Source: an uncultured Flavobacteriaceae bacterium
GTDB lineage: Bacteria; Bacteroidota; Bacteroidia; Flavobacteriales; Flavobacteriaceae
Length of the DNA stretch: 64,000 nt
Assembly: GCA_947502635.1 (NCBI GenBank)
Contig: CANNAN010000003.1
Span: 372,001-436,000 of the forward strand
Direction of reading: 5' to 3'
Shown: positions 1 through 64,000 of the stretch, one piece after another
Layout: each line of letters begins with the position of its first letter
Numbering within the stretch: the first letter of the stretch is position 1
Translations under genes and position numbers: made by a program
The notes under the pieces: generated by a model
Seen by the model: the letters and a program-made list of their open reading frames with translations, nothing else
The model's database searches: none
Told to the model about the DNA's origin: nothing

Positions 1-793
1 AGGCTTTTCAGCTTCTGTAACAGATGATTTCTTAACATATACCTTTGGCAATACATCGTCCAGTTCTACAGATTATGTTTGGGATTATGGAGATGGTAAT
101 ACATCAACAGGAGTTGATGGTGAAAACACATTTCCAGATGAAGGTTCTTATACCGTAACATTAACAGCATCAGATAAACTAGGAGCTTCTAGTATATTTT
201 CTTTAAATATAGAAGTTGTAGAGCCTCCAACTCCTGCTGCTATAACTCCTGAGATTATAAATGGAGATTTTGACGATAAGTTTACGGGTTGGCAAATTGA
301 TACTTTTTCTGATGGTAATACCAGAAATCCTTTTAACTCTAGTAGTGATGGTGACCCTCTTAATTATGACGGATCAGATTCAGGAGGATCCAAAACACCT
401 GGAGCAAAATGGACTGGTTCTACCTCTGCAGGTCCATCCATAAGCAGTAGTACCAGATATGCATACCAAGCTATAAACGTTACTCCAAACCATGATTATT
501 TTATAGAATTTAGTTATGCAATAAAAACAGATGTAGCCGATATAGAAGGTGGAGATCGTGTGATAGTTGAAATTTTGGATGGTCATTTTACAGATGGGGT
601 TGATGCCAGAGCTAGCTCTGATGGAGGCCCTTTAGTTCAGGCAATTGGAAATGTAGCTAATGGGAAGGGAAATTTCACTGTTAAAACGCAGTCATTTACT
701 GCGAACGCTACTGGAGAAATTGCTATATGGATTTATGGTATAACAAAAGATGAATTATATGTAGATAATGTCAAAGTATACCCATTCGAATAA
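1..793 (+). CDS. PKD-domain surface protein, 5' end cut by window edge
   Basis: The reading frame is open from base 2 to the TAA at 791-793, so this is the C-terminal 263 residues of a longer protein. The first part is a PKD-type Ig-like fold: it has the typical VWDYGDGNTS core and ends in a YTVTLTASD strand. The remainder is a Gly/Ser/Asp-rich beta-sandwich-like region (GDFDDKFTGWQ...ELYVDNVKVYPFE), resembling carbohydrate-binding jelly-roll modules of Bacteroidota surface lipoproteins. It ends 13 bp before the first alginate lyase gene, so it is probably in the same operon. PKD-containing glycan-binding lipoproteins commonly accompany SusC/SusD pairs in alginate loci, and an alginate-binding role is inferred from context. 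The N-terminus and any lipobox are outside the window. Confidence 0.85.
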   Translation, partial: GFSASVTDDFLTYTFGNTSSSSTDYVWDYGDGNTSTGVDGENTFPDEGSYTVTLTASDKLGASSIFSLNIEVVEPPTPAAITPEIINGDFDDKFTGWQIDTFSDGNTRNPFNSSSDGDPLNYDGSDSGGSKTPGAKWTGSTSAGPSISSSTRYAYQAINVTPNHDYFIEFSYAIKTDVADIEGGDRVIVEILDGHFTDGVDARASSDGGPLVQAIGNVANGKGNFTVKTQSFTANATGEIAIWIYGITKDELYVDNVKVYPFE

Positions 794-806
794 ATTTAAA
801 AGATAA

Positions 807-1709
807 ATGAAGTTTATCCAAAAAGAAATATTAGTTGTTATAGTGCTCATTTTTATATCTGCAAACGTTGCTTGTCAAACAACAAGCAGCGCTGCAAAAA
901 AAAATGCTAAAACAGAAAGGAAAAAGAAGAAAAAGGTGAAGCTTCCTAATATTAATTTAAGCCACTGGAAAGTAACCTTACCAGTGGCAAATGAAGAAGG
1001 AAAGCCTTATGAAATTGAACCGCCAGAAATTTTAGATTTTGCTAAAATGGATATTGCAAAACCTTATATGTATATAGATTCAACAAAGGGAGCTATAGTA
1101 TTTCATGCGATGCCAACCAATTCAAAAACTAGGAATACTAAGTATACCCGTTCAGAATTAAGAGAGCAATTGGTTCCTGGAGATAATAATACAAATTGGA
1201 CCTTTAAACAAGGTGCTTATATGAAAGGAAAATTAGCAATGGAGGCTTCAACTAAGGATTCAAATGGAAAATATCATAGAACTATTATCATGCAAATCCA
1301 TGGACGCTTAACCAATGAACAACGCGATTTGATAGGAGAAGATGATAATAATGCACCACCCATTTTAAAAATATATTGGGATAAAGGGAAGATAAGGGTA
1401 AAAACCAAAGTTCTTAAAAACTTAAACGCCTCCGATACAGAAATTTTACATGAAGATGCCTGGGGAGATGATCAAGGGTTTAGTTTTGAACAAGAAGTGG
1501 GTTTTGGAAAATTTACTTTAGAAGTAAAAGTGTCTGATGGAAAACTGGTAGTCATATTGAATAAAAATGAATATAAAGTTTATGAAAGTATACATATGAA
1601 ACGCTGGGGGATATTTGAAAACTATTTTAAAGCAGGAAACTATTTTCAATCAAGAGATAAAGGGGCCTTTTCTAAGGTTAGATATTACGAACTGGAAGTA
1701 AGTCATTAG
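807..1709 (+). CDS. alginate lyase, PL7 family lipoprotein
   Basis: Polysaccharide lyase family 7 (alginate lyase 2 superfamily, beta-jelly roll), 300 aa. It cleaves alginate by beta-elimination and releases unsaturated oligosaccharides. All three PL7 signature blocks are visible: RSELREQ (residues 115-121), QIH (163-165) and YFKAGNY (273-279). The catalytic His and Tyr are therefore H165 and Y279. In this family QIH, as opposed to QVH, is associated with activity on G-containing blocks. The N-terminus is a lipoprotein signal with lipobox ANVAC, followed by a Lys-rich linker, so it is probably anchored in the outer membrane. It lies 13 bp after the PKD protein and 6 bp before a second PL7 gene. 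Family assignment is firm; substrate preference is inferred. Confidence 0.95.
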   Translation: MKFIQKEILVVIVLIFISANVACQTTSSAAKKNAKTERKKKKKVKLPNINLSHWKVTLPVANEEGKPYEIEPPEILDFAKMDIAKPYMYIDSTKGAIVFHAMPTNSKTRNTKYTRSELREQLVPGDNNTNWTFKQGAYMKGKLAMEASTKDSNGKYHRTIIMQIHGRLTNEQRDLIGEDDNNAPPILKIYWDKGKIRVKTKVLKNLNASDTEILHEDAWGDDQGFSFEQEVGFGKFTLEVKVSDGKLVVILNKNEYKVYESIHMKRWGIFENYFKAGNYFQSRDKGAFSKVRYYELEVSH

Positions 1710-1715
1710 AACAAA

Positions 1716-2624
1716 ATGGTAGAAACAAAACGACATATAAATAATTTAATAAGATTGTTTTTAGTAATGATACTTTTTACATTGGTTTGTTGTGAAAAAA
1801 GCAATTCTGACGTACCTGATGTTAAGGTTGAAGAAACCAATGAAACAGTAGATGAAGTGCCTAACTATAAATTACCAAATATAGATTTAAATCATTGGAA
1901 AGTAACCTTGCCAATAGGTAACCCAACAGAAGTAAAACCACCAGAGATTTTAAACTATGGAACTAACGAAACATTAAAACCATTTTTTTATAACGATTCT
2001 GTAAATGGTGCTTTAGTATTCTATACCTATCCAGGAGTTTCAACAACAAATTCTTCATATTCAAGAACAGAATTAAGAGAACAAATGGTAGCAGGAAGTA
2101 ATAATACCAATTGGACCTTTAATCAAGGTGGATCTATGAAAGGAATATTATCTATGGATGCTGTTTCAAAAGATTCTAATGATAAATACCATCGCACAAT
2201 TATCATGCAAATTCATGGAAGACTAACTAATGAACAACGTGATTTAATAGGTGAAGATGATAATAACGCCCCTCCCATGTTGAAAATATATTGGAATTAT
2301 GGGTATGTAAGGGTTAAAACCAAAAAGCTAAAAGATTTAAATGTTTCGGATGTCGATATATTGAAAACCGATTCATGGACAGATGATGAAGGGCATACGT
2401 TTTCTAAATATGTTGGGTTTGATAAATTCACCTTAGAAGTAAAAGTAGCAAGTGGTAAAATGGAAGTGATTTTAAATGATGAAGAATCTATTGTTTATGA
2501 TGATATTCATATCCAAAAATGGCATGTTTTTGAAAATTATTTTAAAGCAGGAAACTATTTAGTAACAAGAGATGAAGGTGCATTTGCAAGAATTAAATAT
2601 TATAAATTAGAGGTGAGTCATTAG
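1716..2624 (+). CDS. alginate lyase, PL7 family lipoprotein (tandem paralogue)
   Basis: Second PL7 alginate lyase, 302 aa, starting 6 bp after the first. It has the signatures RTELREQ (117-123), QIH (165-167) and YFKAGNY (275-281). The signal peptide ends in a lipobox (LVCC), followed by an acidic spacer rather than the basic one of its neighbour. The two proteins are near-identical around QIH but differ in the N-terminal linker and in the loops facing the cleft. This suggests an old tandem duplication with divergence in localisation or subsite preference. The same operon is likely. No T9SS domain is present, consistent with lipoprotein anchoring. Confidence 0.95.
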   Translation: MVETKRHINNLIRLFLVMILFTLVCCEKSNSDVPDVKVEETNETVDEVPNYKLPNIDLNHWKVTLPIGNPTEVKPPEILNYGTNETLKPFFYNDSVNGALVFYTYPGVSTTNSSYSRTELREQMVAGSNNTNWTFNQGGSMKGILSMDAVSKDSNDKYHRTIIMQIHGRLTNEQRDLIGEDDNNAPPMLKIYWNYGYVRVKTKKLKDLNVSDVDILKTDSWTDDEGHTFSKYVGFDKFTLEVKVASGKMEVILNDEESIVYDDIHIQKWHVFENYFKAGNYLVTRDEGAFARIKYYKLEVSH

Positions 2625-2758
2625 TAAAAAATTAAGTAGAAAAAAGAATTGAATATAAATTTTGTTTTAGTTTGATTGAGTTGAATTTTACTGGTTGTTA
2701 ATACGACTAGTAAAGTTTAGCTCAAAAATGAATGGCGATTTAAGCTTTTTGTTTAAAT

Positions 2759-2783
2759 TTAACCATATTTTTTGGTTAACCAG
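2759..2783. promoter_or_regulatory. candidate operator of the GntR/FCD regulator
   Basis: About 100 bp upstream of the GntR gene lies TTGGTTAACCAG (2772-2783), with core palindrome TGGTTAACCA. It overlaps a second dyad, TTAACCA/TGGTTAA (2759-2765 and 2773-2779). The core resembles the TTGGTATACCAA site of the enterobacterial hexuronate regulators UxuR/ExuR, which are also GntR proteins with an FCD domain. Autoregulation is inferred. Confidence 0.45.
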
Positions 2784-2879
2784 TTTTGGAACGACTGTTA
2801 AATAGAATGCCTTTAGTTTCATATTTTAGAAAGAATAAAGGTAGTATATATGAAAGGTGAAATGTAATAAATTTGATAG

Positions 2880-3584
2880 ATGAAATTAGAAGTACTTACA
2901 GTAAGTGATAATCAGGAGATACAGAATTCGATAATCAGCAAGATTAGAGAGTTAATAAATTATAAGAACCTGGAGCCAGGAGATAAGCTTCCTTCAGAAA
3001 GGATGTTGTCAGACAAGTTTGGTGTAAGTAGAAGCAATGTTAGGGATGCTATTCAAAAGCTGGAGTTTTATGGACTGCTAAAATCTATTCCGCAAAGTGG
3101 GACATTTGTAGCAAACATTGGTGTTGTGGCAATGAATGGTATGATAGAAGACATTTTAAGATTAGAGACTCCAGATTTTAAATCGTTGGTAGAAACCAGG
3201 ATATTATTAGAATTAAAAACTGTTCGATTAGCGTCTTTAAGACGTTCAGAAGAAGACCTGAAAAATATAAAAGAAGCTTTAGATGCTTATAAAGAAAAAG
3301 CATTATCTGGTGAAGATGCGGTTCAGGAAGATTTGTTATTTCATTTAGCTATCGCTAAGGCAAGTAGAAATAGTACCATGAATACTTTTATGTTGACTAT
3401 AACGCCGCAAATAATCATAGATTTTGAAAAATATCATGTTTGTGATAAGGATCAGGCTGTTATGGGAATTGAAGAACATACAGATATCTATGAAGCCATT
3501 AAGAAACAAGACCCTGAATTGGCAAAACAAAAAATGAAGGATCATTTTAAAGCATTGTATCAATATTGTTATAACGTGAAATAA
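2880..3584 (+). CDS. GntR family regulator, FadR/FCD subfamily
   Basis: DNA-binding transcriptional regulator of 234 aa. The N-terminal winged helix (about residues 12-80) contains the GntR signature PGDKLPSERMLSDKFGVSR, followed by a recognition helix and a wing (IPQSGTFV). The C-terminal two thirds is an all-helical FCD ligand domain, which in this subfamily binds carboxylated sugars or acids, usually with a metal. Placed between the alginate lyases and the transporter/reductase genes, it probably senses an uronate breakdown product such as DEH or KDG and controls the locus. Upstream dyads provide possible binding sites. The ligand is inferred from context only. Confidence 0.9.
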   Translation: MKLEVLTVSDNQEIQNSIISKIRELINYKNLEPGDKLPSERMLSDKFGVSRSNVRDAIQKLEFYGLLKSIPQSGTFVANIGVVAMNGMIEDILRLETPDFKSLVETRILLELKTVRLASLRRSEEDLKNIKEALDAYKEKALSGEDAVQEDLLFHLAIAKASRNSTMNTFMLTITPQIIIDFEKYHVCDKDQAVMGIEEHTDIYEAIKKQDPELAKQKMKDHFKALYQYCYNVK

Positions 3585-3718
3585 TAAATGTATTTGAAAA
3601 ACGAAATTGCACGTTTTTGTTTTTCAAAAAAGAAAATATATAGGAGGGGAGTGTACTACTCAATATAGTTTAGCTATATGTTATAATACACCCAAAAAAG
3701 TAATAAACCTACTTTTCT

Positions 3719-3740
3719 TAAAACAAGATCATTTGTTTTA
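3719..3740. promoter_or_regulatory. perfect 8-bp-arm palindrome upstream of transporter operon
   Basis: TAAAACAA (3719-3726) and TTGTTTTA (3733-3740) form a perfect inverted repeat around a 6-bp spacer, about 130 bp upstream of the MFS start. The gap 3585-3872 holds no gene. No T-run follows, so a protein-binding site is likelier than a terminator. Which regulator uses it is unknown. Confidence 0.35.
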
Positions 3741-3872
3741 GGAGCACCTCCTTATTGCAAAATATTAACGATAACTTGAGTAATATAAATAAATGAAACA
3801 CCCGTAGGAGTTGTGTTGATAATCAGCTAAAAACTCAATGGTAAATTACATTTAATAAATAAAATAGAACAT

Positions 3873-5129
3873 ATGAAAATTAAAGGCTTACGTTGGTGGA
3901 TAATAGGATTGGTATGTCTTGCGACTATAATCAATTATATTGATAGAGCAGCATTGGGTATAATGTGGCCAGCGATGAAAGATGACCTGGGTATGACTGA
4001 AGAGGATTACGCATGGGTAATAAACATTTTTACAATTACCTATGCAGCAGGTAAGTTTATTTCTGGAAAATTATATGATAAAGTAGGTACAAAAATAGGA
4101 TTCGTACTATCTATATTTTTCTGGTCTCTGGCTTCTGTATTACACTTTTTTGCTAAAGGAGCTGCTTCATTAGGGATTTTCAGGGGTCTATTAGGTGTCG
4201 CCGAAGCTGGAAACTGGCCAGGGGCAGTAAAGAATAATGCAGAATGGTTTCCTATAAAAGAGCGTGCCTTAGCGCAAGGTATTTTTAATGCAGGTGCAGC
4301 CATAGGGTCAATTATAGCTGCTCCGACTGTAGCAGAGTTATTTGGAGCTTATGGATGGAAAATAACCTTTGTAATTATTGGTGTTCTAGGATTTCTTTGG
4401 ATTATACCTTGGTTAATAATTAATAAAAAACAACCACAATCACATCCTTGGATTACAAACGAAGAAAAGCAACATATAATTTCAGGAAGACTTGAAAGAA
4501 AGGTTAGTGAAAATAGTAAAGGTCTAAGTATTTCTCAAATTCTTTCAAAAAAAGAGTCTTGGGGAGTTATTGCTGCACGTTTCTTCATTGAACCTGTTTG
4601 GTGGCTCTTTGTCTTCTGGATGCCTATTTACCTTTATAAACAGTTTGGTTTTAATGTTAAAGAAATAGGGTACTATGCATGGTTTCCTTATGTAGGAGCT
4701 ATGTTAGGAAGTTTAACAGGCGGATGGTATGTTAAAAAATTATTGAATAAGTATAGCCTCGATAAATCAAGAAAAAGAGTCATTGGTTTAGGAACAATAG
4801 TAATTGTCATTGCTATTTTGGGTGCTATATTTTTTGCTAACACTCCAGAAAAATTTGTGTCATTTGTTTTTGTAGTACTTTTTGGTTTTCAGTTGTCAAT
4901 AAGCAATATTCAAACCATACCAAGTGATCTTTTAAGTGGTAAATCTGTAGGGACTTTAGCAGGGCTAGGAGGCAGTATTGGAGCCGTTTCCGTGATTATA
5001 ATGAACTGGCTTATACCAATTATTACTGTAGAATCGTATACTCCTGCATTTATTATACTGGCCATATTGGCCCCACTATCCATACTATCAATTTTAGTAT
5101 TAATAAAAAAAATAGAACCAATCGAGTAA
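3873..5129 (+). CDS. MFS transporter, hexuronate (ExuT-like) type
   Basis: Major facilitator superfamily permease of 418 aa with about twelve hydrophobic segments, acting in the inner membrane. The N-terminus (INYIDRAALG in TM1) and the loop GKLYDKVGTKIGF, a variant of the MFS signature between TM2 and TM3, match the anion:cation symporter branch containing ExuT and KdgT. The protein also carries the GLLGVAEAGNWPGAVK segment typical of that branch. It lies 27 bp before an SDR reductase and after the GntR gene, an arrangement typical of alginate loci, where the permease brings in monomeric unsaturated uronate (DEH). Substrate is inferred from context. Confidence 0.9.
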   Translation: MKIKGLRWWIIGLVCLATIINYIDRAALGIMWPAMKDDLGMTEEDYAWVINIFTITYAAGKFISGKLYDKVGTKIGFVLSIFFWSLASVLHFFAKGAASLGIFRGLLGVAEAGNWPGAVKNNAEWFPIKERALAQGIFNAGAAIGSIIAAPTVAELFGAYGWKITFVIIGVLGFLWIIPWLIINKKQPQSHPWITNEEKQHIISGRLERKVSENSKGLSISQILSKKESWGVIAARFFIEPVWWLFVFWMPIYLYKQFGFNVKEIGYYAWFPYVGAMLGSLTGGWYVKKLLNKYSLDKSRKRVIGLGTIVIVIAILGAIFFANTPEKFVSFVFVVLFGFQLSISNIQTIPSDLLSGKSVGTLAGLGGSIGAVSVIIMNWLIPIITVESYTPAFIILAILAPLSILSILVLIKKIEPIE

Positions 5130-5155
5130 TAATAATAAAATAAAAATTTAATAAT

Positions 5156-5911
5156 ATGAATGATTTAACCGGAAAAGTAGCAGTTGTAACAGGTGGAGCA
5201 CGAGATATAGGACGTGCTATATCATTAAAATTAGCTAAAGAAGGCGCAAAAGTTGTTGTTAATTATTTTGACAATGAAGATGATGCCAAGGAAACGATTA
5301 GACAAATTAAAGCACTTAATGGCGAAGCCATTTATGTTTATGGAGATGCTACTAATTTAGATGACATTAATAATTTAGTAGATAAAACAAAAGAGGTTTT
5401 TGGGGATAAAGTCGATATATTAATTAATGTTGCAGGAGGTTTATTTGCAAGAAAAACGATTACCGAAGTAGACGTTGATTTTTACAATCTGATAATGGAT
5501 GTTAACTTTAAATCTTGTGTTTTTGTGACTCAAGCTTTTGTACCATTAATGGGAGAAGGAGGTGCCATTGTAAATTTTGCATCACAAGCTGGAAGAGATG
5601 GAGGCGGACCAGGGGCATTTTTATATGCAGCTTCTAAAGGTGCTGTTTCAACATTTACAAGAGGTCTGGCGAAAGAATTAGGACCTAAAGGAATCCGTGT
5701 TAATGCTCTTAATCCAGGTATGATCGCAACAAAATTTCATGATGATTTTACTAAAGATCAAGTGCGCGTTAATGTGGCTAATGCTACACCGTTAAGACGA
5801 GAAGGGCGTGCAGAAGAAGTAGCAGATCTTGTTGCTTATTTAGCATCAGACGCTTCGTCATTTTTAACAGGGAATAATGTAGATATAAATGGAGGATTGG
5901 CTTTTAGTTAA
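5156..5911 (+). CDS. SDR-family oxidoreductase, probable DEH reductase
   Basis: Short-chain dehydrogenase/reductase of 251 aa. The Rossmann cofactor motif TGGARDIG is at 12-19, NVAGG follows strand 4, and the catalytic residues are S143, Y157 and K161 (YAASK). It ends in the usual hydrophobic strand with DINGG. In alginate pathways an SDR (A1-R/DehR type) reduces 4-deoxy-L-erythro-5-hexoseulose uronate to 2-keto-3-deoxygluconate. Placement 27 bp after a hexuronate-type MFS gene next to PL7 lyases supports this. Cofactor preference is not certain. A terminator closes the operon 34 bp downstream. General SDRs look alike, so the substrate is an inference. Confidence 0.88.
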   Translation: MNDLTGKVAVVTGGARDIGRAISLKLAKEGAKVVVNYFDNEDDAKETIRQIKALNGEAIYVYGDATNLDDINNLVDKTKEVFGDKVDILINVAGGLFARKTITEVDVDFYNLIMDVNFKSCVFVTQAFVPLMGEGGAIVNFASQAGRDGGGPGAFLYAASKGAVSTFTRGLAKELGPKGIRVNALNPGMIATKFHDDFTKDQVRVNVANATPLRREGRAEEVADLVAYLASDASSFLTGNNVDINGGLAFS

Positions 5912-5944
5912 CCAATATATATAATCATAAGAAATGTGAATTTT

Positions 5945-5977
5945 AAGCGAGTTTCGTTTTTGAAACTCGCTTTTTTT
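5945..5977 (+). terminator. intrinsic terminator after the SDR gene
   Basis: An 11-bp perfect stem (AAGCGAGTTTC / GAAACTCGCTT) with a 6-nt loop runs into seven T residues. It ends the transporter-reductase transcript. Confidence 0.9.
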
Positions 5978-6181
5978 ACAATTCTAAAAACAGAGCTTTG
6001 TTTGGAAAGAAAAATATTTGAGTTTAGCTAAGCAAAGCTTTAAAGTAAGAATTGTCTTACTATTCCGTTTTAAGAAAAAGATTCGTTATTAGTTGATTAT
6101 TACTAACATAGACTATTTACTTACTGTGAGGCACGTTATGAGATTATGTTATAATTAGATTTGTATCAAAATCTTATTTGT

Positions 6182-7873
6182 ATGAAAATTTCAAAAAAAA
6201 TTTATTGGATATTATTTCTCCCTATATTTTCAAAATTTACTGTTAACGCACAAGATTTGCCCCCGTTATCAACATTTTATACGCCAACCATACATACTGC
6301 AGCAGCAGCGCAAGTATCTATTGGGCCATCGTCTGGAACAGGTAATGACACCAATAGAATTCAATCAGCAATTAATAACTTGGCTGTAAATCTAACTACA
6401 GATAGTAACGGCGTTTCAAGAAAAGGAGGCGTACTTACTTTAACTAATGGTACTTATAGATTTAGAGGACTAATTTTAAGGTCTAATGTTCATATTAGAT
6501 GTCAGTCAGGAGTTGTACTAGAACCTTTTGGTCCAGGGGATATGATTATAGCTAATGGAACAGATATTGGTGGATGTATTGGATGTCGAACTACTCAAAA
6601 TTTTAGCTTTACTGGGATTTCAAATAACAGTAGATTTACCATTAACATTGCAAATAGGTTAAATCCTGGAAATGGTTCAAGAAGTTTTAGAATTGGAAAT
6701 GCAAGAAACTTTAAGATTGCTAACATCAATGTCATTGATGATTTCACAAAGTTTCCAACAATTGAATTTTTACCTGGACAAGCTCAAGGTATGGTTGGAC
6801 CTTCAAATAATCGCCAACAGCGTGTAGCGGCACCTACAAGAGGGTTTGTCGAAAACATTTCTGGTACAGGATACAACCCTGGTTGGGGCGTTATACAAAT
6901 ACAAGTAGGTAATACTATTTATTTTCGCAATATTGAAGGTACTGGAGGCGCTACTATTAGAATGGAGTCGGGGCTTGGAGAAGGCTTGTCTACACTAAAT
7001 ACTGAAAATAGAACGATTACTAAAATGGATGCTATTTGGGGAAGATTTATTAGAGTAATAAATGGCAGGTGTGCAATTTTCGCTTCGCCACATACTCACA
7101 TTCAAGGCTTCTTTGATATGAGAAATATTACTGCTATCAGTAGTGAGTTTGCCGTCTTTTTAGCTAGGGGTTTCAGAACTATTGGCAGTCCAAATAGACC
7201 AGATGAGTCTAACTTCCCTATCGGTACTTTCCAAAGTAATAGATCTACAGTCAGAAATATTACTACTACTTTTGGAAATACTGCTCAAACTAGGACGCAA
7301 GAGTTAAGATATATGCCTTGTGCTATTAGAGACAGAGCAAGTACAACGCCAATACCTGGAGCTGGTAATTTCTATCCAGGACCATCCGTAGCACAAATTT
7401 ACAATATAGCTAATAGCGGTGGTGGCGGATCTTACAATGTAAAAATCATAGGACTAACAGCTAATAACTATCGTAATGACGTGGTAGATATCATTACTGA
7501 TGAAGGCGCTAATGATTTTGAAAATTGTAGCTTCACACCAATTGAAAATGTTCTATTCGTTCCTAATGCTCTAAAAAATACACCCAATCCTTTGCAAGTT
7601 GGTAGTAATAAGTCAATTTTAAAATCCAAGTTTTCAAATGAAAATGAAGATGATTCTACATTAGAACGAATCATACCTAATCCCTCTACTAATTTTATTA
7701 ATATACCAAAAACACTGAGTGATAATATCTTAATTTATGATATTTCTGGTAAATTGGTTAAGCAAATACAAAACCTGAAATCTTCAACAATAAGTGTTTC
7801 AGACCTAAGTACAGGGTTGTACTTTTTTAAAAGTAATTTAAATGATAAGGTTTACAAATTTTATGTAAAATAA
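6182..7873 (+). CDS. secreted parallel beta-helix protein with T9SS sorting domain
   Basis: 563 aa from the ATG at 6182; an upstream TTG at 6161 would only lengthen the signal peptide awkwardly. An N-terminal signal peptide (KIYWILFLPIFSKFTVNAQ) is followed by repeated short beta-strand motifs (residues about 50-460), e.g. FRGLILRSNVHIRCQSGVVL and NFKIANINVIDDF, typical of right-handed beta helices of pectate-lyase-like enzymes. The last ~80 residues form a type A T9SS C-terminal domain (IIPNPSTNFINIP...LSTGLYFFKSNLNDKVYKFYVK). It follows the alginate operon but has its own upstream region, so it is probably a separate transcript. The fold suggests a polysaccharide lyase or hydrolase; I could not place it in a CAZy family with confidence, and it may be a GH82-like or unclassified enzyme. 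Confidence 0.8.
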   Translation: MKISKKIYWILFLPIFSKFTVNAQDLPPLSTFYTPTIHTAAAAQVSIGPSSGTGNDTNRIQSAINNLAVNLTTDSNGVSRKGGVLTLTNGTYRFRGLILRSNVHIRCQSGVVLEPFGPGDMIIANGTDIGGCIGCRTTQNFSFTGISNNSRFTINIANRLNPGNGSRSFRIGNARNFKIANINVIDDFTKFPTIEFLPGQAQGMVGPSNNRQQRVAAPTRGFVENISGTGYNPGWGVIQIQVGNTIYFRNIEGTGGATIRMESGLGEGLSTLNTENRTITKMDAIWGRFIRVINGRCAIFASPHTHIQGFFDMRNITAISSEFAVFLARGFRTIGSPNRPDESNFPIGTFQSNRSTVRNITTTFGNTAQTRTQELRYMPCAIRDRASTTPIPGAGNFYPGPSVAQIYNIANSGGGGSYNVKIIGLTANNYRNDVVDIITDEGANDFENCSFTPIENVLFVPNALKNTPNPLQVGSNKSILKSKFSNENEDDSTLERIIPNPSTNFINIPKTLSDNILIYDISGKLVKQIQNLKSSTISVSDLSTGLYFFKSNLNDKVYKFYVK

Positions 7874-8027
7874 GATCTTGTCTTGAAATATGTCTACAGT
7901 TAAAAATTGAATTTACGCTGTCATTTTATGTGTATACTTGTGATTTTATGTATATGTATTTCAGGACGGGAAAATTCCGAAGGAATTCTCCATATTGGTA
8001 CTAACCAAAGCAATTAATGCACCTTTG

Positions 8028-8462
8028 TTAGCCACTGTTTTTCTTTTTTATCAGCCCGTAAATAATGTTAACTGGAAAAACTAATTGCCCCAATACCACA
8101 ATCAAAATAATCAGAGATATAATTAAAGTCAGATTACTATTAAATTCATATTCCATTATTTCTGTCCGATAAAATTGAATCAAAATCCCCACAATTAATG
8201 TGCCTCCAAAAGTTAGTCCAATGTGAATCCAGTTCAACCATTCCGATAGTTTTCTATCTGCTTTTTGCATAATCCAATATCCAATTCCGATTATTCCAAA
8301 GAGTATTGAAATTAGCATTGCTAAATGTAAATAAGGAATAACATAATAGGTGTCGTGAACATTTATATCCAATACAGTGTCTCCACTCAAAATTCCAATC
8401 AATACTATAATTGGAATTGCGGGTAAAAAAATCAAGTGTGGTTTTTCTATTAGTTTGTTCAT
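8028..8462 (-). CDS. small membrane protein resembling the C-terminal helices of cytochrome oxidase subunit I
   Basis: 144 aa with about four transmembrane segments (roughly 9-27, 41-64, 77-97, 108-134). The segment DINVHDTYYVIPYLHLAM aligns with the subunit I signature of haem-copper oxidases (HDTYYVVAHFHYV). What follows (GYWIMQ...LSEWLNWIHIGLTFGGTLIV) matches the spacing of the last helices of CtaD. Only one of the two haem-ligand histidines of that motif is kept, and the rest of subunit I is absent. It cannot be a complete oxidase. It may be an independent mini-protein derived from the oxidase fold, function unknown. It sits at the end of a minus-strand accessory gene cluster. Confidence 0.65.
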   Translation of the reverse strand: MNKLIEKPHLIFLPAIPIIVLIGILSGDTVLDINVHDTYYVIPYLHLAMLISILFGIIGIGYWIMQKADRKLSEWLNWIHIGLTFGGTLIVGILIQFYRTEIMEYEFNSNLTLIISLIILIVVLGQLVFPVNIIYGLIKKKNSG

Positions 8463-8536
8463 TCAATAGTTCTTAAAGATATATGGTTTATATAAGTTAA
8501 AGATTAGGGGTGACACTAAATTAGTTTCTAGCCTTA

Positions 8537-8761
8537 TCAACTGTTGTTTATTCCTAAAATGTTTTTCCGTTTCGTAGTTTTGTTTAGCCTATAATTACAA
8601 GATCTATTTTCAACATATTCTATTTTATGTTCCGATAGAAGTTGCACTATTATTTCCCTTGTTTCTTCTTCATTAAGTCCAAACTTCTCACCAAGTTCAA
8701 TTTCATTTAGCTGACCGTTATTTTCGACCAATGCACTATAATATACTTCTTTAATTTCCAT
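8537..8761 (-). CDS. small hypothetical protein, winged-helix-like
   Basis: 74 aa. The first 60 residues show alternating helices and a hairpin (VYYSALVENNGQLNEIELGE...EETREIIVQLLSEHKIEYV), as in small winged-helix domains. The tail is basic (KTTKRKN). It begins inside the last 11 bp of the upstream methyltransferase gene, so the two are probably cotranscribed and translationally coupled. Function is not recognised. Confidence 0.6.
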   Translation of the reverse strand: MEIKEVYYSALVENNGQLNEIELGEKFGLNEEETREIIVQLLSEHKIEYVENRSCNYRLNKTTKRKNILGINNS

Positions 8762-9590
8762 AAGTTAATTTTTTTTGAACCGCTATCATCATATGTGGAC
8801 TAAAAGGTAAAAGATAGCTGTCGTTTTCTGTGACTTTAATAAGTTCTAATAATGTTTTTTTCTTTTTGTCGTTCAACATACTTGTAAAGTATCCTTTGTC
8901 CAACCAAGCCATTCCTTCGACTGCATAAGTATTAATGTGCGTCAATTCTTGATTTATAAACTCGTCTTTTAATTGTTCAGGATTATGATAATATGCTTCT
9001 GCTAAAAGCCAAGGAAAATCGTCTGGTGGATTGTGTATTCCCGTTTTTAATTCTTCTTTACACATTTTAAAAAATGAATTTTTATGAATTAAACCATTTA
9101 AAAGACCAACCAAAGTTGAAGCAGTATAATTAATGGCAAAACCCAATATAATTCCGTCATTTTTTAGAACCCGCTTAGCCTCACTAATAGCTAAATCTCT
9201 GTCTTCTTTTTTTTGAAGATGATAAAGTGGTCCGTGAAGTATTATTAGATCGGCAAAATTATTTTGAAATTTTAATTTTCGAGATTCGCCCAATTGAACG
9301 GAAAACTTATTTTTTAACTTACTAGATCTATTTTTTGCTAATTTAATATGTTTAGGAACTGGTTCTACTAAGTGAACTTGATGTCCTTTTGTTGCAAGCC
9401 ATTCTGAATATTTTCCTGTACCGCCTCCTATATCAATTATTTTTGAAGATGAAGATGGAATATACTTTTCTATTAGTGATTTAATTCTTTCAAATTCAAA
9501 TACTCCCATTCCTTTATCAAGTCTGGTTTCTTCTGATGTTTTATCATAAAATAATTCTATATTTCTGCTTATTAACTGTTTACTATTCAT
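8751..9590 (-). CDS. class I SAM-dependent methyltransferase
   Basis: 279 aa from the ATG at 9590, chosen because the preceding in-frame residues (alternative ATG at 9599 and beyond) do not look like part of the fold. Motif I is IIDIGGGTGKYSEWLA with an acidic residue ending strand 2 (HLVEPV). Motif IV is ADLIILHGPLYHL, followed by the usual post-motif helix (EAKRVLKNDGIILG). This is a UbiE/Methyltransf_11-like small-molecule methyltransferase. The substrate is unknown. It overlaps the next small gene by 11 bp. Confidence 0.8.
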   Translation of the reverse strand: MNSKQLISRNIELFYDKTSEETRLDKGMGVFEFERIKSLIEKYIPSSSSKIIDIGGGTGKYSEWLATKGHQVHLVEPVPKHIKLAKNRSSKLKNKFSVQLGESRKLKFQNNFADLIILHGPLYHLQKKEDRDLAISEAKRVLKNDGIILGFAINYTASTLVGLLNGLIHKNSFFKMCKEELKTGIHNPPDDFPWLLAEAYYHNPEQLKDEFINQELTHINTYAVEGMAWLDKGYFTSMLNDKKKKTLLELIKVTENDSYLLPFSPHMMIAVQKKLTYGN

Positions 9591-9653
9591 TTTAGTCATT
9601 GTGTTTCTTGACACTGCAATATTGAATACATTGCAAAGTGATAAAACAATCAA

Positions 9654-9980
9654 TTTATGATCAATTGTTTTTGTTTAAAATTTGATAAAATAATTGAATA
9701 CGATTATCTGTGCATTAAAAAATCAGAAGATTTCTATGCGTTAATTGCCCTTTTTGATGAGCTTGTCTTTTTTATAAAGACACAGATAATATGTTAATTA
9801 GTAAAACAGACCCCAAAGATAGAAATTCCAAATTAATTCTTTCAGAGTTTTGTTTTTTTATAGCAAGTAATATGAATACGTGTATGGTAAGTAGTGTTAA
9901 GCAGTGGTTTAGCAAATAACGAAGCGTGTGGGAATTCGAAAGAATTTTATTAACGATTATTAAACACCATTAACAATACA
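9654..9980. other. non-coding stretch between methyltransferase and IS110 remnant
   Basis: No ORF with recognisable homology on either strand. The stretch is AT-rich and carries a small AATTCGAAAGAATT hairpin near 9932. It probably combines the methyltransferase promoter with decayed insertion-sequence flank. Confidence 0.4.
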
Positions 9981-10182
9981 CGAAGTAGGATCTAAGATTG
10001 GTAACAAAAAGTTGAGAAATTTACTGTTTTATGTGTTTTTTCAGTATGTGAGTACAGCAAGACATCTAGAGAATTTTATCAAAGAATAGTTATTAAAGGA
10101 AAGAGTTAAAAAAATGGAATTAATAGCTATAGCTAAATCAGGTAGACTTTATGTTGAGAGATTTGTTTCAAGATTAGCTTAA
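9981..10182 (+). pseudogene. IS110-family transposase, C-terminal remnant
   Basis: Three reading frames must be joined. SKIGNKKLRNLLF (from 9991) matches the IS110/IS116 C-terminal domain. A shifted frame gives REFYQRIVIKGKS, and a third gives KKMELIAIAKSGRLY up to the TAA at 10180-10182. Compared with the usual order (GNKKLRxLL, then xYxRIxxKGKxKKxALIAVxNKLLKQxFAIAKSG) there are two frameshifts and a small deletion. The catalytic DEDD half is absent. The element is long dead and marks past transposition in the accessory block. Confidence 0.7.
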
Positions 10183-10225
10183 AAAGACTTGTCTTTTAAC
10201 TTAGTTATTCATTGTAAGCGTTTTT

Positions 10226-10909
10226 TTATTTCGTTTTATATTCTATAATCACTTTATCTCCTTTAAAGAATAACCTACTTTCTTTTTTGTTAAAAGTCAA
10301 GTTAGGTTCGTGAAACAATTCCAAGGTTTGGTTATCAATCCACTTAGCAGAAATAGATTTTCCTTCTCCTGTGTAATACATTATTCCTGCTCCATTGCCA
10401 GAATTCCATTCTATTATTCCGCTTGTATGTATGTAATTACCATTTGTAAATTCCTCATTGACTTTAAAAACTTTAGTTTTGTCAGGTGATGTCATCTGGA
10501 CAAGTTCATTCATTGTGAACTCAAATTTAGGTTTTACTCGTCTTTTTGCTTTAAGCTTTTCGGTTGAAATTAATTTTAAGAAATTATCTAATTCCGATTT
10601 TCTGTTTTTTATAGTTTTTTCATCAGCTCCGAGTTCTTTCCATAATTTTAAATCCGTTCCATTTTCAATTATCTGTTTAACGGTTTTATAAATTTCAGAT
10701 TCCAAAGATTTCGTTTCCCATTGTGCCAATGCAAGTCCAAAGAATGAGTTGTTTTTGTCCTCATAATTGGTGAAATAATCATTAAATTCTTGCTTAATTT
10801 TATTCGAAACAAAGACTTGATTTCCTCCTTTATTATATTTATCGAAAAAGTTCGAGTAAATATCTAAAGTAGTGTCGTTTCCTTTTATTTCTGTGTTCCA
10901 AACTCCCAT
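10226..10909 (-). CDS. DUF4259-like hypothetical protein
   Basis: 227 aa, no signal peptide. The start MGVWNTEIKGNDTTLDIY matches the opening of the DUF4259 family (MGxWxxxIxxND). Residues 25-120 are mainly helical; the C-terminal ~90 residues are beta-rich (FEFTMNELVQMT...DKVIIEYKTK). DUF4259-type proteins often sit among toxin-immunity genes, and here the upstream neighbour is a SUKH-family gene. No toxin gene is visible, so an orphan immunity role is only a suggestion. Confidence 0.6.
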   Translation of the reverse strand: MGVWNTEIKGNDTTLDIYSNFFDKYNKGGNQVFVSNKIKQEFNDYFTNYEDKNNSFFGLALAQWETKSLESEIYKTVKQIIENGTDLKLWKELGADEKTIKNRKSELDNFLKLISTEKLKAKRRVKPKFEFTMNELVQMTSPDKTKVFKVNEEFTNGNYIHTSGIIEWNSGNGAGIMYYTGEGKSISAKWIDNQTLELFHEPNLTFNKKESRLFFKGDKVIIEYKTK

Positions 10910-10944
10910 TTAGTTATGTTTTTCAAAGGGTTTACAATGTTCTG

Positions 10945-11014
10945 GCTATGGTTAGTACGGGAATTAAAAGCAGTAAACGTTCAGTTAAATACCAAACCTC
11001 GTACTAACTATAGC
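10945..11014. repeat. 70-bp inverted-repeat spacer between accessory genes
   Basis: GCTATGGTTAGTACGGG (10945-10961) and CCTCGTACTAACTATAGC (10997-11014) form imperfect inverted arms around about 35 bp. The element fills nearly the whole gap between the DUF4259-like and SUKH genes. Size and position recall integron attC sites, but the GTTRRRY/RYYYAAC core consensus is not met. A transcription-terminating hairpin without a T-run is another reading. Confidence 0.5.
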
Positions 11015-11020
11015 TTTTGT

Positions 11021-11473
11021 TTACTTTATTCCAATTTCTTCTTGCCATTTATATAGACCACCATTATCGAAAACATTACCGTCAAGAAATTTTTTCAGAA
11101 ATTCGGTAAGCGAAGAAGTCATAGTTTTTTCAGGATAACTTCCGTTAAATATTTCATATTGTCCAGAATGAGTGTATCTAAGTCCCCACATATCTGAATA
11201 ATCCATATATTCTGAAAAATAAAACCAATTTTCCCCATAATCTTGAGGGTATTGTCTAATTTTGGAAAGAGGAATCATATTAAATTCATCCTCAGTACAA
11301 TGAAATCCATCAGAAATTAAATAGAATTCTTTAAAATCTGTTGGTAAGTCGAAATCCATTTCTTCTTCAAAATCTTCTATTTCAGAAAAATATACGGGGC
11401 AGTTAATTTCAATGCCGTCTCCTTTTCTGTGTTTTTTTACAATAGAATTAATCAAACTTCTCATTACAGACAT
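11021..11473 (-). CDS. SMI1/KNR4 (SUKH) family protein
   Basis: 150 aa cytoplasmic protein. The SUKH hallmark is visible: an acidic segment EIEDFEEEMDFDLPTDFKEFYLISDGF, where LP.dfkefy...G is the conserved SUKH core, then FNMIPLSKI and a C-terminal helix. SUKH proteins are typical immunity proteins against polymorphic or contact-dependent toxins. No toxin partner is adjacent, so it may be an orphan immunity gene of a cargo region. A second possible start lies at the fourth codon (ATG at 11464). Confidence 0.75.
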   Translation of the reverse strand: MSVMRSLINSIVKKHRKGDGIEINCPVYFSEIEDFEEEMDFDLPTDFKEFYLISDGFHCTEDEFNMIPLSKIRQYPQDYGENWFYFSEYMDYSDMWGLRYTHSGQYEIFNGSYPEKTMTSSLTEFLKKFLDGNVFDNGGLYKWQEEIGIK

Positions 11474-11659
11474 TTTTCTTAACGGCTTACATAATATTAG
11501 CTACGTGGTTTATGCTACTAATTTAGCCAAAATGGAATGAACCATAGAGGAGAAGTTTTAGGATTTCTCAAGTAGGTGAACTAAGCAATTAAATGTACAT
11601 GTTATTGTGCTTTCGATAATTAGTTAAAAAAAGGCGTCAATTTCTTAAACACTTTTATA

Positions 11660-12823
11660 TTATTTTTCTACTACTATTTTCTTTATCAACTTATTTTTTG
11701 TTTTCTTATCAGTGATTTCTAGAAGATATAATCCATTTGAAAACTGAGTTACGTCAATTAAAGATTTATTTGATTCCATATAAAGTAAAGAGCCTTTTAA
11801 ATTAAAAATTGAAATTTGAAAATCTAATAATTCGGTTTGGATATGAAGATTTCTTGAAACAGGGTTTGGATAGATTTCTATTACAGAATTCAACAATTCA
11901 CTTGTTCCGATAGTTAATGTTGGTGATATTGCGGTAAAAACTATTTGCCCTAAAGAACCAGGCCCAATAGTTTCTCCACTCTCAGTTGTAATTAAATGAA
12001 TATTTTCTTGAGGCACAGATAGTGGTTCTCTGCCACAACAATCTCCAATCAACACACTGTTATCCGAAAGAATACCTGCATCATACGGATATAATTCATA
12101 CGTAATTTTAGGTATAAACAAACCATCTCCATCTACCATAGAAAGACTCTCTACACCAATAAACCAATCTGGACTTGGGCCAAGCATTGAAGCTAAAGTA
12201 ACTAAAGGAAAATCTTCACTTACATCAATTTCAAATGATAATTCACCGCAAGCTTGATGCGTTATACCATCTGGACAAAACCAATGTTGTATATTTATCA
12301 AATTCTCTGCATTATTATTAGAAATTTCAGTTTGAACTTCAGAAACAAGATCTCTTGTATTACCTGTTACAGATAATAAATCTATTCCTTGAGATGCTAA
12401 AGTTCCAACTTCCCAAAATTTCACATTGCTATTATGATTTGCGCCGCCAATCCAGGAGAAGTGAGCAGCTTCATCAGGCCAAGCAGGACTTTCTGAGTTC
12501 CAAGTTGGAATTATATCTACTCGATAAGTAACAACAAAATTTATCATTTCATCACCTTCCACATTTAAAGAGTCATCTATATTACAAATACAAACTTCTA
12601 ATTCACATGTTTGAATATGTCCATTTTCTGTTTTCAAAATGTCTTTAGTTATATTGATCTTCTTCTCAAAAGAAGTGTTTGGAATATCATCAAAATTGAT
12701 AGCGTAACTTAAATTAGGATATAAAAATATCCAACAAAAGAAAATGAAAAAATAAAGCTTTAAACATTTAGATAGTATTGATGAACTAATATTGTTTGAT
12801 TGATAAATACTTATATTCTTCAT
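11660..12823 (-). CDS. secreted protein with T9SS type A sorting domain
   Basis: 387 aa. A hydrophobic signal segment (LYFFIFFCWIFLYPNLSYA) is preceded by an unusually long ~25-residue N-region. The middle (50-290) is Cys-containing and beta-rich, with TCELEVCICN and IGDCCGREP; I do not recognise a family. The C-terminal ~80 residues are a classic T9SS type A domain (IEIYPNPVSRNLHI...FSNGLYLLEITDKKTKNKLIKKIVVEK). The protein is therefore exported by type IX secretion and probably attached to the surface or released. It has its own gaps on both sides, so it is probably monocistronic. Confidence 0.75.
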   Translation of the reverse strand: MKNISIYQSNNISSSILSKCLKLYFFIFFCWIFLYPNLSYAINFDDIPNTSFEKKINITKDILKTENGHIQTCELEVCICNIDDSLNVEGDEMINFVVTYRVDIIPTWNSESPAWPDEAAHFSWIGGANHNSNVKFWEVGTLASQGIDLLSVTGNTRDLVSEVQTEISNNNAENLINIQHWFCPDGITHQACGELSFEIDVSEDFPLVTLASMLGPSPDWFIGVESLSMVDGDGLFIPKITYELYPYDAGILSDNSVLIGDCCGREPLSVPQENIHLITTESGETIGPGSLGQIVFTAISPTLTIGTSELLNSVIEIYPNPVSRNLHIQTELLDFQISIFNLKGSLLYMESNKSLIDVTQFSNGLYLLEITDKKTKNKLIKKIVVEK

Positions 12824-13079
12824 AACAATTTAATTTAGTTGGTTTTTTATGTTAAAAACAACATTTTTAGAGCTATTTTTTTAAGTCTTTTTCTCAAAAA
12901 ATGAGTAACATTAAATATATAACAAGTAGGGCAGAAAACAAACGATTATTTTCGGTTTAACCTCAAGCCTAATCTTTTGTTTTAAATACCAAATCAAAAG
13001 ATTTTGCGAACTTGGATTTAAGTACTAAAACCTGTATTAAGTATGACCACCAATACATAACATTTTTCTATATTCTTCA

Positions 13080-14201
13080 TTATGACTTTCGCCATGGCCT
13101 TAGTTTTTTTTGAGCTGAAATTTCAACATATTTATAGGTCAAATATGACGACCCGATTATTAATGCTAACAGTATCGATAGCCAAAGAATTTTATGAGAT
13201 AAACCAGGTACAACATCAGGGTTTGTAGGTATAAAATATAAATCCAACCACACCAACCAAAGGTATATCCAAAATAAATGGATTAAATATATTGAGTAAG
13301 AAATATTACCTAGAAAAAGTAACGGCTTTGAATTCAGTAATTTATATGGTAGTCCTTTGTTGAGTGAAGCACAAAGAATAAAAGCTCCAAAAAAAGGTAT
13401 GACTATTATATCGTATATGTCAAAATGAAGAACAGATAAAGAGCATAAAAGTATTATGTAGAATAACCAATCTTTACTCCATATTGTTTTTTTATTAACC
13501 AGAATTGCGTATGCTTGATATACACCAATGCCAATTGTAAAGCCAAAAATACAACGAAGTGTACCTAATCCATAAAATTCGTCAATTTCAAATTTTGGAT
13601 TTTGACTTGCAATAAAAACGAATCCTAATAAGGCCAGTATTGTAGAAATGATACTTATTCGATTTTTACCCTTGTTTAATAACGGAATAAGTCCAATTGC
13701 AAAAATGTATGTCCACCATTCTGCTGCAATTGACCACGATCCAACGTTCCAAACAGGGCGGTCAATAATTCCGCTAGTTTGTAAAAAAAACAAATGAATA
13801 AAGAAATCAGGTAAGGTTCTTTGCCATTTCCATTTCTCAGTTGCATATTCAGGGAACAATCCAAATAACACAATTGTTTGCAATAAAAAAAGTAGCATTA
13901 TAAAAACATGTAGAGGGTAAAGTCGCGTGAATCTTGCCCATAAATATTTTTTCACAACTGTTCTTGTTCGGTTTTCTAATTTTTTACCGTACACATGACA
14001 AATAACAAATCCACTTAATATAAAAAAAAAGTCTACCCATAAATACCCATTAGTTATAATAGATGAATATTTTGTGTTAATCAATCGAGGAAATCCACGT
14101 AACATTAACCAAATATCGTAATGGAATAGTACTACTAATAAAGCAGCTACTCCTCTTAATGGAGTAAGAGAAGAAATATAATTAAGGGATTTAAGCTTCA
14201 T
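13080..14201 (-). CDS. acyltransferase 3 family membrane protein (OafA/YrhL-like)
   Basis: 373 aa integral membrane protein with about ten hydrophobic segments. It opens with LTPLRGVAALLVVLFHYD, the conserved R/H block of acyltransferase-3 proteins, and continues with YLWVDFFFILSGFVICHVYGK and SWSIAAEWWTYIFA. Family members O-acetylate or O-succinylate cell-surface polysaccharides, peptidoglycan or lipids. The extracellular SGNH domain present in some OafA proteins is missing here. It stands alone on the minus strand; the acceptor is unknown. Confidence 0.88.
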   Translation of the reverse strand: MKLKSLNYISSLTPLRGVAALLVVLFHYDIWLMLRGFPRLINTKYSSIITNGYLWVDFFFILSGFVICHVYGKKLENRTRTVVKKYLWARFTRLYPLHVFIMLLFLLQTIVLFGLFPEYATEKWKWQRTLPDFFIHLFFLQTSGIIDRPVWNVGSWSIAAEWWTYIFAIGLIPLLNKGKNRISIISTILALLGFVFIASQNPKFEIDEFYGLGTLRCIFGFTIGIGVYQAYAILVNKKTIWSKDWLFYIILLCSLSVLHFDIYDIIVIPFFGAFILCASLNKGLPYKLLNSKPLLFLGNISYSIYLIHLFWIYLWLVWLDLYFIPTNPDVVPGLSHKILWLSILLALIIGSSYLTYKYVEISAQKKLRPWRKS

Positions 14202-14400
14202 AGTTTAGTTGTTATTTTGAATTAGAATTTGTGTAGTGGCGGTTTGTTTAATAACTTAAATCCAATCTCTGAGAATAGCATATTTGAAGCATTGTAAAGA
14301 GAGATTAAGAAGCAATTCTAGTAAGTAGGCTTTTACCAGCAATTAATTTTATACGTTAAGGTGTAATGTAATTCTTTACTTTTTTTGATTTTTAAATCAT

Positions 14401-14600
14401 TCACCACTGTTTTCAAATAAATCAGCCATTAAAAATTTTAGATTACCAACAAAAAAAGTCAGTTTACTCGCAGGAACTTTAATTTTTTCAATATTAATTT
14501 CCCCATCAAATAATGTTATTGTTCCTTACTTTTACTTCTCTCCAACTGTTATCAAAATGAACATCATGGGTTTTATGTCCCTATTCAGGAATTTCATTTC
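14401..14600 (-). pseudogene. decayed gene fragment, C-terminal end
   Basis: On the minus strand one frame reads HKTHDVHFDNSWREVKV and then hits a stop. A frame shifted by one continues as LFDGEINIEKIKVPASKLTF and ends at the TGA at 14401-14403. An in-frame TAG lies at 14581-14583, preceded by NEIPE. Together they look like about 65 codons of one protein broken by a nonsense mutation and a frameshift. Family not recognised; similar in character to orphan immunity-like genes nearby. Confidence 0.5.
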
Positions 14601-14748
14601 ATTTTTTTATCATTTTCTATTTACAATTTTATATAATGTAAATTACTTGAATGAAAATGACAAAAAAGTTGAACAAGTTCAACTGAAAAAAAATATTTTT
14701 CGTTTTTTTATCTTAACAGCCCATTTTTAAAAGAATTTCGATAAATAC

Positions 14749-15003
14749 TCAATTTTCTTTGGGGTCGGTAATTATTTCGTGATACCAAACAGGTGGTTGG
14801 TAGTCTACCCACTCCTCTTCGTTTTCTCTTTGTTTTTTTCTTGCGTTTTCAATTAAGTCAAGTGATTTTTTCCTTGGTTCTTTTAGTAGTTCAATCGACT
14901 CTATTTTATTAACCTTAATAGTCGTTTTTCCATTTTGTTCGTCTGAACTATATCCAATAAAAATATCTAATGGTAGTTTTCTTTTTTCAATCTCGATTAA
15001 AGT
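14749..15003 (-). pseudogene. 5'-truncated hypothetical gene
   Basis: An 84-codon frame ends at 14749-14751 and is closed upstream by a stop at 15004-15006. It contains no ATG, GTG or TTG. The translation looks like real protein: RKLPLDIFIGYSSDEQNGKT, a charged helix (KKSLDLIENARKKQRENEEE) and a tail PPVWYHEIITDPKEN. The start has probably been deleted or shifted away. Function unknown. Confidence 0.5.
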
Positions 15004-15383
15004 TTATTTATTTTAGAATATTTATATAGTTCATTTTTATAATTAGTTGAGTTGTTTAATTTCCAATGTCTTACTACGGCGTAAGTGTTAAATGCTCAGT
15101 AAGTAAAGAATGATTATCTGTAATTTATTTTAAATTACTTGATTAAGGGGTTTTGCCCTTTCTTATAAAATAAAATTGAACTAAATGTTAACCAAATAAG
15201 GATATCTCTCCTCTTTAAACTCATTTATAAATCGAATATTTGTTTTAGGCTTATAGTTTTATAATTTTTAGCTTAAAAAGCTGGTTAAGGCTCATTATGT
15301 TTTAATCAAATTATACAATAATTATTAGCAAATTCAAAGTCAAACAAGGCTGTTTGATTTTATAGAAAAATATTGAATTGTAA
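15004..15383. other. upstream region of the 809-aa beta-helix gene
   Basis: No gene seen. The region is very AT-rich and contains a short hairpin CTTAC-TACGGC-GTAAG near 15065. It presumably holds the promoter of the gene starting at 15384. Confidence 0.4.
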
Positions 15384-17813
15384 ATGAATTTAGGAAGAGC
15401 AGGTTTCGTTTTTATATTAATGGTTTTTGGAGTGAGTAAATTATTTTCCCAAGAATTTACGGGGAATATAAACAGTAAACCTCATTGCTTCCCAGAGTAT
15501 AGTGAAACGTATACTAAAAATCAATTGGGACCAGTACTTGAGCCAGCAAAAGTTTTTTATGTTTCTAACAAAGGGGATGATAAGAACGAAGGCACTAAAA
15601 ATTCACCATTTAAAAGTATAGAGGCGGCTCGAGATGTTATAAGAACTATAAAATCAAAAAAAGGACTTCCAAAAGGCGGTATACATGTCGTATTGCTTGA
15701 AGGGAACTACAAAGTTAAAGCAATAGACTTCACATTGGAAGATTCAGGTACAAAAGAAGCACCCATTGTATATAAGGGGATTAATCGTGGCGATGTTGTT
15801 TTATCTGGTGGACTTGAAGTTAATACGAAGAAACTGAAAACCGTAAAGAATAAAAAGTTATTAAGCTATTTACATCCTAAAGCAAAAGGAAAGGTTATGA
15901 GTATGGATTTTTCCAAAGAAGATGTCTCTTCGTATTTTAAAGGTGAAGGTAATTATGGTCAAATTTCTATGGATGGTTTTTTATTGCAATTAGCACAATG
16001 GCCCAATAGAGGCTACAATCATATTAATGAGATTATTGAAGAAGGTCCTACAACGCGTTGGTTAAAACCTGGAGAAAAGCCCATGCCTTATTCAAAAGAA
16101 AATCCAACAGGAGGTAAATTTAATTTTAAAGAAGAGTTATCCCAATTAGTTGTAAATGAATTTGATCGTACAGGAGACATGCGGGCTCATGGCTATTTTC
16201 ATAATGATTGGTATTTTCAAGATGAGCCAGTTGGAAACATAGATAATAATATCGTACAACTCTTGCACCATACGCGCTATGGTATAGTCAAAAAAATTAA
16301 AACAGTACCAAGACGTGTTAAACTATTTAATGTTTTAGCAGAACTTGACGAACCAGGAGAATGGTATTTTGATAAAAAGGATCAGCGACTTTATGTTTGG
16401 CCTATAGAAGGGTTTAAACCAGGTAATTCGACTTTAACTATAATAGGTGAAGCTGGAGCAGAAGATAAAGAATCTGTTTTGTTAGCCGAGTTAAAATCAA
16501 CTAAGCTACGGGCTATGATAAACCTGGAGAATACAGAATTTCTAACATTTCGCGATTTAGTAATTGAAAATACAGGCGATTTGGCAGTTTCAATATCTGG
16601 AGGTAAATACAATCTCTTAGCTGCAAGTGTTATTCGCAATGGACTAAATAGAGGGGTTCGTATAAACGGTGGTGAATATAATGGCATTTCAGGCTGCGAC
16701 TTTTATGATTTGTATTCTGCATTTAGTATTAGCGGGGGTGATTTTGTTTCTTTAAAATCATGCTACAATTTTGCTACAAATAATATCATAAAAAATTGTC
16801 GTATAAGAGGTTATGGTGTTATAGGACTTTCTGGTGTCGGGATTCATTTTGCACATAATTTATTGCATGATATGAATGGAGCAGTAACCTATAAAACCGT
16901 TAACTTATTAATGGAATATAATGAGTTTTATAACATAGGTTATGAAATGGGCGACTTTAATGTGGCTTATTGCGGAGCACAATGGTATACTATGAATAAT
17001 GTGTTGCGATACAATTTTGTGCATCATCTTATTGAACCAGGAGGACATCCAATCACAGGGTTTAGAAATGATGATAACGGTGCAGGAATGAAGGTTTATG
17101 GAAATGTGTTTTATAGATCGGGTAGAGGTAGTTGTATTTTTCATGGATTTTTAAATGATTTTCAAAATAACATTAGTATTGATGGAGCTATTATGTGGTG
17201 GACATTGAAAAAACCGATTACACCTCAAGGTATTAAGAAAAAGTGGGATGATTTATCAAGATTTGGCAGAGATTTACCTAAAGGAGATAAAGGTGATTAC
17301 ATCTATATCATGGAACAAGTTATTGGTAAGAATGGATGGAAAAAAGGAATTTGGAAAGAAACGTTCCCTGAGTTAGAAGCGACTATTGATAAAAATCCAT
17401 GGGCGCAAACGAACTGTACAGTAAGTGATAATTATGCTTTTGATATAAGAAAAACGATATATATTCATGGAGGATCTGGTACTGTTGAAGGCTTGGAAAG
17501 TAAAAAAGTTGGTCAGTTTAAAGATTTGCCTTCAGATGAAATTTTTGAGTATCCGCAGCCTATAAATTTAGATGCTTTTAAAGATATTACTGCTTTAGAT
17601 TTTTCATTTAAAAGTGATTTTAAAATTATGGACGGTTTTAAGCCGATTCCTTTTAATGACATAGGTTTAGAAAAAAATATTTTTAGAACAGAAGTACCGA
17701 ACAAAGAGGACTACCGTTCTAAAGTTTATAGTCATTTTAAAGAAGATAAAGGGGGACGTTACAATGCCGAAGTTGTAAATGCCAGATATCCAGAGCCTAG
17801 ATATTTTAAGTAG
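15384..17813 (+). CDS. secreted right-handed beta-helix protein, probable glycan-active enzyme
   Basis: 809 aa with a signal peptide (FVFILMVFGVSKLFSQ). Residues ~55-130 contain FYVSNKGDDKNEGTKNSPFKSIEAARDVIR, the opening typical of Bacteroidota beta-helix enzymes (GH120/GH141-like architecture), then LSGGLEVN. An inserted beta-sandwich-like region (180-350) has QLAQWPNRGYNHI. The long helix domain (360-650) includes LAVSISGGKYN, NGLNRGVRINGGEYNGISG and FVHHLIEPGGHP. No T9SS domain or lipobox is present, so it is probably periplasmic. It is followed after 129 bp by another beta-helix gene on the same strand. Substrate unknown; acting on algal polysaccharide is inferred from the alginate locus nearby. 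Confidence 0.75.
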   Translation: MNLGRAGFVFILMVFGVSKLFSQEFTGNINSKPHCFPEYSETYTKNQLGPVLEPAKVFYVSNKGDDKNEGTKNSPFKSIEAARDVIRTIKSKKGLPKGGIHVVLLEGNYKVKAIDFTLEDSGTKEAPIVYKGINRGDVVLSGGLEVNTKKLKTVKNKKLLSYLHPKAKGKVMSMDFSKEDVSSYFKGEGNYGQISMDGFLLQLAQWPNRGYNHINEIIEEGPTTRWLKPGEKPMPYSKENPTGGKFNFKEELSQLVVNEFDRTGDMRAHGYFHNDWYFQDEPVGNIDNNIVQLLHHTRYGIVKKIKTVPRRVKLFNVLAELDEPGEWYFDKKDQRLYVWPIEGFKPGNSTLTIIGEAGAEDKESVLLAELKSTKLRAMINLENTEFLTFRDLVIENTGDLAVSISGGKYNLLAASVIRNGLNRGVRINGGEYNGISGCDFYDLYSAFSISGGDFVSLKSCYNFATNNIIKNCRIRGYGVIGLSGVGIHFAHNLLHDMNGAVTYKTVNLLMEYNEFYNIGYEMGDFNVAYCGAQWYTMNNVLRYNFVHHLIEPGGHPITGFRNDDNGAGMKVYGNVFYRSGRGSCIFHGFLNDFQNNISIDGAIMWWTLKKPITPQGIKKKWDDLSRFGRDLPKGDKGDYIYIMEQVIGKNGWKKGIWKETFPELEATIDKNPWAQTNCTVSDNYAFDIRKTIYIHGGSGTVEGLESKKVGQFKDLPSDEIFEYPQPINLDAFKDITALDFSFKSDFKIMDGFKPIPFNDIGLEKNIFRTEVPNKEDYRSKVYSHFKEDKGGRYNAEVVNARYPEPRYFK

Positions 17814-17942
17814 TAAAACCTCAAATCATTAATCAATTTTTTACTTGTTATATGTTTAATTAACACAGTATTAAGTGATTTATATCCCTATTGTTTAGGT
17901 GAAAAAGAAATTAGAACCAACCGAATCCAATAAACATAACTT

Positions 17943-19559
17943 GTGATAATACCATTAAATAAATTAACTTTTGTAATAGTAGTTTTTCAATCATTAATTG
18001 TAGTTAGTCAAGACCTGCCAAAGGATTCATGGCAATCTTCACGTGTTTACTACAATAAAGAGAATAAACTTGTTTATACTTCAGATAATCAACACAATAA
18101 AATTCCAGACTTTAGCTATGCAGGTTATAAAAATAGTGAAGTTTCAATTCCTAATATACCAATAGTATATACCATAGAACCTATAGCAGGAGATAATACA
18201 GGTCATATTCAAAAAGCAATTGATCGTATTGGTAAAATGCCTTTGAAAGAAAATGGATTTAGAGGGACCTTATTATTAAAAGCGGGGAGTTATGATGTTA
18301 CAGGAACAATTTATATCAAATATAGCGGCGTGGTGATTAGAGGCGAAGGAGATGGACAAGATATTTCCAAAAACACAGTTATAAACGCTATTGGAAATAC
18401 CCCGGAAAATAGAACAGTACTTATTGCTGGGGGTAACAAAAATGTTGAATTAGATGATGATTGGTTGTGGGGTTCACGTTCATTTATTACAAGTGATTTT
18501 GTTAATGTAGGGGCACGTGACTTCGAAATTGATAATCCATCATTATATAAAGTAGGAGATAATATTATAATAAAACATCCTTGCACTCAAAAATGGTTAG
18601 AAGCAAATGAATGGGGGGTAAACAATGATAAAACCAAGTTTTGGCACGAAGGGGAATTACCAATAGTTTATAATCGATATATAAAGAAAATTGAAGGCAA
18701 TAAAATAACTATTGACGCCCCTGTATTTAATCATTTAGACAAGTCATTATCTAGAAGTTTTATTTATAAGTATAATAGAAAAGGGCTACTTACCAATATA
18801 GGTATAGAGAATTTGAGAATTGATATTCATACCTTAGGAAGCATTGATGTTAAAAATCATGCTGAAAGTGCCATTGTTTTAAGACAAATTGAAGATGCTT
18901 GGATAAAAAACTGTACCATGTTACATTTTTGGAAATCTGGTGTTATGACAGAAACGGCTTTTAGAATTTCGGTTATAGATAGTAAAGCCTTAGAGCCATA
19001 TGGCGTTGTAACAGGAGGGCAGCGTTATAATTTTAATGCTTCAAGGTATTCACAACAAATATTATTTTATCAATGTCATGCTTCAAATGGGAGACACGCC
19101 TATGTTTCTAATGGGAGATCTACAGTATCGGGAGTAGCGGTGGTTAAGTGTACATCTGCCAGATCCTATACGGCTAGCGAAGGACATCAAAAATGGAGTC
19201 AGGGACTTTTATTTGATAATTTATATGAGGTTGAGACACGTACAAAGTTAGAGGGCGGAAATAGAGTTATGGGATTTTATAATAGAGGCAATTGGGCTAA
19301 TGGACATGGTTGGGCTGCCGCGCATTCTGTATTATGGAACTGTAATGCTCAGGAAAAAGCTATATCAATACAAAAACCACCCACAGCACAAAACTATGCG
19401 ATTGGCTGCTTTGGTGTTATATCTGGAAAAGGGCCCTTTAAAGGACCTGTTGGATTTATTGAAGGAAGTAATAAAAAAGGGCTTTACCCTAAATCATTAT
19501 TCAAAGCGCAGTATAAAGAACGTACAGGAAAGGAATTTGACGCATTAAAAAGCTTATGA
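17943..19559 (+). CDS. secreted pectate-lyase-like beta-helix protein
   Basis: 538 aa from a GTG start; no ATG lies upstream in frame. The signal peptide is LTFVIVVFQSLIVVSQ. Residues 75-150 read like the start of pectate-lyase/pectinesterase-type helices (AGDNTGHIQKAIDRIGKMP, GTLLLKAGSYDVTGTIYI, GVVIRGEGDG). Further coils contain IENLRIDIHTLG, AWIKNCTMLHFWKSGVM and FYQCHASNGRHAYVSNG. No C-terminal sorting domain, hence likely periplasmic. It follows the 809-aa beta-helix gene on the same strand, so the two may act on the same polymer. Exact enzyme class not determined. Confidence 0.75.
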   Translation: MIIPLNKLTFVIVVFQSLIVVSQDLPKDSWQSSRVYYNKENKLVYTSDNQHNKIPDFSYAGYKNSEVSIPNIPIVYTIEPIAGDNTGHIQKAIDRIGKMPLKENGFRGTLLLKAGSYDVTGTIYIKYSGVVIRGEGDGQDISKNTVINAIGNTPENRTVLIAGGNKNVELDDDWLWGSRSFITSDFVNVGARDFEIDNPSLYKVGDNIIIKHPCTQKWLEANEWGVNNDKTKFWHEGELPIVYNRYIKKIEGNKITIDAPVFNHLDKSLSRSFIYKYNRKGLLTNIGIENLRIDIHTLGSIDVKNHAESAIVLRQIEDAWIKNCTMLHFWKSGVMTETAFRISVIDSKALEPYGVVTGGQRYNFNASRYSQQILFYQCHASNGRHAYVSNGRSTVSGVAVVKCTSARSYTASEGHQKWSQGLLFDNLYEVETRTKLEGGNRVMGFYNRGNWANGHGWAAAHSVLWNCNAQEKAISIQKPPTAQNYAIGCFGVISGKGPFKGPVGFIEGSNKKGLYPKSLFKAQYKERTGKEFDALKSL

Positions 19560-19667
19560 TTTTTTTGTTGAATAGCTTTAAGTATTACAAAGTTTTCCTT
19601 TTTCCATATCTTAGTACCAATGTAGCAAATTACATGTAGAATTTTAGGCACTAGCAATAAAAATGGT

Positions 19668-20438
19668 ATGGGACGCATACACTTATTTGAATTTGAGGAC
19701 CAAAAATGGTTTCCCGCTTTTTTAAGAAACTACGGAACGGACTTTTTACAGTTTTTGTCAAATAAAACGAAACTATATAAACCCATAGTTCCCATTATAA
19801 AAAAAGGTTTAAAGCAAAGTAATACAAATCAAATTATTGACCTTGGTTCTGGAGGCGGTGGCGGATTAATTTGGTTAAATTCAGAATTAAAAAAAGATAT
19901 TCTGGATTTAAGAATAATGCTTACTGACTTTTATCCTAATATTCCAGCATTTGAATTCACAAAAAAACAGGCAGGCAATTTCGAATTTATAAAAGAGTCT
20001 ATTGATGCAAGAGATGTCCCAACCGAGTTAAATGGTTTAAGAACACAATTTCTGTCATTACATCATTTTAAACCTATTGATGCAAAGCAGATCTTACAAA
20101 ATGCTGTTAATTCTGATAGTTCTATTGCTGTTTTTGAAGCACAAGAAAGAAGTATACCAAGTATTGTAGCCATGTTATTTTCGCCATTAAGCGTGCTTTT
20201 TACCACGCCATTTATTCGTCCATTTAAATTGGGAAGAATAATTTTTACTTATCTCATACCTATTGTGCCCTTATTTGTATTATGGGATGGTGTTGTTTCT
20301 TCGTTTAGAACATATTCTGTAAAAGAAATGAATGAACTTGTTAAAAGCTTGAACAAAACAGAAACCTATAATTGGGAAATTGATAAAGTGAAATCAGGAC
20401 CTGGAGTGGTACTTTATTTATTAGGAACAAGGAAATAA
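19668..20438 (+). CDS. class I SAM-dependent methyltransferase
   Basis: 256 aa. Motif I is QIIDLGSGGGGGLIWL, strand 2 ends in LTDFYPN, and a later block reads LRTQFLSLHHF. A strongly hydrophobic stretch at about 165-205 (FSPLSVLFTTPFI...FTYLIPIVPLFVLW) suggests membrane association. A second ATG lies 5 bp earlier but out of frame. The gene precedes a Crp-like regulator by 72 bp. Substrate unknown. Confidence 0.7.
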   Translation: MGRIHLFEFEDQKWFPAFLRNYGTDFLQFLSNKTKLYKPIVPIIKKGLKQSNTNQIIDLGSGGGGGLIWLNSELKKDILDLRIMLTDFYPNIPAFEFTKKQAGNFEFIKESIDARDVPTELNGLRTQFLSLHHFKPIDAKQILQNAVNSDSSIAVFEAQERSIPSIVAMLFSPLSVLFTTPFIRPFKLGRIIFTYLIPIVPLFVLWDGVVSSFRTYSVKEMNELVKSLNKTETYNWEIDKVKSGPGVVLYLLGTRK

Positions 20439-20510
20439 TAGGATACAGGTAAAATATAAGCACTTTAAAAAAGTTTTCAGATAATACATTTAATATATAA
20501 AATTTCCCGA

Positions 20511-21110
20511 TTGACAGAAGCACAATACATTTCAGAGTTAAGATTAAAAATAGAAAGTTATTCTCCAATTTTAGAGGAATCGTGGTCTTTGATTAAGTCT
20601 ATAATAACTTTCAAATCATTAGAAAAAGGTGAAATATTATTAAGAAATGGACAGATCGCAAAAAATGTATATTTTGTTTGTAAAGGCGCATTAAGAGCAT
20701 ATGTGACAGATTATGACGGAAATATGTATACTAAGAATATTTTTATGGAAAATGATTTTGCGGGTTCTACGGTTTCATATCTTTTAACAAAACCATCTCA
20801 ATTTGCTTTAGAAGCTTTGGAAGATACGCTCCTTATCAGTCTTAATTATAAAAAATATCGACAACTAATTGAAAGTAATATAGATTTAAAAAATTTCTAT
20901 ATCGCCTATTTGGAGAAAAACTGGATTCTTGACAAAGAACCAAGAGAAGTTTCGTTGGTTATGGAAGATGCTACAGATAGGTATCTCAAATTACTTGAAA
21001 AACACCCAAGTATTGATGAAAGAATACAGAAACTACATATAGCTTCTCATCTAGGAATTACACCAACTCAATTAAGTAGAATACGAAAAAATATAAAGAA
21101 AAAAGACTGA
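20511..21110 (+). CDS. Crp/Fnr-family transcriptional regulator
   Basis: 199 aa. The N-terminal cyclic-nucleotide-binding-like beta roll covers residues 25-115 (FKSLEKGEILLRNGQIAKNV, FVCKGALRAYVTDYDGN, DFAGSTVSYL). A short C-terminal HTH follows (LHIASHLGITPTQLSRIRK). This Bacteroidota subgroup usually lacks the cAMP-binding residues. The start is a TTG at 20511; no in-frame ATG or GTG lies nearby. It heads an operon with nitroreductase, DUF1097, YdcZ-like and GNAT genes, which it may control. Confidence 0.82.
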   Translation: MTEAQYISELRLKIESYSPILEESWSLIKSIITFKSLEKGEILLRNGQIAKNVYFVCKGALRAYVTDYDGNMYTKNIFMENDFAGSTVSYLLTKPSQFALEALEDTLLISLNYKKYRQLIESNIDLKNFYIAYLEKNWILDKEPREVSLVMEDATDRYLKLLEKHPSIDERIQKLHIASHLGITPTQLSRIRKNIKKKD

Positions 21111-21180
21111 ATCAACATATGTAAAGGCATTGCTTAGTTACTCGTTTTAATTTTACATCATTAATTAAAATAAAAATAAA

Positions 21181-21807
21181 ATGGGTTTAATAGATAATTT
21201 AAAGTGGAGATATGCCACTAAAAAGTTTGATGTCACTAAAAAAATTTCTTCAGAAAATTTAGAACAAATAAAGACAGCAATTCAACTATCTGCTTCTTCA
21301 TATGGGCTTCAATTGTATAAAGTATTAATCATTGAAGATAAAAAGCTACAAGAACAATTGCAATTAGCATCCTATGGACAAAGCCAAATAACAGATGCTT
21401 CTTATTTGGTTGTTTTTTGTAATTACACAATAGTAACAGAAAAGCATATTGATGCATATTTTAGCTTAAAATCTCAGGTTGAAGAAACAAATATCTCAGC
21501 TTTTCAAGGGTATTCAGATTTTATTAAGGCCGATGTTTTAAATAGATCGGATATTGAAAAGGATAAATGGACTTCAAACCAAACGTATATTGCTTTAGGA
21601 AACCTGTTGAATATTTGTGCAGAGCTAAAAATAGACGCTTGTCCAATGGAAGGTTTTGAAGCCGATAAATACAATACCATATTAAATCTCGAAGCGCAAG
21701 GATTAAATGCATCCGTTATTGCCGCCATAGGTTATCGTTCGAATGATGATACTTCTCAATACTCAAAAAAAGTTAGAAAATCCATTGAAAATCTATTTTT
21801 ATCATGA
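21181..21807 (+). CDS. NAD(P)H-dependent nitroreductase family protein (NfsB-like)
   Basis: 208 aa flavoprotein. The start LKWRYATKKFD is the typical NfsB/FRP N-terminus that contacts FMN, and SASSYGLQLYKVLII follows, with the conserved S-S-G/Q-x-P-like loop. The C-terminal part carries ACPMEGFEADKYN and VIAAIGYRSNDD. Family members reduce nitroaromatics, quinones or enones as dimers in the cytoplasm. The last 4 bp overlap the start of the next gene (ATGA), indicating translational coupling. Confidence 0.88.
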   Translation: MGLIDNLKWRYATKKFDVTKKISSENLEQIKTAIQLSASSYGLQLYKVLIIEDKKLQEQLQLASYGQSQITDASYLVVFCNYTIVTEKHIDAYFSLKSQVEETNISAFQGYSDFIKADVLNRSDIEKDKWTSNQTYIALGNLLNICAELKIDACPMEGFEADKYNTILNLEAQGLNASVIAAIGYRSNDDTSQYSKKVRKSIENLFLS

Positions 21808-22289
21808 AATCATTTAAACAAGCATTAACAATGGGGGCAATTGGTGCTTTAGCCGTTTTTACAGCATCCTATTTAGGTATTCCGACTTGGGTTTTATTTA
21901 TAGCTTGGACTAGCTATTATCTCTTTGGTACAAAAATTAAAAATGCATTTTTAGTTTTTGTACAACAAACATTAGGAATTTTAATAGCTATGATCATTCA
22001 ATATTTTGGCATTTATTTTTCAGAAATACTAGGAATATCAGGGTTTTCAATTGTAGTATTTATTGTTATGATAGGTGTATTTTACATTTCTAAATTAAAG
22101 TATTTGAATAATATACCAGCCTACTTTTTAGGAATGATTATCTGGTTTGGATCAAGTGCAGAAATAAGTATAAACATTTTTTTATTATTAGTAACAGCCT
22201 TGGTTTTTGGCTATATTTTTGCTTATGTAAACGTTAGTATTAATCGAACGATTGAATTAAAACAAAGAAAATCGGAGCTATATGAATAA
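21804..22289 (+). CDS. DUF1097 membrane protein
   Basis: 161 aa with about five transmembrane segments. The conserved opening (LTMGAIGALAVFTASYLGIPTWVLFIAWTSYYLFG when read with flanks) resembles E. coli YcdZ-type DUF1097 proteins, of unknown function. It overlaps the nitroreductase by 4 bp and the following YdcZ-like gene by 8 bp, so it is translated as part of the operon. Confidence 0.75.
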   Translation: MKSFKQALTMGAIGALAVFTASYLGIPTWVLFIAWTSYYLFGTKIKNAFLVFVQQTLGILIAMIIQYFGIYFSEILGISGFSIVVFIVMIGVFYISKLKYLNNIPAYFLGMIIWFGSSAEISINIFLLLVTALVFGYIFAYVNVSINRTIELKQRKSELYE

Positions 22290-22731
22290 TAATGTCGTGA
22301 TATTTTTAGCGTTCATAGGTGGTATTTTTTTAGCCATGCAAGGCGGACTAAATGCGCAATTAGGTGTTTTGCTAAAAAACCCTTTGTTGGCAAGTCTGAT
22401 TGCCTTTTTTGGTAGCACCATTTTTGCTTTACTTTTTGTGGTATTAAACTTTAAATCGTTACCTACAGTATTACAAATAAAAGAAGTGCCATTTTATCTA
22501 TGGTTTTTAGGTGGTTTTTTTAGTGTTATAGGCATAAGTTTGTACTACTACACTATACCCAAAATAGGAATCTCAACTATGATCTCTATTGGATTGTGTG
22601 GGCAATTAATCTTTGCAGTCATCGCAGGGAATTATGGTTGGCTAAACTTACCTGTAGAACCAATAACAATTAAAAGAATATTGGGTATTCTGTCAATGAT
22701 TTTAGGAATCACATTAATCAATTTTAAATGA
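22282..22731 (+). CDS. YdcZ/DUF606-type DMT transporter
   Basis: 149 aa with about five hydrophobic helices. The first helix reads FIGGIFLAMQGGLNAQLG, the signature of the DUF606 (YdcZ) half-size branch of the drug/metabolite transporter superfamily. Half-size members act as dimers. Overlaps of 8 bp upstream and 4 bp downstream place it inside the operon led by the Crp-like regulator. The substrate is unknown. Confidence 0.8.
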   Translation: MNNNVVIFLAFIGGIFLAMQGGLNAQLGVLLKNPLLASLIAFFGSTIFALLFVVLNFKSLPTVLQIKEVPFYLWFLGGFFSVIGISLYYYTIPKIGISTMISIGLCGQLIFAVIAGNYGWLNLPVEPITIKRILGILSMILGITLINFK

Positions 22732-23450
22732 ATAGTATTAAATTAAATATAGAAAACCTGACTTCGCTTTGGCAAACAGTCAGTGAGCCATTTAATGCTC
22801 ATTTCGAAGAAAAAGATTTCGAATATAGTTTTATAGGAAATTTCGAATGGCCCAATAGGCTGTGGTTTAACAAAGATTTTGATGAACATCGGGTATCTTT
22901 TGTAAAAGATAAATTAAGGTCTATCACGTCTAATATGGTCTTGCCTTATTGGGATATTTATAATAGTGATTCGTTCAGGCTCTTAGAGAAAAATGACTTT
23001 CAGCTTAAATTTGAACAAATAGGCATGTCACTAAAAACAGATACCTTATTTACCGAATTGGAAGATCTAAAATTGGTAAAAACGACTACTGAAAAGGAGT
23101 TTGAATTATGGTCTGTACTATTTAAAAGGTCTTTCGGATATTTTATAAATCCCATGTTGTTAAGTACATCTTATAAAATTATTAATTATTACATTGTCTA
23201 TCACCAAAATGAAGCAGTGGGGACAGGTATTCTATTTAAGACAGATCATGTTGCTGGCATTCATTCTGTTGGTATTCTACCAGAGCAGAGAAGGCGTGGT
23301 TATGCTAAAGAAATTATGAAACTTTTAATAAACGAATCTATTAAAACGGATAGCTATTATATAACCTTGCAAGCATCTAGTATGGGAAAGGATTTATATC
23401 TTAAATTGGGATTTAAAGAACAATTCAAGATAAAAAACTACGTCTTGTAA
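22728..23450 (+). CDS. GNAT family N-acetyltransferase
   Basis: 240 aa. The C-terminal half is a GNAT fold with acetyl-CoA motif A: AVGTGILFKTDHVAGIHSVGILPEQRRRGYAKEIM (about 165-200), containing the Q-x-x-G/A-like RRRGYAKEI pyrophosphate loop. The N-terminal 100 residues have no clear motif. It is the last gene of the overlapping operon (4-bp ATGA overlap). The acetyl acceptor is unknown; a detoxification role would fit the nitroreductase and transporter neighbours. Confidence 0.82.
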   Translation: MNSIKLNIENLTSLWQTVSEPFNAHFEEKDFEYSFIGNFEWPNRLWFNKDFDEHRVSFVKDKLRSITSNMVLPYWDIYNSDSFRLLEKNDFQLKFEQIGMSLKTDTLFTELEDLKLVKTTTEKEFELWSVLFKRSFGYFINPMLLSTSYKIINYYIVYHQNEAVGTGILFKTDHVAGIHSVGILPEQRRRGYAKEIMKLLINESIKTDSYYITLQASSMGKDLYLKLGFKEQFKIKNYVL

Positions 23451-23601
23451 GCAATGATTTAATTAATTTTATTGTTCGGTTTAAAATCATAATTTATTTC
23501 TTATTATAGGGAAATATGAACAAGAAAAGAATTAGCAAGAATCGGGTTTTATGGGCTTTCATGACATCATATTTTTGTTTTGTAAAATTCAAAGAAAATA
23601 A

Positions 23602-23840
23602 TGGAGCAAGAAGCAATTAATTTTCCTTTATGCTCATGATAGTCATGTATTTATAGGAATCGAAATAGATAAGCCAAAATCTTCTAGAACTACAGGAATA
23701 GTAATTATAAGTAATCCTGTAACGTTTATAATTCCTTGTCATCGTGTCATTAAATTAGCCAGGTGACATAGGAGTCTATATGTGAGAAGTACTCGAGAAA
23801 CTGTAATAATTGGCAGGAAGCTGCTAAATTGAATAAATAG
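23602..23840 (+). pseudogene. O6-alkylguanine-DNA methyltransferase (ogt/ada C-terminal domain), frameshifted
   Basis: The frame open from 23602 reads IGIEIDKPKSSRTTGIVI and SNPVTFIIPCHRVIK, i.e. the Ada/Ogt active site PCHRV with its acceptor Cys, preceded by the recognition helix (SSRTTG). The frame stops at 23764. A shifted frame then gives GDIGVYM, another RSTRETVIIG, and a third WQEAAKLNK. These match the expected order G-xxG-Y-W-G...K...L but need about three frameshifts. The gene is inactive. It lies 20 bp upstream of alkB, the usual partner in alkylation repair. The N-terminal portion before 23602 is too decayed to read, although ELARIGF near 23533 may be an HTH remnant. Confidence 0.75.
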
Positions 23841-23859
23841 ATAGAATTAAAAAGAAGCC

Positions 23860-24483
23860 ATGAAGTTGTTTGATATAAAAATAGATTCAACAAAAAATCT
23901 ACTTCCAAAAGACGGAACAGTAAATTATTATGGCAAGTTATTAAAAGATGAAGAAGCGAATCACTTTTTTAAAACATTGTTAAATACTATTGAATGGCGA
24001 AATGATGAAGCCATTATTTTTGGCAAGAAAATTATAACCAAACGAAAAGTTGCCTGGTATGGAGAAAAACCTTTTGAATATACTTATTCCAATACTACTA
24101 AACTAGCATTAAATTGGACAAAGGATTTATTAGATTTAAAAACAAAGGTAGAAAGCGAAACAGGAGAAACCTTCAATTCGTGTTTATTGAATCTCTATCA
24201 TAATGGTAATGAAGGTATGGCTTGGCATAGTGATGCCGAAAAAGATTTAAAAAAGAATGGAGCCATAGCATCTTTAAGCTTTGGAGCAGAACGGAAATTT
24301 GCTTTTAAGCATAAAGAAACCAAAGAGAAAATAGATTTGATATTAGAACATGGAAGTTTATTGGTTATGAAGGATATCACACAAACGCATTGGTTGCATC
24401 GATTGCCTCCAACTAAATTAATACAATCCCCTAGAATAAATTTAACCTTTAGAACGATTCAGGAGCCTATATATAGGCGCTAA
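23860..24483 (+). CDS. alkB: alpha-ketoglutarate-dependent DNA repair dioxygenase AlkB
   Basis: 207 aa, the size of ALKBH2/3-like bacterial AlkB. The Fe(II) ligands are visible as WHSD (H123, D125) and LHRLP (H180). The 2-oxoglutarate-binding signature RINLTFR gives R192 and R198. LNLYHNGNEGMAWHSD is the classic block. It oxidatively demethylates 1-methyladenine and 3-methylcytosine in DNA. It appears intact, although the methyltransferase gene just upstream is broken. Confidence 0.95.
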   Translation: MKLFDIKIDSTKNLLPKDGTVNYYGKLLKDEEANHFFKTLLNTIEWRNDEAIIFGKKIITKRKVAWYGEKPFEYTYSNTTKLALNWTKDLLDLKTKVESETGETFNSCLLNLYHNGNEGMAWHSDAEKDLKKNGAIASLSFGAERKFAFKHKETKEKIDLILEHGSLLVMKDITQTHWLHRLPPTKLIQSPRINLTFRTIQEPIYRR

Positions 24484-24745
24484 AGATAAAAATAAAATCG
24501 TACAGCAATCCATTAGTGTCGTATACTTAAGCGCCTTTTTAAAATGTATTGCAATCCTTTTTAAATTTAATTTCAGAAATAAATAAATGATTTTTAATAC
24601 AGGCATTAATATCTATTTAACTTTTAAATTAGCAATATTTTATACATTTACAGGTTCTAACCAGTAGAGAAATTTTCTAAAAGAAAATTAATAAGAGATG
24701 TGGTTTAGTTTATTAAGTACTTTGGAAAAGTAGGTAGAATAATAT

Positions 24746-25252
24746 ATGAAGTCATCAGAGATAAAGAAAAAGAAATTTTCAGCACTATTTGACAAATATT
24801 ATAAAAGACTTTTTAATTATTCATTTAAAGTAGTTAAGCAAAAAGACATTGCTGAGGAACTTGTACAGGAATCATTCATTAAACTTTGGGAAAATATTGA
24901 AAACATCAATGATAATGAACGTTCTATAGAGTCCTATCTTATTAAGGTCTTAAAAAATAAGATTATAGACAACTATCGAAAAAATCAAACCAAGGAAAAG
25001 CATATTAATTTATACAAGCTGAATACTGACTTTGTCACAGATATTGATGATAAATGGGAGCTACAAAAAACGATAGATAGCATCTATGACTCATTACCGT
25101 TAAAAACTGCAGAAATATTCAAACTATCCAGAGATAAAGGATTGACATACCAAGAAATTGCTTCTTTAAAAAAAGTGTCTATCAAAACTGTAGAGTCCCA
25201 TATTTCAAAGGCTTTACGTGCTTTTCGCAATAAACTTCAAGACTATTTTTAA
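24746..25252 (+). CDS. ECF RNA polymerase sigma factor (FecI-like)
   Basis: 168 aa sigma-70 family factor with only regions 2 and 4. Region 2 is at about 10-75 (FDKYYKRLFNYSFKVVKQKDIAEELVQESFIKLWE) and region 4 at 105-160 (LPLKTAEIFKLSRDKGLTYQEIA...SIKTVESHISKALR). In Bacteroidota these pair with FecR anti-sigma factors for TonB-receptor signalling. The fecR gene follows after 53 bp, then the receptor. A 260-bp upstream gap carries no gene. Confidence 0.93.
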   Translation: MKSSEIKKKKFSALFDKYYKRLFNYSFKVVKQKDIAEELVQESFIKLWENIENINDNERSIESYLIKVLKNKIIDNYRKNQTKEKHINLYKLNTDFVTDIDDKWELQKTIDSIYDSLPLKTAEIFKLSRDKGLTYQEIASLKKVSIKTVESHISKALRAFRNKLQDYF

Positions 25253-25305
25253 AATAAAATAGGGTACGACTGTCTGGCATACGTCCTTTAATAAAATACC
25301 TTATT

Positions 25306-26280
25306 ATGAAGGATAGCAGCATTCAAGAAGTGGATATTTGGGCTTATGTTTCCAAAAGCGCAGATGAATCTACCAGAATAAAAATTGAAAATTGGAAACA
25401 ATCAAATGATTTTGATGAAGATGTATTCAATTCGATAGTAAAGCTTTATGATGTTACTGAGAAGAATCCGTATGATGATGTTATTGATATAAAAGCAGCG
25501 AAAACAAAATTCTTCGCCTCGGTTGCACCTGAGCATAGAAAAAGTTTCAGTATTAAACGTTATATGAAGTATGCCGCAGTAATTGTACTTTTTATAGCAA
25601 TTGCAGGCATCACTTACCAAAATTTATCTACTAATATTATTACGGTAGAAACAACTTATGGAGAAGAAAAAGAAATTGCTCTTTCTGATGGCTCGGTAGT
25701 ATGGTTAAATGCAGCTAGTAAAATTTCTTATGGAAAAGAGACCCCTAGAACAATCCAATTAGAAGGAGAAGCTTTTTTTGAGGTAGCAAAAGATAAAGCG
25801 CATCCTTTTACGGTAGAAACACCAGATCATGTTGTGGTGAAAGCTTTGGGAACAAGTTTTAATGTTAAAGCTTATCCAGAGAATGCTTATCTGGAAACAA
25901 CATTACTAACAGGAAAAGTAGAAGTAACCTCTAAAAACTACTTTAAAGAGAAAATAATAATGCTTCCTAATAATAAAATTAGGATTGATAGGGCAGATGG
26001 CGTACCTCTAAAAACAATTATAGAAAACAATCAAACAGTTTTAGCCTGGAAATCAGGAAAGATGCGATTTGAAAATATGTCATTCAAAGAGATTGCAGAT
26101 GATTTGAGTAACCAACTCAATGTAAAACTGGTCTTTAAAAATGAGGAAACTGCTAAGTCAAAATTTACAGCCGTATTCAATAAATCTACGCCAATAGAAG
26201 ATATTTTAGAAATTTTGAAAACCTCTAAAAATTTTAATTATAACCTAAACAAACAAACAAATGAGTGGATAATTAAATAA
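25306..26280 (+). CDS. FecR-family anti-sigma factor
   Basis: 324 aa. The cytoplasmic N-terminal part (1-80) is followed by one transmembrane helix (YAAVIVLFIAIAGITYQNL, ~88-106). The periplasmic FecR domain spans ~113-215 (ETTYGEEKEIALSDGSVVWLNAASKISY, EGEAFFEVAKDKAHPFTVET), and a C-terminal DUF4974 domain (~255-323) reads MSFKEIADDLSNQLNVKLVF. It holds the upstream ECF sigma factor inactive until the TonB receptor signals substrate binding. Confidence 0.93.
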   Translation: MKDSSIQEVDIWAYVSKSADESTRIKIENWKQSNDFDEDVFNSIVKLYDVTEKNPYDDVIDIKAAKTKFFASVAPEHRKSFSIKRYMKYAAVIVLFIAIAGITYQNLSTNIITVETTYGEEKEIALSDGSVVWLNAASKISYGKETPRTIQLEGEAFFEVAKDKAHPFTVETPDHVVVKALGTSFNVKAYPENAYLETTLLTGKVEVTSKNYFKEKIIMLPNNKIRIDRADGVPLKTIIENNQTVLAWKSGKMRFENMSFKEIADDLSNQLNVKLVFKNEETAKSKFTAVFNKSTPIEDILEILKTSKNFNYNLNKQTNEWIIK

Positions 26281-26284
26281 AAAA

Positions 26285-26312
26285 AGGTGAGAAAATTGGA
26301 GTTTTCCCACCT
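26285..26312 (+). promoter_or_regulatory. hairpin between fecR and the TonB receptor gene
   Basis: AGGTGAGAAAA and TTTTCCCACCT pair over 11 positions with one mismatch around a short loop. No T-run follows the 3' arm. It could stabilise mRNA ends or partly attenuate read-through from the sigma/anti-sigma genes into the receptor gene. Confidence 0.45.
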
Positions 26313-26371
26313 ATAACTGTCAATAGAAACCAATCGCCTAAGATTAGTATTAATCAACAACATTCAAATTT

Positions 26372-29101
26372 ATGAAAATAAAACAAATTGCTGTTTCATT
26401 TAAGTGGAAACAGTTTTCAAAAAGAAGTATTTTTTTAATGAAATTATCTTGTACTATTTATCTAGTATGTTGTATTCAACTTATAGCACTTACTAGCTTT
26501 TCTCAAAATAAAGTAACCTTAAGGTTAGAGAATACTTCTTTAAAATCGATTCTTAATCAAATAGAGTCACAAACCAATTATAATTTTGTATTTAATAATG
26601 ATGAAATAGATGTACAGCAAATGTTTAGCATCAATGTTCAAGAAAAAGACATTGCCTCAACAATAGATTTATTATTATATAATACGAAAATTAAATACAA
26701 GATCCGTAATGAGCTTGTTATTCTTTCCAGTCAAAAAAGCGAAAGATATACTATAAGTGGTACTATAAAGGATGCCACTACAGGAGAGACTTTACTTGGA
26801 GCAAATGTTTTTGTAAAAGGAGAAAACAAAGGTGCGACAACCAATGAATATGGGTTTTATTCTTTAACACTACCTGAAAGAGGTTACACTTTGCAGATTT
26901 CCTATTTGGGATATACTTCAAAAGAAGTTCCTATTGAGTTGAATAGTAATTTAAAACGGAATTTTGAGCTCCAGCCTTCATCGAATGAATTAGAAGAAAT
27001 TATAATCACGTCCGAGACTAAAAGCAAGAGTCAGGTGCATAATGTTTTATCGGGAGTAAACAATTTAAAAGTAACAGACATTAAACAATTGCCCGCTTTT
27101 TTTGGAGAACCAGACATAAACAGGGCAATACTCACACAGCCAGGGGTTTCATCGGTAGGAGAAGGTACAGCAGGTTTTAATGTAAGAGGCGGAAATATAG
27201 ATCAAAATCTCACTTTGTTAGATGAGGCCCCGATGTATATCTCTTCACATTTATTCGGATTCTTTTCTGTAGTAAATGCAGATGCTATAAAAGACATTAC
27301 CTTATATAAAGGAGGGATACCTGCAAGATATGGAGGCAGAGCCTCTTCTGTATTAGATATTAGACAAAAAGAAGGGAATACAAAAGCGTTTAAAGGGGAA
27401 GGAGGTTTGGGAACCATCTTTTCTCGACTCACTGTTGAGGGACCATTGATAAAAGAAAAACTGAATTTTCTGGTCTCAGGCCGTAGATCGTATTTTGATA
27501 TATTTCTTCCCCTTGGTGGTGAAGATCTGGAAGGCACCAAACTGTTTTTCTATGATTTGAATACCAAGTTGTCATGGCATATAAATGATAATAATAAATT
27601 GTATGTATCTGGCTATTTTGGAGCAGACGTAATAAAGCTAGACGATACAACTAAAGAAGAACCTTCTAATAATACCGAATCTTCTAATGAACCAAGTGGA
27701 TCTATTGATTTTCAATGGAAGAATACCACAGCAACCATACGATGGAATCATCTTTTTTCAGATAAATTGTTCATGAATTTATCAACGATCTATAGTAGTT
27801 ATAAATATGCTTTGATTTCTCAAAATGATAATGGCGGGTTTATTCCTAATGCACAAAGCTTTAAGTGGAATTCTGGAGTAGAAAATTGGATAATAAAGCC
27901 CGATTTTACTTATTATTCAAACCCTGGTACAAAAATGAGGTTTGGAATAAACAGTACCCTTTATAAGTTTACCCCAGCCAAATTATCTAGTAAAGAAGCG
28001 GGTTTAAACCCTGAAAGTCTTGATGTTGATAGGGGTATAGAAATAGCACCTTATTATGAAATAGAAAAAAAATGGGATAAATTATCTTTTAATATTGGTA
28101 TGCGCTATTCTTGGTTTGGGAATCTAGGCCCCAATACAGTTTCGCTTTACAATCCTAATTTTCCTTTGACGGTGAATACTATTACAGAAACAAAAACATA
28201 TAAAAAAGGGGATATTGTTAAAAGCTATTCTGGGTTTGAACCTCGTTTTTCTTTAAAGTATGATTTAAGCGACCGAAAAGCATTTAAAATAGGTTATAAC
28301 AGAACATTTCAATATATCCATTTAATATCTAATACAGCTGCTGCACTACCTTTTGATATATGGAAACCTTCGGGAACTTATATAAAACCACTGGAGGTTA
28401 ATCAAGTGTCGGGTGGTTATGCATATGATACGTCTGATAAAAAATATAATGTGTTTATAGAAGCTTATTATAAGACTTTCAAAAATTTTGTAGAATATAA
28501 AAATGGTGCCGATTTATTTATTAATGAGAATATAGAAACACAATTGCTTCCTGCTGAAGGTTATGCTTATGGCTTAGAGTTGGGAGGTTATAAGAACAGA
28601 GGAAAGCTAACAGGAAACTTCAATTACACCTATTCTGTTTCCAAAAGAAAAACGACAAGTGCATTTGGTATAGATAATATAAATAATGGGAAGTACTATC
28701 CTTCAAATTATGACAGACCTCACCTCCTCAATATTAGTGCAAATTATGATTTGGGAAAGAAATGGGATCTAGGGGCATTTTTTACTTATCAAACAGGCAG
28801 GCCCAATACAGTACCTACAGGTAGGTTGGTTATTGAAGGCAGTCCTTATTTAACCTACTCAGATAGGAATGCCTTTCGAATTCCAGATACACATAGAATG
28901 GACATTTCCTTTACATATAAACCAATTGGTAATTCCAATACAAAATGGCAGGGTAGTTGGAACTTCGGACTTTATAACGTGTATGGTAGTCCGAATGCTT
29001 TTTCTGTGTTTTCTACCTTCCAGAACAATCAATTAAAAACGTTTAAATTTTCGGTATTAGGGGCTCCGATACCTTTTATAGCGTATAACTTCAAATTTTA
29101 A
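26372..29101 (+). CDS. TonB-dependent outer-membrane receptor with STN domain
   Basis: 909 aa. A signal anchor (~20-45) is followed by an STN/secretin N-terminal domain (~48-125: VTLRLENTSLKSILNQIESQTNYNF), the part that talks to FecR. Next are a carboxypeptidase-regulatory-like domain (~130-210), a plug (~225-335: NRAILTQPGVSSVGEGTAGFNVRGGNIDQNLTLLDEAPMY) and a 22-strand-type barrel to the end. It forms a signalling transporter with the upstream FecI/FecR pair. There is no SusD gene; the next gene encodes a DUF4249 lipoprotein instead, which replaces SusD in a known subset of such loci. The ligand is not deducible. Confidence 0.92.
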   Translation: MKIKQIAVSFKWKQFSKRSIFLMKLSCTIYLVCCIQLIALTSFSQNKVTLRLENTSLKSILNQIESQTNYNFVFNNDEIDVQQMFSINVQEKDIASTIDLLLYNTKIKYKIRNELVILSSQKSERYTISGTIKDATTGETLLGANVFVKGENKGATTNEYGFYSLTLPERGYTLQISYLGYTSKEVPIELNSNLKRNFELQPSSNELEEIIITSETKSKSQVHNVLSGVNNLKVTDIKQLPAFFGEPDINRAILTQPGVSSVGEGTAGFNVRGGNIDQNLTLLDEAPMYISSHLFGFFSVVNADAIKDITLYKGGIPARYGGRASSVLDIRQKEGNTKAFKGEGGLGTIFSRLTVEGPLIKEKLNFLVSGRRSYFDIFLPLGGEDLEGTKLFFYDLNTKLSWHINDNNKLYVSGYFGADVIKLDDTTKEEPSNNTESSNEPSGSIDFQWKNTTATIRWNHLFSDKLFMNLSTIYSSYKYALISQNDNGGFIPNAQSFKWNSGVENWIIKPDFTYYSNPGTKMRFGINSTLYKFTPAKLSSKEAGLNPESLDVDRGIEIAPYYEIEKKWDKLSFNIGMRYSWFGNLGPNTVSLYNPNFPLTVNTITETKTYKKGDIVKSYSGFEPRFSLKYDLSDRKAFKIGYNRTFQYIHLISNTAAALPFDIWKPSGTYIKPLEVNQVSGGYAYDTSDKKYNVFIEAYYKTFKNFVEYKNGADLFINENIETQLLPAEGYAYGLELGGYKNRGKLTGNFNYTYSVSKRKTTSAFGIDNINNGKYYPSNYDRPHLLNISANYDLGKKWDLGAFFTYQTGRPNTVPTGRLVIEGSPYLTYSDRNAFRIPDTHRMDISFTYKPIGNSNTKWQGSWNFGLYNVYGSPNAFSVFSTFQNNQLKTFKFSVLGAPIPFIAYNFKF

Positions 29102-29106
29102 ATTAT

Positions 29107-29949
29107 ATGAAATCAATATATAAAATATCAATATACTTTTTAGTGTTACTCATACTCACGGACTGTGTGAGTGAAATTCCGAATGCTTCTAACTTTGAAC
29201 CTCAAGTATTCATTTCAGGTTTTCTTACAGATGGAGCAGAACATGTTACCATTAAAATACAACGAACGGTTTCTGTTGAGAATGAGAATTTAGACCCTAT
29301 TAATGATGCTCAAATTTTGTTATATACTAAAGATGCATCAGGGAACAGTGAATTAGTTACGAGTTCTTTTAATGTTTCAAATGGAACTTATAGTAGCGCA
29401 GATACGGTAGTATCTATTATTGGAAATACTTATTGGGTAGAAATAATATTAGCGGATGGTACTACTTTTAAATCGGACGAAGAAATATTGAAAGAAGCCA
29501 TTACTATTAAGGATATTGAAATTACAAACGAACTAAATAGAGTCATTTTTGCAGATCCCCTAGCCGATACTAATTTTTATTTAATAAATTTTCTGTTTTA
29601 TAATAATAATGGATCCTTAACCCTTAAAGTAAACGAGCTTACCAATGATGTTCTTTTTAATGGAAACGATAGTGCTACTTTCGATTCTACAGAATTCCTT
29701 GTTAATAATCCACAGGAAGTACGTGTGAATATTTCAAATCTCAATTTTAATACGTATCAATACTACCTTAATCAATTTGCTCAATTTGAAAATCAAATAA
29801 CAAATGCAGGTAGTGAAAATGATCCAGGTCAATTATTTTTGCCGCCACCTGCAAATTTAACAGGAAATATCATGAATATATCAAATAATACAAGAGCTCT
29901 TGGTTTTTTTGGAGTTCAGGCAACGACCCTATTTTCAAAGCGTTTTTAA
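29107..29949 (+). CDS. DUF4249 lipoprotein
   Basis: 280 aa, starting 5 bp after the receptor gene. The signal peptide ends in a lipobox (LILTDC). The body is beta-rich, with the DUF4249 opening EPQVFISGFLTDGAEHVTIKIQRT, then INDAQILLY and TYWVEIILADGTTF. It ends with the family's closing strand (ALGFFGVQATT). The length is at the short end for the family. DUF4249 proteins are encoded next to TonB receptors lacking SusD and probably form their extracellular lid. Its function here is inferred from this pairing. Confidence 0.85.
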   Translation: MKSIYKISIYFLVLLILTDCVSEIPNASNFEPQVFISGFLTDGAEHVTIKIQRTVSVENENLDPINDAQILLYTKDASGNSELVTSSFNVSNGTYSSADTVVSIIGNTYWVEIILADGTTFKSDEEILKEAITIKDIEITNELNRVIFADPLADTNFYLINFLFYNNNGSLTLKVNELTNDVLFNGNDSATFDSTEFLVNNPQEVRVNISNLNFNTYQYYLNQFAQFENQITNAGSENDPGQLFLPPPANLTGNIMNISNNTRALGFFGVQATTLFSKRF

Positions 29950-30022
29950 AATTTAAATAAAATAACGTGAGTTTCATAATATAAATGATAAATCATTAAT
30001 TATCAATCAAATAAAATTTCCG

Positions 30023-30108
30023 ATTGTCATTCCGAACGAAGAATGAGGAAGAATCTCATTATTATGAGGTTTCTAATCGTTCGTTCCTCACGCTATCGAA
30101 ATGACAAT
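30023..30108. repeat. 86-bp inverted-repeat element, GTCATTCCGA family
   Basis: Begins ATTGTCATTCCGAACGAAG and ends CTATCGAAATGACAAT, so the outer 13 bp pair with one mismatch. Inner segments (GAACGAA/TTCGTTC) extend the structure. A related start, TGTCATTCTGAACGAAGTAA, lies at 45401. This kind of short palindromic intergenic repeat is common in Flavobacteria; it may act as an mRNA end. Confidence 0.7.
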
Positions 30109-30187
30109 TATTTGTTTTTTAACACTTTACATAGTCATATTAATCAAAGCCTATGTCGAGTTAAAATATAATAGCTAAATATTTATA

Positions 30188-30326
30188 GAGGCTGCATAAA
30201 AAGTAAGCTCAATGTTATATTGAACTTGTTGAAATGTATTAGATTTACTGATAGGTTGGTTAGTGTTGTTTTAGCGATTTCAACCAGATAATAAATCAAG
30301 TCTCAGAGCCTTTTTTAGACAGCCTC
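30188..30326. mobile_element. 139-bp MITE-like element with GAGGCTG termini
   Basis: Left end GAGGCTGCATAAAAAG and the inverted right end GAGGCTGTCTAAAAAAG form near-identical ~16-bp terminal inverted repeats. An internal dyad (GTTGAAAT / ATTTCAAC) is also present. GAGGCTGTCT-type termini occur on insertion sequences, so this is probably a non-autonomous derivative. No target duplication is clear and no coding capacity remains. Confidence 0.6.
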
Positions 30327-30364
30327 CTAATAGTCATTTCATTTAAAATCTTTGATGAAGGTTC

Positions 30365-31108
30365 TTATTCGCTCAGGTATTGATTTGGTATATTTTTAAG
30401 GGAATACGCTATACCGTATTTTTTTCTTATCAGTTTTTGCACAATCCTAGAAATAGTCTTTTCGTCTCTATGCATTTGAGGTAAAAGCCCAAACATAGCA
30501 TAGTTTATTGGGTTTGTTGATGGAATTAAGGTTTCCCATGGAAAACCTTCGCCCCAGATGATACCTTGCACCGTATAACTTAAATCGGGATTGTAGGACA
30601 ATAAAAAATTCAACATGTCGATAGAATTATTATTGTTTTGATTCACTGTATGGAAAATAGGCGTTTGTCCACCAAAACCATTTTTATCGATACCTGCTTT
30701 TACATCTATATGCATTCCATATTTAATCAAAACTTTGGCACATTCAAGATGATTAAATTCGGCGCAAACATGAAGTAAAGACACTTCTGTTAAAGGTGTA
30801 TAAGCACACTCTAAGTTTATTTTTTTGTTAATAATTTCTTGATTTGTAGAAAGGAGTTTTTCTAGTTCTGGCGCATTGTCTACTAAAACTAAGCGTAAGG
30901 CTTTATTTTCAAATTTAAGACCATAATCAATAAATAATTTGATACATGCTTTAAACCTTGGGCTTCTTGTATACATACCAACCATTAGGTCAATGAGCGG
31001 TTTCCCATTGTATTCCGAATTTGGATCTAATCCTTTTTCAAAACATGTTTTAATTCCTTGAACAGAATGAAGTTCAAGGTGATGAGATGCTTCTTTAAAT
31101 AAGTCCAT
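30365..31108 (-). CDS. ankyrin-repeat protein
   Basis: 247 aa, no signal peptide. Ankyrin-type helix-turn-helix units are visible: YTPLTEVSLLHVCAEFNHLECAKVLIKYGMHIDVKA (about 108-143), then GGQTPIFHTVNQNNNNSIDMLNFLLSYNPDLSY, with less conserved units before (VLVDNAPELEKLLS). The C-terminal 40 residues are basic and helical. Function is protein-protein interaction; partner unknown. It lies alone on the minus strand after a MITE-like element. Confidence 0.8.
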   Translation of the reverse strand: MDLFKEASHHLELHSVQGIKTCFEKGLDPNSEYNGKPLIDLMVGMYTRSPRFKACIKLFIDYGLKFENKALRLVLVDNAPELEKLLSTNQEIINKKINLECAYTPLTEVSLLHVCAEFNHLECAKVLIKYGMHIDVKAGIDKNGFGGQTPIFHTVNQNNNNSIDMLNFLLSYNPDLSYTVQGIIWGEGFPWETLIPSTNPINYAMFGLLPQMHRDEKTISRIVQKLIRKKYGIAYSLKNIPNQYLSE

Positions 31109-31183
31109 TTTTTGAATTAAGATTTTTTTGTAATAATGTATCGACAGAATAAAAAGAACCTTGTAGTTTTAGTTAACTTTAAA

Positions 31184-31336
31184 TCAATCCAAAGCATTTT
31201 TGGTAACAAACCATCTCCAGCCAATAATAGCCATTTGTAGTTTATTTGCTTTAGCTAAATCTAATCGTTGTTTAGAATAACTTGGTAAGATTCTTTTGTT
31301 AACCTTCGCTAAAAATTTAAATACTTGCTTTTGCAT
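31184..31336 (-). CDS. 50-aa basic small protein
   Basis: 50 codons from the ATG at 31336 to the TGA at 31184-31186. Lys/Arg-rich, with KQVFKFLAKVNKRILPSYSK, then LAKANKLQMAIIGWRWFVTK and the end NALD. This pattern matches a conserved tiny protein of Flavobacteriia that databases often label SsrA-binding protein, although it is far too short for SmpB. Its real function is unknown. The regular codon pattern and the terminal NALD support it as a real gene. Confidence 0.7.
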   Translation of the reverse strand: MQKQVFKFLAKVNKRILPSYSKQRLDLAKANKLQMAIIGWRWFVTKNALD

Positions 31337-31878
31337 TTTATAAAAATAGTAAAACTTATTCTAGACTAAGTTCTACATTTAGAGAAATCATAATATAATT
31401 GAAATAACAATGAGTACAATATCAATTATAATTTTGGCAAGTGAGATCATATTTTTAGGTTTTAAAGGTTATTAAATAAGTTATACATATCAATGTTTTC
31501 TGAAGATATATATTTACCAATATGTTCACCAAACGTTTTAATGAAAATCAATGAAATTGCATATAAATTTGTAAGTAAAAAAATAGAATTGATTTCTGTA
31601 TTGGAGTGACTGTCTATGTTGGAGTTTTAATTTGAAACTTTAAAAGAGGTTTTTTGTTTCAAAATAGAATAATTGTAGGGGTGTTTTGTGTGCTTTTTAA
31701 ATTATCAAAGCAAAATTTGTTGCAAAAAGCACGTTTTTTGTCAGTTTCATCTTTTTTTAATTGAAGAATGTAAAAAAGAATTCAGTATGAAGTCCCTTAA
31801 ATTTTATAGTTTTTAAAAAAGATTTCACTTTCAGATTTTCGTTATCATTTATAGTATCTTCGCAAAAAAAATATTTTT
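31337..31878. other. 542-bp gap before the CaCA exchanger gene
   Basis: AT-rich. One short plus-strand ORF (31493-31609, 38 codons, MFSEDIYLPICSPNV...) is possible but has no recognisable features. The segment just before 31879 contains TATAGTATCTTCGC, similar to flavobacterial -7 regions, and probably holds the exchanger promoter. Confidence 0.4.
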
Positions 31879-32823
31879 ATGAGTATACTTTGGGTTATCC
31901 TTGGTTTTACATTATTAGTAATAGGCGGGGAGTTTTTGGTGCGTTCATCGGTTGCATTATCATTTAAGTTTAGTATCTCTAAAATGGTAATAGGCATGAC
32001 GGTGGTGTCTTTTGCGACCTCGGCACCAGAGCTATTGGTGAGTTTGCAAGCTGCATTGTCAGGATCGCCAGCCATCGCAATAAACAACGTAGTGGGGTCC
32101 AATATTGCAAATATAGGTTTGGTGTTGGGTATTACAGCTATGGTAGGAACGATAGCAGTAGATAAATCATTTTATAAACTTAACTGGCCCGTTATGATGG
32201 TTTTCTCAATAGTTCTTTATTATTTTCTAAAAAATGATAATGTACTTACGGCTATAGAAGGAGGTATTTTATTTATAGGGCTTATCCTCTTTTTATATAT
32301 ATTAATTAGAAGTGCAAGAAAAGATACAACCGTAGAGAAAGTAGATGAATCTTTAGCAGTAGTTTCAAATTTTAAAATAATTCTTTGGTTAGCTATTGGA
32401 GCTACCGCTTTATATTTTGGAAGTGAATGGTTGGTAGAAGGATCAAAAGAGATTGCGCGTTCGGTAGGAGTTAGTGAAGCTGTAATTGGTGTGTCTTTAA
32501 TTGCCATAGGGACTAGTGTTCCAGAATTAGCAGCATCTGTTATTGCAGCTGCAAAGCAAGAAAAAGCCATTTCTTTAGGTAATTTAATAGGTTCTAATAT
32601 TTTTAATATTGCCTCAGTTTTAGGTTTAACAGCTATGGTAAAACCAATCACAGTTACAGAACCTCAAATACTATCCAATGATATTTTTTGGATGTTAGGT
32701 TTCAGTTTTATTTTAATACCAATAATATTTTTACCAAAGCGATTACAGATAAGCAGAGCAAAAGGATTCTTTTTAGTGTTTGCATATGGTGCTTTTATGT
32801 TTTTAATATTTACCAGAGGGTAG
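31879..32823 (+). CDS. CaCA-family Na+/Ca2+ exchanger (YrbG-like)
   Basis: 314 aa inner-membrane protein with about ten helices and the two inverted alpha repeats of the family. Repeat one has VIGMTVVSFATSAPELLVS...NVVGSNIANIGLVLG; repeat two has VIGVSLIAIGTSVPELAAS...NLIGSNIFNIASVLG. The acidic residues in the two PEL motifs are the cation-binding positions. It exports Ca2+ in exchange for Na+ or H+. A terminator shared with the convergent glutamine synthetase gene lies downstream. Confidence 0.95.
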   Translation: MSILWVILGFTLLVIGGEFLVRSSVALSFKFSISKMVIGMTVVSFATSAPELLVSLQAALSGSPAIAINNVVGSNIANIGLVLGITAMVGTIAVDKSFYKLNWPVMMVFSIVLYYFLKNDNVLTAIEGGILFIGLILFLYILIRSARKDTTVEKVDESLAVVSNFKIILWLAIGATALYFGSEWLVEGSKEIARSVGVSEAVIGVSLIAIGTSVPELAASVIAAAKQEKAISLGNLIGSNIFNIASVLGLTAMVKPITVTEPQILSNDIFWMLGFSFILIPIIFLPKRLQISRAKGFFLVFAYGAFMFLIFTRG

Positions 32824-32955
32824 TTTATTTAAACCTGCATCTGCATTAAAATTTAGAAGCGAAGGTTAATACAGTAAAGTAAATAAGTTTAGCAGTCGTT
32901 TTAATCTATAATAGATTTTCTGTTTTCTAATAGTTTAATTAAGAGGTAAACGCAT

Positions 32956-32992
32956 AAAAAAGGGCTTGCAATTATTTTGCAAGCCCTTTTTT
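32956..32992. terminator. bidirectional terminator between exchanger and glutamine synthetase genes
   Basis: AAAAGGGCTTGCAA and TTGCAAGCCCTTTT form a 14-bp perfect stem with a 5-nt loop. A-runs and T-runs on both sides serve both convergent genes. Confidence 0.9.
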
Positions 32993-33022
32993 ATTATGAA
33001 CAAAACTAGTTGGTTTGATTTA

Positions 33023-34039
33023 TTAAACGTTAGCGGATTTAACAGTTTTAATAATTCTACCAGCAATTTTGTATGGATCTCCGTTTGAAGCAGGTCTTCT
33101 GTCTTCTAACCAGCCTTTCCATCCTTTTTCTACAGTAATAATAGGAATACGAATAGAAGCTCCTCTATCTGATACTCCATAAGAGAAATCAGTAATAGAA
33201 GCTGTTTCGTGTAAACCAGTTAAACGTTGGTCGTTAAACTCACCGTATACTTCAATGTGTTCTTTAGTAACAGGTCTAAACGCTTCACATATTTTCTCGT
33301 AAGTTTCTTGAGAACCACAAGTTCTTAAAGTGGTATTAGAGAAGTTTGCGTGCATACCAGATCCATTCCAATCACCTTTTACTGGTTTTGGGTGGTATTC
33401 AATATAGTATCCGTATTGTTCTGTTAATCTGTCTAGTAAATATCTTGCAATCCAGATTTCATCTCCAGCTTTCTTAGCGCCTTTAGCAAATAATTGGAAT
33501 TCCCATTGACCACTAGCAACTTCTTGGTTGATACCTTCAAAGTTTAAACCAGCATCAATACATAAATTAGCATGCTCTTCTACGAAATCTCTACCATGTG
33601 TGTTTCTTCCGCCAACAGAGCAGTAGTACATACCTTGTGGTCCAGGATATCCTCCAATTGGGAATCCTAAAGGTAATTGTGTATCTGTGTCCATGATAAA
33701 ATATTCTTGCTCAAATCCAAACCAGAAATCATTGTCATCATCATCAATACCAGCTCTACCGTTAGATTCGTGTGGTGTTCCATCTGCATTTAAAACCTCA
33801 GTCATTACTAAGTATCCGTTTACACGAGCAGGATCTGGATATATCGCAACAGGTTTTAATAAACAGTCAGAAGATCCACCTTCAGCTTGTTGTGTTGATG
33901 ATCCATCAAAAGACCAGTTTCCTATCTCGTCTAATGTACCTTTGAAATTTTCGTGCTCTTCTACCTTCGTTTTACTTCTCAAATTTTGAGTTGGCTTGTA
34001 GCCATCTAACCAAAGATATTCTAATTTAATTTTTGCCAT
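33023..34039 (-). CDS. glutamine synthetase, GSII-like (eukaryotic-type short form)
   Basis: 338 aa. It condenses glutamate and ammonia using ATP. Short length and motifs match GSII-type enzymes: WSFDGSSTQQAEGGSSDCLL (beta-grasp domain, nucleotide/metal contact), GFEQEYFI (metal-binding Glu), PVKGDWNGSGMHANFS and RGASIRIP. It is divergent from a GSIII gene 275 bp away, so the cell carries two ammonia-assimilating enzymes under a shared upstream region, probably nitrogen-regulated. Confidence 0.92.
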   Translation of the reverse strand: MAKIKLEYLWLDGYKPTQNLRSKTKVEEHENFKGTLDEIGNWSFDGSSTQQAEGGSSDCLLKPVAIYPDPARVNGYLVMTEVLNADGTPHESNGRAGIDDDDNDFWFGFEQEYFIMDTDTQLPLGFPIGGYPGPQGMYYCSVGGRNTHGRDFVEEHANLCIDAGLNFEGINQEVASGQWEFQLFAKGAKKAGDEIWIARYLLDRLTEQYGYYIEYHPKPVKGDWNGSGMHANFSNTTLRTCGSQETYEKICEAFRPVTKEHIEVYGEFNDQRLTGLHETASITDFSYGVSDRGASIRIPIITVEKGWKGWLEDRRPASNGDPYKIAGRIIKTVKSANV

Positions 34040-34314
34040 AATGAATATTTTATGAATGAAATTTTAATAATATTCACAAATATAAATTATTATATAAATA
34101 GTTTATATTTATGGGGGGTATTTTAGTATAAGTATTAGTTATTTTTATTTATACCCCATTATTTTAAGGATTATTTTAAAAAAAGAGTATTATTTTATAT
34201 AAAAATTGTAAAAATGTTAACAATAAATTTTCGTGTTTTCATGTTTTTATTGGTTTAGCTACTTATTTTTGCATTAATAATATAATCATTACCAAACCTA
34301 ATTAATTTCTGAAA

Positions 34315-36501
34315 ATGTCAACATTAAGATTTCATGCTATCAAAGAATCTCTTGCTTATAAGCCAGTCACTATAGAGGAAAAAGAACGTAGATCAGACCT
34401 GTTTGGAAAACATGTGTTTAATGAAAACACCATGCGTCAATATTTAACAAAAGATGCTTTTAAGGGAGTTATGAATGCTGTTCAATATGGCAAAAAGATA
34501 GATAGAAGTATCGCAGATCAAGTGGCATCTTCTATGAAAGATTGGGCATTATCAAAAGGAGTTACTCATTATACACACTGGTTTCAACCATTAACAGGTG
34601 CTACGGCAGAAAAACATGATGCATTTTTTGAAACCATTGGTAATGGTATGGCTATAGAAAAATTTGGAGGAAGCCAATTAGTACAGCAAGAACCAGATGC
34701 TTCTAGTTTTCCAAGTGGCGGTATTAGAAATACCTTTGAAGCTCGAGGTTATACTGCTTGGGATCCTACATCTCCAGCTTTTATATATGGAACAACTTTA
34801 TGTATTCCAACTATTTTTGTGGCTTACACTGGAGAAGCATTAGATTATAAGACACCTTTGCTGCGTGCACTACATGCTGTGGATGATGCGGCAACAGCTA
34901 TTTGTAAATATTTTGATAAAAACGTTAAGAAAGTATCCTCCTCTTTAGGTTGGGAGCAAGAATACTTTTTAATTGATAAAATGTTGGCTGCAAGTCGTCC
35001 AGATATTTCATTAACAGGTAGAACATTATTAGGACACTCACCTGCAAAAGGACAACAACTAGATGATCATTATTTTGGAGCCATTCCTGGTAGAGCATTG
35101 AATTTTATGCGTGAATTGGAAACAGAATGTATGTTATTAGGCATTCCTGTAAAAACACGACATAACGAAGTGGCACCAAATCAGTTTGAATTAGCTCCAA
35201 TTTACGAAGAAGCTAATTTGGCGGTCGATCATAACTCACTTTTAATGGATATTATGGGACGTGTAGCCTCACGTCATAATTTTAAAGTGCTATTACATGA
35301 AAAACCATTTGAAGGCATCAATGGTTCTGGTAAGCATAACAATTGGTCTTTGTCTACAGATACAGGTATCAATTTACTAGGGCCAGGGAAAACCCCAATG
35401 AGTAATCTCCAGTTTTTAACATTTTTCATTAATACGATTAAAGCGGTTCATGAACATGAAGCACTATTAAGAGCAGCAATTGCGTCGGCTAGTAATGATC
35501 ACAGGCTTGGAGCTAATGAGGCACCGCCAGCTATAATTTCGGTATTTATAGGAGAACAATTAACAAAAGTTTTAGAAGAGTTAGAAGGTGTCACTAAAGG
35601 AAAATTATCGCCTCAGGAAAAAACAGAGCTTAAACTCAATGTCGTTGGCAAAATTCCTGATGTTTTATTAGATAATACCGATAGAAACAGAACCTCTCCT
35701 TTTGCATTTACGGGGAATAAATTTGAGTTTAGAGCGGTCGGTTCTACAGCAAATTGTGGCAACCCTATGACGATTTTAAATACCATAGTGGCGAAGCAAT
35801 TAAAAGATTTTAAAATTGAAGTTGATAAATTAATCGATAAGAAAGATTTAAAGAAAGATGAGGCTATTTTTAATGTGTTGAGAGAATATATTAAATCTAC
35901 TAAGAACATTTTGTTTGAAGGTAATGGATATGGAAAAGAATGGGAAGAGGAAGCTAAGAAAAGAGGTTTAAGTAATAATAAAACAACACCAGAAGCTTTA
36001 AAAGCTAAAGTGTCAAAAGAAACCATAGCATTATTTGAAGAAATGAATGTTATGAGTAAAATTGAAGCAGAGGCACGTTACGAAATCGAGGTTGAAGCTT
36101 ACATTATGCACATTCAAATTGAAAGTCGTGTATTGGGTGATATTGCTCGTAATCATATAGTGCCAACAGCTGTAAAGTATCAAAATATTTTAATAGAAAA
36201 TGTTAGAGGATTAAAAGAAATATTTGACAAAAAATTTAATTCAGTTTCAAAAGAACAAATTAATCTAATTGAAGAAATTTCTAGTCATATAGAAGGTATC
36301 AATGTGAATGTCACAAAAATGATAAACGAACGTAAAAAAGCAAATGCCATTGAAGATATTGAGAAGAAATCATTAGCATATTGTAATAATGTAAAGCCAT
36401 TGTTTGATGATATTCGGTACCATTGTGATAAGTTAGAATTGTTGGTTGACGATGAGATTTGGCCATTAACAAAATATCGCGAATTATTATTTACAAGATA
36501 G
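34315..36501 (+). CDS. glnN: glutamine synthetase type III
   Basis: 728 aa, the size of GSIII (GlnN), a dodecameric form common in Bacteroidota. It contains the GSIII signatures FGSQLVQQEPDASSFPSGG-type block, WEQEYFLID (metal-binding Glu), VKTRHNEVAPNQFELAP, HEKPFEGINGSGKHNNWS and NRTSPFAFTGNKFEFRAVGS. It assimilates ammonia into glutamine in the cytoplasm. A -7 box TATTTTTG (34264-34271) lies about 45 bp before the ATG. It is divergent from the GSII-like gene. Confidence 0.95.
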   Translation: MSTLRFHAIKESLAYKPVTIEEKERRSDLFGKHVFNENTMRQYLTKDAFKGVMNAVQYGKKIDRSIADQVASSMKDWALSKGVTHYTHWFQPLTGATAEKHDAFFETIGNGMAIEKFGGSQLVQQEPDASSFPSGGIRNTFEARGYTAWDPTSPAFIYGTTLCIPTIFVAYTGEALDYKTPLLRALHAVDDAATAICKYFDKNVKKVSSSLGWEQEYFLIDKMLAASRPDISLTGRTLLGHSPAKGQQLDDHYFGAIPGRALNFMRELETECMLLGIPVKTRHNEVAPNQFELAPIYEEANLAVDHNSLLMDIMGRVASRHNFKVLLHEKPFEGINGSGKHNNWSLSTDTGINLLGPGKTPMSNLQFLTFFINTIKAVHEHEALLRAAIASASNDHRLGANEAPPAIISVFIGEQLTKVLEELEGVTKGKLSPQEKTELKLNVVGKIPDVLLDNTDRNRTSPFAFTGNKFEFRAVGSTANCGNPMTILNTIVAKQLKDFKIEVDKLIDKKDLKKDEAIFNVLREYIKSTKNILFEGNGYGKEWEEEAKKRGLSNNKTTPEALKAKVSKETIALFEEMNVMSKIEAEARYEIEVEAYIMHIQIESRVLGDIARNHIVPTAVKYQNILIENVRGLKEIFDKKFNSVSKEQINLIEEISSHIEGINVNVTKMINERKKANAIEDIEKKSLAYCNNVKPLFDDIRYHCDKLELLVDDEIWPLTKYRELLFTR

Positions 36502-36583
36502 TTATCAAAAGTTATGAAATCCTGTTGTAAAAAATGGTTTTTTTTAAAATCAAAAAATTAAATTTGCACCACAATAAAATATT

Positions 36584-37762
36584 ATGAGTCAAGAAGTTTC
36601 TAAACGATACGCACAACGTGGGGTTTCCGCATCCAAAGAAGATGTGCATAATGCAATAAAGAATATAGATAAAGGATTATTTCCTAAAGCATTTTGTAAA
36701 ATAGTACCAGATTATTTAACGAATGATGATGATTATTGTTTGATTATGCATGCAGATGGGGCAGGAACAAAGTCGTCCTTGGCTTATATGTATTGGAAAG
36801 AAACAGGCGATATCTCGGTTTGGAAAGGGATTGCCCAAGATGCATTAATAATGAATATTGATGATTTATTATGCGTTGGTGCTACCAATAATATTATGTT
36901 GTCTTCAACCATTGGAAGAAATAAGAATTTAATTCCAGGAGAAGTGCTTTCTGCCATTATTAATGGTACAGAGGAATTACTTGAAGACTTAAAATCGTTT
37001 GGCGTAACAATTCATTCTACAGGTGGAGAAACTGCGGATGTTGGTGATTTAGTAAGAACAATTATTGTAGATTCTACAGTAACAGCGAGAATGAAACGAG
37101 AAGATGTTATCGATAATGCTAACATTAAAGCTGGTGATGTTATAGTTGGTTTAGAATCGTTTGGAAAAGCCACTTACGAGAAAGCATATAATGGTGGTAT
37201 GGGGAGTAATGGCTTAACATCTGCGAGACATGATGTTTTTAGCAAGTATTTAGCAGAAAAATACCCTGAAAGTTTTGATGCGTCTGTTCCTGAAGATTTA
37301 GTATACTCTGGAGGAGTAAAACTAACAGATGCTGTTGAAGATTCTCCTATTGATGCAGGTAAATTAGTGTTATCCCCAACCAGAACATACGCACCAATTA
37401 TTAAAAAAATATTATCAGAATACACTAGTGAAACGATTCATGGTATGGTTCATTGTAGTGGAGGTGCTCAAACTAAAATCCTTCATTTTGTAGATGAGTT
37501 TCATATCATAAAAGATAATATGTTTCCAATTCCACCATTGTTTAAACTTATTCAAAAACAATCTAAAACCGATTGGAAGGAAATGTATCAGGTTTTTAAT
37601 TGTGGACATAGAATGGAATTATATGTAACTCCAGAAGTTGCAGAAAATATTATAGCTATTTCTAAATCTTTTAATGTTGATGCTAAAGTAATTGGTAGGA
37701 TAGAGACTTCAAAAACTAAAAAACTGACAATAAAATCTGAGTTTGGAGAGTTTAATTACTAA
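36584..37762 (+). CDS. purM: phosphoribosylformylglycinamidine cyclo-ligase (AIR synthase)
   Basis: 392 aa. It catalyses ATP-dependent closure of FGAM to AIR in purine synthesis. The PurM ATP-binding half holds HADGAGTKSSLAYMYW, DALIMNIDDLLCVGA and HSTGGETADVGDLVRT; the C-terminal half holds GMVHCSGGAQTKIL and IPPLFKLIQ, then VFNCGHRMELYV. This is the Bacteroidota variant, longer than E. coli PurM. A -7 box TAAATTTG (36559-36566) precedes the ATG by 17 bp. It is 82 bp after glnN but probably has its own promoter. Confidence 0.93.
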   Translation: MSQEVSKRYAQRGVSASKEDVHNAIKNIDKGLFPKAFCKIVPDYLTNDDDYCLIMHADGAGTKSSLAYMYWKETGDISVWKGIAQDALIMNIDDLLCVGATNNIMLSSTIGRNKNLIPGEVLSAIINGTEELLEDLKSFGVTIHSTGGETADVGDLVRTIIVDSTVTARMKREDVIDNANIKAGDVIVGLESFGKATYEKAYNGGMGSNGLTSARHDVFSKYLAEKYPESFDASVPEDLVYSGGVKLTDAVEDSPIDAGKLVLSPTRTYAPIIKKILSEYTSETIHGMVHCSGGAQTKILHFVDEFHIIKDNMFPIPPLFKLIQKQSKTDWKEMYQVFNCGHRMELYVTPEVAENIIAISKSFNVDAKVIGRIETSKTKKLTIKSEFGEFNY

Positions 37763-37840
37763 AACCTACTTAATATGTTGTAAATGGAATAATTATTGAT
37801 AGGTGGTTTTAATATGTATAATCAACCTAGTTATTAAATT

Positions 37841-38800
37841 ATGAAAAATGTATTATTAATCCCTCTTTTTTTCTTTTTTCAATTAATTTCTGCACAACCA
37901 GATTCTCTTTTTTTTCAAAAAAAAAATAAGAAAAAAGAAGGTCCGCAGTGGATTCAAAAAAATAAGGCTAGCGTAGATGTTAGTCAAGTGGCATTTGCTA
38001 ACTGGAATTCTGGTGGTAGTAATTCAATATCTGGTCTTTTAGGAGTTCAGTCTTCTGCTAATTATAGAGATAAATTTTTTGCTTGGAGAAATGATGTTTC
38101 TCTCCGTTATGGAATAAATAAACAGCAAGCAAGAGAGTTAAGAAAAACAGACGATTTATTTGAAATCACTTCAAACCTAGGGTATCAACCTAATAAAGAA
38201 TCAAACTGGTTTTATTCAGCAAGACTTAATTTTAAAACTCAGCTTACCAATGGTTATAAATACCCCAATAAAGAAACTCCAATTTCTAGACTACTAGCTC
38301 CTGGGTATTTGTTTTTTGGTGGTGGTATGGAATATGGAAAAGACATTGAGGAATTATCGTTTTATTTTTCCCCAATAACATTAAAAGCAACCTTTGTATT
38401 AGATGAAGATTTAGCTAATGCTGGTTCATTTGGGGTAACTCCCGCAGTATTAGATGCAGACGGAAATGTTATTACCCCAGGTGATCATTTAAGAGAAGAG
38501 GTTGGTATTTTGATAACCAATAGTTATAAAATAGAAGTAGCAGAGAACATAGACATGAAGCATGTTGTGAGTTTGTATTCCGATTATGTGAATAATTTTG
38601 GAAATGTCGATTTAGATTGGAGAATCGATTTCAATTTCAAAGTTAATAGCTTTATAAGAGCTACTTTTGGTTCTCATTTAAAATATGATGATGATGTAAA
38701 AACGAAAGAACCTTCAGATGTTGAAGGTGAGTTTGATGAAGCTGGTGCTAAGATACAGTGGAAACAGATTTTGGGTGTTGGATTTGCTGTCGATTTTTAA
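37841..38800 (+). CDS. DUF3078 secreted/outer-membrane protein
   Basis: 319 aa with a signal peptide (LLIPLFFFFQLISAQ). The DUF3078 core begins with VSQVAFANWNSGGSNSISGLLGVQ, then RDKFFAWRNDVSLRYGI. Regular amphipathic beta-strands with aromatic girdles suggest an outer-membrane beta-barrel (FYFSPITLKATFVL, WRIDFNFKVNSF). It ends in a strand with a terminal Phe (VGFAVDF), as is usual for barrels inserted by BAM. Function unknown. Confidence 0.85.
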   Translation: MKNVLLIPLFFFFQLISAQPDSLFFQKKNKKKEGPQWIQKNKASVDVSQVAFANWNSGGSNSISGLLGVQSSANYRDKFFAWRNDVSLRYGINKQQARELRKTDDLFEITSNLGYQPNKESNWFYSARLNFKTQLTNGYKYPNKETPISRLLAPGYLFFGGGMEYGKDIEELSFYFSPITLKATFVLDEDLANAGSFGVTPAVLDADGNVITPGDHLREEVGILITNSYKIEVAENIDMKHVVSLYSDYVNNFGNVDLDWRIDFNFKVNSFIRATFGSHLKYDDDVKTKEPSDVEGEFDEAGAKIQWKQILGVGFAVDF

Positions 38801-38984
38801 AATAACCTTCCTTTTTTTATTTCAAAAATTTGTTAACTTTTTAATGTTGATAAATATTCAAAATATTGAAAATCAATATTTTGAATGGTTTTACTTGTGC
38901 CCTTTATGATTTTTATCATATTTTAAGTTGTACACTTTCAGTTTATTTATGCTTTAATTAAATAATCCAAAATACAACTTACTA

Positions 38985-41540
38985 ATGAATGATAATGTGA
39001 CAAAAACTTCACTAAAAACGTACACACAAGACCAGGCCTTTAATGCATCATTAAAATATTTTAAAAATGACGATTTAGCAGCTCGCGTTTGGTTAAATAA
39101 ATATGCACTTAAAGATTCTCAGGGAAATATTTATGAGTTAACTCCAAATGATATGCATCTTCGAATTGCTAATGAATTAGCAAGAATTGAAAAAAAATAT
39201 GCAAATCCATTATCTACAGATGATATTTTTAATTTAATTAAAGATTTTAAATATATAGTGCCACAAGGTAGTCCTATGGCAGGCATAGGAAATCCATTTC
39301 AAATAGCATCACTTTCTAATTGTTTTGTAATTGGAAACTCGGGAGAATCAGATTCATATGGAGGTATTATGAAAATTGATCAGGAGCAGGTTCAGCTCAT
39401 GAAACGTAGAGGAGGTGTAGGACATGATTTGTCTCATATTCGTCCAAAAGGTTCTTCGGTTAAGAATTCAGCATTAACTTCTACAGGTATTGTTCCTTTT
39501 ATGGAACGCTATTCTAATTCTACCAGAGAAGTTGCACAAGATGGAAGACGTGGCGCATTGATGCTATCGGTATCCATTAATCATCCAGATTCAGAAGATT
39601 TTATCGATGCAAAATTAGAACAGGGTAAAGTTACAGGAGCCAATGTATCGGTTAGAATGGATAATGATTTTATGAAAGCTGTAAAAAATAGTACTGACTA
39701 TATTCAGAAATACCCAATATATTGTAAAAATCCTAAAGTATCTAAAACTATTAAGGCAAACGATTTATGGAAAAAAATTGTTCATAATGCGTGGAAATCT
39801 GCCGAACCTGGCATCTTGTTTTGGGACACAATTATAAAGGAATCCATTCCAGATTGTTATGCCGATTTGGGTTATAAAACAGTATCTACAAATCCATGTG
39901 GAGAAATTCCTTTGTGTCCTTATGATTCTTGTAGACTTATAGCTATTAATCTGTTTTCTTATGTCGAAAACCCTTTTACAAAACATGCTAAGTTTGATTT
40001 TGCTTTATTCAAAAAACATATTGTAGCGGCGCAACGTATCATGGATGATATTATTGATTTAGAGTTAGAAAAAATTGATACAATTTTACAGAAAATTGAT
40101 GCAGATCCAGAGTTGGATGAGGTGAAAGCGACCGAACGTAATTTATGGATTAATATAAAACGAAAAGCAGAAGAAGGGCGCAGAACAGGAATTGGTATTA
40201 CGGCAGAAGGGGATATGTTAGCAGCATTGGGTATTCAATATGGTAGTGAAGCAGGGAATGCTTTTTCTTTGGAGGTACACAAAACAATAGCCATAGAAGC
40301 CTATAGAGCATCGGTACATTTAGCAAAAGAACGTGGTGCCTTTGCTATTTTTGATTCTGAACGTGAAAAGAATAATCCATTTATACAACGTTTAAAAGAA
40401 GCAGATAGTAAGTTGTATTATGAAATGTTAGAATACGGTAGAAGAAATATTGCTTTACTTACTATAGCTCCAACTGGTACAACGAGTTTAATGACACAAA
40501 CAACATCAGGTATTGAGCCTGTATTTTTACCCGTTTATAAACGTAGAAGGAAAGTAAATCCGAATGATAAAGACGTGCGTATAGACTTTGTTGATGAAGT
40601 TGGTGATTCCTGGGAAGAATATGTTGTTTTTCATCATAGATTTAAACAATGGATGGAAGTAAACGGTATTGATGCCTCTAAAAACTTCTCTCAAGAGGCG
40701 ATAAATGATTTAATAAAGCAATCACCATACTATAAAGCTACTTCAAATGATGTGGATTGGTTAAGTAAAGTGAGTATGCAAGGAGCGATTCAAAAATGGG
40801 TAGACCATTCCATAAGTGTAACTATTAATCTCCCCAATGATGTTTCTGAAGATTTAGTAGGCGAATTATATTTAAAAGCATGGGAGGTAGGTTGTAAAGG
40901 AGTTACTGTTTATAGAGATGGTTCTCGTTCAGGCGTTTTAGTTTCTAATGATGATAAAAAAGAGAAAACGTCTAAAGATTTGTTAACGCCTTTTCCTGTA
41001 AAGCGTCCACAGGTATTGGAAGCTGATGTGGTTCGTTTTCAGAATAATAAAGAAAAATGGATTGCTTTTATTGGTATCATTGAAGAGAAACCTTATGAGA
41101 TTTTTACAGGCTTAACAGATGATGAAGATGGTATTTTAATTCCTCGTTGGGTAAACAATGGATTAATAATAAAAAATAGAACAGAAAATGGTTCATCTCG
41201 TTACGATTTTCAATATGAAAATAAAAGAGGCTATAAAACGACAATAGAAGGCTTATCTCATAAATTTAACCCAGAGTTTTGGAACTATGCAAAACTCATA
41301 TCAAGCACACTTCGTCATGGCATGCCTATTGATAAAATTGTAGATTTAATTAATAGTTTACAATTAGATAGCGCGTCTATTAATACATGGAAAAATGGGG
41401 TAGGACGTGCATTAAAACGCTATGTAGCAGATGGGACACAGGTTAAAGGCCATACTTGCGATTCTTGTAAATCTGAAAATTTAATATATCAGGAAGGTTG
41501 TTTGACTTGTAAAGATTGCGGGTCTTCTAAGTGTGGTTAA
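38985..41540 (+). CDS. nrdJ: adenosylcobalamin-dependent ribonucleotide reductase, class II
   Basis: 851 aa. It reduces ribonucleotides using a thiyl radical generated from coenzyme B12, so no radical subunit is needed. Active-site cysteines are visible in ASLSNCFVIG and in STNPCGEIPL. MKRRGGVGHDLSHIRPKG and IAPTGTTSLMTQTTSGIEP are family signatures. The C-terminus is a Cys-rich tail (CDSCKSENL...GCLTCKDCGSSKC) that re-reduces the active site or binds metal. No cobalamin riboswitch is seen in the 184-bp leader. Confidence 0.95.
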   Translation: MNDNVTKTSLKTYTQDQAFNASLKYFKNDDLAARVWLNKYALKDSQGNIYELTPNDMHLRIANELARIEKKYANPLSTDDIFNLIKDFKYIVPQGSPMAGIGNPFQIASLSNCFVIGNSGESDSYGGIMKIDQEQVQLMKRRGGVGHDLSHIRPKGSSVKNSALTSTGIVPFMERYSNSTREVAQDGRRGALMLSVSINHPDSEDFIDAKLEQGKVTGANVSVRMDNDFMKAVKNSTDYIQKYPIYCKNPKVSKTIKANDLWKKIVHNAWKSAEPGILFWDTIIKESIPDCYADLGYKTVSTNPCGEIPLCPYDSCRLIAINLFSYVENPFTKHAKFDFALFKKHIVAAQRIMDDIIDLELEKIDTILQKIDADPELDEVKATERNLWINIKRKAEEGRRTGIGITAEGDMLAALGIQYGSEAGNAFSLEVHKTIAIEAYRASVHLAKERGAFAIFDSEREKNNPFIQRLKEADSKLYYEMLEYGRRNIALLTIAPTGTTSLMTQTTSGIEPVFLPVYKRRRKVNPNDKDVRIDFVDEVGDSWEEYVVFHHRFKQWMEVNGIDASKNFSQEAINDLIKQSPYYKATSNDVDWLSKVSMQGAIQKWVDHSISVTINLPNDVSEDLVGELYLKAWEVGCKGVTVYRDGSRSGVLVSNDDKKEKTSKDLLTPFPVKRPQVLEADVVRFQNNKEKWIAFIGIIEEKPYEIFTGLTDDEDGILIPRWVNNGLIIKNRTENGSSRYDFQYENKRGYKTTIEGLSHKFNPEFWNYAKLISSTLRHGMPIDKIVDLINSLQLDSASINTWKNGVGRALKRYVADGTQVKGHTCDSCKSENLIYQEGCLTCKDCGSSKCG

Positions 41541-41568
41541 TTTTGTTAATGGCTGTAAATAAAAACTA

Positions 41569-41643
41569 ATGTCTGTTCGAGTGCAGTCAAGAACCTTTTA
41601 ATGTATAAGTTTTAAGACATCTCAACTGTGCTCGTCGTGACAT
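41569..41643. repeat. 75-bp inverted-repeat element, TTCGAGTGCAGTCAAGA family
   Basis: ATGTCTGTTCGAGTGCAGTCAAGA is matched, in inverted orientation with several mismatches, by CTCAACTGTGCTCGTCGTGACAT. Similar TCGAGTGCAGTCGAGA palindromes occur widely in Flavobacteria. It lies between the convergent nrdJ and ABC ATPase genes and may end both transcripts. Confidence 0.6.
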
Positions 41644-41665
41644 ATTATTTAAACAACTTTTTTGT

Positions 41666-42328
41666 TTAATACAATGTGTTTATACTTAGGTATTTATAGT
41701 CTTCTAGTTCTTTTATAGTGTCAATTAATTTAGTGCAACCATTTTTTAAAAGATAAATAGTGCCTGAAACATCAATGATATGTTCATACATATGATCTGT
41801 AATTATAATAGCTTTATGCTGTTTTTCTATGGAAATTATCTCTTTTATTTTTTCAATATGTAAAGGCGCTACATGAGAAAAAGGTTCATCCAGCAATAGT
41901 ATTTTTCGATTGCTTTTCAAAATAATATAAGTTTCCACTAAACGACATTCACCGCCAGATAGTTTATTGAAATAGAAGTCTTTGTATGGTTTAAAAGACT
42001 CAAAATCACTAATAAAGTCATCCCATGAAACATTAAAAAGCTTGAAAGCCGTTTTTAACTTCATCCGATCAGGGATAAAATTATATTGAGGTAAATAGCC
42101 AACTAATTTTGTTTGGTATAAAGGTTTTAGAATAGGTTTATTATCTATACGTACAAGTTTGTATTTAGACTTTAAATTACCAAATGCAATGTTTAATAAA
42201 CAACTCTTTCCGCAACCATTACTTCCTAATATTCCAGTTACTTTCCCTGTTTCTGCTTTTAGATAAACGCCATTTAAGATCCGTTTATTATTAAAATAAA
42301 GCTCAACATTATCAATTTCAATAATCAT
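41666..42328 (-). CDS. ABC transporter ATP-binding protein
   Basis: 220 aa ATPase. Walker A is GSNGCGKSC (38-46 region), the Q-loop follows in VGYLPQYN, the signature is LSGGE, Walker B is ILLLDEP and the H-loop is IITDH. It overlaps by 4 bp with the upstream 96-aa membrane protein gene, so the two are coupled. No full-length permease lies nearby, so the substrate is unknown. Confidence 0.88.
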   Translation of the reverse strand: MIIEIDNVELYFNNKRILNGVYLKAETGKVTGILGSNGCGKSCLLNIAFGNLKSKYKLVRIDNKPILKPLYQTKLVGYLPQYNFIPDRMKLKTAFKLFNVSWDDFISDFESFKPYKDFYFNKLSGGECRLVETYIILKSNRKILLLDEPFSHVAPLHIEKIKEIISIEKQHKAIIITDHMYEHIIDVSGTIYLLKNGCTKLIDTIKELEDYKYLSINTLY

Positions 42329-42615
42329 GTGAATTCTTTAAGAATTAAAAGAAATGGTGTTGTTATAAATAAATCAATAATAAAGAAAATAAAAAATAAT
42401 TTAAAAGTTGATATGCCTAGATTTTTATATAAAATCAATGTGCGTTTTGCTTTTGTTTCATTAATAAAATACCACAAGAAAAGAGTCAGAAAAAGTTTTA
42501 CTGCAATGACAAGAAAAATTATATTTCCACAAAAAGGTAATAAAACCAGACTTATTACTATAGAGTAAAGCATAAAAGGCTTGTAAAAAACTAATATAGA
42601 GGACAATTTTTGCAT
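42325..42615 (-). CDS. small membrane protein coupled to ABC ATPase
   Basis: 96 aa with about three hydrophobic segments (12-30, 31-50, 68-90) and a central basic loop (NETKAKRTLILYKNLG). The stop overlaps the ATPase start by 4 bp. It is too short for a normal ABC permease and could be a minimal permease subunit that oligomerises. The loop YKNLGISTFKLF resembles the coupling helices of ABC-2-type permeases, but this is weak. Confidence 0.65.
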   Translation of the reverse strand: MQKLSSILVFYKPFMLYSIVISLVLLPFCGNIIFLVIAVKLFLTLFLWYFINETKAKRTLILYKNLGISTFKLFFIFFIIDLFITTPFLLILKEFT

Positions 42616-42685
42616 CGTATTATAAATAACGGTTCAAACTGGTAAATATTTTCAATAACAATCTAATTAGATTGTTATGTAAGTA

Positions 42686-42714
42686 TTGAGAGTTCATAAA
42701 TTATCGTATTTTTG
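42686..42714 (+). promoter_or_regulatory. flavobacterial promoter of prfA
   Basis: TTG (42686-42688), an 18-bp spacer and TATTTTTG (42707-42714) fit the Bacteroidota TTG/TAnnTTTG promoter. The start codon is 21 bp further on, giving a short 5' leader. Confidence 0.65.
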
Positions 42715-42734
42715 GTTCCCAATTAAAAAGGTAG

Positions 42735-43811
42735 ATGTTAGAGAAATTACAAATAGTAAAACAGCGTTTTGATGAGGTTAGTGATTTAATTATTCAACCA
42801 GACATTATTACAGATCAAAAACGTTATGTAGAACTTAATAGAGAATATAAAGACTTGCGAATCCTTATGGAAAAGCGAGCACAATACATAGAACTTACAG
42901 ATAATTTAGAGGAAGCCGAATCTATTATTACCGATGGTAGTGATACAGAAATGGTAGAAATGGCTAAAATGCAATATGATGAGGCTAAAGAAGGCATTCC
43001 TAAATTAGAAGAAGAGATAAAAGTACTTTTAATACCTAAAGACCCAGAAGACGCTAAAAATGCAGTGGTAGAATTACGTGCTGGAACTGGTGGAGATGAA
43101 GCTAGTATTTTTGCAGGTGATTTATTTAGAATGTATACTAAATATTGTGAAGGTAGAGGCTGGCGAGTAGATACCGTAGATTTTAGTGAAGGTACTAATG
43201 GAGGTTTTAAAGAAATTCAGTTTGAAGTTAGTGGGGAAGATGTGTATGGAACTTTAAAATTTGAAGCAGGAGTACACCGTGTACAGCGAGTGCCACAGAC
43301 TGAAACTCAAGGACGTGTACATACAAGTGCGGCAACGGTTATGGTATTTCCAGAAGCAGAAGAGTTTGATGTGGAAATTAACCCAAAAGAAGTCCGTATC
43401 GATTTTTTCTGTTCGTCGGGGCCAGGAGGTCAATCTGTAAACACAACCTATTCGGCGGTGCGTTTAACACATATCCCAACAGGATTGGTCGCACAATGTC
43501 AAGATCAGAAATCTCAACATAAAAATAAAGAGAAAGCCTTTAAAGTATTGCGTTCCCGTTTATACGAAATGGAGTTGGCAAAGAAAAATGAAGAAGACGC
43601 TGCTAAACGTGGTAGTATGGTTTCTTCGGGAGATAGGAGTGCGAAGATTAGAACCTATAATTATCCGCAAGGCCGTGTAACTGATCATAGAATTGGATTA
43701 ACGCTTTATGATTTAAGTAATATTGTAAATGGGGATATTCAAAAAATTATAGATGAATTGATGTTAGCTGAAAATACTGAAAAGTTGAAAGCTAATGATG
43801 ATGTGATTTAA
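42735..43811 (+). CDS. prfA: peptide chain release factor 1
   Basis: 358 aa. It releases peptides at UAA and UAG codons. The catalytic GGQ is in [12 protein letters not shown], where Gln is the methylated residue. The stop-recognition tripeptide region is [14 protein letters not shown], with PQT at the place of the usual PxT motif of RF1. The N-terminal helical domain and the C-terminal [11 protein letters not shown] block are both present. It is full-length. Confidence 0.97.
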
Positions 43812-43814
43812 AAC

Positions 43815-43852
43815 TGTCATTCCTGCGAAGGCAGGAATCCACTTTGTAGTGG
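43815..43852. repeat. short double-hairpin intergenic repeat
   Basis: After TGTC, ATTCCTGC-GAAG-GCAGGAAT (43819-43838) is followed at once by CCACT-TTGT-AGTGG (43839-43852). The TGTCATTCCTGCGAAGGCAG start is a widespread bacterial intergenic palindrome. It lies 3 bp after the prfA stop. Confidence 0.65.
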
Positions 43853-43905
43853 TTAAGTTTCAATTAAAAATGTTAAACCTCAATAATTTATTGAGAGGTT
43901 TCTTA

Positions 43906-44580
43906 ATGAAGAAAATAATTAGAAATATATTAATTGGGGGGTTAATTCTATTTGGGTTAGCTAGAATTTCTGGAGTTTTAGGATTTTTTAATATATCTAG
44001 TACATCAAATGAGCCTAATTTAAAATTGGATGCGCATTTTGTGGGTACTAATTTAGTTAAACCGAAAGTCTTTGATTTTGCATATTTTAAATTTTCTGAT
44101 AGTTTAGATGGACTTACTATAGTAAAAAGATTAATAGCTGTACCGAATGATAAAATTGAGTGTAAAAATGGAGTGTTTTTTGTGAATGATATAAACGTTG
44201 ATGAAAATCTTAATTTAAGATATTCTTATGTTATACATAAGGAGTTTTATGATAAACATGTAAAACCATTTTTGCCCATAAATGCAACTATTGAAACTTT
44301 TCAGTTTAAAAAAGATTCTGTTTTCACTTATTTGGATGAGGATTTTGTTGAAAATCTTCCAATTAAAATTGATCGCTGCATTGATCGCAATTCCACGAAT
44401 TTATCTAAGGATTTTTTCAAAGGAAAATTGAATTGGGGTACAAATAGTTTTGGACCGATAATTTTACCAAAAGGAAAATATTTTTTTGCAGGAGATAGCA
44501 GAGATAATTCATATGACTCAAGACATAGAGGTTTTGTTGATGAAAAAGACATTAAAGGAACTTTATTATTTCAATATTAG
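43906..44580 (+). CDS. divergent S26 family signal peptidase
   Basis: 224 aa from the ATG at 43906; the frame extends upstream to a GTG at 43849, but that overlaps a repeat. One N-terminal helix (ILIGGLILFGLARISGVLGFF) is followed by the nucleophile region STSNEPNLK, with Ser34 in place of the usual SMEP. The general-base Lys is K74 in IVKRLIAVPNDKIE. Box E is FAGDSRDNSYDSRHRGFV. These match type I signal peptidases. It is shorter and more divergent than LepB. The next gene, pyrF, follows directly with no gap. Confidence 0.82.
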   Translation: MKKIIRNILIGGLILFGLARISGVLGFFNISSTSNEPNLKLDAHFVGTNLVKPKVFDFAYFKFSDSLDGLTIVKRLIAVPNDKIECKNGVFFVNDINVDENLNLRYSYVIHKEFYDKHVKPFLPINATIETFQFKKDSVFTYLDEDFVENLPIKIDRCIDRNSTNLSKDFFKGKLNWGTNSFGPIILPKGKYFFAGDSRDNSYDSRHRGFVDEKDIKGTLLFQY

Positions 44581-45399
44581 ATGACAACAAACCAACTCGT
44601 TCAGCAAATCAAAAAAAAGAAATCCTTTTTATGCATAGGATTAGATGTCGATTTAAATAAAATTCCATCGCACCTTTTAAAAGAAGAAGATCCTATTTTT
44701 GCTTTTAACAAAGCGATTATAGATGCTACACATCATTTATGTGTGGCCTATAAGCCAAACACTGCATTTTACGAAGCATATGGTATAAAAGGGTGGGAGT
44801 CTTTAGAGAAAACCATTCATTATTTAAATGAAAAGCACCCAGAGATTTTCACGATTGCTGATGCTAAACGAGGTGATATAGGTAATACCAGTACCATGTA
44901 TGCTAAAGCTTTTTTTGAAGATTTAGCTTTCGATAGTGTTACTGTTGCTCCATATATGGGAAAAGATTCGGTAGAGCCCTTTTTAGCGTTTAAAGATAAA
45001 CATACTATTATGCTGGCACTAACTTCTAATACTGGAGCATTCGATTTTCAAACAAAAACTATTGAAGGAAAAGAACTTTATAAACAAGTTTTAGAAACGT
45101 CTAAGTCTTGGACAAATTCTAAAAATTTAATGTATGTTGTTGGAGCTACTAAAGCTGAATATTTTGCAGACATAAGAAAAATTATTCCTGATAGTTTTCT
45201 TTTAGTCCCTGGAGTAGGAGCGCAAGGAGGGGACTTGCAAGAAGTTTGTAAATATGGAATGAGCGATGATAACATAGGGCTACTTATTAATTCTTCGCGA
45301 GGCATTATTTATGCTTCCAAAGAAGTCGATTTTGCAGAAGCCGCTGCGTTAAAAGCAAAAGAACTTCAACAACAAATGGAAATTATCCTAAATAGTTAG
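44581..45399 (+). CDS. pyrF: orotidine 5'-phosphate decarboxylase
   Basis: 272 aa, TIM barrel; it decarboxylates OMP to UMP, the last step of UMP synthesis. The catalytic block is [20 protein letters not shown], with the conserved D-K-x-x-D charged network. [13 protein letters not shown] and [10 protein letters not shown] complete the phosphate site. This is the longer type 2 form found in Bacteroidota. The start codon abuts the signal-peptidase stop. Confidence 0.95.
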
Positions 45400-45400
45400 T

Positions 45401-45480
45401 TGTCATTCTGAACGAAGTAAAGAATCTCAAAAACCAACTTGAAAAAGTTCTTTATTTAAAAGGAATCTCAAAACTCATGG
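45401..45480. repeat. TGTCATTCTGAACGAAG-type repeat, partial
   Basis: TGTCATTCTGAACGAAGTAA followed by AGAATCTC matches the left part of the element at 30023, and a second AGGAATCTCAAAA follows at 45461. I cannot find a clean right-hand inverted copy. The rest of the gap to 45766 shows no gene. Confidence 0.5.
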
Positions 45481-45766
45481 TTTTGTTAGTAGCATGTCAA
45501 ACCGAATAGTGACGTAATTTAGGTTTTGAAAACTCATTTAGTCGTATTACTAAATTTTGTGTTAGACCACGTTATATTAAAATTGAAAACCTGTTGTATT
45601 TGTTATTCAGGCATTGGTTTTTTTATAGGATTAATCCATGATGTATTTCAAGTAAACTTACTATATTAGATAAATATAATAAACACATTAGGTTGTTTAT
45701 CTATATGTTATAAGTAATTAGAAAAGCAAAGATTTTTTCAAATACTATAAAGTCTATATATAAATA

Positions 45767-46765
45767 ATGATTGAAAAGAAAATAATTGGTATTATCAGAA
45801 AATTGATTTCTTCTCTATTGGAAAATTCAATGAATCAAGAAGAGGCTGAGAAAAGTCTAAATGAAATTCACACTCACTTTCAACAAATTACAGAAATTAC
45901 TGGATATGATTTCAAAATAGAGCATTTGGCTGCAATTCCTACGGCAAAAGGAAAGGCTTTAGGGTTAAACTATGCAGCGCAATGCTTATTAGATTACAAA
46001 AGAACTATTAAATTCTTAAAGGCAATTGTTTTAGCCATCCTGGAAAAGCAAAAAAAGCAACCTGGGGAATTGATAAATGTATTTTATGCAGGGTGTGGTC
46101 CATATGCGCCATTTATAACTTTAGTGGCTCCTTTTTTTCAGCCAGAAGAAGTGCAGTTTTCGTTGCTTGAAATTAATGAAAATTCATTTAATTCTGCTAA
46201 AAAATTAATCAATTCACTGGAATTATCTAACCATATTAAAGAATTTTATTTAGCAGATGCAGTGACTTTTAAAGTTTCAAACCCAAACTCATTTCATATA
46301 CTCATTAGTGAAACATTGGATGCCTTATTGTATCGAGAATGTTATGTCCCAATTTTATTTAATTTGCTTCCTCAATTCAACAAAAACGTTATATTAATAC
46401 CAGAGAATGTATTAATAAATCTATCTCTTTTAACACATTCTAAGAACAACTCAGATTCTAAAGAATATGAAGTTGGAAGTGTTTTAAATGTGCGTGAATC
46501 GGTATCATCCCATGCTAACTCCAACCTTAATCTATCACAATTGCCAGATAAAAAAGTTGATTTGAAGTCATTGGACATGGGGACTTATGAAAAAATTTTA
46601 TTGGACACTAAAGTGCATATTCATGGAGATATTTGGTTGTATAGAAATGAATCGTCATTAACAATACCTCTTGAATTTATATTAGAGCAACCTTTTCTAA
46701 ATAATGCTATTATTTTTACTTACTTAATGGAGCCTGAAGTAGAATTGAAATGTAGATTTGAATAA
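45767..46765 (+). CDS. SAM-dependent methyltransferase-like protein
   Basis: 332 aa. The central part has a Rossmann methyltransferase core: motif I LINVFYAGCGPYAPFITLVAP (about 103-123), an acidic end of strand 2 (SLLEINENSF), and ILISETLDALL, which resembles the double-E region of PRMT-type enzymes. The N-terminal ~95 residues are helical and the C-terminal ~120 are beta-rich. No close family is recognised. It might methylate a protein or small molecule; whether it is active is unknown. Confidence 0.6.
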   Translation: MIEKKIIGIIRKLISSLLENSMNQEEAEKSLNEIHTHFQQITEITGYDFKIEHLAAIPTAKGKALGLNYAAQCLLDYKRTIKFLKAIVLAILEKQKKQPGELINVFYAGCGPYAPFITLVAPFFQPEEVQFSLLEINENSFNSAKKLINSLELSNHIKEFYLADAVTFKVSNPNSFHILISETLDALLYRECYVPILFNLLPQFNKNVILIPENVLINLSLLTHSKNNSDSKEYEVGSVLNVRESVSSHANSNLNLSQLPDKKVDLKSLDMGTYEKILLDTKVHIHGDIWLYRNESSLTIPLEFILEQPFLNNAIIFTYLMEPEVELKCRFE

Positions 46766-46969
46766 TAACAAATTAATTAAAATCAGAAAAAAAATACTTT
46801 AAAAGGGCTTCATAAGAATTATAGATCTAAAAGAATATGAAATAAATATTTTTATTTCTTACTTCTACAATATTTATTCAAGAGCATGGAAATTTAAAAC
46901 CGTATTCTAAGAATTAAACAAGTTTTTATACTCATTAAGAAATAACCAGAAACATGTATATTAATTAGA

Positions 46970-47788
46970 ATGAAGCCTACTAAAATAATAAAAGATCAAC
47001 TAAACAGAATTATTCATTTAAAAGAAACACCAAAACGCATTATTTCGTTAGTACCAAGTCAAACCGAATTATTGTTTGATTTAGGTTTGGAAAATTTGCT
47101 TGTTGGTGTTACTAAGTTTTGTGTCCATCCAAACCATATTAGAACAGAAGTAGCTGTTGTTGGTGGTACAAAACAAATTCATTTAGATAAAATTATAGCT
47201 CTACAACCCGATATTATACTTTGTAATAAAGAAGAAAACACTAAAGATATTGTAGAAGCTTGCCTAGCTATTTGTAATGTGCATGTTTCAGATATCTTCA
47301 CAATTAATGATAGTTTGGAATTGATTCATCAATATGGAGCGCTTTTTAATAAATCAAAAGAAGCTTTAGGTATCATTGATAACATTCAAAAAGAGTTACA
47401 GGGGTTTAACACATTTATAAAAAATAAGCAAACATTAAAAACCGTTTATTTTATATGGAAAGATCCATGGATGGTTGCTGCTAATAATACGTTTATTAAT
47501 TATTTGCTAAAGCTTAATAAGTTTGAAAATATTTTTGAAAAAGAGATTCGTTACCCAGAGATTGAGCTTTGTGAATCGGCTATAAATAAAGATGTGAATA
47601 TGGTGCTTTTATCTAGCGAGCCTTACCCGTTTAAAGAAAAGCATAAAAAAGACATACAAAAATTTTATCCCAAAGCTGCTATCGTATTAGCAGATGGTGA
47701 GATGTTTTCTTGGTATGGTTCCAGATTAGCTAAAGCTTTTAAGTATTTTAAAAACTTGCGCCTAAATCTTGAGAATAATCAAGCTTAG
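46970..47788 (+). CDS. BtuF-like periplasmic-binding-fold protein without signal peptide
   Basis: 272 aa. It matches the helical-backbone metal receptor superfamily: PKRIISLVPSQTELLFDLGLENLLVGVTKFCVHP, GGTKQIHLDKIIALQPDIILCNKEEN, and a long backbone helix (EALGIIDNIQKELQGF). Relatives bind cobalamin (BtuF) or ferric siderophores. There is no signal peptide or lipobox, so as it stands it is cytoplasmic, or the start is missed. The frame holds no better upstream start. A cobalamin role would fit the B12-dependent enzymes on either side but is not shown. Confidence 0.78.
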   Translation: MKPTKIIKDQLNRIIHLKETPKRIISLVPSQTELLFDLGLENLLVGVTKFCVHPNHIRTEVAVVGGTKQIHLDKIIALQPDIILCNKEENTKDIVEACLAICNVHVSDIFTINDSLELIHQYGALFNKSKEALGIIDNIQKELQGFNTFIKNKQTLKTVYFIWKDPWMVAANNTFINYLLKLNKFENIFEKEIRYPEIELCESAINKDVNMVLLSSEPYPFKEKHKKDIQKFYPKAAIVLADGEMFSWYGSRLAKAFKYFKNLRLNLENNQA

Positions 47789-47894
47789 TAGTATCTTCTA
47801 CAAAGTTTGCAATTTTATTTTCTAATTCTTTTAAGCTAATTAGCTTATTTAGATTGGGTTTTATTTTACCAACTCTACAAAAATGTGTGCTCAT
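47748..47894 (-). CDS. possible 48-aa small protein, convergent overlap
   Basis: 49 codons from the ATG at 47894 to the TAA at 47748-47750, overlapping the 3' end of the BtuF-like gene by 41 bp. It is charged and probably helical (NKLISLKELENKIANFVED). Nothing is recognised. It could be chance; comparative evidence is needed. Confidence 0.3.
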   Translation of the reverse strand: MSTHFCRVGKIKPNLNKLISLKELENKIANFVEDTTKLDYSQDLGASF

Positions 47895-47967
47895 AACTTG
47901 TTTTTTTATAAAATACGTACAATTGTATATCTTGGACGTAATTAGAAAGTTAAAGAATTGCTAAATC

Positions 47968-48168
47968 TTAATGAGAAAGTTGTTGAGAAGACTCTCTATA
48001 CAAGTATTTTAACCGATTAAGCTTATCAAGTAGTTCAATAGCTCGATATTCAGAAATATCACTTAGAGCAGAATCTGTTTGGCGAAAATTGTAAGCTTGC
48101 TCAATAAGCTCTTTGTATCTCTTATTGAGTACTCTTTGATGAATTTTTATGTCGTCTATTTTTTCCAT
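47968..48168 (-). CDS. small helical hypothetical protein
   Basis: 66 aa from the ATG at 48168, which has a purine-rich GGGGGGA sequence just upstream, unusual in this genome. An in-frame GTG four codons earlier is less likely. The sequence is almost entirely helical and charged (IHQRVLNKRYKELIEQAYNF, YRAIELLDKLNRLKYLYRE). A coiled-coil or small regulatory role is possible. Family not recognised. Confidence 0.6.
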   Translation of the reverse strand: MEKIDDIKIHQRVLNKRYKELIEQAYNFRQTDSALSDISEYRAIELLDKLNRLKYLYRESSQQLSH

Positions 48169-48385
48169 GTATCCCCCCACGAAATAGTAAGTAACTAAAT
48201 ATACATTATTTATTCAGGAACTGAAAGAAATATTGGAACTATTTCTTTAAAGAGTGTTCATTTTTAGATGGTTATAAACATTTGTTTATCAGAAATAAAT
48301 TTTTGAGGCTAGCCTTGGGATTACAGTCGAAGTTACCATTTCTGCGAAAAGGAAGCCTAATTAAAATTTTAAGGCACTAACCAAA

Positions 48386-48487
48386 ATGGATAATTGTGAA
48401 CAAAACCTTAGATGTAGAAGCTGTAATGAAAAGTATAATTTTGATGGGTGCATAAAAAAACCGAATGACTTAACATTCGGTTTTTAA
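48386..48487 (+). CDS. possible 33-aa Cys-rich peptide ending in a terminator
   Basis: ATG 48386 to TAA 48485-48487. The translation has four cysteines (positions 4, 10, 13, 22: NCEQNLRCRSCNEKYNFDGC), suggesting a zinc-ribbon-like or disulfide peptide. The last codons lie inside the hairpin shared with the minus-strand DUF4197 gene. That hairpin also ends in T5 on the plus strand, consistent with a plus-strand transcript. The rest of the gap 48181-48385 shows nothing. Confidence 0.3.
   Translation: MDNCEQNLRCRSCNEKYNFDGCIKKPNDLTFGF
48457..48486. terminator. bidirectional terminator beside the DUF4197 gene
   Basis: CCGAATG (48461-48467) and CATTCGG (48474-48480), with flanking A and T runs extending the stem, form a compact hairpin 17 bp beyond the minus-strand gene's stop. 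The T-run is present in both directions. Confidence 0.85.
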
Positions 48488-48502
48488 TAGTCAGTGTTTT
48501 AT

Positions 48503-49216
48503 TTAATTATCCTGCAAAGCAAAGACTTTTTTTAATAAATCTGTTGTTCTTGAAGAGTACTTAGTCCTAATTTCAGTTTCCTCAACAGCGATCATAGTAA
48601 ATACACCTTTTAAAGCCTGACCAGTAACATAATCGGTTAGGTCGGGATTCACATTATTTGTAAAAGGAAGGTTGTTATATTTATTAATTAAGTTATTCCA
48701 AATTTTATCTGCTCCGACCTTACTAAATGAGTTTTTAATAACAGGGCTAAATTTATTATATAAAGCTGTTTGAGTTTTGCTATTTAAATATCGAGTTGCT
48801 GCATCATTATTACCAAGTAGAATATTTTTAGCATCTGCAAACGTAATACCTTTAACAGCATCAACAAAGATAGGTGTGGCTTCTTTTACAGCATCTTCAG
48901 CTGCCCTGTTAAGTACTTTTAAGCCTTCATCTGCTAATTTACTTAGTCCAACATCTCTAAGCGCTTTATCAACTTTATGCAATTCTTGTGGTAATAATAT
49001 TTTTACTAATTCATTTTTAAAAAAACCATCAGTTTGTGTCAGCTTTGTTACTTGTTTATCTATACCAAAGTCTAAGGCCTGTCTTAATCCAGAAGCAATT
49101 TCTGTATTACCAATAACCCCACCACTGCCTTGAGGTAATTGATTAACGACTTGTTGCAACTCAGCACATGCAGTAAGATTAAAAATTAATAGAACTGCTA
49201 AAAATTTACGAATCAT
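48503..49216 (-). CDS. DUF4197 lipoprotein
   Basis: 237 aa with a lipoprotein signal (FLAVLLIFNLTACAEL). The DUF4197 helical body follows: SGLRQALDFGIDKQVTKL, LLPQELHKVDKALRDVGL, NRAAEDAVKEATPIFVDAVKGITFADAKNIL and the repeated-helix C-terminus LTDYVTGQALKGVF. The family is widespread in Bacteroidota and Proteobacteria with unknown function. Monocistronic, with a terminator just after the stop. Confidence 0.88.
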   Translation of the reverse strand: MIRKFLAVLLIFNLTACAELQQVVNQLPQGSGGVIGNTEIASGLRQALDFGIDKQVTKLTQTDGFFKNELVKILLPQELHKVDKALRDVGLSKLADEGLKVLNRAAEDAVKEATPIFVDAVKGITFADAKNILLGNNDAATRYLNSKTQTALYNKFSPVIKNSFSKVGADKIWNNLINKYNNLPFTNNVNPDLTDYVTGQALKGVFTMIAVEETEIRTKYSSRTTDLLKKVFALQDN

Positions 49217-49303
49217 AGTTTTGGGTTTTTATATGTTTAACAAATATATGTTTTAGATGTTAGAATTACTTCAAATATACTTTTTTTGAAATTGGATTAA
49301 TAT

Positions 49304-49335
49304 AAAAGGCACCTTGTGAGAGTTAGGTGCCTTTT
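49304..49335 (-). terminator. probable purU terminator
   Basis: AAAAGGCACC and GGTGCCTTTT pair over 10 bp around a 12-nt loop, about 180 bp beyond the purU stop on the minus strand. The T-tract is only four bases, so termination may be partial. Confidence 0.5.
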
Positions 49336-49516
49336 GTGCAAACTAAATAATATCCAAATTAGCGCTTCATTGAAACATCCAATCATGGGGTTTTATCTTA
49401 AACCTGTTTGTTAGACACGAATAAAAAATAAAGTCACAACTTTATTAAAAAAATATCAAAAATTATTTTAATATATTGACATTCAGATGTTTGTTTCTGT
49501 AAAATAATGGTGTTTT

Positions 49517-50371
49517 TTAAGAAAAGATCACAGTTTTGTTATTATAAACCATCACTTTTCTATCGGAATGTAATTTAACAGCATTGGCCAAAACAATTTT
49601 TTCTAAGTCGCGTCCTTTTGCTATTAAATCTTTAATAGAATGTGTGTGAGACACATGCGCTACATCTTGTTCTATTATTGGTCCCGCGTCAAGTTCTTCG
49701 GTGACATAATGGCTGGTCGCTCCAATAATTTTAACGCCACGCTTATATGCCGAATGATATGGTTTTGCACCTACAAATGCTGGAAGAAAAGAATGGTGAA
49801 TATTAATTATTTTGTTGGGGTACTTGTTTATAAGCTTTCCAGAAACAATTTGCATATATCTTGCCAGCACTATAAAGTTTATGTTGTGTTTTTCTAATAA
49901 TTCTAATTGTCTGTTTTCAGCTTCATTTTTTGTGTCCTTTGTAACGGGGATATGATGAAACGGAATTTTAAAATTATCAGCAATAGGTTTTAAATCTAAG
50001 TGATTACTTATTATAAAAGGAATTTCTAAATTGAGCTCCCCAGAATTATAACGTCCTAGCAAATCATATAAACAATGATCATATTTAGAAATAAATAAGG
50101 CCATTTTTGGCTTGATTTCCGAAGAATAAATACGCCATTTCATTTCAAACTCATCGGCTAAAGCATGCTTAAATGATTCTTTAAAACCATCTGTAGTAAA
50201 AGTGTCTAGGGTAAATTCGCTTTCTAAACGCATGAAAAAGATGTTCTGCTCTCTGTCTACATGTTGGTCTATATATACAATGTTCCCGCCTTCTTTAGCA
50301 ATAAAATTAGTTACAGAAGCGATGATGTTGGGACGATCTTTACAGTGTATTAAAAGCGTAATCTTATTCAT
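49517..50371 (-). CDS. purU: formyltetrahydrofolate deformylase
   Basis: 284 aa from the ATG at 50371 (MNKITLLIHCKDRPNI); a TTG 15 bp upstream is less likely. The N-terminal ACT domain (about 3-80) starts ITLLIHCKDRPNIIASVTNFI. The C-terminal formyl-transferase fold holds INIHHSFLPAFVGAKPY and LDAGPIIEQD, with the catalytic Asn-His-Asp arrangement of the family. It hydrolyses 10-formyl-THF to THF and formate, supplying formate for PurT-type purine synthesis and balancing one-carbon pools. Confidence 0.93.
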   Translation of the reverse strand: MNKITLLIHCKDRPNIIASVTNFIAKEGGNIVYIDQHVDREQNIFFMRLESEFTLDTFTTDGFKESFKHALADEFEMKWRIYSSEIKPKMALFISKYDHCLYDLLGRYNSGELNLEIPFIISNHLDLKPIADNFKIPFHHIPVTKDTKNEAENRQLELLEKHNINFIVLARYMQIVSGKLINKYPNKIINIHHSFLPAFVGAKPYHSAYKRGVKIIGATSHYVTEELDAGPIIEQDVAHVSHTHSIKDLIAKGRDLEKIVLANAVKLHSDRKVMVYNNKTVIFS

Positions 50372-50518
50372 GTGATTTAAAATCAATTAGCGGTCAAAAT
50401 TAATCTAAAAAATATATAAGAGATCATTGTTATTATAATTTTAGATAATTTTATGTAAATGCTTTATTTTTTTGAATATTTCGTAAATTGCAACACTTAA
50501 AACTAAGATTCTTTACGA

Positions 50519-53500
50519 ATGATCCAAGAAGCACCCTACAAACCAAAATATAAAGTACGTATAGTTACCGCAGCATCATTATTTGATGGTCATGATGCTT
50601 CGATAAATATTATGCGCAGAATTATTCAAGCCACTGGGGTTGAAGTTATCCATTTAGGACATGATAGAAGTGTGGAAGAGGTTGTAAACACTGCAATTCA
50701 AGAAGATGTAAATGCCATTTGTTTAACTTCATATCAAGGTGGGCATAATGAGTATTTTAAATATATGTATGATTTGTTGAAGGAAAAAGGAGCCAATCAT
50801 ATTAAAATTTTTGGAGGCGGAGGTGGTGTAATTCTACCTTCTGAGATTAAAGATTTGATGGATTATGGGATTACTCGTATTTATTCTCCCGATGATGGAC
50901 GTAAAATGGGATTGCAAGGCATGATTAATGATTTGGTTAAACAATCAGATTTTGCCATTGGGGATGCTTTAAATGGAGAAGTTGATGATTTGGAAAAAAA
51001 GAATCCAAAGTCTATAGCACGTGTTATTTCTTCGGCCGAAAATTTTCCAGAAGTGGCTAAAGATACTTTAGATAAAATTCATTCTAAGAATAAGAATTCT
51101 AAAACGCCCGTTTTGGGTATCACAGGAACTGGAGGTGCTGGAAAGTCTAGTTTAGTTGATGAATTAGTTAGACGGTTTTTAATCGATTTCCCAGAAAAAA
51201 CGGTTGGAATTGTTTCAGTTGATCCTTCAAAGCGAAAAACTGGTGGAGCATTATTAGGAGATCGAATTCGTATGAATGCGATTAATTCCCCACGTGTATA
51301 CATGCGTAGTTTAGCAACACGTCAGTCTAATTTAGCATTATCTAAATATGTAAATGAAGCGGTTGAAGTTTTAAAAGCTGCCGAATACGATTTAATTATT
51401 TTAGAAACATCTGGTATTGGACAATCTGATACTGAAATTATAGAACATTCTAATGTATCATTATATGTTATGACTCCTGAATTTGGAGCTGCAACACAGT
51501 TAGAAAAAATTGATATGCTAGATTTTGCAGATTTGGTTGCCATCAATAAGTTCGATAAACGCGGTTCTTTAGATGCCTTACGGGATGTTAAAAAACAGTA
51601 CATGCGTAATAACAACCTTTGGGAGGTTCCGCAAGATGAATTGCCTGTTTTTGGAACCATAGCTTCTCAATTTAATGACCCAGGAATGAATACGCTTTAC
51701 AAAGCGATCATGGATAAATTGGTTGAAAAGGCTCATGCCGATTTAAAATCAACTTTTACCATTTCTGATGAAATGAGTGAGAAGATTTTTGTTATTCCAC
51801 CTTCAAGAACACGTTATTTATCCGAAATAGCAGAAATGAATAGAGCGTATGATCAAAAAGCAAATAGCCAAGTAGAAGTCGCTCAAAAACTTTATGGTAT
51901 TTATAAAACGATTTGTTCTGTTACGAATGTCACATTGGACACCATTGAAAGGTCTTTTATTGGGAAACTTGGATTAAATTATGAAGAGATTCTACGACAG
52001 GCTCAGCATGACAATGATCAGTCATTTTTAAATTTATTAGTGAAGGAATTTGATAGAGTAAAACTAAATTTAGATCCTTATAATTGGGAGGTTATAATAG
52101 GTTGGGATGAAAAAGTAAACAAGTATAAGAATCCAATCTATTCGTTTAAAGTTCGAGATAAAGAAATTAAAATTGAAACACATACAGAGTCCTTATCGCA
52201 TACTCAAATTCCGAAAGTGGCATTACCTAAATATCAAGCATGGGGAGATATTTTACGCTGGTGTTTACAAGAAAATGTTCCAGGAGAATTTCCTTTTACA
52301 TCAGGTTTATACCCATTTAAGCGAACTGGGGAAGACCCAGCACGTATGTTTGCGGGAGAAGGAGGACCAGAACGTACCAACCGTCGTTTTCATTATGTAA
52401 GTATGGGATTGCCTGCAAAACGTTTATCTACTGCATTTGATAGTGTGACGCTTTACGGTAACGATCCAGATCACCGCCCTGATATTTACGGAAAAATAGG
52501 AAATGCTGGTGTTTCTGTTTGTTGTTTAGATGATGCTAAAAAGCTGTATTCTGGTTTCAATTTGGCAGATGTCATGACTTCTGTAAGTATGACTATTAAT
52601 GGTCCAGCACCTATGTTGTTAGGTTTTTTTATGAATGCCGCAATCGATCAGCAATGCGAAATTTATATCAAAGAAAAAGGTTTAGAAAAGGAAATTGAAG
52701 CTAAAATAGCTGCCATATACAAAGGAAGAGAAAGGCCAAAATATCATGGCGAATTACCAGAAGGTAATGATGGTTTAGGGTTGATGCTACTAGGTGTTAC
52801 TGGAGATAAGGTATTGCCGTTAGACATTTATAATGATATAAAAACAAAAACCATTGCACAAGTTCGAGGAACCGTTCAAGCTGATATTTTAAAAGAGGAT
52901 CAAGCTCAAAATACTTGTATTTTCTCAACGGAGTTTGCATTGCGATTAATGGGGGATGTGCAAGAATATTTTATTGATCATAATGTTCGTAATTTTTATT
53001 CGGTATCTATTTCTGGCTATCATATAGCCGAAGCAGGTGCTAACCCCATTACACAATTAGCCTTAACCCTTTCTAATGGCTTTACTTATGTAGAGTATTA
53101 TTTAAGCCGCGGAATGGATATTAATAAATTTGGTCCGAATCTATCGTTTTTCTTTTCCAATGGGATCGATCCAGAATATGCGGTTATTGGTCGTGTCGCT
53201 CGGAAAATTTGGGCCAAAGCTATGAAGCATAAGTACGGTGCTAATACGAGAGCGCAAATGCTTAAATATCATATTCAAACATCTGGACGCAGTTTACATG
53301 CTCAGGAAATAGATTTTAATGATATTCGTACGACCTTACAGGCTTTATATGCTATATATGATAATTGTAACTCCTTACATACTAATGCTTACGATGAAGC
53401 GATCACGACGCCAACTGAAGAATCTGTGCGTCGTGCTATGGCCATTCAACTTATTATAAATAAAGAATTAGGATTAGCGAAGAATGAAAATCCAATTCAA

Positions 53501-53959
53501 GGATCATTTATTATTGAGGAATTGACCGATTTAGTTGAAGAAGCTGTATTGCTTGAATTCGATAGAATTACAGAACGAGGTGGTGTTTTAGGCGCTATGG
53601 AAACCATGTATCAACGTAGTAAAATTCAAGAAGAAAGTCTGTATTATGAAACTTTAAAACATAATGGCAAGTTTCCTATAATTGGAGTCAATACATTTTT
53701 AAGTTCAAAAGGCTCACCAACAGTACTTCCAAAAGAGGTGATTCGTGCCACAGAAGAAGAAAAACAATTTCAAATAAAAACCTTAGAAAATCTTCACGAA
53801 ATCAATGATACAAAAGCTTTATTAAAAGAACTGCAAACGAAAGCCATTCACAATGAAAATATTTTTGAAGCATTGATGGAAGCATGCAAAGTATGTTCTT
53901 TAGGAGAAATAACGAGTGCCTTATTTCAAGTAGGAGGTCAGTACCGTAGAAATATGTAA
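50519..53959 (+). CDS. icmF: fused isobutyryl-CoA mutase (IcmF)
   Basis: 1146 aa, the three-part architecture of IcmF. The N-terminal B12-binding domain (~10-150) contains DGHDAS, with His25 as lower axial ligand, then TSYQGGH and FGGGGG. The MeaI-like G-protein chaperone domain (~190-420) has the P-loop [17 protein letters not shown] and NKFD. The mutase barrel covers ~560-1146 ([57 protein letters not shown]-type block). It interconverts isobutyryl- and n-butyryl-CoA, or related acyl-CoAs, and repairs its own cofactor. It is monocistronic. Confidence 0.95.
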
Positions 53960-54440
53960 GCGGCTAACCTCTTTTTGGTTTTTGTAAAAAGTGTGTGATC
54001 GAATTACTTATTCAATTATTGCTGCTATGTTTTCTAATATTTAATTTGGTGCTATTCGTTTTCTATGGTTATACCAATTTGGTCTATTAACGATATGAAG
54101 GTAATAATCTCTATTAAAGTTAATTCTAGTTTTATAACATAATAAATGGCTAAAATGATGGTTGTTACATCAAATAAATCTGAAAAAATATAAACGTTAT
54201 TAGCGTCTATAGGTTTTACTTCTTGGGTTTAGAATGAGAGTAGTCGAAAAGATTAAAATATTCTATGGAGAATATGGTTTGTAAGAACAGTTGAAAATAT
54301 ATGTATTCATAGGTTAGGTCATAGGTGTATTTTTAATTTTCAGATTTTACTATTCCTTATTATAAATTCGTCTTGCTCTATGCAAATTCTAAAAATTTCA
54401 TTCGATAATATCTAACTTTCTTAAAATCTGCATGTTACTT
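53960..54440. other. non-coding stretch after icmF
   Basis: No convincing gene; only ORFs of about 15 codons. A segment near 54225 (GAATGAGAGTAGTCGAAAAG) looks like a decayed copy of the GTCGAGA-type intergenic palindrome. No strong terminator for icmF could be identified. Confidence 0.4.
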
Positions 54441-54629
54441 AAAGGTTAACTATGTTTCCTAAAAGTTAACTTTTTTTTTTAACTGAGTTAAAATTTTTCC
54501 ATTTACAATAAAATCTTTTAAATTGTAGGTTAATTCTTAGAAATATAGTTGATAATACTTATAATATTGGAGTTTTTAATAAACATTTTATGTTAACCCT
54601 GCTTATGGAAGTTAATCCTACTTATGGAA
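54441..54629 (+). promoter_or_regulatory. paired GTTAA direct repeats upstream of the peptide gene
   Basis: Two copies of AAAGGTTAAC/AAAAGTTAAC lie at 54441 and 54461 (20-bp period). Further on, GTTAACCCTGCTTATGGAA (54592-54610) is directly followed by GTTAATCCTACTTATGGAA (54611-54629, 19-bp period, two mismatches). Another GTTAAT is near 54528. Direct repeats about two helical turns apart suggest binding sites for a dimeric activator, such as LytTR-type regulators. They end about 100 bp before the small peptide gene. Confidence 0.5.
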
Positions 54630-54663
54630 CAAAAAAAAGAAATAGTTTATAAAAAGCAACTAA

Positions 54664-54688
54664 GGTCGGACAAGCCCAAACAGCGACC
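54664..54688 (+). promoter_or_regulatory. leader hairpin before the peptide gene
   Basis: GGTCG (54664-54668) pairs with CGACC (54684-54688) around a C/A-rich 15-nt loop, about 40 bp before the start codon. It stands out as a GC-rich island in an AT-rich leader. No known riboswitch consensus is recognised. Confidence 0.35.
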
Positions 54689-54729
54689 CTAAAATCTGAA
54701 AGTAAGCATTAATTTATATACAATTAAAT

Positions 54730-54894
54730 ATGAATGTTTTAGTAAATCAAAAAGTTAAAGTATGGAAATCATCTTTCATAAATGATACAGATGTAACTCC
54801 AACAAAGTCAGCCTACATGAATGGAGAAGCTTATCTTACTGGATCTAGAGTGTGCAGTATTTGTGGTCCAAGTTCAAATGTAATTTCAATGTAA
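54730..54894 (+). CDS. small Cys-containing peptide, candidate RiPP precursor
   Basis: 54 aa, ATG 54730 to TAA 54892-54894. The N-terminal ~30 residues are polar (NVLVNQKVKVWKSSFINDT). The C-terminal part GEAYLTGSRVCSICGPSSN ends in VISM and contains a CxxCG pair. It is neither a typical signal peptide nor a membrane segment. A terminator-like hairpin directly follows it, then a PP-loop ATPase and a nucleotidyltransferase gene on the same strand. A short peptide gene with its own leaky terminator ahead of ATP-using enzymes is the layout of ribosomally made, post-translationally modified peptide clusters. The leader/core boundary and the modification are unknown. A stand-alone small protein is the alternative. 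Confidence 0.6.
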   Translation: MNVLVNQKVKVWKSSFINDTDVTPTKSAYMNGEAYLTGSRVCSICGPSSNVISM

Positions 54895-54905
54895 ATTTAG
54901 TCATC

Positions 54906-54947
54906 AAAGTACCCAGATTCAATTATGAAATAGAATCTGGGTTCTTT
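54906..54947 (+). terminator. terminator-like hairpin between peptide and PP-loop genes
   Basis: ACCCAGATTC (54911-54920) pairs with GAATCTGGGT (54933-54942), and the stem extends outward through AAAG/CTTT with a bulge. The tail TTCTTTGTTTC is T-rich but interrupted, so read-through is likely. This would keep the peptide mRNA in excess over the enzyme mRNA. Confidence 0.7.
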
Positions 54948-54961
54948 GTTTCTAATAAAAG

Positions 54962-55003
54962 GGAAATGCTTTTACTTAGACCTAACATCCTTACATTTCC
55001 TTT
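54962..55003 (+). promoter_or_regulatory. second hairpin before the PP-loop gene
   Basis: GGAAATG (54962-54968) pairs with CATTTCC (54994-55000), and an adjacent AAAAG/CTTT can extend the stem. It could be a processing or stabilising structure at the 5' side of the enzyme transcript. Confidence 0.45.
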
Positions 55004-55042
55004 GAAAAATTAATTGTATAAGAGATTAAAAAAAAATCATAT

Positions 55043-56221
55043 ATGGATATAATATTTAATACTGCACATGGCCAATTACAAATTGATGCTCCTATTAAAA
55101 GTTTAACTTTAGCAGAACTTTGTGACCTCAATAATTTGCCATACCAATCTATTAACTTCTATGGTGTAAATAATGATGAAGTACTAAGTATATTAAAAGG
55201 TATTAAAACTCGATCAATTGAGGAGCATCAAAAAAATGGAGCACTCAAAATCATCCTTCAACCAAACCGTAACATTAATTTTTCAAAAATTATAAAAAAA
55301 GATGTTGTGATTAAAAACATAGACAATGATTTCAGCAATAGCTATACCTTTCAATCTAGTAAATTTGAAAAGTTAGTTGATGTTGAGTTCAATCCCAGCA
55401 AATGTTTTGAGTATATATACGAATCTGTAGATGTATTTTTAGAAACAATAAATATTGATGATAGAAAAATTATTGTTGGAATAAGTGGTGGTGGCGATTC
55501 AAATACCTTATTAAAAGCGCTTATTAACAACAAATCAATAAAAAAAAGCCAGCTTATTGCAGTGATGTGTACAGGTTTAGATGTGTGGGATACAGCAATA
55601 GAAAGGGCAAGACATATTTGCGATGAAGCTGACATTGATTTAATTCTTGTTGGAGGACAAGAAATTTGTAAAATAATAGGAAAAAATAAATCAGAAAACT
55701 GGGAAGAAGCATTTTTTGAGGTATTTGAAGATAGTGATATTGATGCTTTAGGAACTTTAATCGTTCGTAAGGTTTTGCAAGCATATGTGAAAAAATTTGA
55801 TGCTCAAGCAATGGTAACAGGATTAAATTTAGAAGACCTTCTTGCTGAGTCTTTGTTTCAGGTCACAAAAAATAAGTTGCCTTTACCTTTTCCTATACGA
55901 ACAATTGATGATATTCCCTTATGGTTCCCTCTTTGGGAAGTTCCAAAAAAAATATTAGATGGATGTTACCCAAAATTTTCTTTAGAAAATTATGAGCAAA
56001 GGAATCCAGATAAGTTAATAAATAGAGCACTACCTTATTATTTTTCTCAAATGATGGCGTCGATAATACCAGGTTACGAATTTGATTTATTAAACGGGTT
56101 TAAAAATATTTCGGAAAAGAATAAAGATCCTTTTTTCTATGATGAAGATTTAGGTTTTTCAGTTACAGAGCCATTAAGTGAAGAATTAAAAGGAAAGTGG
56201 AAATATTACATCATATGTTAA
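55043..56221 (+). CDS. PP-loop superfamily ATPase with novel N-terminal domain
   Basis: 392 aa. The PP-loop motif GISGGGDSNTLL (about 147-158) binds and cleaves ATP between alpha and beta phosphates. The following core strand and helix (QLIAVMCTGLDVWDTAIERARHICDEADIDLILV) and the later TGLNLEDLLAESLF resemble the TtcA/TilS/NcsA tRNA-modifying group (GHNxDDxxET position). The usual zinc CxxC pairs of TtcA are absent. The first ~85 residues (IIFNTAHGQLQIDAPIKSLT...) are beta-rich and unassigned; a beta-grasp or peptide-binding fold is possible. The protein ends in a single Cys (YYIIC). It is linked to the small peptide gene and to a nucleotidyltransferase 9 bp downstream. Adenylation, thiolation or amidation of the peptide is a plausible inference. 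Confidence 0.75.
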   Translation: MDIIFNTAHGQLQIDAPIKSLTLAELCDLNNLPYQSINFYGVNNDEVLSILKGIKTRSIEEHQKNGALKIILQPNRNINFSKIIKKDVVIKNIDNDFSNSYTFQSSKFEKLVDVEFNPSKCFEYIYESVDVFLETINIDDRKIIVGISGGGDSNTLLKALINNKSIKKSQLIAVMCTGLDVWDTAIERARHICDEADIDLILVGGQEICKIIGKNKSENWEEAFFEVFEDSDIDALGTLIVRKVLQAYVKKFDAQAMVTGLNLEDLLAESLFQVTKNKLPLPFPIRTIDDIPLWFPLWEVPKKILDGCYPKFSLENYEQRNPDKLINRALPYYFSQMMASIIPGYEFDLLNGFKNISEKNKDPFFYDEDLGFSVTEPLSEELKGKWKYYIIC

Positions 56222-56230
56222 AACATTTTT

Positions 56231-56953
56231 ATGATAAAGGATAAATACATTATTGCAGAAAAAGAAGCTGTAAAATATGTTATAGATAATTTTCCAAAGG
56301 TAACGAGTATCATTATTGGAGGAAGTGTTGTTAGAAAGGAAGGAGATATTAATAGTGACTTAGACATATATGTTATACATACAGATAATTTCAGGAAAAG
56401 AGTTTTCAAGAAATTCAATGAAGTTCCTTGTGATTTTTTTGTAAACAATTTGTCTCATATTGATAACTATTTTAAAGAAGAATATAATAAAAACAGGCCT
56501 GTCACGGCCGACATAATTTCTACAGGTAAAGTTGTTTATGGAAACGAAACACCAGAGATACAAAGTCTTGTTGAAAAGGCAAAAGTATTGGCAGGTACTG
56601 GATATGTTGCTTCAAAAAAGGAACTTAATCTTAAAAAAATTGAACTGATGACTATTCTCGAAGATATTAATGACATATTTCAAAAAGATTATGAAACAAC
56701 CTGTTATCTGATGCAAAACTTAATTACCAAAGCTGTTGAACTATCATTTTTAAAAGCTAGGACTCCTTTACCAAGAATAAAAAAAAGACTTAAGGATTTG
56801 CTTTTTATTCAACCAGAGATTGGGTCAAAAATAAAAGAATTTTATAGAAACCATGATTTGTTAATAAAAGTGAGGATTTCTGAACAAATCGTTAATATTC
56901 TTTTAGATGAAAATAATAATCCAAAATTATGGGATTATACCGAAGATCTATAA
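56231..56953 (+). CDS. nucleotidyltransferase-domain protein with helical C-terminus
   Basis: 240 aa. The NTP-transferase signature GGSVVRKEGDINSDLDIYV (about 28-46) has the two metal-binding Asp residues (DLD), and a third acidic residue is in VPCDFFV. The C-terminal ~120 residues are helical (ELMTILEDINDIFQK...CYLMQNLITKAVELSFLKA), HEPN-like, as in MNT-HEPN or aminoglycoside adenylyltransferase relatives. It starts 9 bp after the PP-loop gene, and a terminator follows. It could nucleotidylate the peptide, the PP-loop protein or a small molecule. Function unproven. Confidence 0.78.
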   Translation: MIKDKYIIAEKEAVKYVIDNFPKVTSIIIGGSVVRKEGDINSDLDIYVIHTDNFRKRVFKKFNEVPCDFFVNNLSHIDNYFKEEYNKNRPVTADIISTGKVVYGNETPEIQSLVEKAKVLAGTGYVASKKELNLKKIELMTILEDINDIFQKDYETTCYLMQNLITKAVELSFLKARTPLPRIKKRLKDLLFIQPEIGSKIKEFYRNHDLLIKVRISEQIVNILLDENNNPKLWDYTEDL

Positions 56954-56987
56954 TAATAATTGGGGAAATCTTAATTCATTGAATAAT

Positions 56988-57024
56988 AAAAGCCAAGTAG
57001 ATTTATGATTATTTGGCTTTTTTT
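56988..57024 (+). terminator. intrinsic terminator closing the peptide cassette
   Basis: AAAAGCCAA and TTGGCTTTT pair, with a ~16-nt loop and a run of at least eight T residues. It lies 35 bp after the nucleotidyltransferase stop and bounds a 2.3-kb transcription unit that starts before 54730. Confidence 0.85.
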
Positions 57025-57216
57025 CATTAGAGTACTATAAAACCTAATACCACAACTTTAAACTTAAAATGTTGATTGATTGTTGTGTGGTTCTTTTTTA
57101 TACAAAGACACAGTGATTAAATTGCTTATAGTTTTTATAATAGATAAGTATTGATGGTATCTATTTAATATTACCACATCCGCTACCTTGCGATAGAAAT
57201 AAGCGAACAAAATTAA

Positions 57217-57612
57217 TTAAAGCGTTAGTAACCAAGTACGCTGTAGTTTTTTAAACTTTTTTAATTCACTACGTAAAATTGGTAGGAAGTCTTTACCATT
57301 ACTGTTTGAACGCTCTAAACGGTAGGAGTTTTTATAAAGCATATTGGTAAGACGTTTAAGAGAAGCAATGTGCTTATATTTTCTTTCTGAATAACGCTCT
57401 AATTCTACATTTAAAATTTCTGGAGCTAGTGATACCGATTGTTGTACGATATCTCCTGAAAAGTAAATGTTAGAGTCCTCGGTACCATCATTTTTTAAAA
57501 CAGATAAATCGTGATTTAGATACATGGAAATGTTTTGAGAAAGCATGAAAATCTCAACTGCTTTTTTATAAATCGGTAATTCCGATAGATTTAATGGGGT
57601 ATTTGGAGACAT
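57217..57612 (-). CDS. conserved four-helix-type hypothetical protein
   Basis: 131 aa from the ATG at 57612 (MSPNTPLNLSEL); the TTG at 57639 adds only a basic tail. Long amphipathic helices are visible: LPIYKKAVEIFMLSQNISMYLN, VQQSVSLAPEILNVELERYSE and a basic C-terminal helix ILRSELKKFKKLQRTWL. The pattern resembles four-helix-bundle proteins of the S23/IVP type, though only loosely. It is divergent from an Lrp/AsnC gene, 121 bp apart. Function unknown. Confidence 0.65.
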   Translation of the reverse strand: MSPNTPLNLSELPIYKKAVEIFMLSQNISMYLNHDLSVLKNDGTEDSNIYFSGDIVQQSVSLAPEILNVELERYSERKYKHIASLKRLTNMLYKNSYRLERSNSNGKDFLPILRSELKKFKKLQRTWLLTL

Positions 57613-57733
57613 ATTCTTTTTTCTTAGCGTTTTTATCAAAATTAGTCACAAGAAATTAGATTCAACTTTAGGTTTTAAAGTAAAAGCGTATATTTGCTTT
57701 AGATTTTAATTATTTATAGTTAAATTTCATTAA

Positions 57734-58177
57734 ATGAATATTGATAGTCTTAATTGGAAGATTTTAAGGTGTTTACAAGAGAACGCTCGGCTCTCTAATG
57801 CCGAAATTGGACGTCGTGTTGGCGTCAGTTCCCCAGCGGTTTCAGAGCGTATTAAAAAGATGGAAGACTTGGGACTTATAGAAGGTTATAAGACTATTGT
57901 TTCTCCTTTTGAAGTTGGCTATCAACTTAAAGCCATTATAACATTGCGCGCTTTTATGGGGAAGCTAAAACCGTTTTTAGAAAAGGTAAAAACCTATGAT
58001 GAAGTGGTGAATTGTTATCGTATAACGGGAGATGAAAATATTGTTATGGAGGTTGTTTTAAAAAATCAAAAACATTTAGAATCGTTTATAGATCAGCTTA
58101 TCATTTACGGAGAAAGTAAAACACAAATAGTGCTGTCTGATGTGGTAAAACAAAACGCTATAAAATCTTTAAAATAG
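57734..58177 (+). CDS. Lrp/AsnC family transcriptional regulator
   Basis: 147 aa. The N-terminal HTH (SLNWKILRCLQENARLSNAEIGRRVGVSSPAVSERIKKMEDLGLI) and C-terminal RAM ligand domain (LKAIITLRAFMGKLKPFLEKVKTY...GDENIVMEVVLKNQKHLESFID) are complete. It probably responds to an amino acid. A -7 box TATATTTG (57689-57696) precedes the start by 38 bp. Targets are unknown; the divergent 131-aa gene is one candidate. Confidence 0.92.
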   Translation: MNIDSLNWKILRCLQENARLSNAEIGRRVGVSSPAVSERIKKMEDLGLIEGYKTIVSPFEVGYQLKAIITLRAFMGKLKPFLEKVKTYDEVVNCYRITGDENIVMEVVLKNQKHLESFIDQLIIYGESKTQIVLSDVVKQNAIKSLK

Positions 58178-58190
58178 CGATTAGAGATCT

Positions 58191-58426
58191 TCAAAAAAGC
58201 GTTTGTATTATAAAAGGAATATTATCGTCTGGATCTATCTGTATCATCATAATTAATGCCTGGAGAATTAAAAAGTCCCTATTTATTAATATATAATTCC
58301 AAGGACTGAACGTCTTCACCTATTTTGAAAATAATATTCTAAATGCTTCTAATTCAGTTTTTAGAAAATCTAAACATTTGATATCTTTAAAACCATGCAT
58401 TAGTATGCCACGCACATCAGTAGTTT
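58191..58426 (-). pseudogene. interrupted ORF, unidentified
   Basis: One minus-strand frame reads TDVRGILMHGFKDIKCLDFL...AFRILFSK, meets an in-frame TAG (58320-58322), and continues in the same frame as VKTFSPWNYILINRDFLILQ to QIDPDDNIPFIIQTLF and the TGA at 58191. The amino-acid pattern on both sides of the stop looks protein-like. It is probably a decayed gene of about 80 codons. No family recognised. Confidence 0.4.
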
Positions 58427-58479
58427 TTCAATAGCTGCTTACAAGATTCATATAATCACAGTTTCGAGCATTGAATATT

Positions 58480-58863
58480 TCATAGTTCGTTGATACGCCA
58501 TGGTGGATTTTTTCTGTTTTTTCCTGCGTGATATAAAATGATATTATTTCCATCTGGGTCTTGTAAATGAGCCTCGCGCCATAACCAGGACTTATCTTCA
58601 GGTAATTGAGTGAAAATAACACCTTTTTCTTGAAGGTTAGAAACTAAATTGTCTAGATTATCATCTTCAAAATAAATAGTAATGCCGTCACCTTTTGGTA
58701 AAGAGTCTACTTTATGAATTGAAAAGGTACTCCCGCCATCTGGGCATTCAAATCGCACATATCTTGGGATGGCATCAACAATAAGATGCAATCCCAAGAT
58801 TTTATAAAATACTGTTGCTTTTCCAACATCTAACGATGGAATAGTAATTTGGTTTAAATCCAT
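58480..58863 (-). CDS. VOC family (glyoxalase/bleomycin-resistance fold) protein
   Basis: 127 aa. The paired beta-alpha-beta-beta-beta motifs of the vicinal oxygen chelate fold are visible: ITIPSLDVGKATVFYKILGLHLI, then ITIYFEDDNLDNLVSNLQEKGV and REAHLQDPDGNNIILYHAG, the last being the typical C-terminal VOC strand. Members are glyoxalases, dioxygenases or antibiotic-binding resistance proteins. It overlaps the MFS exporter gene by 10 bp, so the two form an operon under the attenuator at 60175-60311. A drug- or metabolite-resistance role is inferred. Confidence 0.85.
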   Translation of the reverse strand: MDLNQITIPSLDVGKATVFYKILGLHLIVDAIPRYVRFECPDGGSTFSIHKVDSLPKGDGITIYFEDDNLDNLVSNLQEKGVIFTQLPEDKSWLWREAHLQDPDGNNIILYHAGKNRKNPPWRINEL

Positions 58864-60104
58864 AAAATTTCTTTTTCTCTTTCTTCTTCCTTTTCTTTAC
58901 GTCTCTTTTTTGCATTCAAATAGTGTCTTAGGAAGAATAATATGAACACACATAGTGCAGCAAGTAATGTAATAATATACCATGTATTATCAAAACCGAG
59001 CGTATCAACCATTCGCATACCTGCATTATGACCAAAAATATGCGCTATAGAAAACGCAATACTGTATAAGGCCATATATTCACCTTGATTTCCTTTTTTA
59101 GCCCTATCCATAGTAAATGCATTGGAAAAAGGGAAAGTTATCATTTCTCCAAATGTCATTAACAACATAGCAATTACCAAAATACCAGTCCAATTTGTAA
59201 CGTTTAAGATAACAAAACTTAAACCCGTTAAAACAGCACCAAAAAGCATCAATCCAGATTTAGTAAAACGGGTGTTTTCTAACCATTTTATTAGTGGCAT
59301 TTCAAAAACGAAAATAAAAAAACCGTTAAGACCTAAAAGGATTCCTATATCCAATTCACTCAAATGATGCGCATCTTTATAATACAAAGGCATGGTTGAG
59401 AAGTATTGTAAAAAGACAACACCAAAAAGAACCATTGCTGCAAGAAATATTAAAAAGGCTTTATCATTGTATGCAGATTTCGGATTTTCTGTTTTTACAT
59501 CATCCAGTATTTTGGATTTTTTAGGGTTTAAAACATTTATTAAAACAAGAGTCGCTATCATACATGTAATGCCATCTACCCAAAATAAACCACTATAACT
59601 AAGTGATGTAATAATAATGCCGCCTAAGGCTGGACCAGCAGAAAAACCTAGGTTTATAGCTAAACGAATTAAAGTAACAGACCGTATTTTGTTTTCTGGT
59701 TTGCTATAAGCACTTAGAGCTACAAACATAGCAGGACGAAACATATCTGCAACAAGCATTACTAAAAATATACCTAAACAAAATGATATAAATGTATTTA
59801 GAAACTGCAATGCTATAAATAAAATGCCAGTTGTAAATAAACTAAATGCCATGACTTTATAATAACCAATCTTATCGGTTAATTTTCCACCTAACCAAGA
59901 ACCAATAACGGAGCCTAAACCAAAAGCACTCATAACCCAACCAATATCATTAAAAGTAAAATTAAGACTCTTTTTTAAATATAATGACAAGAATGGAATG
60001 ACCATAGTGCCAGCTCTGTTAATAAGTGTTATTAAAGAAAGCCACCATACTTCGTTTGATAGGCCTTTAAAAGTGTCTAAGTAATTGTTGAATAAAGTTT
60101 TCAT
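58854..60104 (-). CDS. MFS transporter, DHA1-type exporter
   Basis: 416 aa with about twelve helices. The loop between TM2 and TM3 has the MFS signature GGKLTDKIGYYKVM, and motif-C-like glycines occur in TM5 (LAINLGFSAGPALGG), typical of drug-H+ antiporters of the MdtH/DHA1 branch. The C-terminal tail is highly charged (NAKKRRKEKEEEREKE). It is the first gene of an MFS-VOC operon. The 130-bp leader carries a terminator and a small leader ORF, suggesting inducible expression. The exported compound is unknown. Confidence 0.9.
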   Translation of the reverse strand: MKTLFNNYLDTFKGLSNEVWWLSLITLINRAGTMVIPFLSLYLKKSLNFTFNDIGWVMSAFGLGSVIGSWLGGKLTDKIGYYKVMAFSLFTTGILFIALQFLNTFISFCLGIFLVMLVADMFRPAMFVALSAYSKPENKIRSVTLIRLAINLGFSAGPALGGIIITSLSYSGLFWVDGITCMIATLVLINVLNPKKSKILDDVKTENPKSAYNDKAFLIFLAAMVLFGVVFLQYFSTMPLYYKDAHHLSELDIGILLGLNGFFIFVFEMPLIKWLENTRFTKSGLMLFGAVLTGLSFVILNVTNWTGILVIAMLLMTFGEMITFPFSNAFTMDRAKKGNQGEYMALYSIAFSIAHIFGHNAGMRMVDTLGFDNTWYIITLLAALCVFILFFLRHYLNAKKRRKEKEEEREKEILWI

Positions 60105-60174
60105 GAGTTCTAATTGTTCAAGTTTCTGTTTTTTACATATTTTTTTGTTTTGAAGTCGAAAGTTGACTAAAAAT

Positions 60175-60204
60175 AAAAAGTCCGACTGCGAAGTCGGACT
60201 TTTT
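60175..60204 (-). terminator. intrinsic terminator in the MFS leader (attenuator)
   Basis: A perfect 13-bp stem (AAAAAGTCCGACT / AGTCGGACTTTTT) with a UCGC loop is followed on the minus strand by further T residues. It sits 70 bp upstream of the MFS start codon, between divergent genes, where an ordinary end-of-gene terminator is not expected. Its 5' arm (60191-60201) can pair over 11 bp with leader RNA 60248-60258, with two G-U pairs, giving an antiterminator. Confidence 0.85.
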
Positions 60205-60230
60205 ATATATTGTAATATTTTATGTTTATA

Positions 60231-60311
60231 TCACCACAATATATGACAAGCCCGACCTTTTCCCTTTAAAGAGGTCCATTGCTTTCTACAAATTGTGACG
60301 TTACTACGCAT
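60231..60311 (-). CDS. 26-aa leader peptide ORF of the MFS operon
   Basis: ATG 60311 to TGA 60231-60233 on the minus strand. The product is basic (CRKQWTSLKGKGRACHILW). The codons for KGKGRAC contain the antiterminator strand. A -7-like TAGCTTTG (60333-60340, minus strand) lies 22 bp before the ATG, but no good -33 box is seen. KGK and KGR fit the (R/K)x(R/K) pattern at which macrolide-bound ribosomes stall. Translation-dependent control of the downstream terminator is inferred. It may alternatively be only part of a structured RNA leader. Confidence 0.5.
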   Translation of the reverse strand: MRSNVTICRKQWTSLKGKGRACHILW

Positions 60312-60390
60312 TTTTATTTTATTTTGAAGCTCCAAAGCTATGCAAAATATTCTTAAGTTGTATTTTTGACATGATAATATTTTTTTAATA

Positions 60391-60416
60391 TTGAAAAAAT
60401 ATCACTTTTAGATTTG
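60391..60416 (+). promoter_or_regulatory. candidate promoter of the P450 gene
   Basis: TAGATTTG (60409-60416) matches the TAnnTTTG -7 box, 17 bp before the ATG. A TTG at 60391-60393 gives a 15-bp spacer, slightly short of the usual 17-20. Confidence 0.4.
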
Positions 60417-60432
60417 AAATAAACCTTTATTT

Positions 60433-61845
60433 ATGCCTGATAGTCAGTTAATTGAAATTGAAAAATTAAAATCTCCAAAAGGAACCTTCTTATTAGGGCA
60501 TTTGCCTCAGTTTAATACCTATAATAAACATCAGGTTCTAGAACGTTGGGTTGAAGAGTGTGGCGAATTATTTAAAATACATTTTGTTGGAAAAGAGTTT
60601 GTGGTATCTGCAAACCCAGATTTTAATAATAAAATGTTACGATTAAGACCAGAAAGCTTTAAACGTTTTTCTAAAATTGATGAAATTTTAAAAGAAATGG
60701 GGGTCGATGGTGTTTTTAATGCTGAAGGAGACAAGTGGAAACGACACAGAAAACCAACTGCAGAAGCTTTAAGTGTAAAAAATGTAAATACATTTTATCC
60801 TATTATTTTTGATAAGACTAAGAGTATTCTTGAAAAATTCAAAAATTATTCCCAACAAAAAACGGTAGTAGATGTACAAAAAGAGTTTATGGCATTTACA
60901 ATCGATATTACTACAGAGATTGCTTTCGGGCATAAGTTGGATACTATAAATAATAAATCGAATAGTTTTCAAAAGCATTTAGAAGTTATTTTTCCAATGA
61001 TTAATGAGCGGGTTACGGCTCCAATTCCTATCTGGCGCTATTTTAAAAGAGGAAAGGATAAAACACTAGATAATTCTTTAAAATCTATTGAAAAAGTAAT
61101 CTATGCGTTTATTGATGATGCCAAAAAGCGCATCGCAGAAAATCCAAAATTAAAAGAACAGCCTTCAAATTTTTTAGAAGCTTTATTAGTAGAAAATAAT
61201 GAAGTTAATTTTACAGATAAAGAAATTTACGGCAATGTGTTTACCATGTTGCTGGCTGGGGAAGATACCACTTCAAATTCATTATCCTGGATTATGTTTT
61301 ATTTGGCGCAACATCCTGAGATTGTAATTAAGGTTAGAGAAGAGGCCAGAACATTATATTCAGGAGATATACCTAACGATTATAAGTATATAGACGGATT
61401 AAAATATGCAAATGCAGTTACTCAAGAGGCCATGCGATTAAAACCAACAACACCTCAATTGTATTTAGAATCTAATGAAGATGTTATTATAAATAATCTA
61501 TGTATACCAAAAGGAACCAGTATTATTTTACAGAATAAAGTAGCACAAACGCAGGATCATCATTTTTCCAACCCCGATAGTTTTATTCCAGAAAGATGGT
61601 TGGCAGGTGGCTGTCCAATGCATGAAAATCATGCGCCTAATGTTATAAGAGCCTTTGGAGGAGGTGCAAGATATTGCCCTGGGATGCATTTAGCAAAAAC
61701 AGAAATGATTGTATTGATTTCTACCTTATGTAAGCATTTCGATTTTAAATTAGAAGTAAAACCAGAAACGATTAGAGAACGATTTGAATTTACAATGTAT
61801 CCAGAAAATCTAAAAGTAACTTTTGTACCAGTAGTATCAGAATAA
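60433..61845 (+). CDS. cytochrome P450
   Basis: 470 aa, soluble bacterial P450 without membrane anchor. The I-helix oxygen-activation motif is LLAGEDTTSNSLSW. The K-helix ExxR is in EAMRLKP. The haem-binding loop FGGGARYCPG is at 408-417, with Cys415 as the thiolate ligand. PERW (FIPERW) marks the meander. Its length and C-terminus resemble CYP102/CYP4-like fatty-acid hydroxylases without a fused reductase, but the substrate is not deducible. It is followed after 16 bp by a DUF1684 gene, so it is probably in the same transcript. Confidence 0.93.
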   Translation: MPDSQLIEIEKLKSPKGTFLLGHLPQFNTYNKHQVLERWVEECGELFKIHFVGKEFVVSANPDFNNKMLRLRPESFKRFSKIDEILKEMGVDGVFNAEGDKWKRHRKPTAEALSVKNVNTFYPIIFDKTKSILEKFKNYSQQKTVVDVQKEFMAFTIDITTEIAFGHKLDTINNKSNSFQKHLEVIFPMINERVTAPIPIWRYFKRGKDKTLDNSLKSIEKVIYAFIDDAKKRIAENPKLKEQPSNFLEALLVENNEVNFTDKEIYGNVFTMLLAGEDTTSNSLSWIMFYLAQHPEIVIKVREEARTLYSGDIPNDYKYIDGLKYANAVTQEAMRLKPTTPQLYLESNEDVIINNLCIPKGTSIILQNKVAQTQDHHFSNPDSFIPERWLAGGCPMHENHAPNVIRAFGGGARYCPGMHLAKTEMIVLISTLCKHFDFKLEVKPETIRERFEFTMYPENLKVTFVPVVSE

Positions 61846-61861
61846 AAATATCAAAAAGAAC

Positions 61862-62509
61862 ATGCAACATACTATAACTACTTTTAAAATGATAAAAACC
61901 AAGGCAAAAAAGAGTGTTTTAATGGCGTTGTTTTTTACATCTATTTTTGGTTGTACGCAAGAAAAAAGGCCTATTTTAGGTGACTCTGATTTTCAAAAAA
62001 CAATAAATGCAGAATATAAAGATGCCACTACGTCACCATTAAAAGATAAAGATAGAAAGCATTTTGAAGGTTTAGATTTTTTTAAAATTGATTCTGCTTA
62101 TGTGGTAAAAGCGGCATTAAAGAGGACGCCAAATTCTAAATGGTTTAATATGAAAACAACGACAGATAGAGTTTCAAAAGAGCGTGTTTTTGGAGTTTTA
62201 TCTTTTGAATTGAAAGGAGAAAAATTCGAATTAAATATATATCAAGGAAAAGAATTAATGCAAGAAGAAGGTTATGAAGATTATTTGTTTTTGCCTTTTT
62301 TAGATGAAACCAATGGATTAGAAAGTTATGGAGGTGGACGTTATATGGATGTTAGAATTCCAGAAGATGATACTATGATAATTGATTTTAATAAAGCCTA
62401 TAATCCGTATTGTGCATATAATGATAAATACTCATGTCCTATAGTACCTAGGAAAAACTATTTAAAAACTAGAGTAGAGGCTGGGGTTAAGGCTTTTGAT
62501 AAGCGTTAA
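61862..62509 (+). CDS. DUF1684 lipoprotein
   Basis: 215 aa. A second ATG at 61889 gives a more usual lipoprotein signal (KKSVLMALFFTSIFGC). The DUF1684 body holds DFFKIDSAYVVKAALKRTPNSKWFNMKTTT, FELKGEKFELNIYQG, DYLFLPFLDETNGLESYGGGRYMDVRIP and the closing FNKAYNPYCAYNDKYSCPIVP. Members are of unknown function, sometimes annotated near redox genes. It follows the P450 by 16 bp. Confidence 0.88.
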   Translation: MQHTITTFKMIKTKAKKSVLMALFFTSIFGCTQEKRPILGDSDFQKTINAEYKDATTSPLKDKDRKHFEGLDFFKIDSAYVVKAALKRTPNSKWFNMKTTTDRVSKERVFGVLSFELKGEKFELNIYQGKELMQEEGYEDYLFLPFLDETNGLESYGGGRYMDVRIPEDDTMIIDFNKAYNPYCAYNDKYSCPIVPRKNYLKTRVEAGVKAFDKR

Positions 62510-62749
62510 TAAAACTTTACGATTTTATTGTGCTGTTTCTTAAACTAAAGTTCGTTTTTAATTAAAAAACTATGTTTTCTGTTCCATATGTTGACAGGCT
62601 AGTGCCTGAATATTTTAGGTATAAAAGAAACCATGTTTTATCTTATTTAGAATAGTAGCGGTTTATAGATGTAATTATTGCAAACGATTTGATATGAAAC
62701 CGTTGTTTTACCTCTAATACTAAACAGAATTAGTGCGCTTTTAATAATT

Positions 62750-63115
62750 TTACTTCACCAAAAACATCCCTAAAAACACCGCCAAAAACCCAACCACAAA
62801 ACTGGCAATGGTATAAATAGCAAAACTTGTAAAATCACCCGATTTTAAAAACACATGAGTCTCGTAAGCAAAGGTTGAAAAGGTGGTAAAACCACCACAA
62901 AAACCAGTAGCTAAAAGTAAGGTTTGGTTTTGTGTAAGCGTATCATTTTTTGCTGCTAAACCGAGAATTATACCAATAAGTAAACTTCCTAAAATATTAG
63001 CTGCAAATGTGCCATATGGAATCCCTGTTTCTGCACTATTTAAATATTTGCCAATAAGATAACGTAGCACGCTGCCAAAGCCGCCACCTAAAAAAACCAA
63101 TAAAAGATGTTTCAT
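62750..63115 (-). CDS. crcB: fluoride exporter CrcB/Fluc
   Basis: 121 aa with four transmembrane helices, the size of dual-topology Fluc channels. Signatures: GGGFGSVLRYLIGKYL (helix 1), GTFAANILGSLLIG (pore Asn) and ATGFCGGFTTFSTFAYE (TM3 with the Phe box and central Na+ site). It exports fluoride passively as a dimer. A single copy suggests a homodimer. No fluoride riboswitch consensus was noticed upstream. Confidence 0.95.
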   Translation of the reverse strand: MKHLLLVFLGGGFGSVLRYLIGKYLNSAETGIPYGTFAANILGSLLIGIILGLAAKNDTLTQNQTLLLATGFCGGFTTFSTFAYETHVFLKSGDFTSFAIYTIASFVVGFLAVFLGMFLVK

Positions 63116-63207
63116 CAGTACGATTTAATTTGTTTTTTAATGGTTTGATGTCGCATTTGTTTTATGCTTTTATAGCAATAAGAACTTAGATACAAATGGG
63201 TCATATA

Positions 63208-64000
63208 TTATTTAACAGCTATGTATATTTCTGTAACCCAATCTGCTGGATTAGGGGTACTCATTGGGTCTGTTAAATAAGTCTCCAACATAGGGCCGCT
63301 TTCTGTAAATTCTAAACCATTTTCTGGGATATATTTCATAGCGCTTTCCCAAGCTTCTTTTAAATTACTATAATTACCATTAAGGGTTGTTTTAATAGCC
63401 TTAAAAGGTTCTAACTGTCCTGTTAAAATTTGACTATCTGTGCTTATTACCTTGGAGGTTGTGGGTACACAACAAGAGAACATTACTGCATTATTTTCTT
63501 CATCCCATTTGTGATAATATGTAAAAGGAGCTCCAGCCATTGCAATTTTATTAGTCATGGCATAATTTCCAACTTTAGGAAGCATTTCGGTCATTTTAGC
63601 TTCTAACTCAGTTATTTTGCAAGAAGCTGTGTTGTATAGATAATAACCGCCACTATGTTGGGTGATACCATCAACTTTTACACTATATTTTTCCATACTG
63701 GATGTTACAATACTATCTAACATCTCAAGGCTTCGTTCATAATGAGGGCCTATTTGCTTTTCCATACCACCTGTAAAGGTCGCGAATGCTTTAAAACCAA
63801 AAGGTAAATCTTTACCAGAAATAGTCCAGGTTGCATCTGTTGAACCATCTTCATTTGGCGTAAATTTCCAAGAGACATCCGATTTTGGAAATTCTGCAAA
63901 TTGCATTTCTTGAGTAATTGATTTGTTTGCTTCAACGTTTGTGTTTTTCATCGTTCCAATGCCATCTTTGTCTTCCCAGGAATAAGACCCATTGACACCT
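63208..64000 (-). CDS. SRPBCC/GyrI-like protein, 5' end cut by window edge
   Basis: The minus-strand frame ending at 63208 stays open to the right edge. An internal ATG at 63951 is preceded in frame by VNGSYSWEDKDGIGT, which belongs to the START/SRPBCC fold (NGSYSWEDK.GIG.), so the true start lies outside. Visible parts are the C-terminal half of an SRPBCC domain (EMQFAEFPKSDVSWKFT, FGFKAFATFTGGMEKQIG) and a GyrI-like effector-binding domain (GGYYLYNTASCKITELEAKM...LTDPMSTPNPADWVTEIYIAVK). Such fusions are thought to bind small hydrophobic ligands. Confidence 0.82.
   Translation of the reverse strand, partial: GVNGSYSWEDKDGIGTMKNTNVEANKSITQEMQFAEFPKSDVSWKFTPNEDGSTDATWTISGKDLPFGFKAFATFTGGMEKQIGPHYERSLEMLDSIVTSSMEKYSVKVDGITQHSGGYYLYNTASCKITELEAKMTEMLPKVGNYAMTNKIAMAGAPFTYYHKWDEENNAVMFSCCVPTTSKVISTDSQILTGQLEPFKAIKTTLNGNYSNLKEAWESAMKYIPENGLEFTESGPMLETYLTDPMSTPNPADWVTEIYIAVK

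Follow-up and report, generated by a model that had tools for sequence, protein, structure and literature searches.

The locus studied here raises the question of whether a short peptide gene, a PP-loop ATPase gene and a nucleotidyltransferase (NTase) gene form a peptide-modifying cassette and, if so, which chemistry the ATPase would carry out. It lies in a 64,000-nucleotide stretch of DNA from an uncultured Flavobacteriaceae bacterium, analysed as a whole and referred to below as the window. The layout described in the initial annotation was confirmed at 54730–57021, and the three genes were each found in place (Table 1). The cassette is part of a variable interval, which in both congeners searched holds instead a different gene coding for a 143-aa lipoprotein-like protein. 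Judged from comparative sequence analysis, there is a good chance that the locus is a three-gene, peptide-modifying cassette of RiPP type.

Table 1. Features of the cassette and the interval that contains it (positions in the window).
Feature	Position	Strand	Evidence
Variable interval	53999..57208		Comparison with congeners
Precursor-type peptide gene, 54 aa	54730..54894	+	Homologous peptides in 38/43 loci; codon comparison
Conserved C-terminal 12-mer SICGPSSNVISM, anchor Ser(-7)	54856..54891	+	Residue counts; motif-matrix rank
Hairpin in peptide/ATPase spacer (attenuator or processing site)	54905..54948	+	Spacer folding z
PP-loop ATPase, 392 aa, NcsA/TtuA/TilS-like fold without Fe-S cysteines	55043..56221	+	Profile scores; predicted structure; alignment
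N-terminal ubiquitin-like (beta-grasp) domain, residues 1–75	55043..55267	+	Model and Foldseek
PP-loop motif SGGGDSN, residues 148–154	55484..55504	+	Identical in 34/34 aligned proteins
NTase, 240 aa, proposed self-protection gene	56231..56953	+	NTP_transf_2 above cut-off
Intrinsic-terminator-like site at unit end	56988..57021	+	Terminator scan

Peptide genes beside PP-loop homologues

The initial annotation had proposed checking whether short peptide genes recur beside homologues of the PP-loop protein, and they do. A short peptide gene whose C-terminal 12-mer matches that of the window is present at 38 of 43 PP-loop loci (six phyla), so that an encoded precursor co-localizes with a putative modifying enzyme, the arrangement expected of a RiPP cluster. 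The peptide gene lies 6–262 nt upstream of the ATPase gene on the same strand in 31 loci and elsewhere in the locus in seven, three of which have it downstream. The five uncounted loci comprise two with weak candidate peptides (L035 and L056), two cut by a contig end (L042 and L055) and one with a gene fragment (L068).

A contig scan with a single PP-loop protein as the query returned no matches; with a five-row profile, 37 loci were recovered. Family, order and phylum surveys yielded one full-length relative (G143, 70%) beyond the window's own protein, all other matches being partial. Four of these came from the order level; the two examined (L004 and L005) fall in a 249-aa GSGNVAYH-type protein that by eye is dinucleotide-binding and no PP-loop enzyme. 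Plasmid searches with three different members led to the same four records. The possibility that the Pantoea plasmid locus encodes a described Pantoea antibiotic was checked against passages of the literature and was not confirmed. Carriers of the peptide-enzyme pair include Flavobacteria, Streptomyces, leaf-nodule Burkholderia and Patescibacteria.

Genes neighbouring the relatives encode an M28 peptidase, FAD enzyme, phosphodiesterase, aminotransferase, amidase, luciferase-like protein, TauD, P450 and carbamoyltransferase. The M28-type peptidase cluster (C1), a candidate for leader removal, occurs in 15 loci, with one member checked by Pfam. Many relatives lie in biosynthetic clusters and appear to belong to larger natural-product pathways that carry the same peptide-enzyme pair, and the layout first noticed in the window is RiPP-like. 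No protease or exporter genes were seen in the flavobacterial cassettes.

The 54-aa window peptide ends in CSICGPSSNVISM. When scored with a motif matrix built solely from non-Bacteroidota peptides, it ranked first among the 352 window ORFs of at least 30 aa (16.0, compared with 6.1 for the next). Additionally, silent changes exceed replacement changes in the last 14 codons when the window is compared with L032 (9:1) or L002 (4:2) and when L002 is compared with L032 (8:1); this bias is absent from the three comparisons with L033 (4:5, 5:5 and 4:6). By rank and codon changes, the window peptide is more than a chance ORF.

Counted from the C-terminus, position -7 is Ser in 36 of the 38 peptides, Thr in one and Gly in one, and a Glu at -13 stands in register in 30. 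Residue -8 is A, T, P or G in 36/38, and the last residue is variable (Q, M, V, N, G, W and others). The CxxCG motif, put forward earlier as the conserved mark, did not hold up. Among the counted peptides CxxC is, by eye, confined to the four flavobacterial ones, and two cores lack Cys altogether; we therefore rejected it as a family mark. The anchor is instead Ser(-7) together with the C-terminus itself. Because the register spans -13 to -1, Ser(-7) is not singled out as a nucleophile. Among the counted peptides, only that of L062 lacks a hydroxyl at -7 (it has Gly there), and the L062 enzyme is the only one of 34 to have lost both G237 and T238. L035 would have Asn at this position if its weak candidate peptide is real.

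Scoring in the peptide search was limited to the last 12 residues; C-terminally extended peptides would be missed, and the exact common C-terminal end is partly a product of the search method. For some weak peptides (L011, L040, L059, L060 and L062) the motif itself contributed to the choice, and these peptides then served as seeds. The L011, L033, L036, L060 and L062 peptides score no differently from the best two unrelated ORFs, which reached 14.8 and 12.3.

The PP-loop enzyme and its predicted chemistry

The SGGxDS signature of PP-loop enzymes is present as SGGGDSN in all 34 aligned proteins. A structure model of the window enzyme (pLDDT 91.9) matched TtuA and NcsA best in Foldseek, followed by TilS and NAD synthetase; ranks 1–17 are all NcsA/TtuA entries, and AsnB first appears at rank 31. 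The enzyme also matches the NcsA profile (E 1.3e-9). Curated profiles separate it from housekeeping tRNA enzymes, a distinction on which the initial annotation depended, with TilS (NCBIfam TIGR02432) at 20.8 bits vs a cut-off of 93.6; QueC (TIGR00364) reached 12.6 bits vs 150.3. PF00733, typical of AS-like RiPP enzymes, was detected in one of 34 members (E 0.0076), and a Pfam scan gave no hit to a glutaminase domain. The Fe-S ligands separate the enzyme from the tRNA enzymes as well. TtcA-type CxxC pairs had been noted as absent, correctly: in the alignment, the Fe-S CxxC site of NcsA falls on residues that include no Cys and end in G-T, and the full set of three Fe-S cysteines (CxxC plus C) of the NcsA/TtuA/TtcA thiolases is not present. 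Fe-S thiolation by this enzyme was therefore rejected. C308 is found in 32/34 enzymes without a CxxC partner; L035 has Ala at this position, which makes an essential catalytic role for C308 doubtful.

The N-terminal domain (residues 1–75) was modelled with a pLDDT of 93.3. Among the 50 Foldseek matches listed, most are ubiquitin-like, FERM, PB1 or Ras-binding domains; these fold matches are weak, the best having an E of 1.3e-3 and none among those listed reaching 1e-3 or lower.

On this comparative evidence, the PP-loop enzyme probably modifies the conserved C-terminal end of the peptide. We propose that the 54-aa peptide would serve as a precursor consisting of an N-terminal recognition part and the conserved C-terminal core. 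The enzyme would bind it, perhaps through the ubiquitin-like domain, and would spend ATP to adenylate a core carbonyl. Since the shared core stops precisely at the C-terminus, with a variable last residue, the C-terminal carboxylate would be the most likely group to be activated. PesC is described as a PP-loop-superfamily enzyme that acts on peptide C-termini (PMC13060819). The hydroxyl of Ser(-7) may then capture the activated carboxylate and close a seven-residue macrolactone, a step that we consider possible but doubtful.

The exact common end of the core in the 38 counted peptides would also fit a C-terminal amide or nitrile, formed when ammonia attacks the adenylated carboxylate, as in TsrC, ScdTA and PesC or in QueC, with Ser(-7) serving for recognition only. 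This chemistry has precedent on peptide C-termini (PMC13060819), and the QueC and NAD synthase profiles match the enzyme weakly. However, the last residue varies widely, the conserved residue lies seven places in, and Pfam reveals no glutaminase domain; we regard an amide or nitrile as rather unlikely. Unlikely, too, is modification of the backbone, in which the enzyme would adenylate the amide carbonyl of residue -8, and attack by Ser(-7) or by an added nucleophile would generate an oxazoline, amidine or thioamide. A small or turn-forming residue precedes the Ser in 36/38 peptides, and in the thiolases with the closest folds it is C2 of a uridine that is adenylated (PMC8584467), yet the common C-terminal end would be left unexplained. 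Thiolation in particular is weakened because the enzyme has no Fe-S or CxxC sulfur site.

The exchangeable third gene and non-biosynthetic readings

The NTase scored 28.9 bits against NTP_transf_2 (cut-off 21). Relatives occur in L032, L033 and, on the opposite strand, the Geobacillus plasmid L011; among 149 family genomes sampled, only the window's own carries it. The third slot is occupied by the NTase in the window, L032 and L033, by a GNAT acetyltransferase in L002, and by an MFS transporter in L008, L034, L040, L056, L059 and L062. Because L002, with a near-identical core peptide, has the GNAT gene in place of the NTase, the NTase does not count as a core component, and the PP-loop enzyme and NTase are therefore not the defining pair that they had been taken for. 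Thus the RiPP interpretation is partly supported: pairing and layout speak for it, whereas the CxxCG mark and the NTase as a core component fell away.

The exchangeable third gene looks like a means of self-protection. It would shield the producer by nucleotidylation here, by acetylation in L002 and by export elsewhere, and the swapping points to a product that would be toxic to the cell making it. Compared with known resistance families, the NTase gave no match above cut-off; for the Lnu-type antibiotic NTases, Lnu(H) reached 13.6 bits (E 0.034) vs a cut-off of 540.

The weak likeness of the NTase to MntA type VII antitoxins (NF047752, 15.4 bits vs a cut-off of 60) and to weak PADLOC candidates (PDC-S09, E 4.6e-4) would suit a locus that makes no natural product and instead acts in defence or as a toxin-antitoxin pair, or encodes a Pup-like protein tag and its ligase. 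Pup is similar in size to the peptide, the distribution of the family is patchy, and three of the four plasmid carriers are predicted to be conjugative. Against this, PADLOC assigned no family at E 0.01 to the four PP-loop proteins scanned (window, L034, L066 and L011), on which ground a known defence system was rejected. Additionally, no relatives were found in phage or viral collections, and many relatives have neighbours coding for peptidase, P450, TauD and luciferase-like proteins. We consider such a function improbable.

The spacer between the peptide and ATPase genes had been thought to hold a leaky terminator. A hairpin is indeed present, but it is absent from the terminator-scan output. 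The 148-nt spacer, which contains a further stem, has a folding z of -3.96 over its whole length; of the 20 loci tested, 15 have a spacer z of -2.5 or lower. The terminator scan returned a single site, at the unit end, vs 0.8 expected in shuffles. One site is no more than the chance level, so that calling this closing terminator strong is justified by its 13-pair stem and T-run and not by statistics. That the short ORF is a regulatory leader with an attenuator hairpin before a tRNA-modifying enzyme would agree with the hairpin following it and with the closest folds, but is highly improbable given a peptide gene away from the ATPase gene in seven loci (downstream in three), conservation at the protein level over six phyla, and PP-loop scores far under the tRNA-enzyme cut-offs.

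Returning to the macrolactone proposal as a whole, we raise a new RiPP class spanning six phyla as a possible but doubtful reading. In it, a PP-loop enzyme from the tRNA-thiolase side of the superfamily, with its Fe-S site lost and a ubiquitin-fold domain acquired for peptide binding, would adenylate the C-terminal carboxylate to form a macrolactone over the last seven residues, and would be accompanied by an exchangeable self-protection gene.

Comparison with known systems

In the literature searched, partly among the best-listed matches and with most subscription journals outside its scope, we found no described class that matches the cassette, in agreement with the initial annotation. We read the cassette as an undescribed RiPP-type family, which may already bear a published name. 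If this reading is right, a new enzyme lineage, kin to the tRNA-thiolase-like ATPases, joins peptide modification, and the PP-loop protein together with the C-terminal 12-mer is a handle for finding unlisted bacterial peptide natural products. With three genes, the flavobacterial version is small enough for direct reconstitution.

Agr autoinducing peptides, like the product proposed here, derive from a short precursor in which a Ser or Cys at a fixed distance is linked to the C-terminal carboxylate; unlike it, they depend on a membrane peptidase instead of an ATPase and have a five-residue ring. Microcin C shares with the cassette a tiny ribosomal precursor and one adenylating enzyme, as well as export and acetyltransferase self-protection, but its MccB is of the ThiF/E1 type and not a PP-loop enzyme. 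The lincosamide-type antibiotic NTases have the NTase domain in common with the window protein, which scores far under the Lnu(H) cut-off.

The QueC/ToyM nitrile synthetases convert a carboxylate to a nitrile at the expense of ATP (PMC13060819); the cassette enzyme differs from them in its low QueC profile score. Lasso cyclases, TsrC, ScdTA and PesC (nitrilobacillins) are described as carrying out ATP-dependent adenylation of the PP-loop superfamily on peptide substrates, with carboxylate chemistry (PMC13060819). The cassette enzyme would resemble these AS-like RiPP enzymes in its superfamily and in its proposed adenylation of a peptide substrate, and differs in its weak, single PF00733 match, in having no glutaminase found and in folding nearest to NcsA/TtuA. 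With the NcsA/TtuA/TtcA tRNA thiolases it has the PP-loop ATPase fold in common, and it differs from them in the absent Fe-S CxxC, the fused N-terminal ubiquitin-like domain and the pairing with a peptide gene. TtuA likewise works with a ubiquitin-like partner, TtuB (PMC8584467).

The cassette and its recurring peptide

The cassette consists of a 54-aa ORF, a 392-aa PP-loop protein and a 240-aa nucleotidyltransferase (NTase). The PP-loop protein matched Pfam ATP_bind_3 at 21.7 bits, under the 27-bit cut-off, and NCBIfam models for LarE, TilS, NcsA, NAD synthase and a few others at ∼15–21 bits, far under each cut-off. The NTase passes its Pfam cut-off, and the peptide has no family in Pfam or NCBIfam. 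In two congeners (G248 and G019), the same neighbours lie 1.3 kb apart and flank other gene content: a 143-aa lipoprotein-like ORF was called at one locus (L082), and the same stretch aligns at the other (L083). Flanks homologous to the congeners stop at 53998 and restart at 57209. Thus, the cassette occupies a variable site. Additionally, two tandem 19-nt copies, GTTAACCCTGCTTATGGAA and GTTAATCCTACTTATGGAA (89% identical), lie ∼100 nt upstream of the peptide gene and are a possible operator.

Coordinates of cassette features in the window and at related loci (L-numbers)
Feature	Locus	Position	Strand	Remark
Tandem repeats	window	54592-54629		
Cassette	window	54730-57021	+	
Peptide gene	window	54730-54894	+	
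PP-loop gene	window	55043-56221	+	
NTase gene	window	56231-56953	+	
Terminator-like site	window	56988-57021		after NTase gene; scan found 1 vs 0.8 expected by chance
PheRS-like gene	L057	11248-12471	-	
PheRS-like gene	L064	8526-9641	+	
B12-binding + radical SAM gene	L035	3447-4934		after PP-loop gene
DUF455 gene	L011	1018-2151		
DUF455 gene	L067	10892-11977		
PP-loop gene	L011	7698-8918		most distant member

The initial annotation had joined a small peptide to the PP-loop ATPase, and this pairing held up: a short ORF with a common C-terminal 12-mer accompanies homologous PP-loop genes at 38 of 43 loci. In 31 loci it precedes the ATPase start by 6 to 262 nt (start codons, this one included, were chosen by us). 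In seven it lies elsewhere, either 1 to 2.5 kb upstream (L036, L050, L058, L065) or downstream (L044, L051, L054). Candidates of 77 aa in L035, ending VLACCNALNGWG, and 24 aa in L056, ending CFISSSVFSG, were excluded from the counts; L042 and L055 start at contig ends, and L068 is a fragment.

A control matrix built from 21 non-Bacteroidota 12-mers gave the window peptide the top score among the 352 ORFs of the window (16.0 vs 6.1 for the runner-up), and the L002, L032 and L033 peptides likewise each ranked first in their own locus. Across all locus sequence, 33 of 7,818 ORFs scored at least 15, each the single peptide of its locus; the seeds are peptides of these same loci, the L056 candidate among them, and independence from them is limited to the Bacteroidota rows and to L036, L044, L050, L051 and L054 (non-seeds found with the matrix). 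The remaining five peptides (L011, L033, L036, L060, L062) fall between 10.9 and 13.9; the two best unrelated ORFs score 14.8 and 12.3. Scoring was limited to the last 12 residues, so peptides with a C-terminal extension would escape.

Counting from the C-terminus, position -7 is Ser in 36 of the 38 peptides, Thr in L011 and Gly in L062. Position -8 is A, T, P or G in 36, Glu occupies -13 in 30, and Cys occurs at -10 in 19 and at -9 in 11; the L040 and L060 peptides have no Cys in their last 12 residues. The final residue differs (Q, M, V, N, G, W and others), as in ICGASCETGAQ, ITGASCETGAQ, VLCASALTAQV, ILCTSSLAAFN and ICGPSSNVISM. CxxC, initially taken as the conserved mark of the peptide, is restricted to the four flavobacterial peptides. 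Core codons differ mostly by silent changes among the window, L002 and L032; comparisons with L033 show no such excess.

Of 20 peptide-ATPase spacers tested (from 31), 15 folded at z -2.5 or lower relative to shuffled sequence (window, -3.96); L033, L038, L039, L040 and L049 fell short. The hairpins are unlike in sequence between loci, and such folding would fit high precursor and low enzyme expression.

Distribution and neighbouring genes

The PP-loop protein is rare, with any match in 3 of 299 family genomes (its own, G143 with a relative at 70%, and a third with a weak partial match). Beyond the window's own gene, wider surveys returned partial matches alone; two of these, L004 and L005, proved on inspection not to be PP-loop enzymes. 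Plasmid records held four relatives at 26–37% identity, all annotated 'hypothetical protein', and scanning one genome per species with a profile added 37 loci. The full set (window, L002, L008-L011, L032-L068) spans Bacteroidota, Pseudomonadota, Actinomycetota, Myxococcota, Patescibacteria and Bacillota.

In a tree of 39 of the 43 loci, where several forks are weak and L011 and a few others sit on long branches, the four flavobacterial proteins cluster (support 100/100), as do six actinobacterial TauD/P450-type proteins (100/99). Elsewhere Burkholderia, Pantoea, Streptomyces and Myxococcus members are intermixed, which suggests gene transfer. In Bartonella (L056, L068) and Bordetella hinzii (L059), the PP-loop gene is broken or only a fragment; L059 still shows a peptide ORF, and L056 its short candidate. 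These loci are probably cassette relics.

The third gene slot of the cassette holds the NTase in the window, L032 and L033, and a GNAT 10 nt past the ATPase gene in L002. This exchange beside a near-identical core argues that the third gene is dispensable for core chemistry and more likely serves self-protection than tailoring. The NTase gene occurs once in its own genome and in none of the rest of 149 sampled family genomes. Geobacillus plasmid L011 carries a related NTase on the opposite strand, a nucleoside-phosphorylase-type gene, an annotated MFS gene and a Clp/AAA gene. At other loci the third slot holds an MFS-type transporter, identified by Pfam in L008 and L059 (the latter under cut-off) and by clustering with these in L034, L040, L056 and L062.

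GASCETGAQ-type clusters contain an M28 peptidase (15 loci), FAD enzyme (12), phosphodiesterase (11), NDK-like protein (9, under cut-off), aminotransferase (7), amidase (6) and luciferase-like protein (5); one member per group was checked by Pfam, and with rough ORF calling in GC-rich loci some groups may contain overlapping wrong frames. VLCASALTAQV-type clusters carry TauD in six and P450 in five, with a carbamoyltransferase in L058 and L065. L043, L052, L057, L060, L064 and L067 fall outside both patterns or were not resolved.

Phenylalanyl-tRNA-synthetase (PheRS)-like genes lie by the cassettes of L057 and L064 at differing positions (45% identity), and each genome has another, higher-scoring PheRS-alpha match elsewhere; the cassette copies could be self-immunity genes, tailoring genes or lineage paralogues. 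A Patescibacteria contig (L035) has a B12-binding and radical SAM gene, and DUF455 genes occur in or beside two distantly related cassettes. Gene order around the PP-loop gene is the same in two Candidatus Burkholderia leaf-nodule symbionts (L038, L042). Such genomes are typically eroded, and the retained cluster could make a symbiosis metabolite.

The PP-loop enzyme and its proposed chemistry

An AlphaFold2 model of the enzyme (34 sequences) reached pLDDT 91.9; Foldseek placed TtuA and NcsA at the top (best E 7e-11), followed by TilS and NAD synthetase, and the PP-loop profile matches NcsA (E 1.3e-9). Residues 1–80 modelled alone form a ubiquitin-like domain (pLDDT 93.3). Most structures listed as similar to it are ubiquitin-like, FERM, PB1 or Ras-binding domains, the lowest E being 1.3e-3.

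Given the peptide-enzyme pairing and its genomic context, the cassette is best read as encoding a ribosomal peptide natural product. The general reaction of PP-loop enzymes is adenylation of a C=O oxygen, and the C-terminal end common to the peptides points to the C-terminal carboxylate as the group that would be activated. Thiolation by an Fe-S cluster is unlikely: the TtuA cluster is held by three cysteines (PMC8584467), whereas the NcsA CxxC corresponds here to a Cys-free stretch ending in a conserved G-T. Since these ligands are missing, the nucleophile is probably something other than cluster-bound sulfide. L062 is the sole enzyme of the 34 with neither G237 nor T238, and its peptide lacks a hydroxyl at -7.

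The near-invariant -7 hydroxyl, combined with a last residue that is free to vary, is suggestive of an intramolecular lactone, in which this hydroxyl would capture the activated carboxylate. Possible alternatives are C-terminal amide or nitrile formation, by analogy with PesC (PMC13060819), and oxazoline-type chemistry at Ser(-7).

Among the papers listed by literature searches of partial coverage, none describes this peptide/PP-loop cassette. TtuA and NcsA bear tails resembling the C-terminal, zinc-ribbon-like CxxC...CxxC tail of the L011 enzyme (plasmid pGS18). Zn fingers are named in PMC8584467. The L011 tail hints at descent from the TtuA/NcsA clade.
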